DNA from: Acidobacteriota bacterium
Lineage (GTDB): Bacteria > Acidobacteriota > UBA6911 > RPQK01 > JAJDTT01
Assembly: GCA_022827025.1 (NCBI GenBank)
Contig: JAJDTT010000037.1
Coordinates: forward strand, 1 to 64,000
Length of the DNA stretch: 64,000 bases
Reading direction: 5' to 3'
Part shown: piece after piece, positions 1-64,000 of the stretch
Layout: every line of letters begins with the position of its first letter
Numbering within the stretch: the stretch's first letter is position 1
Program-made: the position numbers and the translations under genes
Notes under the pieces: model-generated
Databases searched by the model: none
Seen by the model: the letters and a program-made list of their open reading frames with translations, nothing else
Told to the model about the DNA's origin: nothing

Positions 1-118
1 CCCTTGTGGGTGCCCTGCGGGGTCGCATCGTCCCCCGGCTGAGTCGCCGCTCCACGTCGCCATTCCCGGCGCCCGGAAGGACGCCGATCCCAGTCGGCGA
101 CTAGAAAGTCGCCGCTCC
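1..118. repeat. Composite palindromic repeat, copy A (cut by window start)
   Basis: Bases 1-118 are nearly identical, in inverted orientation, to 11484-11603; the main difference is a C-run two bases longer in the distal copy. It begins inside a family-1 hairpin (GTGGGTGCCC half) and ends with a family-2 hairpin at 96-118 whose arms are GGCGACT and AGTCGCC, followed by GCTCC. It lies in a gene-free stretch and has no coding potential that I can support. Confidence 0.8.
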
Positions 119-152
119 ACGCCGTCGCTCCACCCCCCGGCCAAGTAGGGAC

Positions 153-255
153 CGAGTCGTTGGACAGCGGCAACGCGGTGGGCGCCGCTGATGGACAATC
201 CCCGCCCAGTTTCTCGCAGGATCATGCGGGAGGCCCGGCGGTGGGGGACTTCTGA
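153..255. repeat. Second repeat block, copy A
   Basis: About 100 bases match 12332-12497 in direct orientation (shared landmarks: CGAGTCGTT, GACAGCGGCAACGCGGTG, GGACAATCCCCGCCC, GATCATGC, GTGGGGGACTTCTGA). The distal copy holds an extra internal duplication with a hairpin inserted in it, so this shorter form may be the ancestral one. No gene overlaps it. Confidence 0.75.
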
Positions 256-340
256 AACGTTTTCACGGCCTTGATTATGCGACCAAAGTGACAGGAGGGA
301 GTCCCTCGATCCACCGAGGATCATGTTGAGATAATGAGCT

Positions 341-361
341 AATCATGCTAGAAGCATGATT
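341..361. promoter_or_regulatory. Perfect palindrome abutting the antitoxin start; likely operator
   Basis: Nine-base arms AATCATGCT and AGCATGATT are separated by AGA and end one base before the antitoxin ATG at 363. FitAB/VapBC-type complexes are known to autoregulate by binding such inverted repeats through the ribbon-helix-helix antitoxin. Assignment as operator is inference from position and symmetry. Confidence 0.6.
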
Positions 362-362
362 G

Positions 363-593
363 ATGAATCTGCAAGTCAAGAATGTTCCGTCTGAATTGCA
401 TGAGCGCCTGCGGCGTCATGCCCATTCCCTCAACTGCACCATGAGCGATGTCGTGCTCACCGCGATCCGGCACGAGTTGGCCCGCCACGATTGGCGCAAA
501 CGCCATACGGGACGATCGAGAGTCGATTTGGGCGTTTCTGCGGCATCACTGCTTGAAGACGTGCGGGGAACCCGTTCCCAGGAGCTGGGGTGA
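363..593 (+). CDS. FitA/VapB-like ribbon-helix-helix antitoxin
   Basis: A 76-residue protein starting MNLQVKNVPSELHERLRRHA, which is the FitA-like pattern: a short beta strand (LQVKNVP) followed by two helices of an RHH DNA-binding fold and a basic, variable C-terminal tail that would wrap the toxin. The start at 363 follows an overlapping TTG at 360; the ATG is preferred. Its stop overlaps the GTG start of the downstream PIN-domain toxin, so the two are translationally coupled. A perfect palindrome lies just upstream, consistent with autoregulation. Family assignment is good; the specific subfamily is inferred. Confidence 0.82.
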   Translation: MNLQVKNVPSELHERLRRHAHSLNCTMSDVVLTAIRHELARHDWRKRHTGRSRVDLGVSAASLLEDVRGTRSQELG

Positions 594-991
594 CGCGATA
601 CGTCGTGGACGCCTCGGTGGCGGTCGAGTACCTGTTGAAGACCAATTTGGGTGAAAGCGTTGCACCCCTGATAGACGGTGCTTTTCTGGTGGCTCCGGAG
701 TTGATGGACGCCGAGGTGCTCGCAGTGCTGCGCCGGGCCGTTCTGAAGGGGCGCCTTGAGGAGCGCCGTGCCCGGTTGGCTGTCGAGGACCTGGTCCTCT
801 GGCCGGTTGAGCGGATCCCTCACCGCATCCTGGCCGAGTTGGCCTGGGAGCATCGGCACAACCTGAGCGCGTACGATTCATTCTACGTGGCGGCCGCTCG
901 CTGCTACGGTGTCCCACTGTTGACGGCGGACGGTCCCCTGTCGCGTGCCCCCGGGATCGGTGTGCCGGTCCACAATGTTCGTTGCGGTTGA
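590..991 (+). CDS. PIN-domain toxin (VapC-like)
   Basis: A 133-residue PIN-domain protein, predicted Mg2+-dependent RNase toxin. The acidic active-site set is visible: D7 (YVVDASV), E42 (MDAEV), D96 (SAYDSFY) and D114 (LTADG). It starts with GTG inside the end of the RHH antitoxin gene. The length is normal for VapC and no lesion is seen, so the pair looks functional. A MITE-like element starts 15 bases after the stop codon, so any terminator would be inside or beyond that element. Confidence 0.88.
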   Translation: MTRYVVDASVAVEYLLKTNLGESVAPLIDGAFLVAPELMDAEVLAVLRRAVLKGRLEERRARLAVEDLVLWPVERIPHRILAELAWEHRHNLSAYDSFYVAAARCYGVPLLTADGPLSRAPGIGVPVHNVRCG

Positions 992-1006
992 TTCAGGCCC
1001 TGGTCG

Positions 1007-1212
1007 CTAGTGTGCCGTCCCTCAAATAGACGTAGGGGCGACCCTTGTGGTCGCCCGCCCGGCACCGGTGGCCGAGATCGTTCCGGAGGGTGTTTTGGTC
1101 CTGGTGGCGTGACTTGGACCGAAGAGGGCACCCACAAGGGGTGCCCCTACGGAGATTCGAAATCGAGGCTCGATCCGTTACGAACACATGTATTTGCGGG
1201 ACAGCACACTAG
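1007..1212. mobile_element. MITE-like element with 22-bp terminal inverted repeats (complete copy)
   Basis: The ends 1007-1028 and 1191-1212 are inverted repeats matching at 20 of 22 positions; each begins CTAGTGTGCYGTCCC. CTAG is itself palindromic, so it may be either part of the inverted repeat or a 4-bp target duplication. Inside are two inverted copies of the family-1 hairpin (1032-1056 and 1126-1152). No open frame encodes a transposase, so it would be non-autonomous. Related, end-damaged copies lie at 19366-19550 and about 37837-38011. Confidence 0.75.
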
Positions 1213-1284
1213 GCCAAAGCGTGCCCTTCCGGTGTGGGCGAGATCATGAGACAATGAGCGCAAATCATTCTGGAGATTGAAGCC

Positions 1285-2727
1285 ATGTTCCACCCGCCAC
1301 AACCTCCGCCTCTGGACCGCCGCGACATGCTGCATCGGCTGGGTGCGGGATTCGGCGTCCTGGGACTCGCGGGCGTCCTGGCTGAGGAGCGCGTTCTGGG
1401 GACCGGGGACTCGGGAGCGCCGCTCTCGGCGACGGGTTCACCTCTGGCTCCCAAGGCGCCCCATTTCGCTCCCCGGGCCAAGCACGTGATCCAGCTCTTC
1501 ATGCCCGGCGGACCCTCCCAGGTCGACACCTTCGACTACAAGCCGGAGATCCGGAAGTACCAGGGGCAGCGTCCCGCCATCGTGGACCGGAAGTCCCTTC
1601 GCAATACCAAGAACGGGCTCTTCCCCTCGCCTTTCGGATTCAAGCAATACGGCGAGTGCGGCAAGTGGGTCAGCGACATCTTTCCCCATGTAGGTGAGTG
1701 CGTCGACGACATCAGCTTCATCCATTCCATGCACACGGACATCCCGGAGCACGCCGGGGCCATCCTGATGATGAACCTGGGCCACCTGCAGCCGAGCCGG
1801 CCCAGCATGGGTTCCTGGCTGGTCTACGGCCTGGGTTCCGACAACCAGGATCTTCCCGGGTTCGTGGCCATGAGTCCGCGGGGCCAGCCGCGCGGCAAGC
1901 TGGCCAACTGGGGAAACTCCTTCCTCCCGGGAGCCTACTCCGGAACCTACGTGAACCTGCACGAGATGAAGCCGGACCGCATCGTGAGCGATCTCAAGAA
2001 CAACTGGCTGCCCCGGGCGGAACAGCGCCGGCAGGTCGATCTTCTGACTCGGCTCAATCGCATGGACCTGGACCGGCAGCAACAGGACCAGCACCTGGAA
2101 AGCAGCATCCAGGCCATGGAGATGGCCTTCCGGATGCAGTTCGCGGCGCCTGAGGCCTTCGATCTCTCGCAGGAGAGCAAGGCCATTCGGGAGCTCTACG
2201 GCGACAGCGAGTACGCCAAGGGTTGCCTGCTGGCGCGGCGGCTCGTGGAACGGGGTGTGCGGATGGTCCAGGTGTCCCATTCCATCGACCACTACGACAT
2301 CGCCTGGGACACGGGCCACAGCGATATCGTCGGGGGCCACAAGAAGCTGGCGGATGCCTGCGACCGGGGGATCGCGGCCCTGATCAAGGATCTGAAGCAG
2401 CGGGGCATGCTGGACGAGACCCTGGTGATCTGGGGCGGCGAGTTCGGCCGGGCTCCCACGTCGGAGGGGCAAAAAGGAAGGGACCACGACCACTACGGCT
2501 TCACCGTCTGGATGGCCGGCGGCGGCGTCAAGGGAGGCTTCAGCTACGGCGCCACCGACCAGTTCGGGCTCACGGCGGTGGAGAACCGGGTGCACGTCCA
2601 TGACCTCCACGCCACCATCCTCCACCTCATGGGCATCGACCACGAACGGCTCACCTACCGTTACTCGGGCCGGGACTTCCGCCTGACCGACGTGCACGGG
2701 AAGGTGGTCCACGACATCATCGCTTGA
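1285..2727 (+). CDS. DUF1501 family exported protein
   Basis: A 480-residue DUF1501 (sulfatase-like, alkaline-phosphatase superfamily) protein. The N-terminus has a twin-arginine-type signal (RRDMLHRLGAGFGVLGLAG, residues about 12-30), so export of the folded protein by Tat is likely. Family hallmarks are MPGGPSQVDTFDYKP near residue 72, WGGEFGRAP near 390 and DHDHYGF just after it. Proteins of this family are abundant in Acidobacteriota, Planctomycetota and Verrucomicrobiota, commonly next to DUF1553/DUF1549 proteins, which are absent here. The biochemical role is unknown. The aldo/keto reductase start lies 44 bases after the stop, suggesting co-transcription. Confidence 0.88.
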   Translation: MFHPPQPPPLDRRDMLHRLGAGFGVLGLAGVLAEERVLGTGDSGAPLSATGSPLAPKAPHFAPRAKHVIQLFMPGGPSQVDTFDYKPEIRKYQGQRPAIVDRKSLRNTKNGLFPSPFGFKQYGECGKWVSDIFPHVGECVDDISFIHSMHTDIPEHAGAILMMNLGHLQPSRPSMGSWLVYGLGSDNQDLPGFVAMSPRGQPRGKLANWGNSFLPGAYSGTYVNLHEMKPDRIVSDLKNNWLPRAEQRRQVDLLTRLNRMDLDRQQQDQHLESSIQAMEMAFRMQFAAPEAFDLSQESKAIRELYGDSEYAKGCLLARRLVERGVRMVQVSHSIDHYDIAWDTGHSDIVGGHKKLADACDRGIAALIKDLKQRGMLDETLVIWGGEFGRAPTSEGQKGRDHDHYGFTVWMAGGGVKGGFSYGATDQFGLTAVENRVHVHDLHATILHLMGIDHERLTYRYSGRDFRLTDVHGKVVHDIIA

Positions 2728-2771
2728 GCGTCCGCGGCGGCCGCTGCCGCGGTTTTCCCACGGAGCTGGCC

Positions 2772-3917
2772 ATGATCGCTGACACGGATCGCAGACACTT
2801 CCTCAAGACCCTCGGGGCCGCCGCCGGAACGGCCGCCCTGGGCCTTTCCAAGGCCGGATGCGCGACGTCGCCGCCGGACGCCGGCCCGGAACGTCCCTCC
2901 CACCTGGTGAGATTCGGCCACACCGACCTGTGGGTCTCCCGGCTGTGTCAGGGAACCGCCTTCCGGACCCATCTCTCCCGCAAAGGGGAAAGCAAAGAGG
3001 CGCACGATTTCTTGCGCCACTGCATCGACGTGGGGATCAACTTCTTCGATACAGCCGAGGCCTATGGCTCCGGCGAGTCGGAGATCGCCCTGGGCCACGG
3101 CATTGCGGGCCGGCGGCACGAGGTCGTCATCTCCACCAAGGCGTATCCGCGTGTCGACGGTGAGAGGATCGCCCTGACCGAGTCGATCCTGAGAACCCGG
3201 GTGGAAGGCAGTCTCAAGCGCCTGGGAACCGACTACATCGACCTCTATTTCATCCACGGTCCCGACAAGAAAACTCCCTCCTTTCATGAAGAGGCACCGG
3301 ACCGGGAGGCTCCGACGCGGGCGCACATGGAGGAGATCGCAGCCGCCATGACCGCCCTGGTGGAGTCGGGGAAGATCCGCTATTGGGGAGTCTCCAATCA
3401 CCTCCCGAGGCAGGTGGAGGAACTGATGGAAGCGGGGAATCAACCCGGCAGACTACCTCTGGCCGGGCTCCAGGACTACTTGACCGTCGTGGCCGGAGAT
3501 CGCCTGAGCCTCATGGTTGATGGATTGTTCCCTCTGATTCGGCGGGGAAACCTGGGACTCATGGCCTTCAGTCCGTTGGGAGGAGGCAGCCTGGTGCCGG
3601 GACGGGAGGATCAGCAAACGTCCGCGGTCAGGGACGTGGTGACGGTATTGGATGACGTGGCCGGCGAGTTGGGTGTGACCCGTCCCCAGGTCTGCGTCGC
3701 CTGGGTCGCCGCCCATTCCGAGGTCGCCAGCGTCCTCTCCGGCGCCGAGAAACCGGAGCATGTGGAGGAGAATCTCAAGGGGACCGGTTTGACCCTGCCG
3801 GCCTCGGCCATGGCCAGGCTCAACGCCGCAGCGGCCATCTACGCGGTCCGAATGAGCCAGGAGAAGACGGCCCGCCACTCCACCGGCGGCAGGAATGCGG
3901 CGCCTGCGCGTCTATGA
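2772..3917 (+). CDS. Tat-exported aldo/keto reductase
   Basis: A 381-residue aldo/keto reductase. The start chosen is ATG 2772, giving a twin-arginine signal (DRRHFLKTLGAAAGTAALGL). A longer frame from 2724 would bury the signal. A cysteine at residue 30 could be a lipid site, but the preceding KAG fits a lipobox poorly. The catalytic tetrad is present: D93 and Y98 (FFDTAEAYG), K123 (STKAY) and H162 (YFIHGP), so NAD(P)H-dependent oxidoreduction of a carbonyl or sugar is likely. Its 3' end overlaps by 6 bases the convergent sialidase-like gene. Export of such reductases is common in Acidobacteriota and Planctomycetota; substrate unknown. Confidence 0.87.
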   Translation: MIADTDRRHFLKTLGAAAGTAALGLSKAGCATSPPDAGPERPSHLVRFGHTDLWVSRLCQGTAFRTHLSRKGESKEAHDFLRHCIDVGINFFDTAEAYGSGESEIALGHGIAGRRHEVVISTKAYPRVDGERIALTESILRTRVEGSLKRLGTDYIDLYFIHGPDKKTPSFHEEAPDREAPTRAHMEEIAAAMTALVESGKIRYWGVSNHLPRQVEELMEAGNQPGRLPLAGLQDYLTVVAGDRLSLMVDGLFPLIRRGNLGLMAFSPLGGGSLVPGREDQQTSAVRDVVTVLDDVAGELGVTRPQVCVAWVAAHSEVASVLSGAEKPEHVEENLKGTGLTLPASAMARLNAAAAIYAVRMSQEKTARHSTGGRNAAPARL

Positions 3918-5075
3918 GACCCGCCACCGGACCACGCCCATGTGGTAGCGCTGGTGCATGGGGATCCGCTGGCAGTAGTAGGCGGTGACGATGGTGCCGT
4001 CCTTCAGTTGCACGCTGGAGGGGTAGCCGCCGTCGACGCCGCCGGGCCGCGTGTTCGCCCGCCGCACCGTCGTGTTGAAGAGCACCCTCGGCGCGCCCCA
4101 GGTCAGCCCCTCATCTCGGCTGATGCGGGCGAAGACACCCAACATGCCTCGCAGCCGGGATCCATAGGTGAGGAGGATCCCCCCGTCCTGCAGCCGGATG
4201 AGGTTGGCCGGCACCTGTCCCGGCAGGGACGCGGGACCCAGATGCTTCCAGGTCTGTCCGGCGTCTTCCGAGACCGAGATGTGGGTATGACTGTTCCGGT
4301 GGGTCCGGGTGGCGGCCAGGAGACGTTTTCCTCCGGTGACGAGCAGAGTCGACTCGTTGAAGTCGTCCTCCCCCAGGGGGCGGGGGTAGCCCCAGGTGCG
4401 GCCGTCGTCATCGCTGAAGAAGACCCAGGCCGTGTTGGTCCGGATGTGGTCCCCCGTGTAGCCCGTAACGGCCAGGCGTCCGTCGTGCAGGGCGGCGATG
4501 TCGCCGAAGGGGATGACGTGGTCCGCGCCCGGCGGCAACTCCAGGCTGCTCCGGCAGGTCCAGGTCTTGAGGCCGTCGGTGGAGCGGCAGACCACCGATT
4601 GAATGATGGGCCTCAACTTGGTGACCGGATCCGGAGGCGCCACCTTGGAGCCGCTGCAGAGCACCACGAAGGAGCCCTTCGGCGTGAGGCCGGCCGCCAG
4701 GTCCTTCCGGTTGGTGCCCGGTTCGTTGGGGGCCGGAATGCTCACGAATTTCCACATGCGGCCGCCGTCGTCACTTCTCCAGCACTCGGCGGCTCCGTCG
4801 CAGAAGCCGTGACAGGGACTCCCGAAGATGGTGGCCACGATGGAATCGTCGGGCATGAGGGTGAGATTGGGCCAGGCGCACTTGTTGTCGACGGCGACGA
4901 ACCGCTCGACCTGGTCCATGTGGACGAGGTGGCCGGTATCCTCACTTTCGGCTGATGCCGGCGCTGGCGCTCCCAACGGAGATGCCTTCGCCGTGCCGAG
5001 GCCAGCCAGGCCAAGGAGGGTAGAGCCCACCATTCCGCGGCGGCTGAGTACTCGGGCACGGAAGCGTCGTTTCAT
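3912..5075 (-). CDS. Sialidase-like (BNR repeat) exported protein
   Basis: A 387-residue six-bladed-propeller sialidase/neuraminidase-superfamily protein. The start at 5075 is supported by a GGAGG site just upstream and gives a signal containing RRGMVGSTLLGLAGLG. Asp-box (BNR) motifs are visible: RSDDGGRMW, RSTDGLKTW, FSDDDGRTW, VSEDAGQTW and ISRDEGLTW. These mark the fold but not the substrate; many such proteins are not true sialidases. It sits 26 bases downstream of the 5102-6181 propeller gene on the same strand, so the two are probably one transcript. Confidence 0.85.
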   Translation of the reverse strand: MKRRFRARVLSRRGMVGSTLLGLAGLGTAKASPLGAPAPASAESEDTGHLVHMDQVERFVAVDNKCAWPNLTLMPDDSIVATIFGSPCHGFCDGAAECWRSDDGGRMWKFVSIPAPNEPGTNRKDLAAGLTPKGSFVVLCSGSKVAPPDPVTKLRPIIQSVVCRSTDGLKTWTCRSSLELPPGADHVIPFGDIAALHDGRLAVTGYTGDHIRTNTAWVFFSDDDGRTWGYPRPLGEDDFNESTLLVTGGKRLLAATRTHRNSHTHISVSEDAGQTWKHLGPASLPGQVPANLIRLQDGGILLTYGSRLRGMLGVFARISRDEGLTWGAPRVLFNTTVRRANTRPGGVDGGYPSSVQLKDGTIVTAYYCQRIPMHQRYHMGVVRWRVS

Positions 5076-5086
5076 GATGGACCTCC

Positions 5087-5105
5087 GGTGAGAAATGCGG
5101 ATCAA
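5087..5105. repeat. Short repeat (family 3), solitary partial copy
   Basis: GGTGAGAAATGCGG followed by ATCAA matches the arm of the inverted repeat at 16437-16567 with one or two differences. It fills the gap between two minus-strand genes and contributes the stop codon of the upstream one (5102-5104). Chance similarity is possible for so short a match. Confidence 0.4.
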
Positions 5106-6181
5106 TGGCGGCCGAGTCCGAACTCGTTCCCCATGGTGACGACCTTGCCGTCCCGGAAATGCACCTCGATGAACTTGGAGCTGGCGAAGGGGCGGCCGTC
5201 TTCGTCCCGGAAGACTCCGACACGCTTCTTGGTCCTGGCGTCGAAGATGTCGGGCGCGTGGGAATAGGCGTACTTGCCGTCCAGGCTGAAGGTGACCCAG
5301 CCGTGGCCTCCCATGGAGAGGTTCACGTGGCCCATTTCCCGGGGCGGCATCTGCGTGGCGTCGAAGTAGAAGAGCTTCCGGCCCGCCTGGTCGCTGATCC
5401 ACAGTTCCTTGTGGTCGGGCGTCAGGCCGGCGCCGTGGGTCCGATGGCGGATCTTCTCCTTGCCGGCGAAGACCCGGTGCAGCAACTTGCCCTGTTTCAG
5501 ATCGACCACGTCGAACCCCACGTGTCTCCCCAGGCAGACGAAGGCCAGGCTGTGGTCGCGGGTGACGGTGTACGGAAAGATCATGTACTCGCCCACTTCG
5601 GGTACCTGGCGGACGATGCTGTCGTCCCGGATGTCGAACATGGTCAGCATGGTCCGGGTTCCCAGGAAGAAGTGCCGTCCGTCCAGGCCCACGATGCTGT
5701 TGTGGGCGTTGGGCCCCACGGGAATCCGCTTGATGAAATCCCCGTTTTGCGCGTTGATCACCACGAAGCCGGCGTCTTCCTCCGTGTACCAGAATCCGGT
5801 GGGAGCGTAGATCTTCTTGCCGTCCATGGTGATGGAGGACCGGTCGCAGCATCCCGGCGCGAACGTGTTCTCCCAGAGGACCTTCTCCGCCTCCAGGTCG
5901 AAAGCGCCCAGGCGGTGGTTGGTCGTGGAGTAGTAGACGGCGTGGTTGATCAGGCTCCCGGTGAAGCCTCGAAGTCCTTCCTGGAAGATGGGGATGTGGA
6001 TCCTCCGGACGAACTTGTGGCCGTTTTCGATATCGAAGATGAGGATTCCGGTGCCCGATCGGCCTTCCACCTGAGCTCCGTCCGGAGTGCTCATGTAGAG
6101 GTAGCGCCGGGTTTCGGTTTGGCCCGGGAGCATGGTCCCGAGCGCCAGAAAAATTGCAACGATGAAATTCAAGCGAGACAT
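5102..6181 (-). CDS. Secreted YVTN-type beta-propeller protein
   Basis: A 359-residue protein with a cleavable signal (MSRLNFIVAIFLALGTMLPG) followed by repeating propeller blades of the YVTN/PQQ-associated kind, e.g. GILIFDIENGHKFVRRI, HRLGAFDLEAEKVLWENTF and GFVVINAQNGDFIKRIPVG. ATG 6181 is chosen over upstream starts because it places the signal at the N-terminus. These proteins are periplasmic or surface-bound; function unknown, with no catalytic motif recognised. It lies upstream of the sialidase-like gene on the same strand. Confidence 0.82.
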   Translation of the reverse strand: MSRLNFIVAIFLALGTMLPGQTETRRYLYMSTPDGAQVEGRSGTGILIFDIENGHKFVRRIHIPIFQEGLRGFTGSLINHAVYYSTTNHRLGAFDLEAEKVLWENTFAPGCCDRSSITMDGKKIYAPTGFWYTEEDAGFVVINAQNGDFIKRIPVGPNAHNSIVGLDGRHFFLGTRTMLTMFDIRDDSIVRQVPEVGEYMIFPYTVTRDHSLAFVCLGRHVGFDVVDLKQGKLLHRVFAGKEKIRHRTHGAGLTPDHKELWISDQAGRKLFYFDATQMPPREMGHVNLSMGGHGWVTFSLDGKYAYSHAPDIFDARTKKRVGVFRDEDGRPFASSKFIEVHFRDGKVVTMGNEFGLGRH

Positions 6182-6398
6182 GGCCGAAATTCTACTTCTC
6201 CGGCCCGGAGACTGTCCATTCGGGCCACGGCGCCATACGGCGGGCACCGTTTCTCCTTGATGACGGACTCCCCATATCCCTCCCGGGGCGCCTGCCGCGC
6301 AATTTGCTTGTCAATGGCCCTCGAAATTTGACGCTGGTGATAGTCTGGTTCCGCGACCCGGAGGTCAGTTGGGTGAAGTGCAGAAGGGGAGACACGCC

Positions 6399-6620
6399 AT
6401 GAACAGGCAGTTGACTGCGATCATCGAACGCGAAGGAGATGGATACGTTGCCCTGTGCCCGGAAGTGGATGTCGTCAGCCAAGGCAACACCGTGTCCGAA
6501 GCACGCGACAACCTCGCCGAAGCGCTGACTCTGTTTTTCGAGACCGCCTCTGCCGGGGAAATCGCCAAGCGCTTGCGTGGCGAAGTCTACATAACGCGCG
6601 TCGAGGTCGCCGTTGGGTAG
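6399..6620 (+). CDS. hicB: HicB-type antitoxin
   Basis: A 73-residue HicB antitoxin. It has the partial RNase-H-like fold pattern MNRQLTAIIEREGDGYVALC, PEVDVVSQGNTVSEARDNL, EALTLFFETA. ATG 6399 has an AGGGGAGA ribosome site and is preferred over an upstream TTG. No C-terminal DNA-binding domain is present, so autoregulation by this short form is uncertain. It overlaps by 8 bases a hicA toxin reading frame that is frameshifted. Gene order is hicB-hicA, the less common arrangement. Confidence 0.85.
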   Translation: MNRQLTAIIEREGDGYVALCPEVDVVSQGNTVSEARDNLAEALTLFFETASAGEIAKRLRGEVYITRVEVAVG

Positions 6621-6832
6621 GCTCCGCGTTCTTTCGGGCCGGGAGGTCTTGCCGGATCCTCGAGTTACATGGTTTCGTGAAGGCTAGAAGGCGTGGCAGC
6701 CACGTGGCAATGCAAAAGGCTGGCGCCGACGGTACGGTCACAGTCCCGGTGCCCGATCATAGAGAGCTGCGTGTCGGCACGTTGATGTCGATTATCCGGC
6801 AGTCTGGCCTGCCTCGTTCGAGATTTGAATGA
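6613..6832 (+). pseudogene. hicA: HicA-type toxin, frameshifted
   Basis: Reading from TTG 6613 gives a HicA-like start (GRLRVLSGREV), then the frame fails. One base further on, the +1 frame continues exactly where HicA should (RILELHGFVKARRRGSHVAM) and ends at 6830-6832 with VPVPDHRELRVGTLMSIIRQ, typical of HicA. Removing one T around 6648 would restore about 72 residues, including the conserved catalytic histidine in RGSH. Either the toxin is inactivated while the antitoxin remains, or this is a sequencing/assembly error at a short T run. Confidence 0.75.
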
Positions 6833-6837
6833 ACATC

Positions 6838-6957
6838 ATGAAGAGGACTGGCGAAGCCGCGTTCGAGACAGTCATCGAGGCGCACCTGCTGTATCATAGC
6901 TATACGTCCGTCTCGGGAGAGGGCTTCGAACGTAAACGCGCCATTTTTCTCGATTGA
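6838..6957 (+). pseudogene. Remnant of type I restriction subunit HsdR (N-terminus)
   Basis: A 39-codon frame reads MKRTGEAAFETVIEAHLLYH and later GFERKRAIFLD before a stop. This resembles the extreme N-terminus of HsdR/DEAD-type restriction subunits (pattern T-E-A-A-x-E-x-x-I-E-A-H-L-L ... GFDRERAIF). Nothing after the stop continues the family in any frame I examined, and the rest of 6958-7179 has no gene I can support. It is most simply a deletion remnant. An HsdS remnant lies at 53030. Confidence 0.6.
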
Positions 6958-7179
6958 CGCCGTGCAAACGCTGGTGGAGGTTCTCGTATCGGAAGGGCTT
7001 CCCCGCGACTCGGTCGGACGAAAGACGACAAAGCCATACGCACTCCGACGCCAACCGTCGTGGGGCGGATAGGTCCGATGACCGGCCGGAAGACAGTCCC
7101 GTTGTAATATGGGTTGAATTGATTCCAAGAGGCGTGACGCTAACCGCGGGGCGGTGTTCCGGCAGGAGGAAGGATCACA

Positions 7180-8277
7180 GTGAACAGTTTGGTGGGACAA
7201 CCCCGGGAGGCGCTCGACACGCCGGCCCTGATGGTGGATCTGGATGTTCTTCAGCGCAACATCGACCGCATGACGGCCACCATCATTCGCGAGGCCAAGG
7301 TGGGATGGCGCCCCCACACCAAGGCGATGAAGACGCCGGCCCTGGCGAATCTGTGTCTTGAAGCGGGGGCCCACGGAATCACCTGCGCCAAGCTGGGGGA
7401 GGCGGAGGTCATGGCCGCCGCCGGGATCCGCGACATCCTGGTGGCCAACCAGATCGTGGGGCCGACCAAGATCGACCGGCTGGTCAAGGTCTGCCGGCAG
7501 GCTGACGTGATGGTCTGCGTGGACCAGTTCGAGAATGTCCGGGAGATCGACCGCGCAGCCGAAGCCGGGGGCGTCCGTCCCCGGGTCCTGATCGAGGTGG
7601 ACGTGGGGATGCAGCGTGCCGGAGTGCTGCCGGGAGAACCTGCCGTGTCCCTGGCCCGCCGGATCGCCCGGTTGCGGCACGTCCGCTTCGCCGGGTTGCA
7701 GACCTGGGAGGCCCATGCGCTGTTCGAACCGGACATGGGAAAGAAGAAACGGATGATCGAGGAGTCGCTGGGGAAGCTGACGGACACCGCCCAGGCCATC
7801 CGGGACTCGGGGATTCCGGTCGAGATCGTCAGTTGCGGCGGGACCGGGACCTACTGGATCAGCGCTTTCGTTCCCGGCGTCACCGAGATCGAGGCGGGAG
7901 GCGGCATCTACTGCGACATCTCCTACCGCCGCCAGTTCGGCGTGGAGCATGAATTCGCGCTGACGATCCTGTCCACCGTGACCAGCCGTCCCCAGCCCTC
8001 ACGCATCATCTGCGACGCCGGGTTCAAGACCATGGGCCGAGTCGACGCCGCTCCCGAGGTCCTGGGAGGAATCGATGCCAAGGAGTTCGTGATGTCGGCG
8101 GAGCACGGAATCATCCGGTTGGCCGAACCCGGCGAATCGCCCCGGGTCGGGGACAAGATCGAGATCATCCCCGGCTATTCCGACTCGACGGTCTTCCTGC
8201 ACGATGTCCTGTACGGGATCCGCAGCGGCCGCGTGGAGACGGTCTGGCCGCTCGTGGGCCGGGGGAAACTCCAGTAA
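7180..8277 (+). CDS. D-threonine aldolase / D-serine dehydratase-like PLP enzyme
   Basis: A 365-residue member of the alanine-racemase-N plus D-serine-dehydratase-like family. It starts with GTG 7180 behind AGGAGGAAGG. The PLP lysine is in RPHTKAMKTP (about K48), and VSCGGTGTYW probably forms the phosphate-binding loop. In true D-threonine aldolases the metal site reads H-C-D-P-T-V-N-L; here the equivalent is Y-S-D-S-T-V-F-L near residue 336, so the usual metal-binding histidine is a tyrosine. The reaction is therefore uncertain: cleavage or dehydration of a D-hydroxy-amino acid is likely, but the metal requirement may differ. It faces the convergent propeller gene at 8293. Confidence 0.8.
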   Translation: MNSLVGQPREALDTPALMVDLDVLQRNIDRMTATIIREAKVGWRPHTKAMKTPALANLCLEAGAHGITCAKLGEAEVMAAAGIRDILVANQIVGPTKIDRLVKVCRQADVMVCVDQFENVREIDRAAEAGGVRPRVLIEVDVGMQRAGVLPGEPAVSLARRIARLRHVRFAGLQTWEAHALFEPDMGKKKRMIEESLGKLTDTAQAIRDSGIPVEIVSCGGTGTYWISAFVPGVTEIEAGGGIYCDISYRRQFGVEHEFALTILSTVTSRPQPSRIICDAGFKTMGRVDAAPEVLGGIDAKEFVMSAEHGIIRLAEPGESPRVGDKIEIIPGYSDSTVFLHDVLYGIRSGRVETVWPLVGRGKLQ

Positions 8278-8292
8278 CCGGCCGGAGTCCGG

Positions 8293-9603
8293 TCAGTTCC
8301 GGCCGATGCAGAACAGGGTCCCGTTGGTCCGGACGAACAGGTGGCCCTGGGCTGCGATCACGGTGGCGCGGACCGGCGCGTCCTCGGCGTCGCCCATGGC
8401 GATGTTGTTTAGGATCTCTCCTCCCGCCACGTCCACGATCACCACGTCTCCGTCGAAATTGATCAGGTAGATCTTGCCGTCACCGGCCAGGGGTGAAGCC
8501 TCGTACTTGCTGCGGCCCGGCGTCTGGATCGTCCACTTCACCTTGCCCGTCTTGGGTTCGACTCGCGAGAGGGACTTCCGCACGTCGCTCAGGACGAAGA
8601 AGTCTCCGTCGTAGTACGCGGGTGTGGGCACGTCGGAGGTCACGGCCCGAACGTCCTTGCTGACCCAGGCGATGGAGCTGTCGTCCAGCCTGCCGACCCC
8701 GCCCGTCCTGATGGCGTAGATGGGGTCCCGCTTGGGGGCGCAGGCCAGGATCACGTCCTCGTTGGCCACGGGGGAGGGGACCAGGCGCCAGTGCCCGATG
8801 CGCGTGGGATTCCAGGTTCCCCAGCGCCACAACTCCTTTCCCGTCTCCAGGTCGTGGCCGCTGAGGTCGTCGCCTCCCGCCACCAGCAGCTCGCGGCGCC
8901 CGTTGTGAACGAAGGGGACCGGGGTGGTGAAGGCCTCGCGGGACTCGGCCACCGCCTGGCTGGGGCGGAAGCTGCGCCACAGGGTCTCGCCGGTCTCCGG
9001 CTTCATGGCCAGGATGTACGACCGGTTCTTGCGGTCCTTCAGGCCGCGTCCCTCGATGGGGACGTCCCTCTGCAGGACCTGGAGGTAGAGCTTCCCGTCG
9101 AAGATCAGGGGGCTGGAGGAGAAGGTCCAGAAGAACGCGAATTCACCGTAGTCTTTCTCGATGTGCCGCCGCCAGAGCTGGTGCCCCGAAAAGTCGAACG
9201 CCGCCATGTCTCCGTTGCCGTAGAAGAAGACGACCACGTTGCCGTCGGTGGTGGGCGACGGCGAGGCGAAATCGCTCCGGGTGTCCCGGTTGATGCCGGT
9301 GGAGATCTCCCGCTGCCAGAGCAGCTTGCCGCTGGCCCGGTCGAAGCAGAGGGCTTTCAGCGAATTGGAATCCGGGTCCGTGCTGGAAACGAAGACGTGA
9401 TTGTCCCAGACGGCGGGCGTGGCCGCGCTGGGTCCGGGCAGGACGGCGCGCCACGCGATGTTCTCGGTCGGCGACCACTGAGTGGGCAGGCCCTTCTCAG
9501 GGGTCGATCCGTTGTAGCTCGGTCCCCGGAACTGAGGCCAGTTGCCGGAGTGGACGGGGACAACGGTGGTGAGAATCAGCACCAGTGAAGGCAGATATTT
9601 CAT
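8293..9603 (-). CDS. Secreted PQQ-like beta-propeller (BamB-type repeats)
   Basis: A 436-residue protein with a signal peptide (MKYLPSLVLILTTVVPVHSG) followed directly by NWPQFRGPSYNG, a signature of PQQ-like propellers found in Acidobacteriota, Planctomycetota and Verrucomicrobiota. Blades carry W-containing repeats such as GKLLWQREIST, GETLWRSFRP, GKELWRWGTW and GKVKWTIQTP. There is no calcium/PQQ catalytic aspartate pattern that I can identify, so it is not assigned as a quinoprotein dehydrogenase. It may bind a partner or polymer outside the cytoplasm. The next gene on the strand starts 1.7 kb away. Confidence 0.83.
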   Translation of the reverse strand: MKYLPSLVLILTTVVPVHSGNWPQFRGPSYNGSTPEKGLPTQWSPTENIAWRAVLPGPSAATPAVWDNHVFVSSTDPDSNSLKALCFDRASGKLLWQREISTGINRDTRSDFASPSPTTDGNVVVFFYGNGDMAAFDFSGHQLWRRHIEKDYGEFAFFWTFSSSPLIFDGKLYLQVLQRDVPIEGRGLKDRKNRSYILAMKPETGETLWRSFRPSQAVAESREAFTTPVPFVHNGRRELLVAGGDDLSGHDLETGKELWRWGTWNPTRIGHWRLVPSPVANEDVILACAPKRDPIYAIRTGGVGRLDDSSIAWVSKDVRAVTSDVPTPAYYDGDFFVLSDVRKSLSRVEPKTGKVKWTIQTPGRSKYEASPLAGDGKIYLINFDGDVVIVDVAGGEILNNIAMGDAEDAPVRATVIAAQGHLFVRTNGTLFCIGRN

Positions 9604-9706
9604 GGTCTTGAACTCCCAAGTCGTCGGGTCGGATCACTTGCATCATAACAGTCTGCGGCAAAGGTCGTCACGGCGTTGGGCCGGGTCCGCACCCCGGCAT
9701 GCCCAT

Positions 9707-11350
9707 TCAGAACTTGTAGGCGAAGATCTTGGCCTGGAACATCCGGATGCGGATTGCCGCCGTCTCCCCGATCCCCGAGAGATCGCTCTTGCCCTTCCAG
9801 GTCACGACTCGATCGGACTCGTCGCCCGTGAGACGGTCGGATTCGGCGAAGGTGAAACCCTCGATGGGCGGCAGATCGGCCTGGTTCATGGAGGGGCTCT
9901 TCGTCATCAACTCCACGCTGATCCAGCCGCCGGGAGCGCACCGGTAGTTCAGCCGCAGCTCGTTCCCGTGCCGGTAGATGGTGGGAATCGTGAACCGGCC
10001 TTCGCTTTCCGCCTCGATCCCGCAGAAGCGGTGCGGTTTCCACAACATGTATCGGATCTGAATGGGCCGGCCCTGGGCAAAGAGATGGTCCTGTCCGTAG
10101 ACGTTGTGGAGGCTGGACATTCCCGTGTAGGGCACCGCCCAGAGTCCGTCGGGGAGCTCCAGCATGCCGTTGCGCCAGGTGTGCACCTGGCAATCGTCCC
10201 CGCTACCGGGCGGTCCGACGGCGTGGACCGGCCGGCGCTCCGGTCTCTGCCAGAAGAGGCCGTCCCGGCTGAAGGCGATCTGGGTGTCCACGTGGTCGTT
10301 TTGCTGGTGGTAGACGGGGATGACCATGACGTGAAGATCGGTGCGCCCCGGATAGGGGAAGTAGTTGGCCCCGTAGAAGGAAATGTCCAGGTCGTCCTGG
10401 GCGTCGGGAGCCAGGATCAGCTTGGGGGCCGGCCAGGTCCGGAAGTCCTTGGTCCGCGAGAACCCGATGACCCGCCGCTGCGTCTCCTCCTCGATCCGGG
10501 CGGTGCCGATCCCCGGCATTAGCTCGGCCGTGTTGCCCATGATCTGCTGGTAAGCGATGTACTCGCCGTTGGCCTCGTCGTAGTGGGCGGAGATGCCGCC
10601 GTTGACGGGGCGCATGCCCAGGGCCTTCTCCAGCGGCTTCCAGTCCCGGCCGTCCGGCGAGATCCAGCCCAGGGTGCGTCCCCAGATCTCCGCTCGAGGT
10701 CCCTTGTACGCGTCCTTCTCGTAGGTCTCCCGGTTCCAACGGCGCATGGCCTCCTCGCCTTCCAGCGGCTGCAGCGTCTCCGGGTCGTACCAGGCCATGT
10801 CGCCCCCCATGGCCTTGAAGCGTTCCGCCGCCGGCGCCTGGGGGTCGATGAAGACGCCGGTGGCGCCCCGGATGCCGTTTCGCAGGAGGTTGTTGGCGGA
10901 CGACCCGTCGAAATCGACCTGGCCCAGCTCCGGACGCGTCCAGTTGTAGCCGTCGGTGCTGGTGGCGTAGGCCGTGGCCTCGGCCCGCGAGCACTCGTAG
11001 ATCATGTGGAGCCGTCCGTCGGCTCTCCAGATGAACAGGGGGCCGATGAACTTCCCCTGCTCCCACTTCGCCGTCGCCTCCAGCAGGGGGTCGGAACTCT
11101 CTGCCTGTTCGACTCGGAGCTTGACCCCGATGGCGCCGTCGAACAGCCTGAAAACACCCTGGCGGTCCAACGCCCGGTTTCCCGGAAACACGTCGGTCAC
11201 GTCGACGACGGGGTTCCACGCTCCCGTGTTGACGCGGATCCGTTTGGACCGTTTCTGGGGTTCGGTGAAGGGAGAGGTCTTGATCTTCTCCTCAGCCACG
11301 GCTTCTGAGACGGGGCCCAACAGCAGTGCGATCACAAGCAGCCTGTTCAT
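9707..11350 (-). CDS. Secreted GH43/GH32-like five-bladed propeller protein
   Basis: A 547-residue secreted protein (signal MNRLLVIALLLGPVSEAVAEE). Repeating segments such as FIGPLFIWRADGRLHMIYEC, ATSTDGYNWTRPELGQ, WISPDGRDWKPL, FSRTKDFRTWPAP and FSRDGLFWQRPE are those of the glycosyl-hydrolase clan F/J propellers, seen in many uncharacterised carbohydrate-active proteins. The C-terminal 120 residues look like a beta-sandwich. I cannot identify a full catalytic triad, so activity is not claimed. It is 103 bases upstream of the 8293-9603 gene on the same strand and probably co-transcribed. Confidence 0.7.
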   Translation of the reverse strand: MNRLLVIALLLGPVSEAVAEEKIKTSPFTEPQKRSKRIRVNTGAWNPVVDVTDVFPGNRALDRQGVFRLFDGAIGVKLRVEQAESSDPLLEATAKWEQGKFIGPLFIWRADGRLHMIYECSRAEATAYATSTDGYNWTRPELGQVDFDGSSANNLLRNGIRGATGVFIDPQAPAAERFKAMGGDMAWYDPETLQPLEGEEAMRRWNRETYEKDAYKGPRAEIWGRTLGWISPDGRDWKPLEKALGMRPVNGGISAHYDEANGEYIAYQQIMGNTAELMPGIGTARIEEETQRRVIGFSRTKDFRTWPAPKLILAPDAQDDLDISFYGANYFPYPGRTDLHVMVIPVYHQQNDHVDTQIAFSRDGLFWQRPERRPVHAVGPPGSGDDCQVHTWRNGMLELPDGLWAVPYTGMSSLHNVYGQDHLFAQGRPIQIRYMLWKPHRFCGIEAESEGRFTIPTIYRHGNELRLNYRCAPGGWISVELMTKSPSMNQADLPPIEGFTFAESDRLTGDESDRVVTWKGKSDLSGIGETAAIRIRMFQAKIFAYKF

Positions 11351-11483
11351 GGTTCGACCTTTCCAAGAAAAAATGAAGACATGGGTTGTTATTGAAATCC
11401 ATAGGAGATTCGCATGCCCTCGAAGGCAAATTCAACAACCGGCCTCGACCAGTTCAACATCGCCATGGGCTACAAATTCTGAG

Positions 11484-11615
11484 GGAGCGGCGACTTTCTA
11501 GTCGCCGACTGGGATCGGCGTCCTTCCGGGCGCCGGGAATGGCGACGTGGAGCGGCGACTCAGCCGGGGGGAACGATGCGACCCCGCAGGGCACCCACAA
11601 GGGGTGCCCCTACGG
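11484..11615. repeat. Composite palindromic repeat, copy B (complete)
   Basis: This is the inverted counterpart of 1-118, here extending through the whole family-1 hairpin at 11589-11615 (GGGCACCC ... GGGTGCCCC then TACGG). The family-2 hairpin is at 11484-11506 (GGCGACT, loop TTCT, AGTCGCC). The two copies are 11.5 kb apart in inverted orientation and could support recombinational inversion of the segment between them. Confidence 0.8.
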
Positions 11616-11666
11616 TCATCGGGGAGGGGAGGTTTCGAAGAAGCGCACCACTTCGGCAAAGAGCAC

Positions 11667-11715
11667 GGGGCGCCTAAAGACGCCCCTCCAGTCGGCGCGT
11701 GAAACACGCCGCTCC
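11667..11715. repeat. Two family-2 hairpins in tandem
   Basis: 11667-11689 has arms GGGGCGcC and GaCGCCCC around TAAA and ends in TCC. 11694-11715 has arms GGCGcGT and ACaCGCC around GAA and ends in GCTCC. The stems differ from the common GGCGACT/AGTCGCC version, but base pairing is largely kept, and both keep the purine loop and the trailing CTCC. Confidence 0.6.
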
Positions 11716-11762
11716 GACGCCCGTCCCGGTCGGTGTGCCCGGAAGGGCGCCGGTGCTCGTTT

Positions 11763-11786
11763 GGAGGGGCGTCATTCTTGGCGCCC
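11763..11786. repeat. Family-2 hairpin, reverse orientation
   Basis: GGAGGGGCGTC, loop ATTCTT, GGCGCCC: the order GGAG-stem-loop-stem is the reverse complement of the usual stem-loop-stem-CTCC. One mismatch lies at the loop-proximal end. Confidence 0.5.
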
Positions 11787-11890
11787 TCTTTCGAGCGTTG
11801 GGTGTGCTCGAAGCTCGGCGGCTGGACGTCTTGGGGCTTTTCTTCGGAGCTCCCCCACCGGCCCCGGTCCGGCGAAATCCTGCGTGAAAA

Positions 11891-11946
11891 GGAGTGGGGG
11901 TTTTCCTACCCCCACTCCCTCGGGGGGACTAAAAGTCCCCCCTCCT
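11891..11946. repeat. Two adjacent strong hairpins (GGAGTGGGGG and GGGGGACT stems)
   Basis: 11891-11918: arms GGAGTGGGGG and CCCCCACTCC around TTTTCCTA. 11922-11946: arms GGGGGACT and AGTCCCCC around AA, followed by CTCC. The second is a family-2 member with a changed stem that still pairs perfectly. Confidence 0.6.
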
Positions 11947-11999
11947 ATTCGCCCAACTCCGGCCCCGCCGGAGACCAGCGAAGGCAACCGTGGCGAAGA

Positions 12000-12023
12000 G
12001 GGGGACAAGAATGTCCCCCCTCC
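12000..12023. repeat. Family-2 hairpin, GGGGGACA stem
   Basis: Arms GGGGGACA and TGTCCCCC around AGAA, followed by CTCC. Compared with 11922-11946, the loop-closing pair is A-T instead of T-A: a compensated double change. Confidence 0.6.
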
Positions 12024-12161
12024 GGGTGCCCCATGGTTTTCTCAGACGAAGGGAGATCGGTCCTTCCGTTCGTTTTCGGGCTGGGGGAGGGGTGAGGAAG
12101 AACACGGGCGGGGAGAGCCGATGCGGCCGTCCGGTTTTTCTTGAATGCGAGGTCGTAAGAC

Positions 12162-12184
12162 GGCGCCAGGGATGACGCCGCTCC
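12162..12184. repeat. Family-2 hairpin, imperfect
   Basis: GGCGCCAGGGATGACGCCGCTCC: outer arms GGCG and CGCC pair, and the trailing GCTCC is conserved. Inner pairing is weak. Confidence 0.45.
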
Positions 12185-12224
12185 TTCACTTGCAACATGG
12201 ATACTCCGGACGCCGGTCCCAGTC

Positions 12225-12247
12225 GGCGACTGGAAAGTCGCCGCTCC
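12225..12247. repeat. Family-2 hairpin, GGCGACT stem
   Basis: Arms GGCGACT and AGTCGCC around GGAA, followed by GCTCC. The preceding bases CGCCGGTCCCAGTC also match the flank of the copy at 96-118, so homology extends beyond the hairpin. Confidence 0.65.
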
Positions 12248-12307
12248 ACCCCCCCGGTTCGGTATTGCCCAGGCAATGGCGGGCGGACGGTGGCGCCGTT
12301 CGGGGGA

Positions 12308-12332
12308 GGGCGACCACAAGGGTCGCCCCTAC
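12308..12332. repeat. Family-1 hairpin, solitary copy
   Basis: GGGCGACC, loop ACAAG, GGTCGCCCC then TAC. It has the GGGCGACC/GGTCGCCC stem, whereas 11589-11615 has GGGCACCC/GGGTGCCC: two paired positions are changed together. Confidence 0.65.
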
Positions 12333-12497
12333 GAGTCGTTCGACAGCGGCAACGCGGTGGGTGCCGCTGATGGACAATCCCCGCCCGGTTTCTCGCGGGA
12401 TCATGCCGGAGGCCCGGAGGGGCGACTTCCAGTCGCCCACTGGAAGGGCAGTTTCTCGCGGGATCATGCCGGGGGCCCGGCGGTGGGGGACTTCTGA
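12332..12497. repeat. Second repeat block, copy B with internal duplication
   Basis: It matches 153-255 directly, but the 29-base unit beginning TTTCTCGCGGGATCATGCC occurs twice (12389-12417 and 12452-12480) with a family-2 hairpin (12420-12438, GGGCGACT, TCC, AGTCGCCC) between the two copies. This suggests a hairpin-associated duplication after the two copies separated. It ends next to a family-3 motif (12495-12513). Confidence 0.75.
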
Positions 12498-12555
12498 GAA
12501 ATGCGGGTTAACCGGAGTAAAACACGGCCAATTCAAGATCCGGGAGACGGTGATA

Positions 12556-13995
12556 CTAACTGGCGCCGCGGCCCCAGACGACGGCCGGGATGGTCTTGAG
12601 CAGAATCCAGAGATCGAGCTTCAGGGACCACTGGTCGATGTACTGGAGATCCAGCTTCATCCATTTCTGGAAATCCAGCTCGTTGCGGCCGGAGATCTGC
12701 CAGAGACAGGTGATGCCCGGCTTGACGCTCAGCCGCCGCCGCTGGCTCCGGGAATAGTGGCGGACCTCCTCGGGCAACGGCGCCCGGGGGCCGACCAGGC
12801 TCATCTCGCCTCTCACCACGTTGGCCAGTTGCGGCAACTCGTCGATGCTGTACCGGCGCAGAATGCGCCCCACGGGAGTCACCCGTGGATCTTTGCGCAT
12901 CTTGAACACCGGGCCATCCATCTCGTTGAGATGCCGGATCTCCTGGAGCTGGTCTTCGGCCCCCTCCACCATGGTGCGAAATTTGACCAGCCTGAACTCC
13001 CGGCCGTAGAGACCACGCCTGACCTGGCGGTAGAAGACCGATCCGGATGAGGTGAACTTGATCAGGGCCATGATCAGGAGCATGAAGGGAGCCGCCACCG
13101 CCAGGAGAGCCGAGGCCAGCACACAGTCCATGACCCTCTTGACCACCAGGGCCACGCTCTGGTCGGGGGCCGTCGAGAAGGTGATGAGGGGAAGCTCTTC
13201 CAGGTAATCGAGCGATAGCCTGGAAATGGACGTGGGGAAAAAGTCCGCGGCGATACGGGTCCGGATTCCGAGCTCCTCACAAAGCCCCAGCACCTCCTGA
13301 AACTGCCGGTTGTCCTCCGGCTGCGCGCCCACGAATATGATCTCGTCCACGACCAGACGGTCCGTGAGCAGACCGGGAAGATCCTCCAGCGAGCCCAGGA
13401 TCCGGATTCCGGGAACCTCGTTCCAGGTTTCTTCCGGGGCCAGATGTCCGACGACACGGTAGCCCCACTTTCGGAACCGGCTCAGAACCTGGCTGACGGA
13501 CTTGGCCCTGGAGTCGATTCCCACGATCAGGATCCGGACCTGATGGTGCTCGTTGACGTTCCGGGTCCTCAAGATCCAATGCAGAACGATGCGGTTCAGA
13601 CCCATGAAGAAGCCGGAGAGTCCGATGAAGATGAAGAAGACGGGCCGGCTCACCTCCAGGTTGAACACGAAGACGAAGAAGCCCACCGCGAAACCGGCGG
13701 CACAGAGGAAGCGGGCGATGCGGAAAAGGTGCTGGAAGGCGGAGATCTGGTAGAAGCGGGAGTATCGTTGGGTGATCCGGAGGATGGGAATCCAAATCGG
13801 CAACGCGGCCAGCAGATAGAGCAGATACAGGGAATAGTCCAGCAGCTTCGGATGGAAAGCGGACTCGATCGAGGCCGGCGCCCATGCCATAAGCAGGGAT
13901 CGGGAGAAATACGCCAGGGTCAAGGCCAGAAAGGCGACGGCGATGTCCGCTGCCTGAAGCAGGTTGCCGTAGACTCGAGACTGGCGATCGAACAT
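12556..13995 (-). CDS. Polyprenyl-phosphate sugar phosphotransferase (exopolysaccharide priming enzyme)
   Basis: A 479-residue WbaP/CpsE-type enzyme that moves a sugar-1-phosphate from a nucleotide sugar to undecaprenyl phosphate, starting an exopolysaccharide or O-antigen repeat. The N-terminal third has four hydrophobic segments. The middle is a nucleotide-fold-like domain (IRILIVGIDSRAKSVSQVL). The C-terminal bacterial sugar transferase domain begins VKRVMDCVLASALLAVAAPF and contains GREFRLVKFRTM, RRYSIDELPQLANVVRGEMS, LVGPRAPLPEE and VKPGITCLWQISGR. No other polysaccharide genes are in the window. It lies 59 bases downstream of bshB1. Confidence 0.92.
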   Translation of the reverse strand: MFDRQSRVYGNLLQAADIAVAFLALTLAYFSRSLLMAWAPASIESAFHPKLLDYSLYLLYLLAALPIWIPILRITQRYSRFYQISAFQHLFRIARFLCAAGFAVGFFVFVFNLEVSRPVFFIFIGLSGFFMGLNRIVLHWILRTRNVNEHHQVRILIVGIDSRAKSVSQVLSRFRKWGYRVVGHLAPEETWNEVPGIRILGSLEDLPGLLTDRLVVDEIIFVGAQPEDNRQFQEVLGLCEELGIRTRIAADFFPTSISRLSLDYLEELPLITFSTAPDQSVALVVKRVMDCVLASALLAVAAPFMLLIMALIKFTSSGSVFYRQVRRGLYGREFRLVKFRTMVEGAEDQLQEIRHLNEMDGPVFKMRKDPRVTPVGRILRRYSIDELPQLANVVRGEMSLVGPRAPLPEEVRHYSRSQRRRLSVKPGITCLWQISGRNELDFQKWMKLDLQYIDQWSLKLDLWILLKTIPAVVWGRGAS

Positions 13996-14054
13996 CTCAG
14001 TGTCGTCCCCGCAGCGGCCGGACGGACTTGGCCGGGTGGCGGCGGTCGTTCAAT

Positions 14055-14759
14055 TCAGCAATCGGCCAGATCCCCGATCCGGGGCGGCCGGGACATGAGG
14101 AAACCCTCCGCCAAGGAGCATCCTACTAGACTCCCCACGTGCGTGTGGAAACTCCGGATCCGTTCCAGGAACCGGGGATCGCTCAGATAGGTTGCGGGCT
14201 CGCTCGAGTCCGGGCGATGCAACTGCGACGCGAAGGCCTTCAAAGCGCGCTCTTTCCGCTCGTAGTGTTCCGAAATGTCCACGCCGACGTGGGGTGCAGC
14301 CGGCTGATCGAAATGGGTCCAGAAGGCGATCCGCCGGGGACGGAAACGCGGTTGCGACGTGTCGATGGCCGCCAGTCCGGCGTGATGAACCGCCTCCTCG
14401 ACCAGGATGGCCGCCTTGCCATGGTCGGGATGGCCCCACTTGGAGTGTGTCAAGACCAGTTTGGGCCGGCACTGCCGGATCACTCGAATCAACGCCAACC
14501 GGCTCTCTTCATCGAGACTCAGGTCCCCGTCCTTCAGGCCCAGGTTCAGCCGGAAGTCCAGACCCAGGAGAGCCGCCGCGCGGCGGGCTTCCAGGGCCCG
14601 GGTCTCCATGGTGCCGCGGGTTCCCAGCTCGCCCCGCGTCAGATCCACGACGCCCGTACGGCGGCCCAGCGACTTCAGGCGAAGCAGCGTCCCGCCGCAA
14701 CCCAGCTCGATGTCGTCGGGATGCGCCCCCACGGCGAGAACGTCGACCGGTTCACACAT
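14055..14759 (-). CDS. bshB1: Bacillithiol biosynthesis N-deacetylase BshB1
   Basis: A 234-residue LmbE/PIG-L-family zinc deacetylase that removes the acetyl group from GlcNAc-malate in bacillithiol synthesis. Zinc-site residues are visible: H13, D15 and D16 in GAHPDDIELGCGG, and H110, D112 and H113 in SKWGHPDHGKA. GELGTRGT and the C-terminal FHTHVGSLVGCSLAEGF are typical of BshB1. It overlaps the end of bshC by 8 bases, so the two are translationally coupled. bshA, the glycosyltransferase for the first step, is not in this window. Confidence 0.93.
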   Translation of the reverse strand: MCEPVDVLAVGAHPDDIELGCGGTLLRLKSLGRRTGVVDLTRGELGTRGTMETRALEARRAAALLGLDFRLNLGLKDGDLSLDEESRLALIRVIRQCRPKLVLTHSKWGHPDHGKAAILVEEAVHHAGLAAIDTSQPRFRPRRIAFWTHFDQPAAPHVGVDISEHYERKERALKAFASQLHRPDSSEPATYLSDPRFLERIRSFHTHVGSLVGCSLAEGFLMSRPPRIGDLADC

Positions 14760-16392
14760 GGATCACCTGGTGGTCCATGCAGAAAGGATCGATCGCTTCC
14801 AACAGGCCGTCGACGAACCCGGGTCCCTCCTCCATCAGGAACTGGTTGAAGTTGACGACCCGTTCCTGCAGCTTCCCCTGGGGATGAAGACGGGTCTGGA
14901 GATGGTCCAGATGGCGGCCGGCGACGCGGTCGCGGGTCCGGTAGTTTTCCAGGAATCGCTTCTCCACCCGTTCCATCTGATAGAAGACCCGTTTCCAAGC
15001 CCGTGGGACCATCTTTTCGAGACTCGGGTCCACGCGGACAATGTCCCCCTGCAGCCGGGTCAGGCTCTCCCGGACCACGTCGGAAATCCGGTCGAACTCG
15101 TCCAGGACTTCCTTTGATGCCCCGGTCCTGGCGACGCGTTCGGTGATTCGGGAGGCGCCCAGGGAGAGCAGCTCGACCAGGTCCAGCGAGTGCTTCTTCA
15201 GCAGCCGCTGGGACTTCCGGTCCACGACCGTGACCCCGGCCCTGGGGAAGACGCAGCATTGAATCCCCCAGTAGCGACTGATGGCGCCGACCTGGCTGAA
15301 GTAGGCGACCTCCGCCGGCCCTCCCACGTAGGCCACGGTGGGGAAAAGGTGGTCCTGAACGATGGGCCGCAACAACACGTTGGGGCCGAACTCTCCGGTC
15401 CCGGTTCGTATCCGGTCCAGCAGTTCCTCCGGCGGCAGCCGGAGCGAGCGGCTTCCGCGACTCCAATAGGCTCCTGACCGGTAGTCCAACTTGTAACGCC
15501 GTCTTTCCTCGAGCCAGAAGAGGAGTGACTCGGAGGCATCCACGGGCACCTGCACCCGGTGACCCTCCGCCTCCAGCTTTCGTCCGCGGGCCTGCAGGGA
15601 GCGGATCAGGCGCTTCCGCTCCAGGACGGCCGTCTCGAAGACCTGTCTCAACGCACCCTTGTATCCGGGGTGGAGCGCGTCGAAGAGAACGAGTCCCTGG
15701 TTTCGAAAGAGGCGGGCGAGCCACCGGCCCTGGGCATCGGTAAAGAACGTCCCAGGCGCGTAGGCCGATTCGAGAGTTTGGAGGATCGCTTCCTGATATT
15801 CGGAAACGGGAGCGCCGTCCCGGAGCCTCTTCAGGGGATCACCGGTCGCTTCCAAAGAAACCGTGCCCACCATGGTTGCCGAAGCGGGGGAGGGACCCGA
15901 ATACCCCAGCCGAAGCAGCGATCCTCGCGGACCAAAGAAGGCGGTGGAGCGAGACTCCAGAAAATCGGAGTCATCGGAAGGAAGCCAGAAGACGGGAACC
16001 GCCGGGCACCCTCCCGCCTCCAGGGTCCGGGCCAGGCTCACGGCGGTCAGCGCCTTGTAGACGGAGAGTGCCGGTCCGCCGAAGAGGCCCAGTTGCTGGC
16101 CCGTGACCACGGCCACGGTCCCGGAGTCCCGCAGCTTCTCGATGTTCTCGCGCGTGGAGGGGCCCGAGCCCACCCGGGCATTGAAATCGAGGAGTATCCG
16201 GACGAGGTCCTCGCGGGGCAACCGGGAGTCCCGTCGTCGCGCGTCCCCGGCTCGCTCACCCAGAGCCTCCGGGCCGGTGTGCGCCGGTCCGGCCGGATAG
16301 AGAGGCGCGACCTGGTCGAAATCGTACAGGTACTGGAGAAAAAGCCGACTCTGCCCCGGCAACCGGCGGCGGTCGAGACGCTCGAGTCTCAT
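14752..16392 (-). CDS. bshC: Putative cysteine ligase BshC (bacillithiol synthesis)
   Basis: A 546-residue BshC, which adds cysteine to glucosaminyl-malate to complete bacillithiol. Signatures include TVAVVTGQQLGLFGGPALSV (about 94-113), the nucleotide-fold core VPVFWLPSDDSDFLE, a central FGPNVLLRPIVQDHLFPTVA and YVGGPAEVAYF. A C-terminal region rich in charged helices reads as a coiled coil (LEKMVPRAWKRVFYQMERVE). It starts the bshC-bshB1 pair and may lead an operon that continues into the priming glycosyltransferase. The presence of the pathway matches Acidobacteriota, Bacteroidota and Bacillota. Confidence 0.93.
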   Translation of the reverse strand: MRLERLDRRRLPGQSRLFLQYLYDFDQVAPLYPAGPAHTGPEALGERAGDARRRDSRLPREDLVRILLDFNARVGSGPSTRENIEKLRDSGTVAVVTGQQLGLFGGPALSVYKALTAVSLARTLEAGGCPAVPVFWLPSDDSDFLESRSTAFFGPRGSLLRLGYSGPSPASATMVGTVSLEATGDPLKRLRDGAPVSEYQEAILQTLESAYAPGTFFTDAQGRWLARLFRNQGLVLFDALHPGYKGALRQVFETAVLERKRLIRSLQARGRKLEAEGHRVQVPVDASESLLFWLEERRRYKLDYRSGAYWSRGSRSLRLPPEELLDRIRTGTGEFGPNVLLRPIVQDHLFPTVAYVGGPAEVAYFSQVGAISRYWGIQCCVFPRAGVTVVDRKSQRLLKKHSLDLVELLSLGASRITERVARTGASKEVLDEFDRISDVVRESLTRLQGDIVRVDPSLEKMVPRAWKRVFYQMERVEKRFLENYRTRDRVAGRHLDHLQTRLHPQGKLQERVVNFNQFLMEEGPGFVDGLLEAIDPFCMDHQVIHV

Positions 16393-16436
16393 GCGGCCGC
16401 CAGTTTAACAGCCCGTGGCAAAAGTCATCGCGGACT

Positions 16437-16567
16437 GTTAACCCGCATTTCTCACCAGGTCGCTACGCGTATGATGAAAAATAATCTGTTTTTGAGCATT
16501 TACGCGGACTTTGCCAAGGTTTCTCCGGAACAGACTGCGCGCCCCCTGGTGAGAAATGCGGGTCAAC
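16437..16567. mobile_element. Small element bounded by family-3 inverted repeats
   Basis: Arms at 16437-16459 (GTTAACCCGCATTTCTCACC, then AGG) and 16544-16567 (CCTGGTGAGAAATGCGGG, then TCAACC) are inverted copies that differ at about one position, enclosing about 85 AT-richer bases without a gene. Other matches to the arm are at 12495-12513, 5087-5105 and 24342-24363. It looks like a MITE-like or palindromic unit; no target duplication was recognised. Confidence 0.55.
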
Positions 16568-16570
16568 CCG

Positions 16571-16612
16571 AAAGTCCCGCGCGGCACCGGGTCCGATGCC
16601 GCGCGGGATTTT
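16571..16612. terminator. Strong stem-loop, likely (bidirectional) terminator
   Basis: Perfect 12-base arms TCCCGCGCGGCA (16575-16586) and TGCCGCGCGGGA (16597-16608) enclose a 10-base loop. An AAAG/TTTT flank extends the stem, and a T run follows on the plus strand. It lies 75 bases downstream of the helix-hairpin-helix gene on the minus strand, where its T run is weaker (ACTTT). Confidence 0.65.
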
Positions 16613-16686
16613 CCTCAGGGACCGCCGAATTCAGCGTCCGCGGGACTCCGCGCCTTGAGAAGACCGGAACGTTGCGGCACAGCCCG

Positions 16687-16995
16687 CTATGTGCGCTTCG
16701 CCTGTTCCTCGGAAGGCGGGGGGGAAGCCTTGACCATGATCCGGTCCCTGAGCCTCAGAAAGGTCTTCTCGCCGATGCCCCGAACATTCATCAGGTCTTC
16801 AATCCGCTTGAAGGCTCCGTTCTTCTCCCGGAACGCCACGATTCGCCTGGCGATGGCCGGTCCGACGCCGGGGAGGGCGTCCAACTCCTCCACCGTCGCC
16901 TGATTCAGATCCAGCTTGTCCGCAGCCGCCACATCCGGACACCAGAGCCAGGGCATGGCCATCATCAAGGTCGAGAACAACAAAATCTTTCGCAT
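16687..16995 (-). CDS. Exported helix-hairpin-helix protein (ComEA-like)
   Basis: A 102-residue protein with a signal peptide (MRKILLFSTLMMAMPWLW ... AAA) and a tandem HhH domain: LDLNQATVEELDALPGVGPA, IARRIVAFREKNGAFKRIED, VRGIGEKTFLRLRDRI. This is the DNA-binding module of ComEA, which captures DNA outside the inner membrane during uptake. Here it follows a signal peptide with no separate long linker. The ATG at 16995 has AGGAGG five bases upstream. With PilD and pseudopilins nearby, a role in type-IV-pilus-linked DNA uptake is plausible but inferred. Confidence 0.83.
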   Translation of the reverse strand: MRKILLFSTLMMAMPWLWCPDVAAADKLDLNQATVEELDALPGVGPAIARRIVAFREKNGAFKRIEDLMNVRGIGEKTFLRLRDRIMVKASPPPSEEQAKRT

Positions 16996-17217
16996 GTGCA
17001 CCTCCTTATGGTTTGGGTTTTCGCTTCCTATCTGGGCCTAACGCTCCGGTTGGAAAAAACGCGAAAGATCAGGAAAGGAGGAGAGAGGAAAGAGAAGGTG
17101 GAGAACCGTTCAACCCGGTGGCACCTGGTGGAGTCCGTGGACAGTCAGGGCATAGATCGCCGCGACGAGATCACTCCCCGATCGGAGCCCTGCTGCGCGT
17201 CGGCAACCCGATTTTCT

Positions 17218-18480
17218 TCACTCTTTCCACTTTCCTGCTCTGTCTTGGACACCGTTGCAGAGGTAGTCGAAGATTTCGTAGTTCCGGGCTCCCTGGGCTG
17301 CCCGGGCCTCGTACTCGCCGCTCAGCGGTTCCGAAAGCAGCATGGGAACCATCACCTCATGGCGTCCGCCGTGGGACCTCAGAGGCTCGTTCAGGACGCT
17401 GAGATCATGGTCGGCAGGACTCCTCCCGATGACGGCGCCAGCGTCCGCCATCACGACCAGATCGCCGATGCGGTCGGCCGGCAAGTCCAGCTCTCTCGAC
17501 GCCGCAGTGCGATCGTAGACCCGATCGATGCCGGGGAGCCGGCGGATCCAATCGGCCACGGCAGCGGTCTCCAGGGACTCGGCCAAGTGCACCATGACCG
17601 ACGAACCCAGGGAGCCGTGGTGAACGACGTACGGATCGGTGATGGGACAGACGACTCGTGTTCCCTCTCCGAAACGATCTCTCAACAGTGATTCGAGATA
17701 GACGACATTGGGGCTCCCGTCGGGCCTTGTCTTGGCATTCATTCCGTGGTCGGCGGTCACTCCGACCCGGGCGCCGGTCTCCAGCAGGGCGCCGATCTCC
17801 CGGTCCAGCGCCTGATGGAAATCGAGTGACCGGGCAGACTCGGGAGAACATTTGTGCTGCATGTAATCGGTCAGGGACAGGAAGAGAAAATCGGCCAGAT
17901 TCCTCCGGATGAGGCGGGCGCCGGCCGCCAGTACGAAGAGGCTGGCGTCGGCGCTGTAGATTTCCGGCTGCGGCCTGCCCACCAGGTCCTCCAGGTTCTC
18001 AATGCCGTGGGTCTCGACGGTGGCGGCCGCGGCCCGCTCCGATGAAAAGGCGATCCCATCCAGGTCCTTCGTCAACAGGTCCCGAAGTTTCTCCTTGGCC
18101 GTCACCATCGCCACCTTCCTGCCGGCACGGGCCGCGGCCGCCAGAATCGTGTCGCATCGGACGTAGCGGGACGAATTCATCATCAGCTGCCGGCCGGTCC
18201 GGGGATCGAGAAAGAAGTTGCCGCTGATCCCGGTGACCGAAGGGGGGACCCCGGAGACGATGCAGGCATTGTTCACGTTGGTGAAGGAGGGCAGGGCGCC
18301 CCGGACCACGGTCTCGAACCCGCCCTCGGCCAGACCGTCCAGATGAGGCATGCGGCCGTGATACCTGGAAACCTCCAGGTACTCAGGGCCGCATCCGTCG
18401 ATGCAGACCACCGCCAGCGGCTTGGCGGGAGGCCGATATCGCAGCCCGTTGACTCGGAAAGGCGTCGTGCTGATCCGCAT
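17218..18480 (-). CDS. phnA: Phosphonoacetate hydrolase
   Basis: A 420-residue alkaline-phosphatase-superfamily enzyme with the full set expected for PhnA, which splits the C-P bond of phosphonoacetate into acetate and phosphate. Metal and nucleophile residues: D28 (CIDGC), T67 (PSFTN), D205 and H209 (LTDYMQHK), D244 and H245 (TADHGMN) and H370 (LRSHGGRHE). These positions nearly equal those known for Sinorhizobium PhnA (29, 68, 211, 215, 250, 251, 377). PITDPYVVHHGSLGS is a further family signature. ATG 18480 is 10 bases after the prepilin peptidase stop, so the two share a transcript. No other phosphonate gene (phnX, phnW, ABC transporter) is nearby. Confidence 0.9.
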   Translation of the reverse strand: MRISTTPFRVNGLRYRPPAKPLAVVCIDGCGPEYLEVSRYHGRMPHLDGLAEGGFETVVRGALPSFTNVNNACIVSGVPPSVTGISGNFFLDPRTGRQLMMNSSRYVRCDTILAAAARAGRKVAMVTAKEKLRDLLTKDLDGIAFSSERAAAATVETHGIENLEDLVGRPQPEIYSADASLFVLAAGARLIRRNLADFLFLSLTDYMQHKCSPESARSLDFHQALDREIGALLETGARVGVTADHGMNAKTRPDGSPNVVYLESLLRDRFGEGTRVVCPITDPYVVHHGSLGSSVMVHLAESLETAAVADWIRRLPGIDRVYDRTAASRELDLPADRIGDLVVMADAGAVIGRSPADHDLSVLNEPLRSHGGRHEVMVPMLLSEPLSGEYEARAAQGARNYEIFDYLCNGVQDRAGKWKE

Positions 18481-18490
18481 CAGGCCGCCG

Positions 18491-19297
18491 TCAATCGGAA
18501 AAGTACCAGCGCAGAATCCCGGGACCCCAAAAGGCGGCCGCGGCCGATGCCACTCCCAGGAACGTCCCGAACGGCAACGGGTAGCTCCGTCCCTTGGAGC
18601 GGGCCCGCATGTAGATGGAGCCGGCGACGGCACCGATCACCGAACCCACGAAGACACTCAGCAAGGCACACCTCCAGCCCAGGAAGGCGCCCAGCATGGC
18701 AGTCATCTTGACGTCGCCGAATCCCATCCCGTCCACCCCCGAAAAACGGCGGTAGAGCGCGGCGACCAGCCACAGAAAGCCACCTCCCAGCCCGGCTCCC
18801 AGGAGAGAGAATCCCAGGTGGTCCCAGGCCGGGAGCGACGCCGGCCCCATCTTCCAGTGGAAGAAACCCGGATCCTGTAGAGGCGACAGGAGGACACCGG
18901 CCGCCAAGCCTCCCAGCGTCAGGACATCGGGCAGGATCCGATGGTAGAGGTCGATGACGGTGAGAGTCAGGACCAGCGCCAGGAAGAGGCAGCAGATGAC
19001 AAAGGCCGAGGACCATTCAAACCGAATCCAGGCGCCAAGAAACAGAGCCGCCGCCGCGGCCTCCACCAACGGATAGCGGAGTGAGATGGGTGCGTGGCAC
19101 GCGCGGCAGCGACCCTTGAGCAGCAGGAAGCTCAAGATGGGAATGTTGTCCACGGCCGGGATCGGTTTCGAGCAGCCGGGGCAGTGGGAACGGGGCCGGA
19201 TGACCGACAAACCGCGTGGGATGCGGTGAATACAGACGTTGAGAAAGCTTCCGATCACCAATCCGGCCAGTGCCGGCACGACTGCAATCCAGTCCAT
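18491..19297 (-). CDS. pilD: Prepilin peptidase / N-methyltransferase
   Basis: A 268-residue membrane aspartyl protease (type IV prepilin peptidase) that cleaves prepilin leaders and methylates the new N-terminus. The N-terminal zinc-binding cysteines required for methylation in classical PilD are present as two CxxC pairs (C39/C42, C64/C67). The catalytic aspartates are D116 (TVIDLYHRILPD) and D195 (GMGFGDVK). Eight or so hydrophobic segments are seen. Likely substrates are the pseudopilins encoded at 24.9-27.6 kb. phnA follows immediately on the same strand. Confidence 0.93.
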   Translation of the reverse strand: MDWIAVVPALAGLVIGSFLNVCIHRIPRGLSVIRPRSHCPGCSKPIPAVDNIPILSFLLLKGRCRACHAPISLRYPLVEAAAAALFLGAWIRFEWSSAFVICCLFLALVLTLTVIDLYHRILPDVLTLGGLAAGVLLSPLQDPGFFHWKMGPASLPAWDHLGFSLLGAGLGGGFLWLVAALYRRFSGVDGMGFGDVKMTAMLGAFLGWRCALLSVFVGSVIGAVAGSIYMRARSKGRSYPLPFGTFLGVASAAAAFWGPGILRWYFSD

Positions 19298-19365
19298 CTT
19301 TCGCCATTATACGGGCGAAGCGAAAGGAACCGGGTGTCCCCGGATCCCACTTGCCTTCCTGGACC

Positions 19366-19550
19366 GTAGGGGCGCCCCTTGTGGTCGCCCGCCCGGTGTC
19401 GGATGCCGAGATCGTCTGGACGGTGTGTCAGAAGCCCCGCGCCACGTCTCTCCCGCTGGCATGGTCCCGGCCTGGTTCGGACCGAAGAGGGCACCCACAA
19501 GGGGTGCCCCTACGGTTCCAATACCATGTATTCGTGGGACAGCACACTAG
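19366..19550. mobile_element. MITE-like element, second copy, left end missing
   Basis: It holds the two inverted family-1 hairpins (19366-19390 and 19489-19515), inner sequence shared with the 1007-1212 copy (GCCGAGATCGT; TCGGACCGAAGAGGGCAC), and the right terminal repeat (TGTATTCGTGGGACAGCACACTAG, broken here as TGTATTCG and GGGACAGCACACTAG) ending at 19550. No left inverted repeat is found upstream of 19366. Its last CTAG contains the stop codon (minus-strand TAG) of the TolC-like gene. Confidence 0.7.
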
Positions 19551-21232
19551 TCACGGCGGGCCAGAACGATGTCGTTGCTGTCGACGATGGTGTACATGGC
19601 CTTCTCCAGGTCGGTCACGGCCTGCTGGTAGTCCACCCGCGCCCTCAGTTCCTGCACCTGCGACTGGCTCAGGTCCCTCTGATAGCGCAGCACCTCGAAG
19701 TTGGTGGACAGCCCGGCCTGGAAACGCTTGTTCTCGCCCTCCAACTGAGCCTCCGAGAGCTCGCGTGCCACTCGGGCCGCCTCCAGGCGCTTCCCCTGGG
19801 TGGCGATGCTCTCATAGGCATTGCGCACTTCCACGATGATCATCTGCTGCTGGTTCTTCAACTGGCTGGCGAGGCGGCGCTCGCGGATCAGGAGGCTGGC
19901 CCTCTCCGCCTCATTGGCCCTGTTTTTCAGGGGGATCTCCACGCTCACGCCAACCGTGTAGTTGATGTAGTTGAACCCGAAGACCTGGCCCCACGAATTC
20001 CCGAAACCGCCGAAGAAAGGACTCGACGGCTGGGCCACGTTCTGCATCCGGGTATCCGGAACACCGTCCCCATCCGTATCGACGAACTGACTCCCGAATA
20101 TTTCTCCAGCCCGTCCCGTATTGGTCAAACTCGCCACCAGGTCCACAGTGGGTCTTCCATCCTGGCGGTAGTACTCCCGGTCCACCTCCACCTGTTCCCG
20201 GAGCAACCGATTCTGGTCCAGTTCGGGGCGTCCCTCCATGGCCCTGGCGATGGCCTCGTCCAGGGTGATGGTCAGGTCATGGACCCGGGGAAGCTGGGTG
20301 GGAATCAGGGTCAGATTCCAGAGCGGCGCCCTCGGGTCCGGCGCCAAGTGGCGTTTGAGTCCGTTCTGGGAGGTGATGATCTGGACCTCGGACTGGATCA
20401 TCTCCTGCTCGCGCGTGGCCACTTCGGCGCGGGAGGCGGTGATCTCGATAGGCGCCATGACGCCGATCCGGACCCGCTTCTGATTGTTCTCATGTTGAAT
20501 GATGGCCAGTTCCATGGACTTGCGAATGGCCTCGTAGCTCTCGATGGCGAAGACAAGTTCCCAGTACTGGTTCTGGACCTGCTGGACGATCTCCGACACC
20601 TTCTGCTGAAACTGGCTGTCGCTGATTTCGATCTCCAGGTTGTAGAGCTTGAGCTGACGCCGGGTCTGGGTCTTGCGGAATCCCCTCCACAGCGGCTGGC
20701 GCAGACCGACGGCGAAGTTGGATCCGAACGACGGGTTCATGAAGGAGAAGGTGCTGTTGGTGCTGAAACGGTTGTTGTTGAAGCTCAAGGAGAGGCTGCT
20801 GCCGTTGGGCAGATTCTGTATCAGAGCGGTATCGAAATAGATCCGGTCCGTCGTGTTCACCGGTATCCCCTGACCCGCGTCCAGGATGGACCGGGCGGGA
20901 TTCTCAGTGGCCGTCCACCCCACCTCGAACTGGAGCCTGGGATCGTAGAACCCCCTGGTCCCGAAGATCTGCTGGCGGTTCAGGTCCTCGTTGTAGTCCT
21001 CGATGGCGATCTCCAGGTTGTTGAGCAACGCCAGCCGGATGGCGTCCTTGACACTCAACTCCCGGACCGGTCTCTCGCGGCGCATCCGATCCGCCCACGA
21101 TTCGGGCCGATCGATTTTCGGCATCTGCGGACCGGCCTGATCAGGGGCGGGCTCCTCCTGGGGGACAGCCCGCAAAAAGGGCACCGCAATCACGACAAAA
21201 ACCGGCAGGATAATTCCCTTGACGCTCTTCAT
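19547..21232 (-). CDS. TolC-family outer membrane efflux/secretion protein
   Basis: A 561-residue TolC-like protein with a signal peptide (MKSVKGIILPVFVVIAVPFL). ATG 21232 is preferred for its AGGAGA site. Two outer-membrane-efflux repeats are seen: the first around LSVKDAIRLALLNNLEIAIE, the second around LTITLDEAIARAMEGRPELD. Long coiled-coil helices follow each (e.g. QQKVSEIVQQVQNQYWELVF and EVRNAYESIATQGKRLEAAR). Inner-membrane partners are not adjacent. The stop codon is formed by the end of a MITE-like element, so the original C-terminus may have been changed by its insertion. A gene for an M48 protease lies upstream on the same strand. Confidence 0.9.
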   Translation of the reverse strand: MKSVKGIILPVFVVIAVPFLRAVPQEEPAPDQAGPQMPKIDRPESWADRMRRERPVRELSVKDAIRLALLNNLEIAIEDYNEDLNRQQIFGTRGFYDPRLQFEVGWTATENPARSILDAGQGIPVNTTDRIYFDTALIQNLPNGSSLSLSFNNNRFSTNSTFSFMNPSFGSNFAVGLRQPLWRGFRKTQTRRQLKLYNLEIEISDSQFQQKVSEIVQQVQNQYWELVFAIESYEAIRKSMELAIIQHENNQKRVRIGVMAPIEITASRAEVATREQEMIQSEVQIITSQNGLKRHLAPDPRAPLWNLTLIPTQLPRVHDLTITLDEAIARAMEGRPELDQNRLLREQVEVDREYYRQDGRPTVDLVASLTNTGRAGEIFGSQFVDTDGDGVPDTRMQNVAQPSSPFFGGFGNSWGQVFGFNYINYTVGVSVEIPLKNRANEAERASLLIRERRLASQLKNQQQMIIVEVRNAYESIATQGKRLEAARVARELSEAQLEGENKRFQAGLSTNFEVLRYQRDLSQSQVQELRARVDYQQAVTDLEKAMYTIVDSNDIVLARRD

Positions 21233-21448
21233 GGCATCTCCTGGAAAAGGCTCTGGACCAGACAAACCGCGGCAATGACCCGGGCACAACCAGCCCGGAC
21301 TGTACCACGAGGGTTCATCCTATCGTGTACGAACGAACGCGGAAGATTGTTTCAAGAAGGCGGAAGATCGAAAGGAGCGGTGTGGCTCCCTGCGGTGAGG
21401 AAATCCCGGAGTTTCCGGCAATTGGGGTGCGGCGTTGGAAGGGAGCTG

Positions 21449-21475
21449 TGCGGGACGGCTGACAGCCGCCCCGCA
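21449..21475. terminator. Stem-loop just after the M48 protease gene
   Basis: TGCGGG-A-CGGCT, loop GAC, AGCCG-C-CCCGCA: an 11-pair stem with one mismatch, nine bases past the stop of the 21484-22533 gene. There is no T run, so it may be an mRNA-stabilising hairpin or a factor-dependent terminator. Confidence 0.35.
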
Positions 21476-21483
21476 ACCTGCCG

Positions 21484-22533
21484 TCATTCCTCGGATTCGG
21501 ACTCGCTCGGGCGCTTCCTCTTCAGAGAGGGCCGTTTCAGCGTCGGACGATCGCCCTTCAAGGTGGGCTCTTCCCGATCGTCCCTGTCGTTGGTCCGGCG
21601 CTTCAAGGTGGGCCGCGCCGCGCCGCTCTTGGTCCCGCCCTGTCCCGGACGGATCTCCGCGCGGTCAATCTGGATCAGGCGCGCCTTCACGCGGTCGAAC
21701 TCGGAGGTGCTGACCACGTACTCCTCCTTGGCCGGCAAATAGGCGATCTCCTCGTTCACCTTGGCGATCCGGTTCTCGAAGGACGGGTGAGTCCGGAAGA
21801 AGCTGGCGAACTTGCCGGGACGGCTCTTGTCCTTGGCCTGCATCTTTTCGAAGAAGGAGATGAATCCCTGGGGATCGTATCCCGTGTTCCAGAGATACTG
21901 GGTGCCCAATTGATCGGCTTCGGCCTCCGACTTGCGGGTGATGCCCAGAACCGCCAGGTTCATGCCCATCCCCAGCCCCTGGTAGAGCGCATACTGAGTC
22001 CAGCCGCCGGTGAGGATCAGGGCCGGCAGGGCCGCAAACTGCATGAGGTTGCCCTTGGTCATCCTCTCCGTGGCATGCCGGGCCGTCACGTGGGCGATCT
22101 CGTGAGCCATGACTCCGGCCAGCTCCGCCTCGTCCTCGGCCTCCAGGATCAGCCCCTTGTTCACGAAGAAGTACCCGCCGGGCAAGGCGAAGGCGTTCAC
22201 CTCTTCGGAATCGAGCACGCGGATCACGAAGGGGACCTTCGCGTCCGAATTCTTCACGATGAGCTGGCCCAGCCCGTCGACGTACTCGTTCACGACGGGA
22301 TCTTCCACCAGCCGCGCGGTCTGCTCGATCTGCTGGGCGTACTGAGCGCCCAACTGGATCTCTTTCTCCAGCGATATGAAGTTGGGGAAGATCAGGGCCA
22401 CCTTACCGTTGATATCCCGGTTGCCGATATTTTCCACATCCCCGTGTTTGCGCCCGGATTGTGTCGGCACGGTCGCCAGCAACACCAAGGTGGCGGTCAA
22501 GAGAGTCAATGAGATACGGATTCTTTTCGTCAT
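21484..22533 (-). CDS. M48-family zinc metalloprotease (BepA/YggG-like) with basic repeat tail
   Basis: A 349-residue protein: signal segment (LTLLTATLVLLATVPTQSG), then an M48 peptidase domain with the zinc motif H144-E-I-A-H148 (VMAHEIAHVTARHA) and a downstream glutamate in KSEAEADQLG. The family includes periplasmic outer-membrane quality-control proteases such as BepA, which fits its place upstream of a TolC gene. The last 50 residues are unusual: PTLKR-type units (RPTLKR, EPTLKG, RPTLKR, RPSLKR) in a highly charged tail ending in SESESEE. The tail is not part of the peptidase fold. Confidence 0.88.
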   Translation of the reverse strand: MTKRIRISLTLLTATLVLLATVPTQSGRKHGDVENIGNRDINGKVALIFPNFISLEKEIQLGAQYAQQIEQTARLVEDPVVNEYVDGLGQLIVKNSDAKVPFVIRVLDSEEVNAFALPGGYFFVNKGLILEAEDEAELAGVMAHEIAHVTARHATERMTKGNLMQFAALPALILTGGWTQYALYQGLGMGMNLAVLGITRKSEAEADQLGTQYLWNTGYDPQGFISFFEKMQAKDKSRPGKFASFFRTHPSFENRIAKVNEEIAYLPAKEEYVVSTSEFDRVKARLIQIDRAEIRPGQGGTKSGAARPTLKRRTNDRDDREEPTLKGDRPTLKRPSLKRKRPSESESEE

Positions 22534-22668
22534 GGTTGCGCCCTCATAAGGGTTGGAAACTGGTATTCAGTATATCCATTGCCGGGCAGATCTGCCAAGA
22601 ACGCTCCAGAGCCGTCTCCAGCTTCCCTTGTGCGCCGCATCTCTGCTAACTTCCTTCACCATATTCCG

Positions 22669-24360
22669 ATGCTTCCGCCAGCTTCCGGGTTCAATAGCTC
22701 AGGGCCGCCCGTCTTCCTCGGCGGAGAGGTCCGCTCCTGGGCCAAGATACTGACCGCGTCCCAGATGGGGGCCGTGGACCGTCTCACCACCCGGGACTGC
22801 GGACTCCCCAGCCTGCTGTTGATGGAAAATGCCGGGCTGAACCTGTACCAGGTCCTGAAGTCCCGATTCGGGGAACGGCTTGCCGGGCGCGCCACCGTGA
22901 TTCTCTGCGGCAAAGGAAACAACGGTGGGGACGGTCTGGTCCTGGCCCGCCAATTGGCGCGCCGCGAATCTTCTCCGGCGGTGATTCTGCTCTGCCGTCC
23001 CGAACAAATGCGGGGAGACGCCGCCGTCCAGTTGGAGGCCTATCGAAAATCGGGCGGCCAGGTGGCTTCGGTGACCTCCCGGGAGGAGTGGGCGGAGGCA
23101 GCGCCCATCCTCGGCGGCTGCCGGATCCTGGTGGACGCCCTGCTGGGAACCGGGCTCGGACGTCCCGTCACGGGTCTGCTGGCGCAGGTGGTTCGGGACG
23201 TCAACGGCAGCGGCGCCTTCGTGCTGGCCGTGGACATCCCCACAGGCACACCGTCGGACGGCATCCGGTCCATCGGACCGTCGGTCCGGGCTCACGCCAC
23301 CGTCACCTTCACCGCCCCCAAGATCGCCCACGTTCTTCACCGGGAGCCGGAGACGTTCGGGCAGATCTACGTCACTCCCATCGGGACGCCCTCCCAGGTG
23401 CTGGACACGCCGGACCACTTCCTGAACCTGATGACGCCGGCCCGGATTCGGGCGGTCCTGCCGGCCCGGAAGACCTTCTCTCACAAGGGCACGTTCGGGC
23501 ATGTGGCGGTCATTGCGGGAAGCCGGGGCAAGACCGGGGCCGGCGCCTTGGCCTCGCGGGCTGCGTTGAGATCCGGGTCCGGCCTGGTGACGGGCCTGGC
23601 GCCCGACGCCGTCCAACCCCTGATGGCCTCCTTCCAGCCTGAGATCATGACCGAAGGGGTGCCGTCCACGCCCGCCGGAACCTTGGCCTCGTCCGGGACC
23701 GATCGCATTCTGGAACTATTGGCGGGCAAGGACGCCGCCGGCCTGGGGCCGGGCCTGACCACGGAGAAGGAGACCGTCGACGTGGTCCGCCGGCTGACAC
23801 GGGAGGCCGAGGTTCCCCTGGTCCTGGATGCCGACGCCTTGAACGCCTATGCCGGTCAGGCCCGCGATTTGGTCAACCTGAAGGGCCAACCCCTGGTCCT
23901 CACTCCCCACCCGGGCGAGTTCGCCCGGCTGACGGCCCATCCGGTTCCGCAAATCACCGAAAACGGGATCTCAATCGCCCGGGAATTCGCCCGGAACCGG
24001 AACCTCTGGCTGGTGCTCAAGGGATTCCGGACCCTGGTGGCGTCGCCCGACGGCCAAGTCTACGCCTGTCCGCTGGGAAACCCGGGAATGGCGACCGCAG
24101 GCTGCGGCGATGTCCTCACCGGCGTGATCACTTCGTTCCTGGGCCAGTATCGGGCCCAGGCCCGGGTCTCTCCGTCGCAGACCACCGACGCCGTGGTCTC
24201 CGCCGTATACCTCCATTCCCTGGCCGGCGACCTGGCGGCCCGACATCGGGGGATGGACTCGCTGACGGCCGGAGACCTCCTCGATCACCTGGGACCGGCC
24301 TTCCTCCAGTTGCGCGGCCGTGGGGGGCGGTCCAGCGACCCGGTGGAAAATGCGGGCTGA
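22669..24360 (+). CDS. nnr: Bifunctional NAD(P)HX epimerase/dehydratase
   Basis: A 563-residue fusion of the YjeF N-terminal epimerase and the C-terminal ADP-dependent dehydratase that together repair hydrated NAD(P)H. Epimerase signatures: LLMENAGLNLYQVL, GKGNNGGDGLVLARQLA and VDALLGTGLGRPV. Dehydratase signatures: FSHKGTFGHVAVIAGSRGKT, GLGPGL, VLDADALNAY, LTPHPGEFARL and GNPGMATAGCGDVLTGVI. ATG 22669 is the best start but leaves a 36-residue leader before ILTASQM, so initiation may be elsewhere. It overlaps tsaE by 11 bases, a pairing common in bacteria. Confidence 0.93.
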   Translation: MLPPASGFNSSGPPVFLGGEVRSWAKILTASQMGAVDRLTTRDCGLPSLLLMENAGLNLYQVLKSRFGERLAGRATVILCGKGNNGGDGLVLARQLARRESSPAVILLCRPEQMRGDAAVQLEAYRKSGGQVASVTSREEWAEAAPILGGCRILVDALLGTGLGRPVTGLLAQVVRDVNGSGAFVLAVDIPTGTPSDGIRSIGPSVRAHATVTFTAPKIAHVLHREPETFGQIYVTPIGTPSQVLDTPDHFLNLMTPARIRAVLPARKTFSHKGTFGHVAVIAGSRGKTGAGALASRAALRSGSGLVTGLAPDAVQPLMASFQPEIMTEGVPSTPAGTLASSGTDRILELLAGKDAAGLGPGLTTEKETVDVVRRLTREAEVPLVLDADALNAYAGQARDLVNLKGQPLVLTPHPGEFARLTAHPVPQITENGISIAREFARNRNLWLVLKGFRTLVASPDGQVYACPLGNPGMATAGCGDVLTGVITSFLGQYRAQARVSPSQTTDAVVSAVYLHSLAGDLAARHRGMDSLTAGDLLDHLGPAFLQLRGRGGRSSDPVENAG

Positions 24361-24808
24361 CCGGATCCTTCGCTCCGGCAGCGAAGAGGAGACCCGGAGC
24401 ATCGGCCTCAGGCTGGGCCGGAAGCTGCAGCCTCCGCGAGTGGTCCTCCTCACCGGAGAACTGGGCGCCGGAAAGACGGTGCTCACCCAGGCCATGGCGG
24501 CCGGTCTTCAGGTCGAAGATCCCTCCCTGGTCAGAAGTCCCTCCTTCACCCTGATCAACGAGTACCCATCGGCTCGCGGCCGCATCTACCACGTCGACCT
24601 GTACCGCCTGGAGGGAGCCGACGACTTCCATTCCATCGGTCTCGAGGAGATCCTGGAACGGGAAGCGGTCGTCATCATCGAATGGGGCGAAAAGCTCGAC
24701 TTGCCCGTAAACGACCCCGTCCGCGTCCGAATCCTGGTGGACCCGGTGAGCGACGAGCGCCTGCTGGAGATCGACGCCGGAGAGGAAGGAGTAAGGAGGA
24801 AGGAGTAA
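24350..24808 (+). CDS. tsaE: tRNA threonylcarbamoyladenosine biosynthesis ATPase TsaE
   Basis: A 152-residue P-loop ATPase needed with TsaB and TsaD to make t6A in ANN-decoding tRNAs. Walker A is G36-ELGAGKT-43, and further family motifs are SPSFTLINEY, YHVDLYRL and VVIIEWGEK. ATG 24350 lies inside the end of nnr, and the surrounding bases resemble the family-3 repeat arm. The C-terminus is low-complexity (GEEGVRRKE). tsaB and tsaD are not in the window. Confidence 0.93.
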   Translation: MRADRILRSGSEEETRSIGLRLGRKLQPPRVVLLTGELGAGKTVLTQAMAAGLQVEDPSLVRSPSFTLINEYPSARGRIYHVDLYRLEGADDFHSIGLEEILEREAVVIIEWGEKLDLPVNDPVRVRILVDPVSDERLLEIDAGEEGVRRKE

Positions 24809-24895
24809 AGAGAGCGGAAACTGCAATTGGATTCACAATTTCTTGAATGGCGGCGTTTGGAGGGGGTGTGAGAACAACACGAGAAAAGAGGTGAG

Positions 24896-25438
24896 ATGAT
24901 CGCCGCCGCACCCTCGAATCGTATCCCGATCGTTCCGGCAACCCCGTTTCCGACTCCATGTCCTGGAGTGCCCCCCAATGCCGAGCGTGTCCGAACCGGA
25001 TCCCCAGCGCCTGGTAACGCTCACGGCTATCAGTTACTGGAAGTCACGCTGACCTGCCTGCTCATCGGCTTTCTGGCCTCGCTGGCATGGCCGGCCTATC
25101 AGCAGGTGCGGGATCACTGGAGACTGTCGCAGGGATCCCATCTGTTTCTCTCGCTCCTGGAGCAGGGGCGGACCGCGGCCATCGGACGGAATCTGACCGT
25201 GCAGGTCCGAGTCTCGCGCGACGGCGGACGCACGACGATCGCGCCGGAGGGCGAAGAACCCGGACATTGGGTGGCCCTCCCCAGCGGGGTCCTGGTCGTC
25301 CGCAGGCCAAATCGCGAAGTCACCTTCTATTCCCGCGGAACCGCCGCTCCGGGCGGGACGTTCGTACTGGGCAACGCCGCCGGCAAGATCCGCATCGTGA
25401 TTTCACCGGCCGGGAGGATACGATGGGAAAAAGGATAG
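24896..25438 (+). CDS. GspH/FimT-like minor pseudopilin
   Basis: A 180-residue prepilin-like protein. The cleavage site is unusually far in: G44-Y45 in AHGYQLLEVTLTCLLIGFLA, with E49 at the +5 position, giving a 44-residue leader. A start at an alternative codon nearer the motif is possible, but none with a clear ribosome site was seen. The C-terminal part (GRNLTVQVRVSRDGGRTTI ... FVLGNAAGKIRIVISPAGRI) fits GspH/FimT beta-sheet domains. It is first of four overlapping pseudopilin genes and would be processed by the PilD encoded at 18.5-19.3 kb. Confidence 0.8.
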   Translation: MIAAAPSNRIPIVPATPFPTPCPGVPPNAERVRTGSPAPGNAHGYQLLEVTLTCLLIGFLASLAWPAYQQVRDHWRLSQGSHLFLSLLEQGRTAAIGRNLTVQVRVSRDGGRTTIAPEGEEPGHWVALPSGVLVVRRPNREVTFYSRGTAAPGGTFVLGNAAGKIRIVISPAGRIRWEKG

Positions 25439-25743
25439 CCGGGGGCGGCGGCGCGGAGGGGTTTGCCCTCCTGGAGTACCTGATGGCCACAACGATTCTG
25501 ACCGTCGCCCTTCTTTCCCTGATCCAGACCCTGGCTCTGACTCTGGGCAACTACGCCATCATGGAAAAACGGCGCCAGGAAGTTCTCGAACGGTGGAACC
25601 GGAGCGAAGAGGCCCGCTCCCGGAAGCCGGAAGGGGAGAGGATCGTCCTGGTTCCGGACGGACCCTCGTTGTGGCGCCTGAACGTCTCGGGCTCCGAGGA
25701 AGAGAACGCCTCGAAGTGGGAGGTGCTCCGATCGCTACCCTGA
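25423..25743 (+). CDS. GspI/PilV-like minor pseudopilin
   Basis: A 106-residue small pseudopilin, starting ATG 25423 with GGGAGG upstream and overlapping the previous gene by 16 bases. The prepilin motif is G13-F14 with E18 at +5 (AEGFALLEYLMATTILTVAL). Its short length and position match GspI/PilV. The C-terminal domain is a short charged segment followed by IVLVPDGPSLWRLNVSG. Family placement rests on the N-terminal motif and gene order. Confidence 0.75.
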   Translation: MGKRIAGGGGAEGFALLEYLMATTILTVALLSLIQTLALTLGNYAIMEKRRQEVLERWNRSEEARSRKPEGERIVLVPDGPSLWRLNVSGSEEENASKWEVLRSLP

Positions 25744-25757
25744 AAGACGGCTTCCGG

Positions 25758-26363
25758 ATGAACCCCATTGACTCGCCTGCGGGACCGCGCGGGGCCGGGA
25801 CAAAAGAGGGGGAACGGGGATTCAGCCTGATCGAGTCGCTTCTGGCCACCGCCGCCTCAGCGCTCCTTTTCTCTCTGTTTCTGGGAGTGTTCGACCAGGC
25901 CCAGACCACCGTCACCAACCTCACGCGCTTGATGGAACGGGACCGGAACCTGATCCTGGCCCCCGTCCTGCTGGGTGGGTGGATCCTGGGTGCGGGCAAC
26001 CGGGAGTGGAACCGGACCGGGGACGGAATCCTGATCCAGTCCGGAATCCTCCGGATGGAGTCCGACCTGGACGGGAGACGCGGGTTCCCCGACGGGCGGG
26101 TCGACGGCAATTTCGAGAGCCTGTCGCTCCGCTGCCGGACGGACCATTTGCAACTCAAGAGCGGAGGGGGGAACTTTCAATCAGTCCTGAAACAGATCCG
26201 GCAATGGGAAATCCGGATGAACGGACGGTTGCTGAACCTTCGCCTCACCGGCGCCGTGAGCCCGGATTTGCTGCACTGGAAATCGGACGGGCAGACCACT
26301 GAGACAATCCGTTACACGCTTCGGAACTACCGGACCAACCTCTTCCCTCCCCGGAATGGATGA
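25758..26363 (+). CDS. GspJ/PilW-like minor pseudopilin
   Basis: A 201-residue pseudopilin with a 21-residue leader; the motif is G21-F22 and E26 (+5) in ERGFSLIESLLATAASALLF. The C-terminal part contains alternating strands (LRMESDLDGRRGFPDG; LSLRCRTDHLQLKSGG) as expected for GspJ. ATG 25758 is used; it is 14 bases after the preceding stop. It overlaps the next gene by 8 bases. Confidence 0.78.
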   Translation: MNPIDSPAGPRGAGTKEGERGFSLIESLLATAASALLFSLFLGVFDQAQTTVTNLTRLMERDRNLILAPVLLGGWILGAGNREWNRTGDGILIQSGILRMESDLDGRRGFPDGRVDGNFESLSLRCRTDHLQLKSGGGNFQSVLKQIRQWEIRMNGRLLNLRLTGAVSPDLLHWKSDGQTTETIRYTLRNYRTNLFPPRNG

Positions 26364-27594
26364 ACTTCGGAAATCCGAACCGGAGGCGGGACTCGCCCTG
26401 TTGGCCGCCCTGTTCACGACGGCTCTGGTCGCGACCCTGGTCTGGGTCCTGAGCGTGCAGAATCTGATCCAGTGGAGGCTGCTCCAAGAAGTCGAGGCAC
26501 GACTCTACAGCATGGTTCTGGCTCAGAACGGAATCGAGTTCGCTCGCGGACTTCTTCCCCTGGTCGAGGTGGACGAACTCCTGGCCGGTCCCGACGGCTC
26601 CTTCTCCGGAACCGACCTTGCCGAATGGAGAAATCCTCTCCCCTTTGCGGAGGCTCGCCGCCTGGACCCGGAGAGTTGGACACCCGGCCGCGACGACGGA
26701 CTTCCGGCTCGCGGCCGGGACTCGTTGCTGCCGAACGGTTACTCGGATCCCGGAGGCGGCCGTTTCTACTTGAGGTTTTCCAATAATCCCGAGGAGCCGG
26801 CCCACCAGGACCGGGACGGAGTGGTCCTGGTCCGGAGCATGGGGGTGGCTCCTCTGAAACTACGGAACCCCTTCCTGGCTTCGACCCGCAACAGCGTGAC
26901 CCTGATCGAAACCCGCCTTCTGCAAGAGACTGCATTTCGCCTGCGGAGCGCGATCACCCTGGCGGGAGACAGCGGAGACTTCCAGTGGTCGGGAAGTCAG
27001 TTTCTCCTAGACGGTGGACACCGGGAGCCGGCGGTCCGCTTTCTCTCCCTGGGAGGCGACGGACTCGGCGCCGACTTTCGACGGAACCTCAGTCGGGCCC
27101 AGGCCAGACGGATCCGCGGCGCCGGATCGGAACCTTCTCTCCGGGACTCGACTGGTGCATACCGAGGGGACCCCCGTTATCGATCCCTCTTCCAAGCTGT
27201 CTTCTGGAGACATTTCCAGGATCAACTTCCGATCCTGTCATCCGCCACCGGCATTGTTCATCTTCCGGAGGGGGGCAGCCTGCCGGCCGCGGCGTCGGGA
27301 GTCGTCGTCGCACGAGGGAACCTGATCCTGCAGGGAGATGTCCGGTTCCGCGGAATCCTGCTTCATCTGGGTGGGGGCGCCGTCATTCTGAAAGACCGGG
27401 CCCAGATCGCAGGCGGACTCTGGCTTTCCAACCTGAGCCTGGACGGAGACACGGTCCGCGGCGGCCCCTTGAGCCTTCATCTCTCGGACTTGGCCAGAAT
27501 CCGATACGACGCGGACGCCATCCGGTCGGGACTGCGCAGCTTTCCGCCGACTCAACTTGGCTGGCGGCTGCTTTTTCCGGAGATGACGCCGTGA
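26356..27594 (+). CDS. GspK/PilX-like large minor pseudopilin
   Basis: A 412-residue protein with a short leader: G12-L13 in EAGLALLAALFTTALVATLV. The +5 residue is alanine (A17), not glutamate. Lack of Glu5 is characteristic of the tip pseudopilin GspK, and its large size also fits. The rest has no recognised enzyme motif, but a hydrophobic-beta pattern near residues 310-370 (VVVARGNLILQGDVRFRG, LLHLGGGAVILKDRAQIAGG) suggests a beta-helix or sheet. Gene order H-I-J-K suggests the four form a tip complex. Confidence 0.72.
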   Translation: MDELRKSEPEAGLALLAALFTTALVATLVWVLSVQNLIQWRLLQEVEARLYSMVLAQNGIEFARGLLPLVEVDELLAGPDGSFSGTDLAEWRNPLPFAEARRLDPESWTPGRDDGLPARGRDSLLPNGYSDPGGGRFYLRFSNNPEEPAHQDRDGVVLVRSMGVAPLKLRNPFLASTRNSVTLIETRLLQETAFRLRSAITLAGDSGDFQWSGSQFLLDGGHREPAVRFLSLGGDGLGADFRRNLSRAQARRIRGAGSEPSLRDSTGAYRGDPRYRSLFQAVFWRHFQDQLPILSSATGIVHLPEGGSLPAAASGVVVARGNLILQGDVRFRGILLHLGGGAVILKDRAQIAGGLWLSNLSLDGDTVRGGPLSLHLSDLARIRYDADAIRSGLRSFPPTQLGWRLLFPEMTP

Positions 27595-27606
27595 CCGGCT
27601 GGACTG

Positions 27607-28326
27607 TTACCGCAAACCACCCGAATTCGGTTTTCGGCCCAGGTGAAGGCACGCGATCCCCGCGGACAGGGTTCGGTGGCGGATCTCATGGAACCCCGCC
27701 TTCCCCAGCAACCGGTCCAGATCCTCGGGCGCCAGGAACTGCCGCACCGAGCGGGAGAGATAATCGTAGGCCCGACCGTGTCCCGTGATCCAACCGCCCA
27801 GCCGGGGCAGGACCCGGACGAAATAGAACAGGTAGATCGACCGGAACAGCGGAACCGTGGGGAGCGTGAACTCCAGGATGGCCAACACGCCCCGGGGGCG
27901 GAGCACCCGATGCATTTCCGCCAGACCCCGGCGGTAGCTCTCCAGGTTCCTCAATCCGAAGGCAATGCTGACGGCGTCGAAAGTCCGGTCCGGAAACGGG
28001 AGTCTCAGGGCGTCCCCTTCAGTGAATGAGATCCGGCGGCCGGCGGCGGAACGGGACGCTTTCTTCATGCCCAAAACCAGCATGGGATGAGCGAAATCGC
28101 ACGCCACCACCGAACCCAGGCTGGAGAGTTCCAGGGCCAGGTCCCCGGTCCCGGTGCAGAGGTCCAGGATCCGCGGGTCCGGCGGCAGCCGGCCTTCCAG
28201 CTCGCGCCTCGTCAGCCGTCTCCAATACCGGTCCACGGACAGCGAGAGAAGACGGTTGGCCCGGTCGTATCGGGGGGCAATGGCGCCGAACATCCGGCGG
28301 ATCCGCCCCGGTTCCTTGTCCCCCAT
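27607..28326 (-). CDS. ubiE: Demethylmenaquinone/ubiquinone methyltransferase
   Basis: A 239-residue class I SAM-dependent C-methyltransferase (UbiE/MenG) that performs the last step of menaquinone synthesis. Motifs: MFGAIAPRYDRANRLLSLSV, the SAM-binding ILDLCTGTGDLALEL, ACDFAHPMLVLGMKK, EGDALRLPFPDRTFDAVSIA, FGLRNLESYRRGLAEMHRVL. ATG 28326 is chosen because the family starts just before RIRRMFG. Convergent with the pseudopilin operon (12 bases apart). aroB lies 26 bases upstream on the same strand. Confidence 0.93.
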   Translation of the reverse strand: MGDKEPGRIRRMFGAIAPRYDRANRLLSLSVDRYWRRLTRRELEGRLPPDPRILDLCTGTGDLALELSSLGSVVACDFAHPMLVLGMKKASRSAAGRRISFTEGDALRLPFPDRTFDAVSIAFGLRNLESYRRGLAEMHRVLRPRGVLAILEFTLPTVPLFRSIYLFYFVRVLPRLGGWITGHGRAYDYLSRSVRQFLAPEDLDRLLGKAGFHEIRHRTLSAGIACLHLGRKPNSGGLR

Positions 28327-28352
28327 TTGAATCCCTGGAATCTGCGGCGTGC

Positions 28353-29444
28353 CTACTTCAGTTGCTTCACCTGATCCCAGGCCCGCGCCAAGTCCCGGTC
28401 CGGGATGTCGTCCCGGATTTCGGTGATCCCGATCGCCGCCAGCAACACCACAACCGTGCGTTGATTCCGGCGTTTCTTGTCCCGCTTCATGGCCTCCACG
28501 ACGCGGCTCGTGGGCACCGCATCGATGGCGGGCAAAGGGCCGATCTCCCGGATCGACTGCACCGCCCGGTCGCGTGACTCCCGAGACAGCCCGGTGCGCC
28601 AATGCGAGAGATGAGCCGCGGCCATCATTCCGTAAGCTATCGCCTCCCCGTGGGTCACCCCCTCAAATCGGACGGCGGATTCCAGTCCGTGGCCGAAGGT
28701 GTGCCCCAGGTTCAGTATTCGCCGCAGATCCGATTCGCGCTCGTCCCGGGCGGTGACCTCGGCCTTGATCTGGCAGCAGCGCCGGATCAGCCGCTGCATC
28801 ACCGGGGCGTTCCGGGCCTGGATCTCTTCCAGCGACGCGTTCAGCCAATCGAAGAATCCGGCGTCCCGGATGAGGCCGTACTTGAAAACCTCGTAGAGTC
28901 CGGACTGAAACTCCCGCTGAGGCAAGGAGAGGAGGGTCTCGGGATCGATGCAGACCAGGCTCGGCTGCCAGAAGGAACCGACCATGTTCTTGGCCAGGCC
29001 GTGATTGACTCCGGTCTTGCCTCCGACCGAACTGTCCACCTGAGCCACCACCGTCGTCGGGATCTGAATGTAAGGAATTCCCCGCATGAAGGTGGCGGCG
29101 GCAAATCCGGCGATGTCCCCGGTCACGCCGCCCCCCAGGGCCACCAGGGCCGAGGAGCGATCCGCGCCCCCGCTCACCAGCTGCCCGTAGATCTGCTCGA
29201 CGGTCCGAAGCGTCTTGTGGGACTCACCGTCCGGGATCAGGATTTCCGACACCCGGAACCCGGAGTCCGCCAGACCCCGCATCAGCGTCCCGCCGTAGAG
29301 TTCGTGGACCGCGGGATTGGAGACCAGGAACAGCCTCCGGGCCGTCTTGCGGTCTCTCAGCAGCTTCGGGAAATCGGCCAGGAGACCGGAACCGATCAGG
29401 ATGTCATAGCTGCGGCCGGGAAGGCTGACCTGAACCGTCTTCAC
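28353..29444 (-). CDS. aroB: 3-dehydroquinate synthase
   Basis: A 363-residue AroB, second enzyme of the shikimate pathway, using NAD+ and a divalent metal. Signatures: IPDGESHKTLRTVEQIYGQL, LVALGGGVTGDIAGFAAATF, PYIQIPTTVVAQVDSSVGGK, TGVNHGLAKNMVGSFWQP and LNLGHTFGHGLESAV (metal histidines). Full length. It sits between thiSG and ubiE on the minus strand, 87 bases after thiSG; shikimate supplies menaquinone and aromatic amino acids. Confidence 0.95.
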   Translation of the reverse strand: MKTVQVSLPGRSYDILIGSGLLADFPKLLRDRKTARRLFLVSNPAVHELYGGTLMRGLADSGFRVSEILIPDGESHKTLRTVEQIYGQLVSGGADRSSALVALGGGVTGDIAGFAAATFMRGIPYIQIPTTVVAQVDSSVGGKTGVNHGLAKNMVGSFWQPSLVCIDPETLLSLPQREFQSGLYEVFKYGLIRDAGFFDWLNASLEEIQARNAPVMQRLIRRCCQIKAEVTARDERESDLRRILNLGHTFGHGLESAVRFEGVTHGEAIAYGMMAAAHLSHWRTGLSRESRDRAVQSIREIGPLPAIDAVPTSRVVEAMKRDKKRRNQRTVVVLLAAIGITEIRDDIPDRDLARAWDQVKQLK

Positions 29445-29531
29445 CGGGCTCCTTTCCTGCCATCCGCGGGTTTCGGAAAACGCGGAGGCATCGCTGCGGC
29501 TGGTGTGGACTTGGGGAAAACCGGTCCCAGG

Positions 29532-30515
29532 CTAACTCAACACGCCTTCCAGGGGACTGCTGGCCGTGGCGTAGAGCTTGCGGGGAATTCGTCCCGCCTT
29601 GTAGGCCAGTCGGCCCGACTCCACGGCCAGCTTCATGCTCCTGGCCATGGATACGGGATCTCTGGCGCCGGCAATCCCGGTATTCATGAGGACTCCGTCC
29701 ACACCCAGCTCCATGGCCAGGGTGGCGTCGGAAGCGGTCCCGACTCCGGCGTCGACGATGACGGGGACCGAGGCGAACTCCAGGATGATGCGGATGTTGT
29801 TGGGATTCTGGATGCCGAGGCCCGAACCGATGGGGGCGCCCAGCGGCATCACGGCCGCCGCTCCCTCATCCTCCAACCGCTTGCAGACGATGGGATCGTC
29901 GTTGGTGTACGGGAGCACCACGAATCCATCCTTGACCAGGACTCGCGTGGCGTCCAGCAGGGCCTCGTTGTCGGGAAAAAGCGTGCGCTCGTCTCCGATC
30001 ACCTCCAGCTTGACCAGATTCGACAGGCCCGCCTCCCGGCCCAACCGGGCGTATCGGATCGCCTCGGCCGCCGTGTAGCAGCCGGCCGTGTTGGGCAGCA
30101 GTCGGTAGCGTTTGGGGTCGATGTAGTCCAGGAGCGATTCCCGGCTGCGGTCGGAGATATTGACGCGCCGCACGGCTACCGTCACCATCTCGGCTCCGCT
30201 GGCCTCCAGGGCCTGCTCCATCTGGCTGAAGGTCGCGTACTTCCCCGTTCCCACCAGCAAGCGGGAGCGATACTCGCGTCCGGCTATGGTCAACGTATCT
30301 TCCACGGCCCCTCCTCCCACGAAATGGACGATTTCGATCCGGTCGCCGCTCCGGATCTCCTGCCCGGCCCACCGGTTGCGGCGGACGATCCGCTCATTGA
30401 CCTCAACCGCGACCCGGCCCCCGTCAAGCTCCAGATCCTGAACCAGATCCGCCACGCTGCGGCCCGGTTCCACCTGGTGCTTCAGGCCATTCAAAAGGAC
30501 TTGGATCTTGCCCAT
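29532..30515 (-). CDS. thiG: ThiS-ThiG fusion (sulfur carrier plus thiazole synthase)
   Basis: A 327-residue protein. Residues 1-69 are a ThiS ubiquitin-like sulfur carrier ([20 protein letters not shown] ... EIVHFVGGG), and residues about 70-327 are ThiG ([20 protein letters not shown]; Schiff-base lysine about K169 in [43 protein letters not shown]). The ThiS Gly-Gly end, normally a free C-terminus that carries thiocarboxylate sulfur, is continuous with ThiG with no stop between. The protein must be cut after GG or use another sulfur route. No TPP riboswitch pattern was found upstream. Other thi genes are absent here. Confidence 0.93.
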
Positions 30516-30565
30516 GGGTCCATCGTTTTCGGGCCCAGTCTACTACGACGCCGCGCCCGTCTGCC

Positions 30566-30590
30566 AGCCGAACGGAGCCACCGTTCGGCT
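30566..30590. terminator. Perfect 10-bp stem-loop between two minus-strand genes
   Basis: Arms AGCCGAACGG and CCGTTCGGCT around AGCCA, 58 bases past the stop of the 30648-31370 gene and 50 bases before the thiSG start. There is no T run on either strand, so termination would be weak or factor-dependent. Confidence 0.4.
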
Positions 30591-30647
30591 CGGATGGAAC
30601 TGCTATCGATGCCGGTCGGATGCTGTTGCCACCTTTGTCGGAGGAGC

Positions 30648-31370
30648 CTACCCCTCCTGGGCGTCGTCGCGCCTTTCCTGCTGTTTGCCTGCTTTTTCCT
30701 GCTGAAAGAGTTTGTATGCCCGAGGGAGGAAAACTCGGGCGGAGGAGATCTCGGTCATGGGGATCACAACTCGAAAATCTTCATACACCAATCCGAATGA
30801 CTCTTCGAGTGACTTCCGAATAACGGGAGCATAGTTGGTCGTGATTTCCAGATCTTGCGTATCTCCATCGCGGTAGCCACTCATCATTGGGACGATCTCG
30901 ACATCGGATTTACCATGACTGACTTTGCCGCTCTTGAGGGCGAAGCCAACGTACACCTTCCTGTTTTTCAGCGAAATCTCGACAAGCTTCTGGTGTTCGA
31001 TGGATTCGGCGACGAGCAGTTCGATGAGATTTCCGGCTCTTTCGTCGGATCGTCGAGCGGCTCTTTCTTCGCTGTAGAAACGGTTACCAACACACGGCAA
31101 CGCGAACCCCAAAACGGCACTCAGCAGTATGGCCCTTGGCGAGTAGGAGATTGAGGCATAGGACTCCCATGCCGGGTCCACCCAAGGAAAATACCGATTC
31201 AGAAAAAGAAAGATCAGGTGCGCCGCACCCGCGAGAATGCCGCCAGCAAACGCAGCCCGAAAGAAGACATGGTACCCGGAATCACGCAGAGCTTCGTAGC
31301 GTGTGAAATGGAGATGCGTCAGAAACCAGTATCCACCAAGAGTCGAAACGAGAAAAAGACCAAGACCCAA
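30648..31370 (-). CDS. Membrane protein of unknown function
   Basis: A 240-residue protein I do not recognise. Three hydrophobic segments are visible (MGLGLFLVSTLGGYWFLTHL; FFRAAFAGGILAGAAHLIFL; AILLSAVLGFALPCVGN), followed by a cytosolic domain of about 140 residues with alternating strands (IEHQKLVEISLKNRKVYVGF; MMSGYRDGDTQDLEITTNYA; FRVVIPMTEISSARVFLP). A short gene for a 65-residue basic protein lies 35 bases upstream on the same strand. Frame and codon use look genuine, but no function is claimed. Confidence 0.65.
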   Translation of the reverse strand: MGLGLFLVSTLGGYWFLTHLHFTRYEALRDSGYHVFFRAAFAGGILAGAAHLIFLFLNRYFPWVDPAWESYASISYSPRAILLSAVLGFALPCVGNRFYSEERAARRSDERAGNLIELLVAESIEHQKLVEISLKNRKVYVGFALKSGKVSHGKSDVEIVPMMSGYRDGDTQDLEITTNYAPVIRKSLEESFGLVYEDFRVVIPMTEISSARVFLPRAYKLFQQEKAGKQQERRDDAQEG

Positions 31371-31405
31371 GGGATAAAGTTCCTGACGGGTGAACCCGCT
31401 GATCC

Positions 31406-31603
31406 TTACGGCCGTTTTTTCAGAGCTGCGCCAGACCGTGAGGCTCCGAAGTCGAGTTCCGCCACTTGGTCGATGACGGCGCGCGCCCTTTTACTACGGA
31501 GCAACTCACCCGCTTTGACGTAGCGGGCACCCCTTGGCGTAACGTACACGGTCGGACGGTCATGGTCAGTCGACGGATGTGCTTTCGGTGACGTTTTCGC
31601 CAT
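31406..31603 (-). CDS. Small basic hypothetical protein
   Basis: A 65-residue, lysine/arginine-rich protein (MAKTSPKAHPSTDHDRPTVY, TPRGARYVKAGELLRSKRAR, AVIDQVAELDF). It has a good GGAGGAG ribosome site before ATG 31603, which favours a real gene. YVTPRGARYVKAGELLRSK looks like a short nucleic-acid-binding or antitoxin-like segment, but no family is assigned. It precedes the membrane protein gene on the same strand. Confidence 0.5.
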   Translation of the reverse strand: MAKTSPKAHPSTDHDRPTVYVTPRGARYVKAGELLRSKRARAVIDQVAELDFGASRSGAALKKRP

Positions 31604-31984
31604 GGCGTCTCCTCCATGTTATTAGCGTCCTGGATCCAGAGTACACGATTAAGGAACTGCCGCGCTTGAAGCTGTCCCTGCGAACCCAGGAGAAATCGGC
31701 GGACTCAGGCTGTCTTGTACTTTTCTCTTCTCAGAAGGGAGAAAGTGTTGCTGGTTGCTCAAAGCAAGCTGGTCATTCGTTGTGCAAGGAAATCTTCCAG
31801 GCGATTTCACGGCCAGAGTAAGCATACCAGCCCACAGCAGAACTCGCCACGGATCTCGATCGAGATGGATTCCATGCGAAACGAGAAGAAAAACGGGCCA
31901 TGGAAGGGTATCCCAGCAGCGTTATTCCGTCGACGAGAACTCGTCCCCGGAGCTGGTTCGATACGGAGTCTTCGTCCCGAAACG

Positions 31985-32911
31985 CTAGCGCAACAGATAC
32001 GCCAACGCCAAACCGACTTGGGCCGTCAGGGTCAGGAGATACATCTGCCGCCAACTGGGATGGTTCTCCCAGTCCAATTTCCCCTCCCATTCCCGGGAGG
32101 ACCTCACGAGCAGCCGGATGATCCAACCGCCCCAACCGGCGAGAAGCAGTCCCAGGCCCGCCAGCAGCGACGGCTGTCCGGACAGGAGCCCGAAGACCGC
32201 GCCGGGGACGAGGGCCAGAAACGGCAGGACGAAGAAAGGAGCGATGATCCGGATCGACCGGCGCACGCCATAGATGACGGGAAGGGTCCGGCAGCCGCCC
32301 CGCCGGTCTCCCTCCACGTCGGAGAAGTCCTTGGTGGTGACGGCCCCCAGGAAATAGACGCCCAGGATCGCGCCGAGAACCCAGGGCTCCGGCTGCAGCA
32401 CATGCTTCACGGTGGACCAACCGGCCACCGGCAGCAGCGTTCCCCGGACCAGGGCGATGGTCAGGTTGGCCCAGACGCCCCGGGACTTGGTCCGAATCGG
32501 AGGCACCGAGTAGAGGAAAGTTCCCAGCGCGCCTCCCAGAACGACGAAGAAACACTGGAGATTGATCCAGGCGGCCAGCAGCAGGGCGATGCCCAGGAAG
32601 GCCACGCTCAGGCACCAGGCTTCCGGCCTGGAGATGCGTCCTGACGGCAGCAGGCGGCGAGGCTTGTTGATCCGGTCGATCTCCAGGTCGAAGATCTGGT
32701 TGAGGCCGTTGGAAAAGGCGTTCAACGCCGCCGCCAGAACGGCCCCGGCCACGATCCGCAGGATGATTCCCCCGGCCCCCGGACTCCAGTCGGAAACCCC
32801 TTTCGGATCCGCTGAGAGTCCCATGAGGGCGCCGCAGACCATCCCCAGCGCCGGCACCAGGAGGGTGAAGGGTCGGATGAACCGGAAGTAACGGACGATG
32901 GATTCAGACAT
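31985..32911 (-). CDS. UbiA-family prenyltransferase
   Basis: A 308-residue polytopic prenyltransferase, moving an isoprenoid from its diphosphate to an acceptor in the membrane. Both Asp-rich sites are present: N71-x3-D75-x3-D79 (NQIFDLEIDRINKPRRLLPS) and D195/D198/D202 (TTKDFSDVEGDRRGGCRTLP). The second motif and YSVPPIRTKSRGVWANL resemble the chlorophyll synthase/homogentisate phytyltransferase/DGGGP synthase branch more than UbiA or MenA proper. ATG 32911 is used. It is 93 bases downstream of a phytol-kinase-like/DUF92 fusion, suggesting its prenyl donor comes from that enzyme. Acceptor unknown. Confidence 0.82.
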   Translation of the reverse strand: MSESIVRYFRFIRPFTLLVPALGMVCGALMGLSADPKGVSDWSPGAGGIILRIVAGAVLAAALNAFSNGLNQIFDLEIDRINKPRRLLPSGRISRPEAWCLSVAFLGIALLLAAWINLQCFFVVLGGALGTFLYSVPPIRTKSRGVWANLTIALVRGTLLPVAGWSTVKHVLQPEPWVLGAILGVYFLGAVTTKDFSDVEGDRRGGCRTLPVIYGVRRSIRIIAPFFVLPFLALVPGAVFGLLSGQPSLLAGLGLLLAGWGGWIIRLLVRSSREWEGKLDWENHPSWRQMYLLTLTAQVGLALAYLLR

Positions 32912-33004
32912 GACGCGGCGGGCGCACTGCTTCGAGTCCCGGAGGACATGGACAACCGGCAACGATCCCGTGCCGTGGTGACCCGGTCCGCGCCGATCCG
33001 TTTC

Positions 33005-34336
33005 TCAAGGGGTTGCCGGTGAACAAAAAAGGATCCAGATTCCGCCGCTGACGCAGGCTCCCGCCAGCGAATTGTACAAGTTGAGCACCTGGTGCCGGCC
33101 CGGGGCATCCCGTCCGGCGCCGGCCAAACAGGACTCGATTCCATTCCCCGCACTGGCTCCGGCTGCCGCCGCCGCCAGCGCCGACGCAGGGACCCAGCTC
33201 CACAGGACCGGAACCGACGAAACCGCAAGGGCCGCGGCCAATCCCGCCAGAGTTCCTGCGAGTGAAACGGCGCCGGGGGTCCCTACCGGCACCGGTTTGA
33301 AGGAGCGGAGATCCCGGGGAGACCGTCCCAACCACTGCCCGATCTCGGTGGCGACCGTGTCCATGGTGGCGGCGGCCAGGGCGCCGGTGTAGGCCACCCG
33401 CAACACGGTGCTGTCGGTCCAGAAAAACAAAAACGCCAGGATGCCGGCGACCAGACCCTTGGACAACACGTTGCCCACGCCTCTCCGTCCCAGATTTTCT
33501 TCCGCGACCCCCAGCGCCTCCTTGTGTCCCATCCCCAACCAGGTGCTGAACCCGCCCAGGAAGAAGAAGCAGCAGAGGACGGTGTAGCCCGCAGGACCCG
33601 CCGAGAGAAAAACGCCGATCCCCAGGACCACGCCGACGGCAGCGCCGCGCCAGGAGATCCAACCCACCATCACGGCGAGGCCGGCCAGAAGGAAGTTGAT
33701 TCCGACCGCGTGGGACCAGGGCGCGGCCAACTCGGGAATCAGGTCGGGGACGCCCAGGAGCAAGGGGAAGACCCCGGCGCCCACCACCACGATGACCAGG
33801 TTGTCGTCCACCAGATTCGGCAGCGACTCGGCCAAGGCGCAGACCAGGGACCCGAAGAGGCAACAGGCGGCCAGCTTGAGATTGGAACCTCCGTCGGCTT
33901 GCGGCAGATTCCAGACCAGGAGGGTCCAGGATCCCACCGCCGCCGCCAGGAAAAAGCCGATGGAACCCCCCAGGCTCTTCTCCCGATTGTAAGGGAGCGG
34001 GACCCAGGGCCACCGCCGCCCCGCCAGGTTGGAAACCGCGTCTCCCACCGCCAGAACCGCCCAGACCGCCGCCGCGACGTGAAGGCGCTCCCGAAACAGG
34101 AGAAGCAGCATCATGATCCCGAAGGCGTAGTAGAGCTTGCCGGGGGAAAATCCCGTTTCCCGTTCCGATTCCCGAGTCGTCACCCGGATCCAACGGGGCG
34201 AGATGAACGCGGCGTAGAAGAATGAAAAGAGGCTCAGGAGAAGGATCAGGCCGTAGTCCACGTAGGGAAGGAGAAAGGCGAACGCCAGGGGCAGCACATG
34301 TTCCAACTGCCTCAGGTCTTCGCCTTTGTCCCTCAT
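33005..34336 (-). CDS. Phytol-kinase-like / DUF92 (phytyl-phosphate-kinase-like) fusion
   Basis: A 443-residue, very hydrophobic two-domain protein. The N-terminal half resembles phytol/dolichol kinases (VTE5 type): AVGDAVSNLAGRRWPWVPLP, YNREKSLGGSIGFFLAAAVG. The C-terminal half is DUF92, the family of plant VTE6, which makes phytyl diphosphate from phytyl phosphate: NVLSKGLVAGILAF, ALAAATMDTVATEIGQWLGR, PVPVGTPGAVSLAGTLAGL. Together the domains could turn a free prenyl alcohol into its diphosphate. The start chosen, ATG 34336, overlaps the epimerase stop as ATGA. The UbiA enzyme follows. Activity is inferred from homology only. Confidence 0.78.
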   Translation of the reverse strand: MRDKGEDLRQLEHVLPLAFAFLLPYVDYGLILLLSLFSFFYAAFISPRWIRVTTRESERETGFSPGKLYYAFGIMMLLLLFRERLHVAAAVWAVLAVGDAVSNLAGRRWPWVPLPYNREKSLGGSIGFFLAAAVGSWTLLVWNLPQADGGSNLKLAACCLFGSLVCALAESLPNLVDDNLVIVVVGAGVFPLLLGVPDLIPELAAPWSHAVGINFLLAGLAVMVGWISWRGAAVGVVLGIGVFLSAGPAGYTVLCCFFFLGGFSTWLGMGHKEALGVAEENLGRRGVGNVLSKGLVAGILAFLFFWTDSTVLRVAYTGALAAATMDTVATEIGQWLGRSPRDLRSFKPVPVGTPGAVSLAGTLAGLAAALAVSSVPVLWSWVPASALAAAAAGASAGNGIESCLAGAGRDAPGRHQVLNLYNSLAGACVSGGIWILFCSPATP

Positions 34337-35256
34337 GACTCCAGCCACCGGTTCGTGCGGATCAAGCCCTCCTCCAGGGAGCGGGGCGAGTAACCGAGAT
34401 GGGCGCGGGCCTTGCCCGAGGAAAATCGCCAGTTCCGGAGAAAGAACTCCGCCGTCGACGGGACCAGCAACGGCGACTTGCGCCGCAGCCGCGCGCTCCA
34501 GTCCTCCAGCCGGGCTGCGGCGCGAAACAGCCCATCGGGAAGACCCAGGGGAACGATCGGCTCATTCGCAACCCTCCGGAAGGTCGCCCACAGGTCCCGG
34601 AGCGTCCGGTTTTCGCCTCCCAGGACGAAGTCCTCCCCGGGGTCGGCATCCAGGCATCGAATCAGGGCGTCGGCGACGTCGTCCACATAGACGAAGTTCC
34701 AACAAGGAGCCCCCCGGCCCGGTAATGCCGCCATGCGAAGCTTCTTCCAGCGCCGGAGCAGCCGCACCAAAAGGTTTCCCTCGGTCATCGGGCCGGGGCC
34801 GTACACGACGGTGGGGAAGACCGTGTTCATGGGGAGCCGGCCCTTCCACCGGTCGGCCAGTCGAAAGGCCTCGTATTTGCTCCGGTCGTACCCGTGGAAG
34901 AATCGGTTGCGGTCCGGTATGCGTTCCTCGGTATGGACCCCGTCGCCGCTGGGGCCGAAAACGGTGAACGAGGAGACGTGGACCAGCCTGGCAACTCGAT
35001 GGCGCCGGGCCAGTTCCAGGACATTTCTCAGTCCGTCGACGTTGACCCGAAGGAACGGTCCGGGCCGGGACTGGACCAGGGCGGCCAGGTGAAACACCAC
35101 CTGGACTTCCCGGAAGCTCGGCTCCAAGGTGGGGACGCGGGTCACATCCTGGCCCCGGGACCGCGAAGCGACGGTCACGTCGTGCCCCCGTTCCCGGAGC
35201 CTGCGTACGAGAACGCTCCCCAGGAAGCCGGTCCCGCCCGTAACCAGGCACCTCAT
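34333..35256 (-). CDS. NAD-dependent epimerase/dehydratase (extended SDR)
   Basis: A 307-residue extended short-chain dehydrogenase/reductase. The nucleotide-binding loop is G7-GTGFLG-13 (MRCLVTGGTGFLGSVLVRRL), the active-site serine is in HVSSFTVFGPSG, and the Tyr-Lys pair is in YDRSKYEAFRL. The middle has FPTVVYGPGPMTEGNL and NFVYVDDVADALIRCLDAD, as in sterol/hopanoid- and sugar-modifying members. ATG 35256 overlaps the preceding stop as ATGA, and the end overlaps the DUF92 fusion the same way, so all three are coupled. A lipid or polyprenyl-linked substrate is a guess from context. Confidence 0.85.
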   Translation of the reverse strand: MRCLVTGGTGFLGSVLVRRLRERGHDVTVASRSRGQDVTRVPTLEPSFREVQVVFHLAALVQSRPGPFLRVNVDGLRNVLELARRHRVARLVHVSSFTVFGPSGDGVHTEERIPDRNRFFHGYDRSKYEAFRLADRWKGRLPMNTVFPTVVYGPGPMTEGNLLVRLLRRWKKLRMAALPGRGAPCWNFVYVDDVADALIRCLDADPGEDFVLGGENRTLRDLWATFRRVANEPIVPLGLPDGLFRAAARLEDWSARLRRKSPLLVPSTAEFFLRNWRFSSGKARAHLGYSPRSLEEGLIRTNRWLES

Positions 35257-37235
35257 GGCGAGTCGAACGACCAGGCGCGGCCGTCCAGCGGTTCGGGGTC
35301 CTCGACCCGAAACAACCGGTACAGAGTCGGGGCCACGTCCATGAGGTGCGGGTTCTCCGCGAGAATCGTTCGATTGGAGACCGCGAAACCCTCGGTGTCC
35401 GAAGGATCGGAAGCACAGTGGTCGCCGCTCCATTTCCTGAGGTTGGCGACGAGGACGTGCTCCGGCACGGCGCCCAGGGCCGTCTGCCACGAGGTCCGGT
35501 AACCGGTTCGGAAGCTGAGCTGGATGTCCCCGGCATGCTCGATTTCGTCGCCGGAGTAGATCTCGTCCCTGAAATAGGCGTTCTGCACCACCGATTCTCC
35601 GGTTTCCGGGTCGCGATACTCAAGGATCTCCCGAGAAATGTCCCGGATCAGGTCGATGTAGTCTTGGCCGGGATCGACGGCGCCCTGACCCTCCCGCCCC
35701 TTCAGGTTCACGTAGATATGGCCCAGGCCCAGGGCATACGCTTGGGTCCGGCTCCAGTCCACGTTGGGAAAGAAGCTGCCGCCCCGATAGACCTGCTCCA
35801 TCCGTTTCATTTCGGTGCCGGACTGTCCGTCCTTGAGGCGCAGGTATCCGTTCTCCAGGAGCCAGGTATTGGTATTGAATTCCTTGCGCCAGGAATGAAA
35901 CCCGTGATCGGAAAGCACCAGCAGCAGATCCTGGGGATCCAGGCGCTCCAGGACCCGTGAGACGATGGAGTCCATCTTCCGGTAGACGTTCAACAGGGCC
36001 CTGCCATAGGCCTGAGCGCCCTTCGCGTCATAACGGGGATGGTGGGGATCGATGAAGCGGTAGAACATGTGGGCGGCGCTGTCGGTGGCGGTGAAGACGG
36101 CCGTGTACAGGGACGCCTCATCCCGGTCCAGCTCATGCATCAGGAGCCGCTCCAGGTGGTTCATGTTTCGGAAGAGGTCCTCCAGAAAAATCTGTTCGTC
36201 GATCTGCTCCTCGTTGAGGCCCCAGGTCTCATGGATCCAACCCAGGGTCTTGAACGGGGCGAGCCAGGAGACGAGGTCCTCCGAATAGCTGGCCGGCGTC
36301 GAGAGTGGCAGGACGGGGTCGGCCGGATCGAGGCTGATGGGCATCAGATAGAGCCTCACTTCGGGGAAGGTCTCCAGGACATAGAATCGGCTGATTCCCC
36401 GTATCTTGACCAGGGGTCCCGCGGAAAATTCGAACCGGAACCAGTCGCTCCACTGCCCCTCGTCGACCTCCTCTTCCTGGTCCTGGAGCCGGATCGTCAG
36501 GGCAGTCGACTGGGGGTCCAACTCCACCGACAGCGGGATCGTCAGACGAACCAGCTCCTCCTCTCTGGGGTCGGCGGGTCCGTCGATCAGCGCTTGAAAA
36601 CGTCCGTCCTCTCCTTCCAGGCGAATCACCCGGCCGCCGAACTCCGTGTCCTGCAGGTCCCAGCGGCTGACGTCGGTGGAGAGATAGAAGTAGGTGCCCC
36701 AGGTCCCCCGGACGTCGGGAACCCCGAGCCCCGAAAGCGTGGTCCCATGGTCCAGGGACCGGGGCGGGAACTCCAGGGGGATCCGCAGGTTGGCGGTGAC
36801 GATGCCGGCCCGGTCCAGGTGCTCCCAGAAGGGGACGCCCTTGCGGTTGTTGGTCAACCGGGCTCCCCGGATGGGGATGGTCTTGAACAGAAAGCGGGGC
36901 TTTTCCACCTTCACGAGGCCGATGTCGGGCATGTAGGTGGCGGGGTCCCGCCGGAGAAAGTCGAAGATTCCGTGGCGGCCCGGATTGAGTCCGGTGGCGA
37001 AGCTGGCCCAGGCCACGGGGGATTCGGGCGGATTGGTGGTGCCCAGGGTCGACAGGGTCCCCTGCTCCCCCAGGCGGCGGATGGTGGGAAGCTCTTCGAT
37101 CCATTGATCCACCAGATCGGGGTCCACGCCGTCGAAGCCCAGGATCACGACCTTGAAGCCGGGGCGCTTGGGGGCAGGTGTACAGAATGAGCCCAGCAGG
37201 ACCATCAGAACGAGCGCCAGCCGGGGGAAGATCAC
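35253..37235 (-). CDS. Alkaline-phosphatase-superfamily phosphodiesterase/nucleotide pyrophosphatase-like protein
   Basis: A 660-residue exported protein (hydrophobic N-terminus IFPRLALVLMVLLGSFCTP) of the type I phosphodiesterase/alkaline phosphatase superfamily. Metal-site motifs: VILGFDGVDPDLV, the nucleophile region PPESPVAWASFATGLNPG, TATDSAAHMFYRFIDP and LVLSDHGFHSWRKEFN, with GDHCASD near the end. The sulfatase C/S-x-P-x-R signature is absent. The start is GTG 37235, overlapping the UPF0175 stop as GTGA. The family acts on phosphoesters, including lipid-linked ones. It heads the coupled run to the epimerase and DUF92 genes. Confidence 0.82.
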   Translation of the reverse strand: MIFPRLALVLMVLLGSFCTPAPKRPGFKVVILGFDGVDPDLVDQWIEELPTIRRLGEQGTLSTLGTTNPPESPVAWASFATGLNPGRHGIFDFLRRDPATYMPDIGLVKVEKPRFLFKTIPIRGARLTNNRKGVPFWEHLDRAGIVTANLRIPLEFPPRSLDHGTTLSGLGVPDVRGTWGTYFYLSTDVSRWDLQDTEFGGRVIRLEGEDGRFQALIDGPADPREEELVRLTIPLSVELDPQSTALTIRLQDQEEEVDEGQWSDWFRFEFSAGPLVKIRGISRFYVLETFPEVRLYLMPISLDPADPVLPLSTPASYSEDLVSWLAPFKTLGWIHETWGLNEEQIDEQIFLEDLFRNMNHLERLLMHELDRDEASLYTAVFTATDSAAHMFYRFIDPHHPRYDAKGAQAYGRALLNVYRKMDSIVSRVLERLDPQDLLLVLSDHGFHSWRKEFNTNTWLLENGYLRLKDGQSGTEMKRMEQVYRGGSFFPNVDWSRTQAYALGLGHIYVNLKGREGQGAVDPGQDYIDLIRDISREILEYRDPETGESVVQNAYFRDEIYSGDEIEHAGDIQLSFRTGYRTSWQTALGAVPEHVLVANLRKWSGDHCASDPSDTEGFAVSNRTILAENPHLMDVAPTLYRLFRVEDPEPLDGRAWSFDSP

Positions 37236-37558
37236 TCCCGATTCTCCAGACTGCCGTGGATGACCCCCAAGTCTCGTTTCAAATCTTCGAGATCGTATTG
37301 AGCCGATACCTTCCTGGCACGGGCATAGTCGATCATTTCCCACAACGAGACTCCGGCATCCCGAGCCGCTCGTGCCAGCGTAACCCTTCCCTCACCGTAC
37401 TGACGGACGTAGTGCTCAAGCTTCCAGTGCCGGATACCTCTCGACAGCAGCCGGCGCACTGTCGTCGAGCGATCACACTGTTCGACGTCTTCGATGAGTT
37501 CCAGCTCGCGGACCAACTCCGAGGGAACCCGCGCACCCACCATGTACTCCTTTCTCAT
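37232..37558 (-). CDS. UPF0175-family protein (orphan antitoxin-like)
   Basis: A 108-residue protein. An N-terminal RHH-like segment (VGARVPSELVRELELIEDVE ... TTVRRLLSRGIRHW) is followed by a UPF0175 helix-turn-helix-type domain: YGEGRVTLARAARDAGVSLW, MIDYARARKVSAQYDLEDLK. UPF0175 proteins are usually antitoxins paired with a PIN-like (DUF3368) toxin. Here no toxin follows; its stop overlaps the start of the phosphodiesterase gene (GTGA). It may be an orphan antitoxin reused as an operon regulator. Confidence 0.72.
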   Translation of the reverse strand: MRKEYMVGARVPSELVRELELIEDVEQCDRSTTVRRLLSRGIRHWKLEHYVRQYGEGRVTLARAARDAGVSLWEMIDYARARKVSAQYDLEDLKRDLGVIHGSLENRE

Positions 37559-38180
37559 CTCGTCGTCTCCCGGTAGCGTCGCGCAAGCCCCAATAACTCC
37601 GCTACGACTGTTGGGGGAACCCCTTAACACTATATTCGATTGTTTTCATAAGGGTCTCGAACACCGGAGGCATCACCGAAACGGGAGCCGGCACGCGACG
37701 TTCCGTTGCTCCTCAAGAGGAAAACGAGGAACTCGCCGCGGCCCCGATGCCGGGTCCTTCAGGAGTTTCCCCAAGAAATGAGGAGGAGACACCTCAAGCG
37801 ATTGATAACAGGAGAGTAAGAGGATCTGACAAGTGGAATGGGTCCAGCCTCGAATTGGAATTCCGTAGGGGCACCCCTTGTGGGTGCCCTCTTTGGTCGG
37901 AACCGACCCGAACCCGGTCGACCGCCGGGACTTGGCGTCGGAGTAACGGGGTGACCCCCGGTCGATCTCGGTTGCCTGCACCGGGAGGGCGACCACAAGG
38001 GTCGCCCCTACGAACCGGAAGCCGTCCCACCGGAACGGGACCCTTGCTACCCGACTTCCGCTCCAACTCTCCGTCTGCTTCTGTGACTCTACGAAAAGTG
38101 GGGAAAGTCCAGGGGTCCATTCGTTGACACCATCCGGGCCCTTCACTAAGATTCATTTTCCGCAAGCGGGGGAGCCAAGT
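37559..38180. other. Intergenic region before nuoJ
   Basis: 622 bases without a supportable gene. It contains the third MITE-like element (about 37837-38011). 37559-37836 shows no element that I recognise. It is flanked by divergent transcription units, so promoters for both the antitoxin-led operon and nuoJ should lie here; none is clear by eye. Confidence 0.6.
37837..38011. mobile_element. MITE-like element, third copy, inverted, ends lost
   Basis: It carries the two inverted family-1 hairpins (37865-37889, GGGCACCC stem; 37987-38011, GGGCGACC stem). The inner part shares GGTCGATCTCGG and GCACCGGGAGGGCGACC with the complement of the other two copies, and the flank at 37837-37864 matches the complement of 1151-1182. 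No terminal CTAGTGTGC repeat was found. Orientation is opposite to the copies at 1.0 and 19.4 kb. Confidence 0.6.
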
Positions 38181-38678
38181 GTGGAGCAGATCGTTTTTTA
38201 CGTCTTTGCAGCCGTAGCCGTCGGCTCCGCCCTTCTCGTGGTGCTCCAGCAGCGCGCCGTCTACAGCGCCTTCTCGCTGATCGTCTGTTTCGGCGCTCTG
38301 GCCGTTCTCTACTTCCAGTTGGGAGCCGCCCTCGTCGCCGCGCTTCAGGTCATCGTCTATGCCGGGGCCATCATGGTCCTGTTCCTCTTCGTAATCATGC
38401 TTCTGGACCCGCAGGCGGAGAGGTTCGGTCCCGACCGGTTCAAGAAAACGGCCCTGGCGGGTCTGCCCATGGCCGCCTTTCTGGCGTTCGTTCTGCTGCG
38501 CGTCTTCCCGGCGTGGAGTCCCCGGGGATCAGGCGAACCGATCGGATCAGTCGAAGGGCCGAAAAGAATCGCCCATATTCTCTTCCAGGACTATCTGCTC
38601 CCCTTCGAGGTCACCTCCATCCTGATCCTGGTGGCCATTCTGGGCGCCGTCGTCCTGGTCAAGCATCGTCCCGATTGA
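38181..38678 (+). CDS. nuoJ: NADH-quinone oxidoreductase subunit J
   Basis: A 165-residue membrane subunit of complex I with five hydrophobic segments. It starts with GTG 38181 behind GGGGGA. Conserved features: AFSLIVCFGALAVLYFQLGA, ALQVIVYAGAIMVLFLFVIM and a C-terminal EVTSILILVAILGAVVLVKH. It begins a nuoJKLMN run. nuoA-I, including the soluble arm, are not upstream, so the complex I genes are split or the rest lies elsewhere. nuoK starts within its stop (TGATG). Confidence 0.93.
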   Translation: MEQIVFYVFAAVAVGSALLVVLQQRAVYSAFSLIVCFGALAVLYFQLGAALVAALQVIVYAGAIMVLFLFVIMLLDPQAERFGPDRFKKTALAGLPMAAFLAFVLLRVFPAWSPRGSGEPIGSVEGPKRIAHILFQDYLLPFEVTSILILVAILGAVVLVKHRPD

Positions 38679-38986
38679 TGGGTATGGTCCCTGCCACTCA
38701 CTACCTGGCGCTGGGCGCGGTTCTCTTCGTCATCGGCGTCGCCGGCTTCATCGTCAGACGCAACGTCATCACCATGTTCATGTCGGTGGAACTGATGCTC
38801 AACGCGGTCAACCTGACGTTTCTGGCCTATGCGCGGACGTGGAACCAGGTGGACGCCCATATCTTCGTCTTCTTCGTCATGACCGTGGCTGCGGCGGAGG
38901 CGGCGGTAGGTCTGGCGCTGATCCTGGGTCTCGACCGGCATTCGCAGACCCTGGACATCGATTCCGCCGACAAGCTGCAGGGCTGA
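38678..38986 (+). CDS. nuoK: NADH-quinone oxidoreductase subunit K
   Basis: A 102-residue, three-helix subunit of complex I. Conserved: HYLALGAVLFVIGVAGFIVR, NVITMFMSVELMLNAVNLTF (with the proton-path glutamate) and AHIFVFFVMTVAAAEAAVGL. ATG 38678 is used; the ATG at 38684 is an alternative. Coupled to nuoJ and followed two bases later by nuoL. Confidence 0.95.
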   Translation: MGMVPATHYLALGAVLFVIGVAGFIVRRNVITMFMSVELMLNAVNLTFLAYARTWNQVDAHIFVFFVMTVAAAEAAVGLALILGLDRHSQTLDIDSADKLQG

Positions 38987-38988
38987 CC

Positions 38989-40923
38989 ATGATCGAGTAC
39001 TTCTGGCTGGCCCTGGTCCCACCCCTCGCCGGATTCCTGTTCAACGGCCTGGCGGGAAAGCGGCTTCCGGCTCGCATCGTTTCCGGCGCCGGCTGCGCGG
39101 CCATCGGAGCCAGCTTCCTGTTTCTGCTGGCCGTCTTTGCCGAGTTCATCCGGCTGCCGGCATCGGAGCAGCAGATCGTCCACCGCCTCTTTACCTGGAT
39201 TCAGGCGGGGACCTTTACCGCCGAGTGCAGCTTCCTGCTGGACCCTCTCTCCATGATCATGCTCCTGGTCATTACGGGGGTCGGATTTCTGATTCACGTC
39301 TACTCCACCGCCTACATGAAGGGCGAGTCGGGTCTGTACCGCTATTTCGCCTATCTCAATCTCTTCATCTTCATGATGTCCCTGCTGGTGATGGCGGGGA
39401 ACTACCTGTTGCTGTTCGTGGGGTGGGAAGGAGTGGGCCTCTGCTCCTATCTCCTGATCGGCTACTACATCGAACGGAGGAGCGCCGGCGACGCGGCCAA
39501 GAAGGCCTTCGTGGTGAATCGGGTGGGGGACGCCTGTTTTCTCCTGGGCGTCTTTCTCATCTTCAAGACCTTCGGGACCCTGGAGTTCGGATCCCTCTTC
39601 GAAACCGTGAGCCGGACCCATCCCCAGCCCGAGGGCGGCTTCACCGTGCTGGCGGCCATCACCCTGCTCCTGTTCCTGGGAGCGACGGGCAAGAGCGCCC
39701 AGATCCCGCTGCAGGTCTGGCTGCCGGACGCCATGGAGGGTCCCACTCCGGTGAGCGCCCTGATCCACGCCGCCACCATGGTGACCGCCGGCGTCTACCT
39801 GGTGGTGCGTTCGGCCGCGCTCTACAGCCGGGCTCCCGACGTGCTCCTGCTGGTGGCCGTCGTCGGAGTCTTGACGGCCCTTCTGGCGGCCCTGACGGCG
39901 CTGGTCCAGCGGGACATCAAGAAGGTCCTGGCCTACTCCACCATCAGCCAACTGGGCTACATGTTCATGGCGCTGGGGGTGGGCGCCTTCAGCACCGGGA
40001 TCTTTCACCTGTTCACCCACGCCTTCTTCAAGGCCCTGCTCTTCCTGGGGGCGGGCAGCGTCCTGCTGCGGCTCCACCACGAACTGGACCTGTTCCGGAT
40101 GGGGGGGCTGAAGAACTCACTGAGAGTGACCTGTTGGACCATGTGGGTGGGAACCGCGGCCCTGGCCGGGATCGTCCCCCTTTCCGGGTTCTTCTCCAAA
40201 GACGAGATCCTGTGGAGAGCGCTCGACAGTCCCCTGGGGCATCCGGTCTTCTGGGTGGCGGGCCTGGTGGTGGCCGGCCTCACCGCCTTCTACATGTGCC
40301 GGCTCATGTTCCTGGCTTTCTACGGTTCGCCCGCCCACGGGCACGGAGAATCGGGCTCGGAAGCCGGAACCGCCGTCACGGCGCCCCTGACCCTGCTGGC
40401 CGGGGCGGCGGCGGTCGCCGGACTCATCGGTCTGCCGGCCTACCTGGGCGACCATCGCCTGGACCGCTTCCTGGAGCCCGTGTTCCGGTACTCCTACGAC
40501 CACGGCGTCTCGGCCAGCCACGCCTCCCACAGCCTGGAATTGCTGGCGGCTGGCGCGGCCCTGGCCATCAGCCTGTTGGGCGGCGCCCTGGCCTACCGGC
40601 TATACGCCCGGGACCGGTCACTCCCCCGGCGGCTGGCCGACCGGTTCCCGGCGATCCACGGAACGCTCCAGCGGCAGTTCCGGATCGACGAGGCCTATTC
40701 CCTCTTCGTGGTCGGCGGTCTCAAGGCGCTGTCCCGGCGGGTGCTGTGGAGAGTCGTCGACGTGGGTGTCGTGGACGGGGCGGTCAACGGCACCGCCTCC
40801 CTGTTTCGGCGATGGAGCGGCGTGGCGGCGCGGATGCAGAGCGGGAACACCCGCACCTACGCGGCGTGGATCGTGACCGGGGCCGCACTGGTTTTCCTGT
40901 ATCTCCTTAGCGTGATCGGTTGA
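38989..40923 (+). CDS. nuoL: NADH-quinone oxidoreductase subunit L
   Basis: A 644-residue antiporter-like proton-pumping subunit with the long C-terminal lateral helix. Key residues are visible: the glutamate in LFVGWEGVGLCSYLLIGYY, the lysine in GATGKSAQIPLQVWLPDAME, and histidines in PVSALIHAATMVTAGVYLVV. MFLAFYGSPAHGHGESG is the usual histidine-bearing loop. The start is ATG 38989, two bases after the nuoK stop. Its stop overlaps the nuoM start. Confidence 0.95.
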   Translation: MIEYFWLALVPPLAGFLFNGLAGKRLPARIVSGAGCAAIGASFLFLLAVFAEFIRLPASEQQIVHRLFTWIQAGTFTAECSFLLDPLSMIMLLVITGVGFLIHVYSTAYMKGESGLYRYFAYLNLFIFMMSLLVMAGNYLLLFVGWEGVGLCSYLLIGYYIERRSAGDAAKKAFVVNRVGDACFLLGVFLIFKTFGTLEFGSLFETVSRTHPQPEGGFTVLAAITLLLFLGATGKSAQIPLQVWLPDAMEGPTPVSALIHAATMVTAGVYLVVRSAALYSRAPDVLLLVAVVGVLTALLAALTALVQRDIKKVLAYSTISQLGYMFMALGVGAFSTGIFHLFTHAFFKALLFLGAGSVLLRLHHELDLFRMGGLKNSLRVTCWTMWVGTAALAGIVPLSGFFSKDEILWRALDSPLGHPVFWVAGLVVAGLTAFYMCRLMFLAFYGSPAHGHGESGSEAGTAVTAPLTLLAGAAAVAGLIGLPAYLGDHRLDRFLEPVFRYSYDHGVSASHASHSLELLAAGAALAISLLGGALAYRLYARDRSLPRRLADRFPAIHGTLQRQFRIDEAYSLFVVGGLKALSRRVLWRVVDVGVVDGAVNGTASLFRRWSGVAARMQSGNTRTYAAWIVTGAALVFLYLLSVIG

Positions 40924-42455
40924 TGCCCGTGGCTGCTTATCCTCTGAGCCTGTTGCTGTTGATTCCGGCGATCGGAGCCGCCGTGGTCTGCCTGCTCCCG
41001 TCCGGACGGGACCGGCTCCTGAAATGGGCCGCTCTCATCGCTTCCCTGGCGACGTTTCTCTGGTCGGCCGTGCTCTTCAGGAATTTCGACAACCAGTCCG
41101 GTTCCTTCCAGATGGTGGAGCAGGCCGACTGGTTCCGCGCCGCCGGTTTCCAGGTCCAGTACATCCTGGGCCTGGACGGCATCAGCCTGCTCCTGGTGCT
41201 CCTGACCACGGTCCTGATTCCCCTGGCGCTGCTGTCGAGCTGGAATGTCAAGGACAAGCTCAAGCTCTACCTGGCCTCCATCCTGCTGCTGGAAGTGGGG
41301 ATTCTGGGCGTCTTCCTGGCTCTGGACCTGATCCTCTTCTATGTCTTCTGGGAGGTCTCCCTGATTCCCATGTATTTCCTGATCGGAATCTGGGGGTCGC
41401 GACGGCGCATCTACGCGGCGGTGAAATTCTTCATCTACACCATGGCCGGTTCGCTGCTGATGTTGGCGGGAATCGTCATCCTCTACTTCCTGCTGGGAAC
41501 CGGCAACTTCGATCTGGTGGAGATGATCGGAGTCCTGAGAGGTGGCGAGCCGGCTCTCTCCCCCGGCATGGAATACGCCCTCTTCGCCATGTTCTTCCTG
41601 GCGTTCGCCGTCAAGGTGCCCGTCTTTCCGCTGCACACCTGGTTGCCGGACGCCCACACGGAAGCCCCCACGGCCGCTTCCGTGATCCTGGCCGGCGTCC
41701 TGCTCAAGATGGGGGCCTACGGGCTCCTGCGCTTCTGCCTTCCCCTCTTTCCCTGGGCGTCGGCCCAGTTGGCGCCGGCGATCTGCATCCTGGCGCTGAT
41801 CGGAATCATCTACGGCGCCCTGGTGGCCATGGTGCAGCCCGACCTGAAGCGGCTCGTGGCCTATTCGTCCGTCAGCCACCTGGGATTCGTGGTGTTGGGA
41901 ATCTTCTCCTTCAGCTTTCAGTCCATGGAGGGAGCCGCCTACCAGATGGTCAATCACGGAGTCTCCACCGGAGCCCTGTTCCTCCTGGTGGGCATCCTCT
42001 ACGATCGCCGCCACACCCGCCGGATCGACGAGTTCGGGGGGCTGGCCCATTCCATGCCGCGCTACTCGGCCTGCTTCTTCGTCGTGCTGCTGGGAAGCAT
42101 CGGCCTGCCCGGCCTCGGCGGGTTCGTAGGCGAGTTCCTCATTCTCCAGGGGACCTTTCTCACCAGTGTCCCGGCCGCCGCGGTTGCGGTCTGCGGGGTG
42201 GTCCTGTCGGCAGCGTACATGCTCTGGATGTACCAGCGGGTCTTCCTGGGACGAGTCGAAAAGGAAGCGAACCGCCGGCTCCCGGACCTGAGCTTCCGGG
42301 AGGGGGCGATGTTGATTCCGGCCATCGCGCTTTCGCTCTGGATGGGGATCGGCTCCGGCACCTTTCTGAGAACCATGGACAGCAGCATTCAACTGCTGGT
42401 GGACCGTTTGGACCAGGTTCAGAACGTTCAGGTCGTTCAAAACGATGGATCTTAA
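40923..42455 (+). CDS. nuoM: NADH-quinone oxidoreductase subunit M
   Basis: A 510-residue antiporter-like subunit. The conserved glutamate is in LFYVFWEVSLIPMYFLIGIW, and the lysine/histidine path in FAVKVPVFPLHTWLPDAHTE (APTAAS). The start overlaps the nuoL stop (TGATG), and the end overlaps nuoN by 11 bases. Full length, no lesion. Confidence 0.95.
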   Translation: MPVAAYPLSLLLLIPAIGAAVVCLLPSGRDRLLKWAALIASLATFLWSAVLFRNFDNQSGSFQMVEQADWFRAAGFQVQYILGLDGISLLLVLLTTVLIPLALLSSWNVKDKLKLYLASILLLEVGILGVFLALDLILFYVFWEVSLIPMYFLIGIWGSRRRIYAAVKFFIYTMAGSLLMLAGIVILYFLLGTGNFDLVEMIGVLRGGEPALSPGMEYALFAMFFLAFAVKVPVFPLHTWLPDAHTEAPTAASVILAGVLLKMGAYGLLRFCLPLFPWASAQLAPAICILALIGIIYGALVAMVQPDLKRLVAYSSVSHLGFVVLGIFSFSFQSMEGAAYQMVNHGVSTGALFLLVGILYDRRHTRRIDEFGGLAHSMPRYSACFFVVLLGSIGLPGLGGFVGEFLILQGTFLTSVPAAAVAVCGVVLSAAYMLWMYQRVFLGRVEKEANRRLPDLSFREGAMLIPAIALSLWMGIGSGTFLRTMDSSIQLLVDRLDQVQNVQVVQNDGS

Positions 42456-43875
42456 CTACGCTGCCCTGCTCCCGGAGATCCTTCTGGCCGTGGCCGGCAT
42501 TCTGCTCATGTTGGCCATCCCGGTCCTGCCGTCCCGCCAACAGGTTCGGCTTGGATACGCCGCCTCGCTGGCCCTGGCCGCAGCGTTGGTCACCGCTCTG
42601 CTCCAATGGGGCGACCATGGCCCCGCCTTCTTCGGCATGGTGTCCATGGACGCTTTGGGCGGAGCCGCCAGGATCCTGTTCCTGGTCTCCAGCGCAGCCG
42701 TTGCCCTGATTTCGGTCTCCTACCTGAAGCGGGAACGGTTGCGGCACGGCGAATATTTCCCTCTCCTGCTGATGGCCACGGTGGGAATGTCGCTCATGGC
42801 CGTGAGCGCCGACCTCATCATGACCTTCCTGGGACTGGAGATTCTTTCCATCTCCAGCTACGTCCTGGCCGGCTACCGGCGGGGAGACCCCAGATCGAAC
42901 GAGTCGGCCCTCAAGTACTTCCTCCTGGGCGCTTTCTCCACGGCCTTCATGCTCTACGGGATCGCCCTCCTGTACGGAGCGGCGGGTTCGACCAAGTATG
43001 CGGGGATCGCCGAGGCGGCGACTCAGGGACAGGCGGAAACCGCCACCTTCCTGTTGGGCCTTGGACTGCTTCTCGTGGGATTCGGCTTCAAGGCGGCCCT
43101 GGCGCCATTGCACGTCTGGACTCCGGACGTCTACCAGGGGGCTCCCGTCCCCATCACCGCCCACTTGGCGGTGGGCTCCAAGGCGGCGGTCCTGATCACG
43201 CTGCTGCGCCTCCTTCACCAGGTGTTCCCAGCGAGCGCCGACCAATGGCAGACCCTGCTCTGGATCGCCAGCGCCGCGACCATGATCATCGGCAACGTGG
43301 CGGCGCTGACCCAGACCGACGTCAAGCGCCTCCTGGCCTATTCCTCCATCGCCCACGCCGGATACATCCTGCTCGGCGTCATCGCCAACAGCCCGCGAGG
43401 CGCCCAGGGGGTTCTCTTCTATCTGGCGGCGTACTCGCTGATGACGCTGGGAGCGTTCGCCGTGGTGCAGGTCTTTGCGCGCCGGGAAGAGCGGTTCACC
43501 AAGCTGGAGGACTTCCGGGGAATCGGCTACCGCCATCCGCTCCTGAGCGTCTCCCTGACCATCTTTCTCCTCTCCCTGATCGGGATTCCGCCGACAGCGG
43601 GATTCTACGGAAAGCTTTTCCTCTTCTCGGCCGCCGTCGAAGCGGACCTGGTCGCCCTGGTGATTCTGGCGGTGCTGGCTTCGGCCGTGGGTCTCTACTA
43701 CTACCTCCAGCTCATCGTCCTGATGTTCATGAAGGAGGCGGCCTCGCCGCCGGAGCCCGTTCCCGTACCTCTGGCGGCACGAATCGTGATACTACTAATG
43801 GCCGCCGGCACCCTCTACCTGGGGGTCTACCCGGCGCAGGTTCTCTCGATTGCCGGGGAGGCGGCAGGACTGTGA
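42445..43875 (+). CDS. nuoN: NADH-quinone oxidoreductase subunit N
   Basis: A 476-residue antiporter-like subunit. Family motifs: FLGLEILSISSYVLAGYRRG, GFGFKAALAPLHVWTPDVYQ (GAPVP), LTQTDVKRLLAYSSIAHAGY and LIGIPPTAGFYGKLFLF. It is the last nuo gene; its TGA overlaps the GTG of the greA-like gene, so the transcription factor gene is translated from the same message. Confidence 0.95.
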   Translation: MDLNYAALLPEILLAVAGILLMLAIPVLPSRQQVRLGYAASLALAAALVTALLQWGDHGPAFFGMVSMDALGGAARILFLVSSAAVALISVSYLKRERLRHGEYFPLLLMATVGMSLMAVSADLIMTFLGLEILSISSYVLAGYRRGDPRSNESALKYFLLGAFSTAFMLYGIALLYGAAGSTKYAGIAEAATQGQAETATFLLGLGLLLVGFGFKAALAPLHVWTPDVYQGAPVPITAHLAVGSKAAVLITLLRLLHQVFPASADQWQTLLWIASAATMIIGNVAALTQTDVKRLLAYSSIAHAGYILLGVIANSPRGAQGVLFYLAAYSLMTLGAFAVVQVFARREERFTKLEDFRGIGYRHPLLSVSLTIFLLSLIGIPPTAGFYGKLFLFSAAVEADLVALVILAVLASAVGLYYYLQLIVLMFMKEAASPPEPVPVPLAARIVILLMAAGTLYLGVYPAQVLSIAGEAAGL

Positions 43876-44336
43876 AGCAGGCCAAGGCGAAGCTGGAAAA
43901 AGAGATCCGAAAGCTGGAGCGTGAGTTGCGGGAGGAGCTTCCCGCGGCGCTCAAGAAAGCGTTGCAACTGGGCGACCTCCGGGAGAACGCCGAGTACCAG
44001 ACCGCCAAGGAGCGGCAATCCTACGTCCAGGCCCAGCTCGCCAACCTGCAGCAGCGGCTGGCCAACCTCTCCCTCATCAACCTGAGCAAGATCCCCACCG
44101 ACCGCGTCTCCTACGGCTCCACCGTGGTCCTGTTCGACCTGGACACCGAGGCCGAGGTGACCTACCGGCTGGTCACCAGCGAGGAGTCGGACGTCAAGGC
44201 CGGGTTGATCTCCACCACCTCTCCCATCGGGCGCAGCCTGATGAGCCGGGAAGAAGGGGACGAGGTGCAGATCCGGACCCCCGGCGGGAACAAGCACTAC
44301 GAGATCGTCGAGCTGACCACCATCCACGACGAGTAG
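43872..44336 (+). CDS. greA: GreA/GreB-type transcript cleavage factor
   Basis: A 154-residue Gre factor that enters the RNA polymerase secondary channel and rescues backtracked complexes. The N-terminal coiled coil carries the acidic tip GDLRENAEYQTAKERQ (known form: GDLSENAEYHAAKE). The C-terminal FKBP-like domain has VSYGSTVVLFDLDTEAEVTY and ISTTSPIGRSLMSREEGDEV. GTG 43872 is the start. The N-terminus is a few residues shorter than usual. Location at the end of a nuo operon is unusual. Confidence 0.9.
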   Translation: MKQAKAKLEKEIRKLERELREELPAALKKALQLGDLRENAEYQTAKERQSYVQAQLANLQQRLANLSLINLSKIPTDRVSYGSTVVLFDLDTEAEVTYRLVTSEESDVKAGLISTTSPIGRSLMSREEGDEVQIRTPGGNKHYEIVELTTIHDE

Positions 44337-44389
44337 TTCCGGGAAAGCGGCATGCTCAGTTGTTGTGCCGTACCCGATCGACCGGTGCC

Positions 44390-45988
44390 TCAGCCCCACC
44401 TGACCCGTTCGTGGATCGCCGTCACCGCGGCCTGGGCCGCCAGGGCGGCCCCTTCCTGCCAGCCGGGCAAGGCGCTCAATTGATCGCCGGCGAAAAAGAC
44501 CCTTCCATCAGGCTGCCGGAGTCTTGCCGGCGGCTCGTAGCTCTCCGGCCAGCCCCCCCGCTGGAACGGGACCTTGGCCCAGGCGCGGCTAACGCCCGAT
44601 TCCATCTCGTCGCCATAGCCCGGGTGGATAAGCTCGCCCTCGGCGACGGCGGCCTGCAAGCGTTCGGACGGTGTCATTTCCGAGTAGCGCAGCCCGGGCT
44701 CGGGATCCCAGATATAGGCTCCGAGGACGATCCGCTTTTCACGAATATAGCCGTAGGCCGGATACCAGATCTGCGTGATGTCCTGGTCGGTCCAGGAAAT
44801 GCCGCCATAGATGGCGTGGTCCTCCTCCCAGAAACGCCGCTGAGCCTGGAAACCGATCTTGACCGCGCTGGTGAACTCGATCGAATCGATCGCTCTTTGC
44901 GTCCTCGACGAGAAATCGTTGGGGATGTCCCGAAGGACCGGAGCCGGTATGGTGCAGATTGCGAAGTCCGCATCCAAGGCTCGTACATGGCCGCTGTGGG
45001 TCCCATATAAGGGAGGAACGCTGCCGGGCGTTTCCTGGCTGCCGATCGGGGTCCGATACACGATACGAACGCCATCAGGCGTTTTTCGAATCTCCTCGAC
45101 GACGGCCCGATACGCGATGAGAGACTCCACCCGCTCTTTGAAGGCAGCCACAATGGCGTCCATCCCGCCGACAGGTTGCAGCAAGGTGGGGTTCTGGTCG
45201 AGGAATTGGCTGAAATGGAGCTTGTATCTCCAGAAGTCCGACCTGAGCAATTGACTCAGATCGAGGGGATCGTTCACCGCCCCCGGCGACAGACCGGCAT
45301 GGACCTGCGACCCCCAATACCCTCCGCGACTCGATCCCACGTAGAGGTCATCCGGGTCCAGATCGCCATAGCTCCGGAGCAGGTCAAGGATCATTTCCTT
45401 GTCCTCGCCCGTCAGTTCACTGTCCAGGGCGTTGCGATTCACCGCCTTGGCCAGGAGTTCGGCAATATATCCGCGGGTATCCGTTATCACCTGCCGGGCC
45501 ACGACCGGCCCGTCGAAGCCATCCCGGTTGTGGAAAAAAGCCGCCCGGTTGTCGTTGGTGAAGACTTCGAGGTCGACTCCAAAATCCCGGCAATAGCCGA
45601 GTATGGTCGTGTGGTGGTAGGGGATGCGCGCCGGACCGAGGTTCGCGTAGAGATGGTCTTCGGCGTCGAAGTCCACCCATTGCCGACTGTCCTCCTCATC
45701 GATCACGTCTCCGCTGCGGGCCGTGAGGTTACGCCCGCCGGCGCGGCCGGTGGCTTCCAGAATCGTGCAGTCGTAACCCGCCTTCGACAATTCGTAGGCA
45801 GCGACCAGGCCGGAGACACCGGCCCCCAGGATGACGACACTTGTCCCTTCTCCCAACGCCGGGGACAACTCGAACGGTCCCGGCCGAGCCGTAGCGGGAC
45901 TCGCCATGCCCAGCGCGTTCATGCTCCGGTACATGGCGGCAACCCCGGAGACGGCGCCGACGGATTGCAGGAATTGGCGTTTGGTCAT
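44390..45988 (-). CDS. Flavin-containing monoamine-oxidase-family protein
   Basis: A 532-residue FAD amine oxidase. An N-terminal signal-like stretch (MTKRQFLQSVGAVSGVAAMY) has KR instead of RR, so Tat export is possible but weaker. FAD-binding: SVVILGAGVSGLVAAYELSK, then ILEATGRAGGRNLT. The C-terminal flavin site is VFFAGDQLSALPGWQEGAAL. ATG 45988 has an AAGGGA site. Substrates could be amines or amino acids; L-amino-acid-oxidase-like members look similar. It lies about 200 bases downstream of the polyketide synthase/methyltransferase pair on the same strand, so it could act on the same product, though it may have its own promoter. Confidence 0.85.
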   Translation of the reverse strand: MTKRQFLQSVGAVSGVAAMYRSMNALGMASPATARPGPFELSPALGEGTSVVILGAGVSGLVAAYELSKAGYDCTILEATGRAGGRNLTARSGDVIDEEDSRQWVDFDAEDHLYANLGPARIPYHHTTILGYCRDFGVDLEVFTNDNRAAFFHNRDGFDGPVVARQVITDTRGYIAELLAKAVNRNALDSELTGEDKEMILDLLRSYGDLDPDDLYVGSSRGGYWGSQVHAGLSPGAVNDPLDLSQLLRSDFWRYKLHFSQFLDQNPTLLQPVGGMDAIVAAFKERVESLIAYRAVVEEIRKTPDGVRIVYRTPIGSQETPGSVPPLYGTHSGHVRALDADFAICTIPAPVLRDIPNDFSSRTQRAIDSIEFTSAVKIGFQAQRRFWEEDHAIYGGISWTDQDITQIWYPAYGYIREKRIVLGAYIWDPEPGLRYSEMTPSERLQAAVAEGELIHPGYGDEMESGVSRAWAKVPFQRGGWPESYEPPARLRQPDGRVFFAGDQLSALPGWQEGAALAAQAAVTAIHERVRWG

Positions 45989-46195
45989 TTTCCCTTGCAA
46001 GGTTTCACCTCCGTCGAGTCTCTGAGAAACGAGGGACCGCCCACCACAGTCCGGGTCGTTGGGGAAGTTTGATAAGAAAACATTTCAATCCGTGAACTAT
46101 ACCGATTTCACCTTGCATTCGGCACCCCGCAGAGAGATTCGGTCCAATCCGGCGGCGGGGTCGGGTTCGTGACTGATCCTCTTGGATTCAAGGAG

Positions 46196-46747
46196 CTATC
46201 TTCTCTCCATGGCTGCAACTTCGGTCTGGACCTCGCCGTAGACCTCCGCCAGAGCCTGATTCTCGATCCGGATGCGCGTGCGTAGCGCCAGAAGGTTCAG
46301 CACGGATGCGACCAATGCCAGCGGCCACGCGCCGAACATGAGCGGCACCACCGCGATCTCGCCGCAGACGATCAGGTAGTTCGGGTGGTCCAGGTACCGG
46401 TACGGCCCGGTCCGGATGCGTTTGGCGCCGGGCACGACCATGATGCGAGTCGTCCAACGCGAACCCAGGGTCGCGATGACCCACACCCGTCCGCACTCCA
46501 GCAAGACGAAGACAGCGAGCAGCGGGACCGACACCGGCGTCTTCGGATCGATGGTGACAAGAAGCGCCACCAACCAGCCGGCGTGCAGGGCGACAAGCGC
46601 GGGATAGTGACGCCATCCGAACTCGACCGCCCCCTTGGCCGCCAGCACCCGGTGGTTCCGCTGTGCGAGGACCAATTCGACGAGCCGCTGTAACACGAGA
46701 ACCCCGACGACCAGGTACAGCGGACTCACGAGAAACGAGGTGCGCAT
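46196..46747 (-). CDS. Isoprenylcysteine-carboxyl-methyltransferase-like membrane methyltransferase (BpsB-like)
   Basis: A 183-residue protein with about four or five membrane segments and the ICMT-family SAM-binding signature RIRTGPYRYLDHPNYLIVCG. Its start overlaps the stop of the type III polyketide synthase gene as TGATG. In Bacillus subtilis the same arrangement (bpsA-bpsB, formerly ypbQ for the methyltransferase) makes alkylpyrone methyl ethers, the methyltransferase acting on the pyrone hydroxyl. The same role is inferred here from the strict coupling. Confidence 0.82.
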   Translation of the reverse strand: MRTSFLVSPLYLVVGVLVLQRLVELVLAQRNHRVLAAKGAVEFGWRHYPALVALHAGWLVALLVTIDPKTPVSVPLLAVFVLLECGRVWVIATLGSRWTTRIMVVPGAKRIRTGPYRYLDHPNYLIVCGEIAVVPLMFGAWPLALVASVLNLLALRTRIRIENQALAEVYGEVQTEVAAMERR

Positions 46748-47802
46748 CACATCGACTGCAACAGCAGGAATCCGGCCGAAAAACCGGGGCCCAGGCTGGT
46801 CAACAAGTGACGATCCGCCGTGCCGTCCCGGAGGATGCGTTCGAGCACGAACAGCACGGTGGCGGCCGACATGTTGCCATAGTCGCGCAAGATCGACCGT
46901 GACTGCTCCAAACCCCCGGCCGGGAGGCCGAACACTTCTTCGAGGGCGTCGAGCACCTTGGCGCCGCCGGGATGACAGACGAAGCTGTCGATATCTCGAA
47001 GGCGCAAACCCTGGGAGGAGAGGAATTCCTCCGTTGCCTGCCGCATGTTGGAACGCACGAGGTCGGGAATGCTGCGCGAGAACACGACTCCGAACCCGTC
47101 ATCGGCCACGTCCCAGCCCATGATATCGAGCGAATCGGGCCACGTGTATTCACCCCACGACGCGATGGCCGGGCCCGGTCCGTCATCGGTCAGCAACAGC
47201 GCGGAGGCGCCGTCACGGAACAGCGCCGTGGCGACGAGGTTGCGCGCGGATCGATCGCGGCTACGGAAGGTGAGCGTACAGAGCTCCACGACCAGGAACA
47301 GAACACGGCTGCCCGGAGCAGCGCGCGCGCATGCGGCGGCGCGGGCCAGCCCCAGCACGCCTCCCGCGCACCCCAGGCCGAAGATCGGCAGTCTCTGCAC
47401 GTCCCGGCGAAACGGCAATTCGGTCATGAGCCTGGCATCCAGGCTGGGCGTGGCGATGCCGGTCGTCGAGACGGTGACGATGAGGTCGATGTCGCCCGGG
47501 TCGGTGCCGCCGTCGGACAGGCAGCCGATGGCCGCCTCTTTCAGCAGCGCCACCGCGTGTTCGAGGAAGAGGCGGTTCTTCTCCTCGAAGCCGTGTCCGT
47601 CCTCCGCGTACCAGCTCTTGGGCAGGCAGCAATACCCCTCTCCGATCGCCGCGTTGTCGTAGACATCCAGCAGGCGGTCCAGACCCGCGACATCGCCGGC
47701 AAAGAACCTGGCGCCGAAATCCCTGACCTCGTCCTGGGTGATCCGGTGGGACGGAACCGCCGTTGCGATGGAACTGATCCGCGGACCCGGTTCTGCCGTC
47801 AC
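46747..47802 (-). CDS. Type III polyketide synthase (alkylpyrone synthase-like)
   Basis: A 351-residue chalcone-synthase-superfamily homodimeric enzyme that extends a fatty acyl-CoA with malonyl-CoA. The Cys-His-Asn triad is clear: C145 (FGLGCAGGVLGLARA), H277 (FVCHPGGAKVL) and N310 (DYGNMSAATV). GIATPSLDARLM and LGPGFSAGFLLLQ are also typical. It is coupled by TGATG to an ICMT-like methyltransferase, as in bpsA-bpsB. The likely products are alkylpyrones or alkylresorcinols, membrane-active phenolic lipids. The starter unit cannot be read from sequence. Confidence 0.92.
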   Translation of the reverse strand: MTAEPGPRISSIATAVPSHRITQDEVRDFGARFFAGDVAGLDRLLDVYDNAAIGEGYCCLPKSWYAEDGHGFEEKNRLFLEHAVALLKEAAIGCLSDGGTDPGDIDLIVTVSTTGIATPSLDARLMTELPFRRDVQRLPIFGLGCAGGVLGLARAAACARAAPGSRVLFLVVELCTLTFRSRDRSARNLVATALFRDGASALLLTDDGPGPAIASWGEYTWPDSLDIMGWDVADDGFGVVFSRSIPDLVRSNMRQATEEFLSSQGLRLRDIDSFVCHPGGAKVLDALEEVFGLPAGGLEQSRSILRDYGNMSAATVLFVLERILRDGTADRHLLTSLGPGFSAGFLLLQSM

Positions 47803-47987
47803 CGGTAACCCTCCTCTCGTTCGGTTCTCATCGGGAAAATCCGCAAGTCATTGGAGGTCAAACCACCACTCACCAGCACGTTGCCCGATCACGAACCGCA
47901 CAAGAGCTGGTTGCCGTTTCCATGAGCCTCGATCGCACCCCTGGGTATTGAATCCACCTTATGGGTTGGGGACGGGCAGCATGTCGC

Positions 47988-48413
47988 TCACAGACGTTCG
48001 GTTTTCAGGTTCTTGAATCGATCGAAATCGCGATCCTCGGTGACTAGCCGAAAGATGCCCCACTCGCGGCAAAGAGCGACGATCTGAGCGTCGAATACAA
48101 GATTGCCAATTGCGTTTGACTCGCGTATCGCCTCCGAGAAGAGTACGGGATACTCAGGACCGGGGCAAAGCACGACTGCGCTCGGTGAGGCAAGCACCCT
48201 TGCCAAGGCTTCACATGCTTCTTCGGCCGTGTAGGGTGGATCGAATACTTTGGGGTGAGTGATGATGCGGACGAACTCTCCGAGACAGAAAACAGGGATT
48301 CCCCATGGGGAAGGAGCCTCCGCAAGCGCAACGACGCGGGCGTGTGCGAGCCGGTGCTTAGGTGAGTCCGGCCGGTGCGCGTGGACGAGAATGTTCGTGT
48401 CAATCGCGATCAA
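47988..48413 (-). CDS. PIN-domain toxin (VapC-like)
   Basis: A 141-residue PIN-domain RNase. Acidic residues: D5 (MIAIDTNILVHAHR), the glutamate in FCLGEFVRI, D108-region aspartate in NLVFDAQIVALC, and the aspartates in VTEDRDFDRF. The start is TTG 48413, overlapping the antitoxin stop (TTGA), so it is coupled. Full length. Confidence 0.85.
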   Translation of the reverse strand: MIAIDTNILVHAHRPDSPKHRLAHARVVALAEAPSPWGIPVFCLGEFVRIITHPKVFDPPYTAEEACEALARVLASPSAVVLCPGPEYPVLFSEAIRESNAIGNLVFDAQIVALCREWGIFRLVTEDRDFDRFKNLKTERL

Positions 48414-48649
48414 CTCGGTACATCCATGCGCTCGTAGAGTGAGACTCGATCATCCAGGTCGATTCCCGGCATTGTCCGTCCCCACTTGGTCAACAGTCGA
48501 GCACGGAAGTTACGATTAGGGGCAGGTGGGGGTTGAAGGTAGTTGCGTAGTGCGCACTCGATCAGGCGCGTGAGCGTTATATCCTCTTCGGTGGCTCGTT
48601 GTTTTGCCGCTCGTATCAGACGATCATCGAAGTTGAGGGTCGTTTTCAT
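48410..48649 (-). CDS. VapB-like ribbon-helix-helix antitoxin
   Basis: A 79-residue antitoxin: MKTTLNFDDRLIRAAKQRAT (RHH strand and first helix), EEDITLTRLIECALRNYL (second helix), then a toxin-binding tail. ATG 48649 overlaps a perfect 16-bp palindrome. Toxin coupled downstream. Confidence 0.83.
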   Translation of the reverse strand: MKTTLNFDDRLIRAAKQRATEEDITLTRLIECALRNYLQPPPAPNRNFRARLLTKWGRTMPGIDLDDRVSLYERMDVPS

Positions 48650-48663
48650 ACAGATATCTGTAT
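48648..48663. promoter_or_regulatory. Perfect 16-bp palindrome at the vapB start; likely operator/promoter
   Basis: ATACAGATATCTGTAT is fully self-complementary and overlaps the antitoxin ATG by two bases. Reading the minus strand, TTGACG (48686-48681) lies about 17 bases upstream of a weak -10 inside the palindrome, so binding of the VapBC complex would block the promoter and start. The mRNA would be nearly leaderless. Confidence 0.6.
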
Positions 48664-48821
48664 CATTGGCGTCAGGTTGCCGTCAATGATGGACTCGTTC
48701 CACCGTGATGATCCGACAGGTCGAGACGATCTTAGCCGCTTCGGTGGCTCCGCCGTAGCGGCGTTACGGCGCGCGAAGTCCGACGTTTTCAACGACTTTG
48801 ACCTTTGACGACACCTGTCGA

Positions 48822-49997
48822 CTACTTCGGCGGCGGGCTCCAGATCGTGGCTCCGATGTAGCGCTCGGGGCCGGAGGCCTCGTCGGTGAAGTAGTAGACC
48901 GCGACCACCTTGCCGTCCGGTCTCTGCACGGCCCGGACGTAGCCGATGTCGCGGCTGGCGCCGTCGTCGCGGAGCGTGATGTGGTCGCCCCAGGTCCGGC
49001 CGCCGTCGCTGCTGAGCACCGCGCGGATGCTGTAGGGCTCGGCCCGGTAGCCGTAGAGCAGGCAGATGCTTCCGTCCCGCAACTGGATCATGGCCGGCGG
49101 GTTTCCAATGCCCGCGTCGGGCACGGCGTCATTGAGGTATTCCCATGACGAACCGTTGTCCGTGGACAGGTACGTGGCGATCCACCGCCGAGGTCCGTCG
49201 TGATCGCGGACCGTCACCAGGATGTCCGTCTCGCTGAGCCGAACGGAGGCGGGCATGATGGAAAACCCCTCCCCCTGCTCGGGGGCGATCCAGGAGAGGA
49301 ACTTCCAGGTCTTCCCGCCGTCGGTGGTGCGGACGCAGAGGGGGCGGCCCTCCAGTCCGTTCGGCTTCGCCGCCGTGATGAACAGGGTGCAGGTGTCCTT
49401 GTCATCCACGATGTAGTCGGTCCGCGGTGCGATTCCGGGAGTGTCGAAGCCCGGCAGACGGAACGGTCCGTCCCAGGAGCGCCCCCGGTCGTAGGAGTGG
49501 AACACCCGACCGATTCCGGCGTGAATGCTGTTGGTGCGAACCGTCAAGGCGAAGTCGGGATGGGTGAAATCGATGCCGCCTTCGCTGTCGCGCAAGGGTG
49601 GAATCGTCAATCCTGGCCGCGTGACGCCGTGCAGATAACCGCCCTCGGTGATCAGGTGCCCGTTGGCCGTCGGATCCTCCAACGCCCAGGTCTCGCCGCC
49701 GTCCAGGCTCCTGGCCAGCATGGGAATCTCCGGTTTTTCGCGGTCGATGTGGTGACTCAGACCCTGGTCCTTGTAGTAACCCATGCCGAATCCGACGAGG
49801 ATCTCCTCACCCCACATCCAGATCCCATGGTTGGCCGGCCAGCCCCCGAACATCCCTTTCTCGAAATAGACCTTGACGTGGCGGGGCTCCTCCGCCGTGT
49901 CCGCACCCTCACCGGCCGATCCTGAGTCGTCAGGAGCCGCGCAGCCAATGGCCCCGATCGCCAGCACGCCTGCCGCGGCAATGTTTATCCAAGTCAT
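48822..49997 (-). CDS. Sialidase-like (BNR repeat) lipoprotein
   Basis: A 391-residue six-bladed propeller. The lipoprotein signal ends in A-I-G-C (VLAIGAIGC), followed by an acidic linker. ATG 49997 has GGAGGA upstream. Asp-box repeats: RSLDGGETWALED, HSYDRGRSWDGPF, RTTDGGKTWKFLS, LSTDNGSSWEYLN and LSSDGGRTWGDH. It is a second, only distantly similar, copy of the kind of protein encoded at 3.9-5.1 kb. Attachment to a membrane by lipid is predicted; substrate unknown. Confidence 0.83.
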   Translation of the reverse strand: MTWINIAAAGVLAIGAIGCAAPDDSGSAGEGADTAEEPRHVKVYFEKGMFGGWPANHGIWMWGEEILVGFGMGYYKDQGLSHHIDREKPEIPMLARSLDGGETWALEDPTANGHLITEGGYLHGVTRPGLTIPPLRDSEGGIDFTHPDFALTVRTNSIHAGIGRVFHSYDRGRSWDGPFRLPGFDTPGIAPRTDYIVDDKDTCTLFITAAKPNGLEGRPLCVRTTDGGKTWKFLSWIAPEQGEGFSIMPASVRLSETDILVTVRDHDGPRRWIATYLSTDNGSSWEYLNDAVPDAGIGNPPAMIQLRDGSICLLYGYRAEPYSIRAVLSSDGGRTWGDHITLRDDGASRDIGYVRAVQRPDGKVVAVYYFTDEASGPERYIGATIWSPPPK

Positions 49998-50157
49998 GGG
50001 ATCCTCCATCTCGTCTTCGCAATTCACCCGGATACTACATCGGAATACTCGCCGCCGAACATACGGATCCCGGTCCGTGTTGACAAGGCGTGGCGGGTCC
50101 CTGTGTTTTGGGGTTGGCCGTAGAACGTCGAGGACCGGGGACGGGAAGAACCCCTGA

Positions 50158-50268
50158 TCACCGTTCCATCGCAAGGAGGACATCCTGCGGCTGCTGGACG
50201 ACTTCGAGTACGGCGCGACCCGTGTGGAGAAGGAGATCGCGGCGATGCTGAAAGAGATGCGCGTTTGA
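50158..50268 (+). other. Short reading-frame relic of unknown origin
   Basis: In a 440-base gap (49998-50438), one frame reads FHRKEDILRLLDDFEYGATR, then VEKEIAAMLKEMRV and a stop, preceded by a stop at 50155-50157. The amphipathic C-terminal-like sequence resembles ends of restriction-methylase subunits, but the match is too short to name. No start codon or ribosome site is present. The rest of the gap shows nothing else. Confidence 0.25.
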
Positions 50269-50401
50269 CGCCGGACCATCTGCGGCGGCTGTGGGCCAGG
50301 CAGACCGAGTGGAGACTGTTGCTGTTCCCCGTCAGTCCCCTTCGTGCGATTCACAGAAGTTGACGCACGAATTACGCCACAACTCTGTCGAGTCTACATT
50401 C

Positions 50402-50430
50402 TTGACACATATCCTGTGTGGCACTAACAT
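50402..50430 (+). promoter_or_regulatory. Sigma70-type promoter for the antitoxin gene
   Basis: TTGACA (50402-50407), 17-base spacer, TAACAT (50425-50430). The predicted start would fall about at the ATG 50439, giving a leaderless or nearly leaderless mRNA. The spacer contains a small inverted repeat ACACA-TATCC-TGTGT (50405-50419), a possible operator. Confidence 0.55.
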
Positions 50431-50438
50431 CATGGTTC

Positions 50439-50744
50439 ATGGGAGACGCGCGGCGAATCCAAGTGACGCTCGATGCGAGAGGATACGCGGCGGTGTCGCG
50501 GATCGCGCGACGCGAAGGGAAAAAGCTGGCCGCGGTCGTGCGGGAGGCCGTCGAGCAATACTGCGTTCTACCGGAGGCGCGGCAACGCCGACTGGAGGCC
50601 ATCGACAGGCTGTACGCGAAGGGGGCGGTCCCAGCGCCAGAATCGCTGCCGGAGTGGGAACGCCAGTACAGTCGGCTGAAGGCCGGCCTGGCTACCGGTA
50701 GTCTCGACACCACCGAAGATCCGGGGAGTCACGAGGACAGTTGA
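50439..50744 (+). CDS. RHH-type antitoxin-like protein
   Basis: A 101-residue protein: MGDARRIQVTLDARGYAAVS, RIARREGKKLAAVVREAVEQ, a ribbon-helix-helix pattern, followed by a charged tail (RLYAKGAVPAPESLPEWERQ). ATG 50439 is chosen because the promoter at 50402-50430 would start transcription just before it. Its stop overlaps the start region of a PIN-domain gene, so it is the antitoxin of a coupled pair. Confidence 0.75.
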   Translation: MGDARRIQVTLDARGYAAVSRIARREGKKLAAVVREAVEQYCVLPEARQRRLEAIDRLYAKGAVPAPESLPEWERQYSRLKAGLATGSLDTTEDPGSHEDS

Positions 50745-50749
50745 CGAGC

Positions 50750-51169
50750 GTGCGTGACTCGTTGTTCGTAGACGCCAACGTGTTCATGTACCTCGGGGGC
50801 AGTGACGCCCTGTACCGGGAGGCCTGCCGACGGGCTCTGCTGGCCGCAACTGAGCAGGGGGCCATGTTGATCACCAGCACAGAAGTCCTGCAGGAGATCC
50901 TCCACTACCATGCCGCCCGAAGGCGGCCCGATGACGCCCGAACCGTGTACCAGGCAGTGACAGACATCTGCGACGAGATCCTGCCGGTGACGGAACACCA
51001 AACGGCCCGTGCGCTCGAGCTGCTGGTGCGGCATCCCGGGTTGCCGGCACGAGACGCACTGCACGTCGCGACGATGGAGGCCCACGGCGTCGAGCGGCTG
51101 CTGTCGGCAGACCGGCACTTCGATCAGGTCGACACCGTCACGCGTGTTGACCCGCTCGCCCCCCCTTGA
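50750..51169 (+). CDS. PIN-domain toxin
   Basis: A 139-residue PIN protein (DSLFVDANVFMYLGGSDALY; TSTEVLQEILHYHAARRRPD; LPARDALHVATMEAHGVERL; LSADRHFDQVD). The four acidic positions appear as D in FVDANV, E in STEVLQE, D in PARDALH and D in SADRHF. Start is GTG 50750, or TTG 50741, which overlaps the antitoxin stop. Predicted RNase toxin. Confidence 0.8.
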   Translation: MRDSLFVDANVFMYLGGSDALYREACRRALLAATEQGAMLITSTEVLQEILHYHAARRRPDDARTVYQAVTDICDEILPVTEHQTARALELLVRHPGLPARDALHVATMEAHGVERLLSADRHFDQVDTVTRVDPLAPP

Positions 51170-51475
51170 TCCTCCGCCTGCCCTGGACGGCAAACAGGCG
51201 GAGAAGGAGACCGTGATCATGTTGCAGGACATGACGGCGAGTTGATCTCCGGGCGCGAGCGCTTCGGGCACGCGAGATCCCAGCCGAGCGGTTCGAGCCG
51301 GACTGAGGCAGCCTCCCTGGCACAGACTGCGCTGAGCGCGCCCCCGCTGGTCTTTTCGCTGTTGCCGGCGCCTCGCTCATGGGGATGGCGGAGCGCGAGC
51401 TTCGGCGGCCCGAGCGAAGTAGGAACAAAACGTCGGCACTTGTATTTATGTGCCGACATTTATTACGATTCGTTC
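51170..51475 (+). other. Intergenic region before the AbiE pair
   Basis: 306 bases. Nothing is seen in the first 260 bases beyond GC-rich frames with no family character. The last 45 bases hold the inverted repeat described below. Confidence 0.5.
51432..51457. promoter_or_regulatory. Inverted repeat upstream of abiEi; likely AbiEi operator
   Basis: Perfect 8-base arms GTCGGCAC and GTGCCGAC around a 10-base AT-rich centre (TTGTATTTAT), 18 bases before the AbiEi ATG. AbiEi antitoxins are known to repress their own operon by binding inverted repeats in the promoter; the centre probably contains the -10 region. Confidence 0.65.
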
Positions 51476-52078
51476 ATGACTGAACTCACTGCGGCCACGC
51501 TCAATGCAGCCGACATTGGAGCCTTTTTCCGGCCGCGAGACATTGAGACGCTCGGTGTCCCGTACCGGCGCCTCCGCGGACTCGTTGCGGCCGGCGCCGT
51601 GGAGAACCTCGGCGGCGGCCTTTACCGGCTGGCCGAGGTGGAGCCGACCGAGCTGGAAACGGTCGCCATGGTGGCTGCTGCCGTCCCGCATGCCATCGTC
51701 TGCCTGATGACCGCGCTCCGCGTTTACGAAATCGGAACCGAATCCCCTCACGAGGTCTGGATCGCCATCAACCGCAAGGCGCGCCGCCCTGCCCGAGTGC
51801 CGGCGCAGATTCGCGTCGTCTGGTTCTCGAAGGCGATGCTCACATACGGCGTCCTGCGCCGCCCGATGCTCGGCGTGCCGGTTGCCATCACATCGCCAGC
51901 CCGGACGGTCGTCGACTGCTTTCGGTACCGCAACAAATTCGGCCTTGACACCGCGCTGGAGGCGCTCCGGGACGTGCTGCGCCAACGGCTCGCCACCGTG
52001 GACGAGATCATGCGCACAGCCAGCGTCTGCCGGGCTCGCACGGTCCTGCAGCCCTACATGGAAGCAGTTCTGTCTTGA
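51476..52078 (+). CDS. AbiEi-type antitoxin (transcriptional repressor)
   Basis: A 200-residue type IV antitoxin of the AbiEi family. An N-terminal winged helix (RPRDIETLGVPYRRLRGLVA, then AVENLGGGLYRLAE) is followed by the AbiEi C-terminal domain (VCLMTALRVYEIGTESPHEV; LGVPVAITSPARTVVDCFRY; GLDTALEALRDVL). ATG 51476 lies directly after an inverted repeat. Its stop overlaps the toxin start (TTGA). The pair is an abortive phage infection/toxin-antitoxin system. Confidence 0.88.
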   Translation: MTELTAATLNAADIGAFFRPRDIETLGVPYRRLRGLVAAGAVENLGGGLYRLAEVEPTELETVAMVAAAVPHAIVCLMTALRVYEIGTESPHEVWIAINRKARRPARVPAQIRVVWFSKAMLTYGVLRRPMLGVPVAITSPARTVVDCFRYRNKFGLDTALEALRDVLRQRLATVDEIMRTASVCRARTVLQPYMEAVLS

Positions 52079-53028
52079 CAAGACGCCATCTCAAGAACGT
52101 CGCAGCGTCCGTCCGCGACCGGCTGCTCGCCCGCAGCCGCGAAACCGGCGAGGATTTCCAGTTTCTCCTGTGGAGGTATGTGGTCGAACGATTCCTTTTC
52201 CGTCTCAGCCATTCCCCCTACCGTGATCGCTTCGTTCTGAAAGGGGCCATGCTCTTTGCTCTCTGGAACGAGGCGTTCCACCGGCAGACCCGAGATATTG
52301 ACTTCGCCGCCTATGGCGACTCGGAAAACGAGGACGTCGTGAGGGCGTTGCAACAAGTTTGCCGTACCGCCGTTGACGACGACGGAGTCGTCTTCCTCGA
52401 CGATCAAATTATCAGCAGCAAAATTCGCGGCACAACGGACCAAGGCGGCACCCGATACCGTTTCCCGGCAACTGTTGGGGGAGCACGCTTTACCGTGCAG
52501 GCGGACATCGGCGTCGGCGATTCGATTCAGCCACCTCCGACGGATGCCGAGTTCCCAACGCTACTCGACACCGCCAGTTGCCGCGTTCGTGCGTATCCCA
52601 GGGAAGCGGTCGTCTCCGAGAAGTTCCACGCCACAGTTGTCCACGGTGCGCAGACGAGCCGGTACAAGGACTTCTTCGACCTGTACGAATTGGCTCGAAG
52701 TTTCCGCTTCGATGGTGTTCGACTCGCGCAAGCTCTTGTCGCGACTTTCGAGAACCGTAGTTCACCGACCGACGAGATCCCGCTTTCCCTGACCCGCGGT
52801 TTCTATACAGACCCCGGGCGAGGCGATCGCTGGCGCGCGTATCTAGCCAAACGCGGCCGCCTGCCGGCGCCCATGGACTTCGGCGCTGTCGGTGAACTCG
52901 TTATGCTCTTTCTTTTACCGCCGTGGCGTTCCTTGTTACATGGCAACCGGTTCGTCGCCATGTGGCCTTCGGGCGGGCCGTGGCGCGCAGGGAGTCAGGC
53001 TTGGACGGGAGTTGAGGGCAGTGACTGA
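52075..53028 (+). CDS. AbiEii/AbiGii-type nucleotidyltransferase toxin
   Basis: A 317-residue DUF1814 nucleotidyltransferase, the toxin of the AbiE system. Motifs: FVLKGAMLFALWNEAFHRQT followed by RDIDFAAYGDSEN (catalytic aspartates), AVVSEKFHATVVHG (lysine) and RYKDFFDLYELARS. Starts with TTG 52075 inside the antitoxin stop. The C-terminus WPSGGPWRAG is close to what family members show, so the gene appears whole. AbiEii-type toxins modify tRNA ends with nucleotides in characterised homologues (e.g. MenT). Confidence 0.87.
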   Translation: MTRRHLKNVAASVRDRLLARSRETGEDFQFLLWRYVVERFLFRLSHSPYRDRFVLKGAMLFALWNEAFHRQTRDIDFAAYGDSENEDVVRALQQVCRTAVDDDGVVFLDDQIISSKIRGTTDQGGTRYRFPATVGGARFTVQADIGVGDSIQPPPTDAEFPTLLDTASCRVRAYPREAVVSEKFHATVVHGAQTSRYKDFFDLYELARSFRFDGVRLAQALVATFENRSSPTDEIPLSLTRGFYTDPGRGDRWRAYLAKRGRLPAPMDFGAVGELVMLFLLPPWRSLLHGNRFVAMWPSGGPWRAGSQAWTGVEGSD

Positions 53029-53029
53029 G

Positions 53030-53230
53030 ATGGCCGAACGGACCGAGACGCGGTCGCAGCGCTTCCGGCCATACCCTGAGTACAGGGATTCCGGTGTCGA
53101 GTGGCTGGGCGAGATCCCGGCACACCGGGAAGTGAAGCGCGCTGATCGTCATATGGCGATTCGGAGGCATCCTATAGCTCCTGATACCAGAACAGGACGT
53201 GCTGTGGACTGCCTGTCGGAATGCTGTTGA
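53030..53230 (+). pseudogene. Remnant of type I restriction specificity subunit HsdS
   Basis: A 66-codon frame begins with the classic HsdS N-terminus: RFRPYPEYRDSGVEWLGEIP, then AHREVKR. After that, family similarity is lost, and the frame ends CLSECC-stop. A deletion has joined the first about 40 codons to unrelated sequence. With the HsdR relic at 6838 it shows that type I restriction genes have decayed in this genome. The rest of 53231-53350 has nothing beyond the PBP1A start. Confidence 0.75.
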
Positions 53231-53350
53231 CCGGCTGTGGGCCGGCTGTTGGAAAGCTGTGAATCAGGATCCCGTCAATTCAATGGTTCCAAATCCCCGT
53301 CCAACTCGTCCGTCCCGTTACTGACAGGGCAAGTCGTGTAGAATGCAGTC

Positions 53351-55684
53351 GTGCCCCGTCGGAAAAGACGCTCCTCCCGCAAGAAGCCGTCCCCCCGCCG
53401 GCGCCGCTTTCTGGTCTGGGCGACCTGCACCGTCCTGATCGTCGCGGCGGCCGTGACCGGATCCCTCACCGGCCTGATCCTGACCTGGGGATTCGAACTG
53501 CCCCAAGTCTGGGAACTGCAGCAGACCCGCCCGGACGTCATCTCAGAGGTCTATTCGGCGGACGGCCGGATTCTGGGCATCTTCGCGAACGAGAAAAGGC
53601 AGGCTGTCACCTACGATAAGATTCCGGACACGGTCAAGAACTCGATCCTGGCGGCCGAGGACTCGGGCTTCTTCCAGCACGCCGGCATCGACTTCCGGCG
53701 GCTCATCTACACGGTCTTCCGCAACATCGCCTACGGAGAACGAAAAGGCGCCTCCACCATCACCATGCAGTTGAGCAAACTGCTGCTGACCAGTCCCGAG
53801 GTGACGATCAAGCGCAAGATTCAGGACATGATCTTCGCCATCCAGATCGAGCGCACCATGTCCAAGGAGCAGATCTTCACCCGCTACGTCAACCAGTTGT
53901 ACCTGGGGCACGGCAGACACGGATTGGCGGCCGCCTCCGAGTTCTACTTCCAGAAAACCATGGACGCGCTGGAGTGGCACGAAGCGGCCCTGCTGGTGGG
54001 ACTGTTTCCGAACCCCGCCAGGTATTCCCCGATCAACCATCCCGAGGCGTCGATCATGCGGCGCAACTGGGTCCTGGAACGGGCCTACGAGGAAGGTTTC
54101 ATCGATGCCAGGACACTGCGCACCCAGATTCAGGAGCCCCTGGCCCTGAAGACATGGGACCGGCAACAGGCGTCGGCCCCCTATTTCGTGGAGTGGGTGC
54201 GCCAGTATCTGGAGAAACGGTACCCCGGCGGAGACATCCACAGGCGGGGCCTGAAGATCTACACGACTCTGGACTACGAGTTCCAGGAGGCGGCCGAAAG
54301 AGCGCTTCGTAACGGATTGAAGGCGTTCGACAAGAAACGGCGGAGATGGCGCGGCGCGGAAGAGAACATCCTTGAAGCCGGGAAGGAATTGGAGGGGTAT
54401 TGGCGCACCGACTGGAACACGATTTTCTCTCCCGGTGAAATGGTACATGGCCTCGTTCTTCGGTCGGACGAGCGCACGGCAGCGGTGAAGGTCGGCAGCT
54501 ACCGGGCCACCGTCCGTCCTGACCACGTGGAATGGACCGGAAAGGAGCGACTGGACCGGATCCTCAAGGCGGGTGACGTCTGCGCCTTCACCCTGGAGAG
54601 CATCAACCGCGAGGAACGGACCGTCGAAGTCATGCTGGATCGCGTTCCCGAGGTTCAAGGGGCGCTGATGGCCATCGAGAGCGGAACCGGCGCCATTCGA
54701 GCCATGGTCGGGGGATTCGACTTTCGCTACAGCAAGTTCAATCGAGCCACCCAGGCCGAGAGACAACCCGGTTCCGTCTTCAAGCCCTTCACTTATGTGG
54801 CCGCAGTGGAAAACGGTTACACGCCGGAGGACACGGTTCTGGACAAACCGGTGGAGTTTCTGGACGGTCTGGGGCGCCCCTACCGGCCGGTGAACGCGGA
54901 CGAGAAATTCAAGGGCCTCATCCCCATCCGCCAGGCCCTGGCGGAATCCCGAAACGTCCCCACCCTACGTCTGGCCAACGCCATGGGCGTCGAGAGAATC
55001 GTCGATGTGGCGCACCGGTTCGGAATCCGACGGGACATCCCACTCTATCTCCCCACCGCTCTGGGAGCCGGCGAGGTCACCCTGGAGGAGATCACGTCCG
55101 CCTTCAGCGCCTTCCCCAACGGCGGGGTCCGGGTCCACCCCTATTTCATCGACCGGGTGGAGGACGCCAACGGCGTCCTTTTGGAGCGCCACGAGGCCAA
55201 CGTGGACGAGGCCATCGAGCGGGAGACCGCCCAAGCGCTGGTGGATCTGTTGAGAAACGTTGTCCTGACCGGAACCGCCCGCAAGGCCCGGAGTCTGCCC
55301 ATTCCGGTCGCCGGGAAGACGGGCACCACCAACGACTGCACCGACAGTTGGTTCGTGGGATTCAGCAAGCTGCTGACCGGCGGCGTCTGGGTAGGGCACG
55401 ACACCAAGGTGTCGATGGGGAAAAGGGTCTACGGCAGCACCCTTGCCCTTCCCATCTGGATTGAATTCATGAAGGCCACCGTGGACGAGACTCCGTCGGG
55501 AAACTTCGGGTCGGAACTTTACGCCGCCCGCCGGTCCGCGAAAACTCCTGCACCGGTGGAAGAGGCGGCCCCCGATGAACGGGACGCCGATGCGGGAGAG
55601 CCCGAACCGCAGCAGCACCCCGCCCCGAAACCGGAGCCGCCGACGACGATTTTGGAGGAGGACATCCCGGCACCCTCCTTCTGA
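53351..55684 (+). CDS. Penicillin-binding protein 1A (bifunctional transglycosylase/transpeptidase)
   Basis: A 777-residue class A PBP. Domain order: basic cytosolic N-terminus, membrane anchor (about 20-46), GT51 transglycosylase (E103 in AEDSGFFQHAG; KGASTITMQLSKLL; RYVNQLYLGHGRHGLAAAS), then transpeptidase with S475-x-x-K478 (QPGSVFKPF), S533-R-N535 (AESRNVP) and K656-T-G (VAGKTGTTND). An extra proline/glutamate-rich tail follows residue about 745. GTG 53351 is the start. It polymerises and crosslinks peptidoglycan. Confidence 0.95.
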   Translation: MPRRKRRSSRKKPSPRRRRFLVWATCTVLIVAAAVTGSLTGLILTWGFELPQVWELQQTRPDVISEVYSADGRILGIFANEKRQAVTYDKIPDTVKNSILAAEDSGFFQHAGIDFRRLIYTVFRNIAYGERKGASTITMQLSKLLLTSPEVTIKRKIQDMIFAIQIERTMSKEQIFTRYVNQLYLGHGRHGLAAASEFYFQKTMDALEWHEAALLVGLFPNPARYSPINHPEASIMRRNWVLERAYEEGFIDARTLRTQIQEPLALKTWDRQQASAPYFVEWVRQYLEKRYPGGDIHRRGLKIYTTLDYEFQEAAERALRNGLKAFDKKRRRWRGAEENILEAGKELEGYWRTDWNTIFSPGEMVHGLVLRSDERTAAVKVGSYRATVRPDHVEWTGKERLDRILKAGDVCAFTLESINREERTVEVMLDRVPEVQGALMAIESGTGAIRAMVGGFDFRYSKFNRATQAERQPGSVFKPFTYVAAVENGYTPEDTVLDKPVEFLDGLGRPYRPVNADEKFKGLIPIRQALAESRNVPTLRLANAMGVERIVDVAHRFGIRRDIPLYLPTALGAGEVTLEEITSAFSAFPNGGVRVHPYFIDRVEDANGVLLERHEANVDEAIERETAQALVDLLRNVVLTGTARKARSLPIPVAGKTGTTNDCTDSWFVGFSKLLTGGVWVGHDTKVSMGKRVYGSTLALPIWIEFMKATVDETPSGNFGSELYAARRSAKTPAPVEEAAPDERDADAGEPEPQQHPAPKPEPPTTILEEDIPAPSF

Positions 55685-55708
55685 CGGGCGCCGGCAAGGG
55701 TCGCCGCG

Positions 55709-56875
55709 TCATTCAATGATCGTATCGGTCCAAAGTTGATCCAGAAACCTCTCCCACGGCAGAATCCAGATGCCGTCTCTGGTGCACCGAGGAGCGGTCG
55801 CGTTGCACACGACAACGGCGCGGCGCGGCTCGTGTTCTTCGATATACGCGCGAATCGGGCGAAGGTCGCGAGAACCGGGACTGGCACCGCCCTTGACCTC
55901 GATCGCGACGGCTCCTTCCCGTCCCAAGACGAAGTCGCATTCCAGTCCCGACTTGGTGCGCCAGTACCGAATCGGATAATCCCGTTCGCGATAGGTGCGA
56001 TAGGCCAGCAACTCCATCAACACGAAATGTTCGAGGGCGCGCCCGAAGTCCGGTCCCGAGGCGTTTTCGATCCGGCGTCCGGTGAGGTAGCCGGCCACGC
56101 CAACATCGAAGAGATAGAACTTCGGGGCTCGAATGATGACGGCACGAGAACGGCGGCGCCGGAACGGCTCCACGAACACGCCGAGCAGGGTGTCTACGAG
56201 GATCTGAAAGTATTCCCGGACGGTCTTTGAATCGACGCCGCAGTCTCTTGCTATGTTGCTGTAGTTCAGCAGTTCCCCGTGGGAGAACGAAAGCGCATCG
56301 AAAAACCTCGAGAACGCGGCGGCGTTCCGCGTCAGCCCTTCGTCGAACACCTCCTCCTTCAGGTAATCGTCCACGTATCCGGCGAGTAAACGGCGCGGAT
56401 TCGGCGTGTCGTAGTGCTGCGGAATCAAGCCCCGACGCAGCGCGCGCAGCAGGTCGAACCCGGGAATCTCGCGCCAGGTCAGGGGATGGAGTCCGAAACG
56501 CCAAGCCCGTCCACCCAGCAGGTTGGCCCGACCACGCTTCAGCTTCCTTGCGCTGGACCCGCAGAGCACAAAGCTCAGACCGTGGTCCTCGATCAAACGA
56601 TGGACCTCATCGAGCAGGGACGGCACTTTCTGCACTTCATCGATGATGAGCGGCCTGGCACGTGTTGCCCCATCCAAAGCCCGTACCCGTTCCGAGAGGG
56701 TCCAGGGCGCCCTTGTGAGTTCCAGCATCAGGCGGGTATCGAGCAGGTCGAATCGGGCGGAATGAGGGAATCGCCGACGCAGCAACGTCGACTTTCCGGT
56801 CTTGCGGGGTCCCCACAAGAACGCCGAATGCCCAGGTGGGAGGTCGATGTTGAGGATTCGAGTGTAATGCGCCAA
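55709..56875 (-). CDS. AAA+ ATPase of the DUF4143 family
   Basis: A 388-residue P-loop ATPase: Walker A at 22-30 (WGPRKTGKST), Walker B RPLIIDEVQKVPSLLDEVHR, sensor FVLCGSSARKLKRG, GGRAWRFGLHPLTWREI, then the DUF4143 winged-helix/nuclease-like C-terminus (RDCGVDSKTVREYFQILVDT; KFYLFDVGVAGYLTG; YWRTKSGLECDFVLGREGAV, AIEVKGG). The last part resembles restriction-endonuclease-like folds (E-x-K, AIEVKGG). The start is uncertain (TTG 56875 is used). Function unknown. It sits under a strong palindrome and often belongs to mobile or defence gene sets. Confidence 0.85.
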   Translation of the reverse strand: MAHYTRILNIDLPPGHSAFLWGPRKTGKSTLLRRRFPHSARFDLLDTRLMLELTRAPWTLSERVRALDGATRARPLIIDEVQKVPSLLDEVHRLIEDHGLSFVLCGSSARKLKRGRANLLGGRAWRFGLHPLTWREIPGFDLLRALRRGLIPQHYDTPNPRRLLAGYVDDYLKEEVFDEGLTRNAAAFSRFFDALSFSHGELLNYSNIARDCGVDSKTVREYFQILVDTLLGVFVEPFRRRRSRAVIIRAPKFYLFDVGVAGYLTGRRIENASGPDFGRALEHFVLMELLAYRTYRERDYPIRYWRTKSGLECDFVLGREGAVAIEVKGGASPGSRDLRPIRAYIEEHEPRRAVVVCNATAPRCTRDGIWILPWERFLDQLWTDTIIE

Positions 56876-56887
56876 ATCGTAGTATGC

Positions 56888-56930
56888 TCCGAAATGGTTA
56901 AACTATTTCGGAATATACTCCGAAATAGTT
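56888..56930. promoter_or_regulatory. Perfect 12-bp-arm palindrome plus third half-site before the DUF4143 ATPase
   Basis: AACTATTTCGGA (56901-56912) and TCCGAAATAGTT (56919-56930) are perfect inverted arms around ATATAC. A third, near-identical half-site TCCGAAATGGTT is at 56888-56899, 13 bases from the predicted start. The array is AT-rich in a GC-rich neighbourhood and looks like a promoter with operator sites. Confidence 0.65.
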
Positions 56931-56985
56931 TCCTTTTCCAGGCACTCCCGTGGCTCAAATCCGGTTCCGGGGATCCCGCAAGTTC

Positions 56986-57984
56986 TCAGTTGTTTCGATT
57001 CAGGACGAAGTCGGGCACCTGGAGGAGGGCGTCCCGGTAGATGGAGTCGGGAAAGACCGCAAGCGCATCCCTGGCCTGCTGGGCGTAGCCTCGGGCACGG
57101 AGCTTCAGTTCATCCAGAGCTCCGTACTTCCAGACCAGGCCCAGGATCTCCTGCTTGTTGGCATCGCTGAAATCGTGCTCACGAATCACCTGCCGGAGAA
57201 AGGCCTTTTCCGTCCGACGGGCACGGCGAAGCATGAAGATGATGGGGAGCGTCATCTTTCCCTCTTCCAGGTCCTTGAGGACCGGCTTGCCCATGTCCTT
57301 CTGGGCGGAGGTGTAGTCGAGCTGGTCGTCCACCAGTTGGAAGGCCATCCCCAGGGACCGGCCGTAGAGGGCGAGACCCTCCTCCCGGGCCGGATCCATG
57401 TTTCCCAGAATCGCTCCCAGGCGGCCGCAACCGGAAAAAAGGTATGCCGTCTTGTAGAGGCTGATCCGCAACTGTTGCTGCTCGGTGACGTCCATGCGCC
57501 CCTCCAGCTCAAGCTGGAGGAGCTCCCCCTCCACCATTTTCCGGGTGATGTCGATGAGGATGTCCAGAATCCTCATCGACCGCTCCTTCATGGCGATTTG
57601 AAACGACGTCATGTAGAGCCAGTCGCCCATGAGGACCGTGACCTGATTGCCCCATTTGGCGTTGACCGAGAGCCGCCCGCGACGGACGTCGCTGTTGTCG
57701 ATGATGTCGTCGTGCACCAGCGTGGCCACGTGGATCAATTCCACCACCACGCTCAGCCGAAGCGCCGCCTCGATGCGGGCCCCGCACAGCTTGGAAGCCA
57801 GGAGCAGGACCGCCGGCCGGAGCCGCTTCCCGCCGCTCGTGTGCAGATACCGGTTGATGTCGTTGACCAGCGGAATCGCGCTCTGGATCTCCGAATCGAG
57901 GCGGGTCTCCACGTCGGCCAGATCCGATTTCACCAGCAGGAAAATGTCTTTCAGAGTGAGCGGGCGGCTAGTCTGCACGTCCAT
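56986..57984 (-). CDS. ispB: Long-chain polyprenyl diphosphate synthase
   Basis: A 332-residue trans-prenyltransferase that builds the isoprenoid tail of quinones by adding isopentenyl units. First Asp-rich motif: D92-D-x-x-D96 (LVHDDIIDNSDVRRG). Second: FQLVDDQLDYTSAQKDMGKP. GGKRLRPAVLLLAS is the usual N-terminal substrate-binding loop. Small residues before the first motif favour a long (C35-C50) product. It is downstream of tatD on the same strand (146 bases). The symbol follows the octaprenyl/heptaprenyl family; the exact chain length is not known. Confidence 0.88.
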   Translation of the reverse strand: MDVQTSRPLTLKDIFLLVKSDLADVETRLDSEIQSAIPLVNDINRYLHTSGGKRLRPAVLLLASKLCGARIEAALRLSVVVELIHVATLVHDDIIDNSDVRRGRLSVNAKWGNQVTVLMGDWLYMTSFQIAMKERSMRILDILIDITRKMVEGELLQLELEGRMDVTEQQQLRISLYKTAYLFSGCGRLGAILGNMDPAREEGLALYGRSLGMAFQLVDDQLDYTSAQKDMGKPVLKDLEEGKMTLPIIFMLRRARRTEKAFLRQVIREHDFSDANKQEILGLVWKYGALDELKLRARGYAQQARDALAVFPDSIYRDALLQVPDFVLNRNN

Positions 57985-58130
57985 TCCTGGTCATACGGTC
58001 CCGGAATTGCAGGGCCATCGGGGGAAAGCCCCGTTTTCCGGCTGTTTTCATTTCCGTCCGACGGACGACAAACCGCTTCGGCTGCGCCCGCAGCGTCTCC
58101 CGGCAAATCAGCTTGGGAACTATATCAACG

Positions 58131-58949
58131 TCAATTTGAGACTGGCAATCCGGGCGGGACCCCGGAAGACCCGACGCGGAACAACCTCTCGAAGTTGGAC
58201 CGGGTGTTCTCACCCACCTGTTCCAGGGTCAGGCCACGGATTCTCCCCAGTTCCCGTGCGACTTCCACCACCCGGGATGGCTCGTTGGTCTTTCCCCGAA
58301 AGGGGACCGGGGCCAGGTAGGGGGAGTCGGTTTCGATCAGAATCCGGTCCAACGGCAAGAGGCTCGCCAACGCTCGCAGCGAATTCGACTTGCGAAAGGT
58401 GAGGATGCCCCCCAGTCCGATGAAAAAACCCCGATCCAGGCAGCGCCGGGCGGTCGACTCACCGGAGGTGAAACAGTGGACCACTCCGTTGAGCCGCTCC
58501 CCACTGGGATACTTCTCCTCCAGAATCGCGCAGATCTCATCCTCTGCCTTCCTGGAGTGGATCACGATGGGTTTCCCGGCGGCCTGAGCCAGCTCGATCT
58601 GCGCCAGGAACGCCTCCCTCTGAGCATCGGCATCAGAGTTCAGATAGTGGAAGTCGAGACCGATCTCGCCCAGGGCCAGAGCCTTGGGGTGCCGCAACAG
58701 ATCGGCCAGCTCGGAGGCGATGCCGTCCGAGAAGCAACGGGCGTCGTGGGGATGGACGCCGAAGGCGGCCCAGAGGCCGTCGTAGCGGTCCAACAGGCTC
58801 AGCGTGGTGCCGGCGGAATGACGATCTTCTTCCAGGCAACAGATGGTCAGAATCGACTCCACTCCCGCCTGCCGGGCCCGGGACAGGACTCCCTCCAGGT
58901 CGGCCTGCAAGACAGGGGAATCGAGATGGGCGTGGGAGTCGACGAACAC
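58131..58949 (-). CDS. tatD: TatD-family metal-dependent hydrolase (DNase)
   Basis: A 272-residue amidohydrolase-fold protein. Metal ligands: H-x-H in VDSHAHLDSPVL, E in ALGEIGLDFHYLNSD, H in PIVIHSRKAEDE, H in VHCFTSGE, and D in LIETDSPYLAPVPFRGKTNE. The start is GTG 58949, 21 bases after the metG stop, the common metG-tatD neighbourhood. 3'-5' DNase activity and roles in DNA repair are known for homologues. Confidence 0.93.
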   Translation of the reverse strand: MFVDSHAHLDSPVLQADLEGVLSRARQAGVESILTICCLEEDRHSAGTTLSLLDRYDGLWAAFGVHPHDARCFSDGIASELADLLRHPKALALGEIGLDFHYLNSDADAQREAFLAQIELAQAAGKPIVIHSRKAEDEICAILEEKYPSGERLNGVVHCFTSGESTARRCLDRGFFIGLGGILTFRKSNSLRALASLLPLDRILIETDSPYLAPVPFRGKTNEPSRVVEVARELGRIRGLTLEQVGENTRSNFERLFRVGSSGVPPGLPVSN

Positions 58950-58970
58950 CGGGAAATCTCCGGAGGGAGC

Positions 58971-60899
58971 TCAGGTCAGAACCGACCCCAGGCGCACCTC
59001 TTCGGTGAAGGTGGCCAGGACCGGTTTTCCTCCGTCCGAAGCCGCCACGATCATCCCGTTGGATTCCACACCCATGAGCTTGGCCGGTTTGAGATTGGTC
59101 ACGATGACGACCAGGCGGCCCGGCAGAGACTCCGGTGAGTACTGCCCGGCGATTCCCGCCACCACCTGGCGGACCTCCGACCCCAGGTCCACCTTGAGCT
59201 TGAGGAGGCGGGTCGACTTGGGAATGGATTCGGCGCTCACGATCCGGGCCACCTGCATCCTGACCTTGGCGAATTCCTTGATGTCGATGCGGGCATCATC
59301 CCGGCCACCGGCCTTGGCGGCCGAGGTCTTTTTCGATGCGGCGCCGGCTGCACGTCGATTCTTCACTTTCACACGAAACTCCTTCTTGTCCAAGCGGGGA
59401 TAGATATGGCTCAACCGCCCGATGGAGGAACCGCTCTCCAGACCGGCCCACTCCATGGAGGGTATCCGATGATCCTCCAGGGGCCGGCGAATGCCGAGCT
59501 GCCTCAAAACGGCGGCCGCCCCGCCGGGGACGATGGGCCCCAACATCACCGCGATCACTCGCAACGCCTCGGCGGCATGGTACAGGACACTCCCCAACTG
59601 CGTCCTTCGGCTCGGATCCTTGGCCAGAACCCAGGGTTCGTTGACCACCAGGTACTTGTTCACCCGGCCGATCAACTCCCAGACGGCCTCCATGGCCTTG
59701 TTGATCTGGAGGTCCCCCAACCGATCCTGGTAGAGCCGCGCAGTCTCGTCACAAGACTTCCGGAGTTCCCGGCCCTTCTCGTCCGATTCTCCCGCCTCCG
59801 GAATGACGCCGCCGAAATAGCTGCGGATCATCTTCAGCGTGCGTTGGGCCAAATTTCCCAGATCGTTGACCAGGTCGCTGTTGACCCGCGTTCGCAGCCC
59901 GTCGAAGGAGAAGTTTCCGTCGGAGCCCAAGGGGATCTCCCGGAGCAGGAAGTAGCGGAAGTAGTCGGTCCGGACCACGTTCGAGAGCTCGTCGGCGGTG
60001 ACGAAATTGCCCTTGGACTTGGACATCTTCTCCCCTTCGATGGTCCACCATCCATGGCTCAAGATCCGCTTGGGGGGAGCCAGGCCGGCCGCCATCAGAA
60101 ACGCCGGCCAGTAGACGGCATGGAACCGAAGGATGTCCTTGCCGATGAGATGGACGTCTACCGGCCACCACTTCTCGAACTTCTCGTCGTCGGCGCCGTA
60201 GCCCATGCCCGAGATATACCCGGTGAGGGCGTCGAACCAGACATAGAAGATGTGCTTCTCGTCGCCGGGGACCGGGATGCCCCAGCGAAACGAGGTGCGG
60301 CTGATGCTGAGATCCTGAAGACCGCCTTCGACGAACCGGACCACCTCGTTCATCCGGGCGCGGGGGACCACGAAGTCCGGGTTGTCCCGGTAGAACCGCA
60401 GCAGCTTCTCCTGGAACGCCGACAGCTTGAAGAAGTAGCTGTCCTCGGTCATGAACTCGGTGAGCCGGCCGCAGTCGGGACAGTTCCGGCCTTCCGCCAC
60501 GTAGGCCTCGCAGCTCACGCAGTAGTTGCCCTGGTACTGACCGAGATAGACGCTTCCGCTTTTCTTGACCGCCCGGAAGAGCTTGGCGACGGCGCGATAG
60601 TGCCTTTTCTGGGTGGTTCGTATGAACTCGTCGAAGTTCAGCCCGAGCCGCTCCCAGGTGCTTCGAAACTTGCCGGCATAGGTGTCCACCAGTTCCTGGG
60701 GCTCGATGCCTTGTTGCCGGGCCGACCGCTCGATCTTGAGACCGTGCTCGTCCGTGCCGGTCAGGAAGGAGACGTCGTCGCCGCACATTCGCCGGTAGCG
60801 GACGATGGCGTCGGCGATGACGGTGGTGTAGGTATGCCCCACGTGGGGCACGTCGTTGACATAGTAGAGAGGTGTCGTGAGGTAGAAGGTCTTGGACAT
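58971..60899 (-). CDS. metG: Methionyl-tRNA synthetase
   Basis: A 642-residue class I synthetase: HIGH-type motif HVGHTYTT, zinc/knuckle cysteines CVSCEAYVAEGRNCPDC, WFDALTGYISGMGYG, KMSKS motif in EGEKMSKSKGNFVTADEL, then the anticodon-binding helical domain. The C-terminus has a fused tRNA-binding OB domain (DIKEFAKVRMQVARIVSAES ... NLKPAKLMGVESNGM), used for dimerisation. The linker before it is K/A-rich. Starts 4 bases downstream of larC. Confidence 0.95.
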   Translation of the reverse strand: MSKTFYLTTPLYYVNDVPHVGHTYTTVIADAIVRYRRMCGDDVSFLTGTDEHGLKIERSARQQGIEPQELVDTYAGKFRSTWERLGLNFDEFIRTTQKRHYRAVAKLFRAVKKSGSVYLGQYQGNYCVSCEAYVAEGRNCPDCGRLTEFMTEDSYFFKLSAFQEKLLRFYRDNPDFVVPRARMNEVVRFVEGGLQDLSISRTSFRWGIPVPGDEKHIFYVWFDALTGYISGMGYGADDEKFEKWWPVDVHLIGKDILRFHAVYWPAFLMAAGLAPPKRILSHGWWTIEGEKMSKSKGNFVTADELSNVVRTDYFRYFLLREIPLGSDGNFSFDGLRTRVNSDLVNDLGNLAQRTLKMIRSYFGGVIPEAGESDEKGRELRKSCDETARLYQDRLGDLQINKAMEAVWELIGRVNKYLVVNEPWVLAKDPSRRTQLGSVLYHAAEALRVIAVMLGPIVPGGAAAVLRQLGIRRPLEDHRIPSMEWAGLESGSSIGRLSHIYPRLDKKEFRVKVKNRRAAGAASKKTSAAKAGGRDDARIDIKEFAKVRMQVARIVSAESIPKSTRLLKLKVDLGSEVRQVVAGIAGQYSPESLPGRLVVIVTNLKPAKLMGVESNGMIVAASDGGKPVLATFTEEVRLGSVLT

Positions 60900-60903
60900 G
60901 GCC

Positions 60904-62160
60904 CTATTCCGTCTCGGTCGCCTTGCGGATCGCCACCTGTCTCAGACTCTTCAACGGAAGACGGGTCCTCTCGGCGATCCTTTTCAGGTCTTCGTACTCG
61001 GGCCAGACGGTGACCGGCTCTCCTCCAAAACGTCCCACTTTGACTCGCACCGTTCCGTGCCCGGTCTCCACCTCCCGGAACTCGCGCTCCAGGACCCACC
61101 GCCGCCACGGCTTCCACCGAATCCCCAAGGTCGTCGTCTCCCGGAAGATGAGACTCATCATGCGGTCCCGGTCCCGCGGGCGGCAGAGCACCGAAAGATG
61201 GTGTCCGGGCCTTCCCTTCTTCATCTGCTGGGGGACGCAACGGACGTCCAGAGCTCCCCGGCCCAGGGCGGTCTCCATGACGTAGCCGATGGCTTCGGGA
61301 TCCAGGTCGTCGATGTCGGCCTCCAGGACCAGGACCTCTTCGTCACGCACTCCTTGGGCGGCCGCCGGGGAGGGTCGTTCCTCGGCGGCTTCACGGCCGA
61401 GAACCAGCCTCAACATGTTGGGAATTCCGGGCAGTTCCCGGTCTCCGGCCCCGAACCCCCATCGATCCAGTGTCCAGGCGGGGGTCGCGGCGCCGGGCGC
61501 CGCCAGCGAGGTGACGATGGCCGCCCCGGTGGGCGTGGTCAGCTCCGCCTGCACGTCTCCCATAACCACGGGAAACCCGCGAACCAGGTGAGCCGTCGCG
61601 GGCGCGGGGACGGGCCAGGTGCCGTGGGAGAAGGTCACGGTGCCGCTGCCCAGGTACAGGGGACTCGAGAAAAAACGGCTGGCGCCGAGATAGTGGAATC
61701 CGATGCAGGCGCCGACGATATCCACGATGGCGTCCACCGCCCCCACTTCATGAAAGTGGACGTGCTCCACCGACTTCCCATGGACGGCCGCCTCGGCCCT
61801 GGCCAGCCGCCGAAACACCGACAGCGCCATCTCCTTGACCGGATCCTCCAGGCGGCTCTCTTCGATCAACCCGTAGATCTGACTGGGCGTGCGGCCATGG
61901 GTGTGGGAGTGGGAGTGGGAGTGGGAGTGGGAGTGTCCTCCATGCTCGAGCTCGACACGGAAGTCGGTCCCCGAGAGCCCGTTCCGGTCGATCTTGCGGG
62001 CGCTGAGGCGATAGGGCTCCAGCCGCAACGACGCGAGCCGCCGCCGAAGGTGCTCCAGGGGGAGTCCCAGATCCAGCAACCCTCCCAGGATCATGTCCCC
62101 GCTCACGCCGTTGAAGGCGTCGAAGTAGAGGATGCGATCCCGGCCGCCGTCCCTGCCCAT
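60904..62160 (-). CDS. larC: Nickel-pincer cofactor biosynthesis protein LarC
   Basis: A 418-residue LarC, which inserts nickel into the pincer nucleotide cofactor of lactate racemase and its relatives, using CTP. Motifs: ILYFDAFNGVSGDMILGGLL, VHFHEVGAVDAIVDIVGACI, ELTTPTGAAIVTSLA, ADIDDLDPEAIGYVMETAL and KKGRPGHHLSVLC. In lactobacilli the gene is split by a programmed frameshift; here it is one frame. An insertion of alternating His-Ser (HGGHSHSHSHSHSHTHG) near residue 75, typical of metal handling, is coded by a hexanucleotide repeat. larA, larB and larE are not in the window. Start is ATG 62160. Confidence 0.92.
   Translation of the reverse strand: MGRDGGRDRILYFDAFNGVSGDMILGGLLDLGLPLEHLRRRLASLRLEPYRLSARKIDRNGLSGTDFRVELEHGGHSHSHSHSHSHTHGRTPSQIYGLIEESRLEDPVKEMALSVFRRLARAEAAVHGKSVEHVHFHEVGAVDAIVDIVGACIGFHYLGASRFFSSPLYLGSGTVTFSHGTWPVPAPATAHLVRGFPVVMGDVQAELTTPTGAAIVTSLAAPGAATPAWTLDRWGFGAGDRELPGIPNMLRLVLGREAAEERPSPAAAQGVRDEEVLVLEADIDDLDPEAIGYVMETALGRGALDVRCVPQQMKKGRPGHHLSVLCRPRDRDRMMSLIFRETTTLGIRWKPWRRWVLEREFREVETGHGTVRVKVGRFGGEPVTVWPEYEDLKRIAERTRLPLKSLRQVAIRKATETE
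61901..61935. repeat. Hexanucleotide microsatellite within larC
   Basis: GTGGGA repeated about five times (plus strand), i.e. CACTCC repeats on the coding strand, encoding (His-Ser)5. Copy-number change would be in frame and would alter the length of the histidine-rich metal-binding segment without breaking the gene. Confidence 0.8.
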
Positions 62161-62213
62161 GCTGCACACAATAGCACGGCCGGAGCCCCTCCGGCGTCTG
62201 ATATCATGGCCCC

Positions 62214-64000
62214 ATGTTGCTGCGCCGGGCCCGCCAGAGTGAGGCTCTGTTCCGGGACTTCGTGCGCCAACGGTTCTCCCTGGAACTGGGGTCCGCCGCC
62301 GCCAAATCGCCGCCCAGAATCGAGTTCGGGGACCTGGCCTTCGCCTTTCCCTTCGAACTGGCGCGGAGCCTGCGCCGGGCGCCCCGCGACATCGCCCTGG
62401 AGATCGCCGCAAACTTCCCGGCGCCCCCCTGGATGGCACGGGTCGAGGCGGCGGGAGGTTATGTCAACGTCTTTCTGAAGCGGGATCGATTCCTGGCCGA
62501 TCTCCGGGACTCCCTCTCCGCCTCGCCGGAACCGCCGCGCGGGCCGAAGATCATCGTCGAGCACACCAACATCAACCCCAACAAGGCGGCTCACATCGGG
62601 CACCTCCGCAATGCGGTCCTCGGGGACACCTTCGGGCGCCTGTTGCGATCCCGGGGCCATTCGGTGGAGATCCAGAACTACATCGACGACACCGGCGTCC
62701 AGGTCGCCGACGTGGTGGTCGGATTCCGGCACTTGCGAAAGTTGAGCCTGGCGCAGGTCCGGGCGATTCCCGAGCCCTTCGACTACTACTGCTGGGACCT
62801 GTACGCCAAGGTCCGCGACTGGTATCGACGGGAGGACTCCCGCCTGGAACATCGGCGCCGCACCCTTCGAGAGATCGAGGAGGGAGAGGGCGAGACCAGC
62901 CGAATGGCCGAGCACGTCTCCCTCCGGATCGTGAACGCCCACCTGCGAACCATGTGGCGCGTCGGCGTCCGTTACGACGTCCTTCCCCGGGAGAGCCAGA
63001 TCCTGAGGGAGAGATTCTGGGACGAGGCCTTCGACCAGCTCAAGCAGCGCAAGGCCATCACCCACGTTGCGGACGGACCCAATCGAGGCTGCTGGGTGAT
63101 GCGGCTTCCAGGCGAGAACGGTCAGCCTGCGGAGGAGAAGATCATCGTCCGCAGCGACGGGACCGTCACCTACGTGGGCAAGGACATCGCCTATCAACTC
63201 TGGAAGTTCGGCTTGCTGGAGAAGAGCTTCCGCTACCGGGTCGTGCACCGTTATCCGGACCGGGACGAGGTCTGGATGACCAGTTCCGACGGAGCCTCCG
63301 ACGTCGAGAAGGACTTCGGACGCGGCCAGAGTGTCTACAACGTCATCGACGTTCGCCAGTCCTACCTGCAGCGGGTGGTGGTCCACGGACTTCGCAGCCT
63401 GGGCCACGAAGTCCCCGCCGACCAGTCCACCCACTTTTCCTATGAAATGGTGGCTCTCTCCCAGAAGTGCAGCCAGGAACTGGGGATCGAGCTCTCGGAA
63501 GCGGATCGGGCCAGACCCTACGTGGAGGTCTCCGGGCGCAAGGGATTGGGAGTCAAGGCCGACGACCTGGTGGACAAGCTCATCGAGAAGTCACTTCAGG
63601 AGGTGGCCGACCGGCAGCCGGACCTGACCCGCGAGGCGCGCCTGCGGATCGCCACCCGGATCGCCGTCGGCGCCCTGCGTTACTTCCTCCTCAAGTATGC
63701 CCGCAACTCGGTCATCGCCTTCGACTTCGGGGAGGCTCTGAGCTTCGAGGGAGAGACCGGGCCCTACCTGCAATATTCGGTGGTGCGCGCCAACAACATC
63801 TTCCGCAAGCTGCGCTCCCGGCGGGGCGGCGCGGGGCAACGGGAGCAGGAGAATCGGCAAGAGGATCTTTGGGAGCACCCGGAACGGTTCGCCGATCTGC
63901 TCGAGGACGATCAGATCTGGAAGTTGCTGCTTCAGGCCGGAAGGTCGGAAGGCGCCATCGAGCAGTCGTTCAAGACCCTGGAAATGTCCTACCTGGCCAA
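62214..64000 (+). CDS. argS: Arginyl-tRNA synthetase (truncated by window end)
   Basis: Open from ATG 62214 to the window edge (at least 595 codons). Class I synthetase: EHTNINPNKAAHIGHLRNAV holds the HIGH motif and the conserved ArgRS N-terminal boundary. It continues with VEIQNYIDDTGVQVADVVVG, GTVTYVGKDIAYQLWKFGL and a KMSKS-equivalent VSGRKGLGVKADDLVDKL. GALRYFLLKYARNSVIAFDF and SFEGETGPYLQYSVVRAN fit the C-terminal anticodon domain boundary. It is divergent from larC (53 bases between starts). Confidence 0.93.
   Translation, partial: MLLRRARQSEALFRDFVRQRFSLELGSAAAKSPPRIEFGDLAFAFPFELARSLRRAPRDIALEIAANFPAPPWMARVEAAGGYVNVFLKRDRFLADLRDSLSASPEPPRGPKIIVEHTNINPNKAAHIGHLRNAVLGDTFGRLLRSRGHSVEIQNYIDDTGVQVADVVVGFRHLRKLSLAQVRAIPEPFDYYCWDLYAKVRDWYRREDSRLEHRRRTLREIEEGEGETSRMAEHVSLRIVNAHLRTMWRVGVRYDVLPRESQILRERFWDEAFDQLKQRKAITHVADGPNRGCWVMRLPGENGQPAEEKIIVRSDGTVTYVGKDIAYQLWKFGLLEKSFRYRVVHRYPDRDEVWMTSSDGASDVEKDFGRGQSVYNVIDVRQSYLQRVVVHGLRSLGHEVPADQSTHFSYEMVALSQKCSQELGIELSEADRARPYVEVSGRKGLGVKADDLVDKLIEKSLQEVADRQPDLTREARLRIATRIAVGALRYFLLKYARNSVIAFDFGEALSFEGETGPYLQYSVVRANNIFRKLRSRRGGAGQREQENRQEDLWEHPERFADLLEDDQIWKLLLQAGRSEGAIEQSFKTLEMSYLA

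Follow-up and report, generated by a model that had tools for sequence, protein, structure and literature searches.

Layout of the Hairpin Cluster

The window, a stretch of 64,000 nucleotides that was analyzed as a whole, contains a run of hairpin-bearing intergenic DNA at 11403-12548, flanked by two genes on the minus strand. This main cluster comprises ten paired hairpins that carry the tetranucleotide GGAG, one unit of which only half is present, and two GTAG-tagged hairpins that belong to a separate family; one of the ten paired units is a double-ended palindrome with a 7-bp stem. An earlier note on this DNA had described hairpin units with variable stems, a constant tag, and both orientations, and in these respects its description was accurate: all five stems that it quoted are present (11484-11507 and 12224-12247; 11923-11945; 12000-12023; 11693-11715; 11668-11689), and units lie on both strands of the cluster. 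In addition to the family that the note described, the cluster contains the hairpins at 11589-11613 and 12308-12332, both on the minus strand, which belong to the GTAG family. The features are as follows.

9707-11350, minus: flanking gene; no Pfam family above cut-off
11403-12548, no strand: REP cluster, an insertion relative to three congeners, whose homology ends at its edges
11484-11507, plus: GGAG REP, GGAG CGGCGACT ttct AGTCGCCG, then ACT
11549-11560, plus: 5' half of a GGAG REP (GGAGCGGCGACT), without right arm
11589-11613, minus: GTAG-family REP, GTAG GGGCACCC cttgt GGGTGCCC
11668-11689, minus: GGAG REP, GGAG GGGCGTCT tt AGGCGCCC (T.G pair)
11688-12207, no strand: 520-bp block, 94% identical to RAYT-adjoining DNA of locus L002 (L002:2177-2688)
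11693-11715, minus: GGAG REP, GGAG CGGCGTGT ttc ACGCGCCG (T.G pair)
11763-11786, plus: GGAG REP, GGAG GGGCGTCA ttct TGGCGCCC (T.G pair)
11891-11918, no strand: double-ended GGAG palindrome GGAGTGGGGGTTTTCCTACCCCCACTCC (GGAGTGGGGGT..ACCCCCACTCC)
11923-11945, minus: GGAG REP, GGAG GGGGGACT ttt AGTCCCCC; the same unit flanks the RAYT of locus L001
12000-12023, minus: GGAG REP, GGAG GGGGGACA ttct TGTCCCCC; the same unit is present in L002
12161-12184, minus: GGAG REP, GGAG CGGCGTCA tccc TGGCGCCG (T.G pair)
12224-12247, minus: GGAG REP, GGAG CGGCGACT ttcc AGTCGCCG
12308-12332, minus: GTAG-family REP, GTAG GGGCGACC cttgt GGTCGCCC
12416-12438, plus: GGAG REP, GGAG GGGCGACT tcc AGTCGCCC; GGGCGACT is a form of the CGGCGACT stem
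12556-13995, minus: flanking gene, bacterial sugar transferase
95-118, minus: further GGAG REP, outside the cluster and with exactly the sequence of the 11484 unit

The DNA at 11484-11603 recurs at 118-1 with 98% identity. The 11484 unit is followed by a tandem second hairpin with the tag GGAT (window 11510-11535). Tandem second hairpins with a mutated tag (ACTG-GGAT/GGAC-CGGCGTCC-ttcc-GGGCGCCG) accompany many units, and similar tails occur elsewhere; the dimer of hairpin and second hairpin seems to have been amplified as one unit. Rfam, searched at gathering thresholds, gave no match within the window. The GC-rich REP cluster also gives rise to long spurious open reading frames at 11004-12536 (with peptides such as ERRLSSRRLG, GTHKGCPYGHR, and VGATLVVAL), which automatic annotation could mistake for proteins.

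Unit Architecture and Tag Specificity

Read on the better-folding strand, a unit begins with 5'-GGAG, which is followed by an 8-bp stem enclosing a pyrimidine loop of 2-4 nt with the form T[TC][TC]n. The loop, which had been called constant, is only loosely so. The trailing CTCC of the earlier description is indeed constant, but its 3' placement is not upheld: only the reverse complement had been seen, and on the folding strand the tag is a leading GGAG. When the same stem and loop rule was applied with different tags to unselected contigs of the genome, GGAG gave 200 units, and GTAG, GCAG, GGTG, AGAG, CGAG, and TGAG gave 0. Counts for near tags were 1 each for GGGG and GGCG, 7 for GAAG, 11 for GGAT, 16 for GGAC, and 17 for GGAA; by inspection, some of the GGAT-, GGAC-, and GGAA-tagged units are second hairpins of tandem dimers. 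The density of 219 units in 1.243 Mb of unselected contigs corresponds to an estimated ~940 per 5.33-Mb genome, and a covariance model counted at least 228 units, from 150 of 8270 candidates. GGAG units occur singly, in tandem, or in mixed arrangements. A CT 3' of the unit is common (ACT 97 and TCT 48 among 336 contexts); its conservation was considered as proof of a cleavage site and dropped, as the copies share ancestry and other species lack it.

REP elements are defined by a conserved tetranucleotide GT[A/G]G and a palindrome of variable base composition (Nunvar 2013, PMC3686654). The GGAG units are dispersed in high copy number and have a downstream palindrome of variable base composition, but their 5' tetranucleotide is not the GT[A/G]G of Nunvar 2010/2013. 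Because the tag is GGAG, they represent a variant rather than a canonical REP, and it is this tag that sets them apart.

Stem Compensation and the Folding Strand

Stem pairing was analyzed in 1.56 Mb of the same genome, the window included. With sites selected solely on the tag plus a loosely defined left arm, and the downstream arm scored afterwards, 355 of 674 sites formed 7-8 of 8 Watson-Crick pairs, compared to 3 of 674 with random downstream DNA, so the stems are not chance palindromes. The test for compensation fixed nothing but the tag, the loop, and three invariant stem pairs, so that five stem pairs were free on both sides; it yielded 423 copies with 72 distinct arm combinations. Across these combinations, standard pairs filled 81.9% of cells at the five free positions, compared to 48.9% after shuffling of the right-arm letters and a maximum of 55.3% in 2000 shuffles. 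Departures from the commonest pair were Watson-Crick in 111 cases, G.T in 33, and unpaired in 65, part of the latter being units read out of register. (In 13 hand-picked units, chosen for pairing, 100% of cells pair.) The data thus support the claim that paired changes preserve the hairpin; the opposite outcome named in the earlier note, paired changes being no commoner than unpaired ones, did not hold.

The mismatches reveal which strand folds. Units with one non-Watson-Crick pair, read on the GGAG strand, carry G.T in 141 copies and A.C in 5; counted by unit type, the ratio is 35 to 5, or 12 to 5 without the class with T.G at pair 6. Since strand-blind mutation would produce G.T and A.C equally, the skew indicates that folding is maintained on the GGAG strand. 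This bias makes the folding strand readable from sequence alone. The T.G pair, located three pairs from the loop (pair 6), is found in 124 of 373 units, with T-A at that position being rare (3 of 72 arm combinations), and units beside the RAYTs of other genomes, at L160 (Acidobacteriota) and at L165 and L175 (Verrucomicrobiota), have it in this position too.

RAYT Transposases Flanked by the Hairpins

The earlier suggestion to search for an associated transposase proved right. Two Y1 transposases in the genome score over the Pfam cut-off, and both are REP-associated tyrosine transposases (RAYTs) whose genes are flanked by the same GGAG hairpins.

L001:1147-1803: P0001, RAYT
L002, minus: P0002, RAYT

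The two proteins are 64% identical. Both reach the PF01797 cut-off, and their matches to NF047646 (REP_Tyr_transpos; E 3.7e-18 and 2.6e-20) score 65.8 and 72.8 bits, below the 80-bit cut-off; the N-terminal ~100 residues of each lie outside the PF01797/NF047646 match. The catalytic motifs of P0002 and P0001 are NHVH and KHVH for HUH and YIRENP and YIRLNP for Y1, respectively, the latter in agreement with the class-2 signature Y-x-x-x-NP. A profile of the RAYT family matches the E. coli TnpA-REP/REP complex (4er8_A, E 2.5e-9); the profile was required, as phmmer with a single RAYT gave no match in the PDB. The same entry is the top Foldseek PDB match of an AF2 model (pLDDT 82), with a probability of 1.0. 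PADLOC had no match to the RAYTs. The arrangement expected of a RAYT, a gene flanked by copies of its cognate REP, is seen at L001, L002, and L160/L176. Very probably, the hairpins are spread by the two RAYT genes that sit between them.

A second, GTAG-tagged REP family coexists with the GGAG family and appears to have its own RAYT. A third, lower-scoring RAYT-like open reading frame (L062:143-1040 on G000:C20; NF047646 41.9 bits) contains a GTAG hairpin in frame between the HuH and Y motifs, read as the peptide RATTRVAPT, and about six GTAG hairpins lie within 1 kb around it; we take this RAYT as the partner of the GTAG family. In the window, GTAG hairpins form inverted pairs whose members are separated by ~120-150 bp (1032+/1150-, 19366+/19513-, and 37865+/38011-). 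Such pairs mostly combine one GGGCGACC-type and one GGGCACCC-type hairpin, resembling a two-part REPIN/BIME.

Distribution among Relatives and Empty Sites

Among 40 relatives searched, the REP model matched four genomes of the same genus (at least 182, 135, 101, and 83 matches) and none of the 36 others. Each of the four encodes a RAYT homologue that is at least 67% identical. Three congeners (G290, G037, and G314), which carry the elements throughout their genomes, match the window only as far as 11401-11402 on one side and 12549-12556 on the other, and no REPs were found within 1.5 kb of the counterparts of either edge. What the congeners have after the sugar-transferase gene lies, in this genome, on contig C107, which begins with ~310 bases of REPs; a search of this genome for one missing flank, beyond L265, gave no match. 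Unless the assembler joined two repeats, the REPs either arrived at this site after the split or disappeared from three lineages, with rearrangement of the junction at a REP cluster. The assembly is fragmented into 318 contigs, which often end in GGAG repeats, and for this reason the junction at 11403-12548 could be an assembly join. Many contigs of the genome (for example, G000 contigs C9, C31, C60, C88, and C107) end within a few hundred bases of REPs, which means that these repeats break up the genome and may give rise to joins.

Tag Switching in the RAYT Clade

Members of the RAYT clade were gathered from named genomes and from a phylum survey that covered 57 of 396 genomes. Of the tree members, 20 (Acidobacteriota, Verrucomicrobiota) have inverted GGAG hairpins beside the RAYT, and for 17 (Acidobacteriota, Verrucomicrobiota, Planctomycetota) the tag of these hairpins is GTAG/GTGG. 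In a tree for which the key column was masked, and with tag calls made partly by eye, the tag changes four times, compared to 12.5 changes expected on shuffling; at least three of the four are forced by well-supported branches. The column that separates the tags corresponds to Y184 of P0002, in the segment W-Q-x-x-Y-x-D-R-x-x-R. Every GGAG RAYT has Tyr or Phe there and every GTAG/GTGG RAYT has Ser, which makes 37 of 37 members of the final tree; the rule was found on 29 members and held in 8 more (six Ser with GT tags and two Tyr with GGAG). In the alignment, the E. coli counterpart of Y184 is F98, which lies between Q95 and E100/R104 in a stretch that is reported to contact the tag (PMC6006769, PMC8266576).

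It is important to note that the independent tag contrasts number three to four, all concordant, with a sign test p of 0.25, and that the link between tag and residue, drawn from sequence comparison, is correlative and confined to this RAYT clade. A universal residue rule was rejected, given that the aligned position is Phe in E. coli TnpA-REP and Tyr in the L062 RAYT, both of which go with GTAG tags. Among other RAYT relatives, the Tyr members L225, L237, and L249 have GCAG/GCGG-like flanks, and some further Tyr members have no recognizable REP. Long hairpins preceded by GCAG/GCGG accompany L225, L237, L249, and L259, and a further tag type is possible.

We propose tentatively, at somewhat less than an even chance, that GGAG REPs represent a second tag class kept by a RAYT clade of Acidobacteriota and Verrucomicrobiota, that a change between Ser and Tyr/Phe accompanies each T/G switch at base 2 of the tag, and that guide specificity can be switched while stems drift under pairing.

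A Model for GGAG-Tagged REP Elements

With high confidence, the units can be described as GGAG-tagged REP elements, short nonautonomous DNA hairpins spread by HUH/Y1 transposases, the RAYTs (TnpA-REP), that the genome itself encodes. This reading is based on ~940 copies with compensated stems, on the flanked RAYTs, on the genus-only distribution and the empty sites, and on a tag that follows RAYT phylogeny; mobility itself we infer from the number of copies, the empty sites, and the linkage to RAYTs. In the published model, the tag acts as a guide, with cleavage at CT relying on pairing with A3G4 and cleavage at CA on pairing with T2G4 (PMC8266576). By analogy, the RAYT would bind the folded GGAG strand when it is single stranded, with the tag serving as guide and the hairpin as shape. 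Because GGAG keeps A3G4, cleavage would be expected at the CT beside the hairpin, with A3G4 of the tag paired to it, and pairing through G2G4 would make CC possible. When five window units were folded as DNA, three had A3G4 positioned on the CT that follows the hairpin. The stem would be free to drift while pairing holds, including the T.G three pairs from the loop, and residue 184 may, judging from the alignment, contribute to tag reading.

Paired changes could also arise if template switching during replication copied one arm onto the other, requiring neither selection nor transposition. Template switching inside hairpins is a known mutational process that would yield perfect stems, and it may contribute within copies. 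Such correction should, however, erase T.G pairs, yet T.G occupies pair 6 in 124 of 373 units, where T-A is rare, and copy number, tag, and RAYT linkage would be left unexplained; we consider it improbable as the main cause. A role mainly as RNA hairpins (terminators, attenuators, or mRNA stabilizers), with selection on transcripts keeping stems paired, would account for the G.T over A.C asymmetry as well as a single-stranded DNA hairpin does, and Di Nocera 2013 (PMC3733652) argued that many REPs are transcribed. Both orientations in one intergenic region between two minus-strand genes are difficult to reconcile with such a role, as are the few T runs after units, and neither the conservation of a 4-nt tag nor RAYT linkage would follow from it, making it slightly less probable again. 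Four terminator-like sites, one of which is a unit, were found where 1.8 are expected, an enrichment too small for intrinsic terminators to account for the units. An exapted RNA role for some copies is possible.

Larger composite blocks recur, such as the 520-bp block with 94% identity, as they would if the hairpins were ends or remnants of degenerate, MITE-like insertion sequences rather than REPs with a dedicated RAYT. We regard this as the least probable reading: apart from the two RAYTs between GGAG hairpins, no Y1 transposase of the genome scores over the Pfam cut-off, the RAYTs' best structural and sequence match is TnpA-REP and not IS200/IS605 TnpA, and the common unit is a single tagged hairpin.

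For GGAG-tagged REPs spread by RAYTs, a tag switch in one RAYT clade with a single matching residue offers a testable handle on guide reading by RAYTs, which are domesticated transposases, and on stem variability. Many genome-wide repeats and spurious open reading frames in Acidobacteriota may be GGAG elements.

Comparison with Known Systems

The GGAG units resemble the GTAG REP/RAYT REPtrons (Nunvar 2010/2013, Di Nocera 2013, Corneloup 2021) in having a 5' tetranucleotide that directly abuts the base of a short GC-rich hairpin, copy numbers in the hundreds, subfamilies with complementary stems, and a RAYT flanked by inverted copies; the 8-bp stem and short loop are similar to those of the S. 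maltophilia REP. They differ in the tag, GGAG instead of GTAG/GTGG, in the T[TC][TC] loop, in the frequent T.G three pairs from the loop, and in RAYTs whose N-terminal ~100 residues lie outside the family match. The earlier note had contrasted the units with ordinary REPs, taken to be conserved in sequence. This contrast fails, since compensated or variable stems are known (PMC3733652, PMC3686654) and most GTAG families split into subfamilies with alternative complementary stem residues (Di Nocera 2013, PMC3733652). What appears new here is the GGAG tag, which we could not find described: a literature search of open-licence papers found no mention of GGAG together with a REP-associated tyrosine transposase.

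By description, the RAYTs resemble TnpA-Y1 subclass 2.7 (PMC6006769), with its [ND]HVH, WQ, and YI[LR]xNP motifs, a median length of ~213 aa, and long hairpin REPs; in contrast, that subclass is described with 5' GT[AG]G REPs only. The motif search of the TnpA-Y1 survey admitted GTAG or GTGG only (Quentin 2018, PMC6006769), and GGAG elements would therefore escape it. More generally, published surveys sought GTAG/GTGG (or CGTC) tags and would therefore have overlooked GGAG elements, which occur in at least two phyla. The in-gene REP of the L062 RAYT is an arrangement described for subclass 2.4 (PMC6006769), and this subclass 2.4-like RAYT would serve the GTAG family, unlike the RAYTs of the GGAG family. 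Finally, the TIRYTs of Acidobacteria (Di Nocera 2013) are likewise tyrosine transposases with inverted flanking repeats, but their TIRs reportedly bear no relation to GTAG REPs, many having the consensus GGGGWSAS, whereas the flanks described here are tagged hairpins.

Follow-up and report, generated by a model that had tools for sequence, protein, structure and literature searches.

The question raised by this locus is whether a compact run of genes in an Acidobacteriota bacterium forms a pathway in which an isoprenoid alcohol is activated and handed to a membrane-bound prenyltransferase. The genes lie on the minus strand of the window, the stretch of 64,000 nucleotides that was analysed, and begin with a UPF0175 gene (37232-37558; Pfam UPF0175, 8e-9) and a phosphodiesterase-like gene with a GTG start (35253-37235; 660 aa; Pfam Phosphodiest, 9e-32). 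These are followed by an SDR gene, first labelled an epimerase (34333-35256; 307 aa; Pfam Epimerase, 5e-33, and 3Beta_HSD, 8e-21), a VTE5-like/DUF92 fusion gene (33005-34336; Pfam DUF92, 2e-36, at residues 214-404 only) and a UbiA prenyltransferase gene (31985-32911; 308 aa; PF01040, 2.5e-45). Read from the sequence, the junctions are a GTGA overlap between UPF0175 and the phosphodiesterase (37232-37235) and ATGA overlaps between the phosphodiesterase and the SDR (35253-35256) and between the SDR and the fusion (34333-34336), with a gap of 93 bases (32912-33004) from the fusion stop to the UbiA start. The five-gene order of the original prediction, with its overlaps and the gap before UbiA, is therefore borne out by the sequence, the open reading frames and Pfam.

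The suggestion that two kinases are fused in a single protein holds as regards the families, VTE5-like and VTE6 (DUF92) domains being joined on the evidence of relatives and profiles; the kinase function itself is a prediction. By its profile matches the C-terminal half (residues 205-443, 33005-33724, minus strand), a predicted prenyl-phosphate kinase, belongs to the DUF92 (VTE6, COG1836) family. Pfam DUF92 (PF01940) scores 125.9 bits against a cut-off of 27.5 (E 2.2e-36) and is matched in 19 of 19 members of the fusion family, and the NCBIfam model TIGR00297 gives 115.4 bits (E 3e-33), under its own cut-off of 205.9. This half also aligns with CdsA in hhalign (probability 91, E 1.1e-6), and the top VIA-align matches of its AF2 model are CarS (5guf, Z 8.5) and CdsA (4q2e, Z 7.4), values that are modest for a helical protein. 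The N-terminal half (residues 1-204, 33725-34336, minus strand) is a VTE5/dolichol-kinase-like CTP_transf_1 domain and a predicted prenol kinase. Pfam names no domain in residues 1-205 of the window fusion, and a Pfam and NCBIfam scan did not find CTP_transf_1 in the N-half of the 19 fusions; since this half is undetected by Pfam in the window protein, its identity was established through relatives and profile comparison. It aligns with CdsA in hhalign (probability 95.4, E 1.9e-8) across the GD..G...G...K..G...E core, against a probability of 0.5 for UbiA and CdsA as the negative control; a standalone relative (L075) matches PF01148 at E 5e-4, and the fusion of genome G011 clears the PF01148 cut-off at 28 against 24 bits. 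Judged on these comparisons, the N-half belongs to the CTP_transf_1 (PF01148) family as a diverged member. Searches with the whole fusion gave no Foldseek match below 0.001 for its model and no match in a PDB profile search.

The UbiA protein is a member of a distinct UbiA family (alignment A3). It scores 155.2 bits on PF01040 against a cut-off of 34.2, and its two Asp-rich motifs, NxxxDxxxD (residues 71-79) and DxxDxxxD (residues 195-202), are intact in all 11 aligned family members. Searched against the PDB, the A3 profile matches DGGGP synthase at 1.6e-29 and chlorophyll synthase at 2.6e-25. None of the corresponding family models reaches its cut-off on the window protein: ChlG gives 122.9 bits against 313, homogentisate phytyltransferase (HPT) 103.7 against 226 and DGGGP synthase 89.6 against 296. 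The quinone models (UbiA, MqnP and MenA) give 27.7-66.4 bits, behind the ChlG, PRK12884, HPT and DGGGP synthase models, so that by profile score the protein sides with the phytyl/digeranylgeranyl type, as had been proposed, and not with the 4-hydroxybenzoate or menaquinone enzymes. A tree with ChlG, DGGGP synthase, AfUbiA, MqnP, CyoE and EboC had long branches and poor resolution, and was accordingly left out of the argument.

The phosphodiesterase is an NPP-like member of the alkaline phosphatase superfamily by fold and motifs. In profile searches the solved structures closest to it are ENPP1/2, its AF2 model (pLDDT 89) matches ENPP1 and a bacterial NPP (Foldseek E 1e-11), and the motifs GFDG, NPPESP, TD...H, SDHG and GDH are invariant or nearly so. 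The window protein carries an N-terminal signal sequence and relatives have lipoboxes such as LAGC and LSGC, which suggests that it is probably an exported lipoprotein. The SDR contains TGGTGFLG and YxxxK; the NCBIfam model HpnA (TIGR03466) gives it 126.9 bits and its relatives 217-245 bits, the cut-off of 367.7 not being reached. The epimerase label is thus better replaced by that of a predicted NAD(P)-dependent, HpnA/3-beta-HSD-like SDR that falls under every curated cut-off. Of three relatives from the same genus, one (L037) carries an intact UPF0175, a second (L035) has matches to it in two frames and the last (L036) lacks it, and because of this patchiness we place it outside the module, contrary to its earlier inclusion.

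Co-occurrence was assessed in 60 genomes of the phylum Acidobacteriota, 20 of which carry this UbiA family. The fusion is present in all 20, against 7 of the 40 UbiA-negative genomes with any match (Fisher 2e-10, a value that ignores phylogeny); counted per taxonomic family the figures are 12 of 12 and 5 of 16. In 8 of the 20 the fusion and UbiA sit on separate contigs, so that linkage by itself cannot account for their co-occurrence. The UbiA-associated clade of phosphodiesterases, whose base has moderate support (88/74), occurs in 18 of the 20 UbiA-positive and 2 of the 40 UbiA-negative genomes. Copies from the same genus are about 90% identical and keep the gene order, and the SDR-fusion-UbiA arrangement recurs across other classes and phyla; the order is thus conserved both within Acidobacteriota and beyond. 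As the first alignment (A1) was too diverse for scanning genome contigs, the UbiA alignment was used in its place, and DUF92 was found beside UbiA, in the same orientation, at 35 of 80 UbiA loci, 22 of these 35 being fused and 14 having the SDR. UbiA and the fusion are non-adjacent at about half of the loci, and no N-half lies beside the UbiA-adjacent DUF92 at L081, L093, L098, L102, L105, L107 and L115. Two Krumholzibacteria loci hold, in this order, UbiA, AcpS, N-half, SDR and C-half, each as a separate gene. We conclude that the phosphodiesterase-SDR-fusion-UbiA module is real, with the SDR, which adjoins the fusion in other classes and phyla, tied to it by position alone and so more weakly than the fusion and UbiA are tied to each other.

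What, then, might the module make? We consider it probable, on sequence grounds, that the genes from the phosphodiesterase to UbiA serve one pathway, in which the fusion would act as a prenol-to-prenyl-diphosphate kinase feeding UbiA and the product would be an undescribed prenyl lipid. The fusion would be a bifunctional membrane enzyme in which two CdsA-fold domains stand in tandem, the N-half converting a prenol to the prenyl phosphate and the C-half converting this to the prenyl diphosphate, with CTP, by homology, as the probable phosphate donor. The prenol might come from the environment as phytol, or be geranylgeraniol or farnesol that the cell recycles. The prenyl diphosphate passed to the dedicated UbiA would probably be short-chain (C15-C20); in G051, a single locus, UbiA has a gene of the farnesyl-diphosphate-synthase type immediately upstream, which suggests such a donor. 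UbiA would then couple the prenyl group to an acceptor, the SDR may alter the acceptor or the prenyl product on the cytoplasmic side, and the NPP-like lipoprotein may act, beyond the inner membrane, on a phosphodiester in the product or a precursor. More tentatively, and with rather less than even confidence, we suggest that this represents a class of undescribed prenyl lipid or cofactor in Acidobacteriota, Krumholzibacteriota and other mostly uncultured phyla, made by the fusion kinase, UbiA, SDR and exported phosphodiesterase independently of chlorophyll, tocopherol, respiratory quinones and archaeal-type lipids.

Several other explanations have to be weighed against this pathway. Unrelated housekeeping genes might simply be packed together in a compact genome with no shared pathway; start-stop overlaps are frequent among bacterial genes and UPF0175 does resemble a chance neighbour, but the order recurs across classes and phyla and the co-occurrence persists when the genes are unlinked, so that chance neighbourhood does not account for the set. 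Coincidence is refuted for the fusion and UbiA, less firmly for the SDR, and overall is highly improbable. We give just as little credence to the idea that UbiA is a true DGGGP synthase and that the cell's lipids include sn-glycerol-1-phosphate diethers, a proposal made for FCB bacteria. DGGGP synthase is the best PDB match of the UbiA profile and genes for both archaeal synthases occur in FCB bacteria (PMC7852524), yet the UbiA score is far under the DGGGP synthase cut-off, and GGGP synthase (PcrB), which archaeal lipids need, was not found in the host and gave one marginal match in the 20 UbiA-positive genomes (G008, 24.9 against 23.9 bits) and two fragments below the cut-off; an archaeal type of lipid product is therefore not upheld. 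Another possibility, which we rate as distinctly unlikely, is that the DUF92 half is a CarS-like cytidylyltransferase, the fusion phosphorylating a prenyl lipid alcohol and converting it to a CDP-lipid after UbiA has made a prenyl ether. The best structural neighbours of the C-half, CarS and CdsA, are both makers of CDP-lipids, UbiA resembles DGGGP synthase and the phosphodiesterase could target a head group; against this, plant genetics of DUF92/VTE6 favour a phytyl-phosphate kinase (PMC9782597, PMC5694494), and the operon showed no CDP-alcohol phosphatidyltransferase, nor the genomes a convincing GGGP synthase.

An aromatic acceptor, homogentisate-like or some other phenol, would instead make the product a prenylquinone or chromanol-like antioxidant, with the kinases salvaging phytol or geranylgeraniol. 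UbiA motif 1 (GLNQIFDLEIDRINKP) and the HPT model fit nearly as well as ChlG does, and plant tocopherol is fed by salvaged phytol (PMC5694494). UbiA is, however, below the HPT cut-off, tocopherol cyclase (PF14249) was found in none of the 20 UbiA-positive genomes and in two UbiA-negative genomes only, and quinones are served in the host by a separate MqnP-like UbiA (247-326 bits on MqnP-type models), its two other UbiA-superfamily genes being CyoE-like and EboC-like; we regard this reading as unlikely, and a tocochromanol product was rejected. It is also unlikely, and slightly more doubtful, that the substrates of the fusion are long polyprenols, undecaprenol for example, which it phosphorylates, with a UbiA resembling Rv3806c transferring phosphoribose from PRPP to the polyprenyl phosphate, the SDR epimerising the sugar and the phosphodiesterase trimming it. 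At some loci the SDR does lie beside envelope and sugar-nucleotide genes, as judged from open reading frames (a heptosyltransferase-like gene at L043, nucleotide-sugar SDRs at L046, L047 and L048, exopolysaccharide genes at L061 and L075), but such chemistry makes the diphosphate-forming second kinase domain superfluous and a short-chain synthase adjoins one UbiA. Moreover, when the PDB was searched with the A3 profile (E 0.001), as distinct from a head-to-head comparison, the six matches were to structures of DGGGP synthase, chlorophyll synthase and UbiA, and none was to a DPPR synthase. A chlorophyll reading was also set aside, UbiA being under the ChlG cut-off and BchH not being found in the UbiA-positive genomes except for one fragment of 117.8 bits in G011; nothing points to phytol specifically as the substrate, and that part of the original prediction is dropped. 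A candidate resembling geranylgeranyl reductase (GGR) at C52 is matched better by halogenase/monooxygenase models than by the geranylgeranyl reductase model, and is not counted as a GGR.

The closest known counterpart of the prenol-activating module is phytol salvage in plants and cyanobacteria, where VTE5 is described as the phytol kinase and VTE6 as the phytyl-phosphate kinase (PMC5694494, PMC9782597), and COG1836 had been predicted to act in phytol-phosphate metabolism from plant-prokaryote genomics (PMC3223725). By family models, the same two kinase families are coupled there to a UbiA of the ChlG/HPT/DGGGP synthase part of the superfamily. Unlike that system (VTE5, VTE6, VTE2/HPT and ChlG), the module has its predicted kinases fused in one protein and has genetic links to an SDR and to an NPP-like phosphodiesterase that is probably exported, its hosts are without tocopherol cyclase or chlorophyll genes, and its UbiA is below all ChlG and HPT cut-offs. 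The predicted two steps are shared with known two-step prenol activation in prokaryotes, compared here without reference to genes. Archaeal CarS and bacterial CdsA share the fold and catalytic core of both halves (by profile and structure for the C-half, by profile for the N-half), but make CDP-lipids, whereas the VTE5 and VTE6 families are kinases or are assigned as such. DGGGP synthase is the closest solved structure to the module UbiA by profile, although the latter is far under the family cut-offs and is without a GGGP synthase partner.

A 2022 review noted that few prenol and prenyl-phosphate kinases had been identified, all from plants and cyanobacteria (PMC9782597). Here a recurrent gene set in many uncultured bacteria appears, from its sequence, to diphosphorylate phytol-like isoprenoid alcohols and join them to a partner molecule, pointing to an undescribed membrane lipid or cofactor, and with fusion and UbiA coupled in 20 of 20 genomes the hypothesis can be put directly to the test. 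If it is true, a bacterial enzyme with both activities, together with the prenyltransferase dedicated to it, would offer a tractable single polypeptide for prenol activation, and the module would serve as a genetic marker for a so far unseen isoprenoid lipid among major bacteria of soil and sediment, with a bearing on lipid biomarkers and on the reuse of chlorophyll-derived phytol.

The Ebo cluster is a cryptic bacterial operon with a UbiA (EboC) and a phosphodiesterase-type protein, EboE and others. The module resembles it in pairing a UbiA with a phosphodiesterase-type protein, but differs in that the window UbiA scores 60.7 bits on the EboC model against a cut-off of 250, and the host encodes its EboC-like protein separately, at C97.

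The five minus-strand ORFs of the original prediction lie where it had placed them: a UPF0175 ORF (37232-37558), a phosphodiesterase (PDE, 35253-37235), an SDR (34333-35256), a fusion protein (33005-34336) and a UbiA (31985-32911). GTGA, ATGA and ATGA overlaps join the first four in that order, and UbiA starts 93 bases past the fusion stop. The host genome is 5.3 Mb in 318 contigs with 98.8% completeness, and its close named relatives are MAGs labelled Acidobacteriota, one of which carries an Aminicenantes label. UPF0175, counted originally as a module gene, is dropped here: of three relatives from the same genus, L037 has it intact, L035 matches it in two separate frames and L036 lacks it. 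Its ORF overlaps the PDE start and has the divergent nuo genes on the other side, and it is a local neighbour of the module.

DUF92, which we take to be COG1836, is the sole Pfam domain in the fusion (residues 214-404) and makes up its C-terminal half (C-half). In 35 aligned fusions the N-terminal half (N-half) carries an invariant or nearly invariant pattern, GD......G.............K...G....E.......DN. We place this half in the CTP_transf_1 family because the fusion of one relative (G011) passes the PF01148 cut-off, a standalone N-half from Krumholzibacteriota (L075) matches the same model at E 5e-4, under cut-off, and the N-half alignment, compared by hhalign with 25 CdsA sequences, matches at a probability of 95.4 (E 1.9e-8). 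The C-half against CdsA reaches 91% (E 1.1e-6) and the two halves against each other 62% (E 7.5e-5), with catalytic cores in register; UbiA, as a membrane-protein control, reaches only 0.3-0.5%. The best solved neighbours of the AlphaFold model (pLDDT 89), across the C-half, are CarS (Z 8.5) and CdsA (Z 7.4). Such scores are modest when the protein is helical, and a Foldseek search with the fusion model gave no significant match, so the fold assignment relies on profile comparison. The simplest reading is of two tandem CTP-using domains, VTE5-like and VTE6, both predicted from sequence; the domain families of the proposed phytol-kinase/DUF92 fusion are upheld by PF01148 relatives, hhalign and Pfam, and its kinase roles stay predictions. 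VTE5 has been assigned as phytol kinase and VTE6 as phytyl-phosphate kinase (PMC5694494), plant-prokaryote genomics placed COG1836 under phytol-phosphate metabolism (PMC3223725), and according to a 2022 review no more than a few such kinases are known, from plants and cyanobacteria (PMC9782597). No paper on this bacterial module was found in the open-access literature.

Against solved structures, the UbiA profile matches DGGGP synthase at E 1.6e-29 and chlorophyll synthase at E 2.6e-25, and the NCBIfam models ChlG, PRK12884, BchG, HPT and DGGGPS score 82-123 bits versus 28-66 bits for quinone-enzyme models, all under cut-offs. On these matches and scores UbiA is, judged by its sequence, a separate family on the ChlG/HPT/DGGGPS side, in agreement with the phytyl/digeranylgeranyl rather than quinone type first proposed. 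The host has three further UbiA-superfamily genes, one MqnP-like, so that the quinone job is taken, one EboC-like and one that is CyoE by neighbourhood and sequence. The EboC-like gene (G000:C97, locus L034) adjoins an EboE-like TIM-barrel ORF. A C15-C20 donor is hinted at by one relative (G051), since the gene directly 5' of its UbiA is of the farnesyl-diphosphate-synthase type (276.4 bits against a cut-off of 275). For the SDR, called an epimerase originally, the family label is retained and the function is not, the protein being HpnA-like and 3-beta-HSD-like with scores under cut-offs.

The UbiA alignment was searched against genome contigs and the best 80 of 211 relatives were retained; by record labels Acidobacteriota predominate, with Krumholzibacteria, Eisenbacteria, Coatesbacteria, Wallbacteria, Nitrospinota, Omnitrophota, Planctomycetota and others. 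Because two UbiA motifs seeded the search, finding them conserved in the matches is in part circular; NQxxDxxxD was not one of the seeds. The proposed gene order recurs in Acidobacteriota and other phyla, with a same-strand DUF92 adjoining UbiA in 35 of these best 80 loci (30 of 64 when only loci with 1.5 kb or more upstream are counted), the N-half being fused in 22 of the 35 and an SDR present in 14. Two Krumholzibacteria loci (L061, L075) have separate same-strand ORFs ordered UbiA, AcpS, N-half, SDR, C-half. The ORF that separates UbiA from the standalone prenol-kinase half is AcpS (holo-ACP synthase)-like and spans 10009-10389 in L061 and 10869-11297 in L075. DUF92 alone stands directly 5' of UbiA in an Acidobacteriota group (L081, L093, L098, L102, L105, L107, L115), where the first Asp-rich motif of UbiA departs from the pattern of other members and a glyA-like gene comes next.

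Among 60 genomes (the host's own and 59 relatives), 20 have the UbiA family, each at E 1e-118 or better, with nothing further past 1e-25. The fusion or its parts occur in all 20, and a fusion match of any kind in 7 of the 40 genomes lacking this UbiA family, several with one half only (Fisher p 2e-10, uncorrected for relatedness; by taxonomic family, 12/12 versus 5/16). The two lie on separate contigs in eight genomes (G006, G008, G011, G012, G043, G047, G048, G051), and the co-occurrence therefore exceeds mere linkage.

The PDE has an NPP-like fold and probably acts outside the inner membrane, since many relatives carry a signal sequence as well as motifs that resemble lipoboxes. A tree built from 48 PDE proteins sets its clade (21 rows, support 88/74) apart from a tandem-paralogue clade, and its clade occurs in 18 of 20 genomes with UbiA versus 2 of 40 without (p 4e-11); at one locus (L134) such a PDE is head-to-head with UbiA. 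Tandem pairs, about 39% identical to the window's PDE, occur in Acidobacteriota (L183, L184, L194-L200, L204), mostly in genomes without the UbiA family, and form two sister clades, roughly one for each tandem position. In alignment A5, distant PDE-A clade members (L186, L187, L189-L193) have an extra hydrophobic, membrane-spanning-like insert that comes after residue 117 or so in the numbering of the window's PDE.

The original interpretation, a UbiA coupled to the activation of prenyl alcohols, holds in kind, with putative substrate, acceptor and product. Chlorophyll, tocopherol and canonical archaeal-lipid roles are unsupported, because among the 20 genomes with UbiA BchH had no match save one fragment, tocopherol cyclase was found in none (0/20), and GGGP synthase, absent from the host, gave nothing convincing (one marginal 24.9-bit match). 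Environmental phytol is a possible substrate; nothing points to phytol in particular.

Elsewhere in the window, a UbiE-type methyltransferase (27607-28362) has MpqE (methyl-plastoquinone biosynthesis) as its fourth-best NCBIfam model, at 194 bits against a cut-off of 335. The ORF at 29532-30515 begins with ThiS (NCBIfam thiS 2.4e-20) and reads like a ThiS-ThiG fusion, the remainder being the putative ThiG; 3' of it, in the same direction, come aroB and then a UbiE/MenG methyltransferase, an order kept in the genus only.
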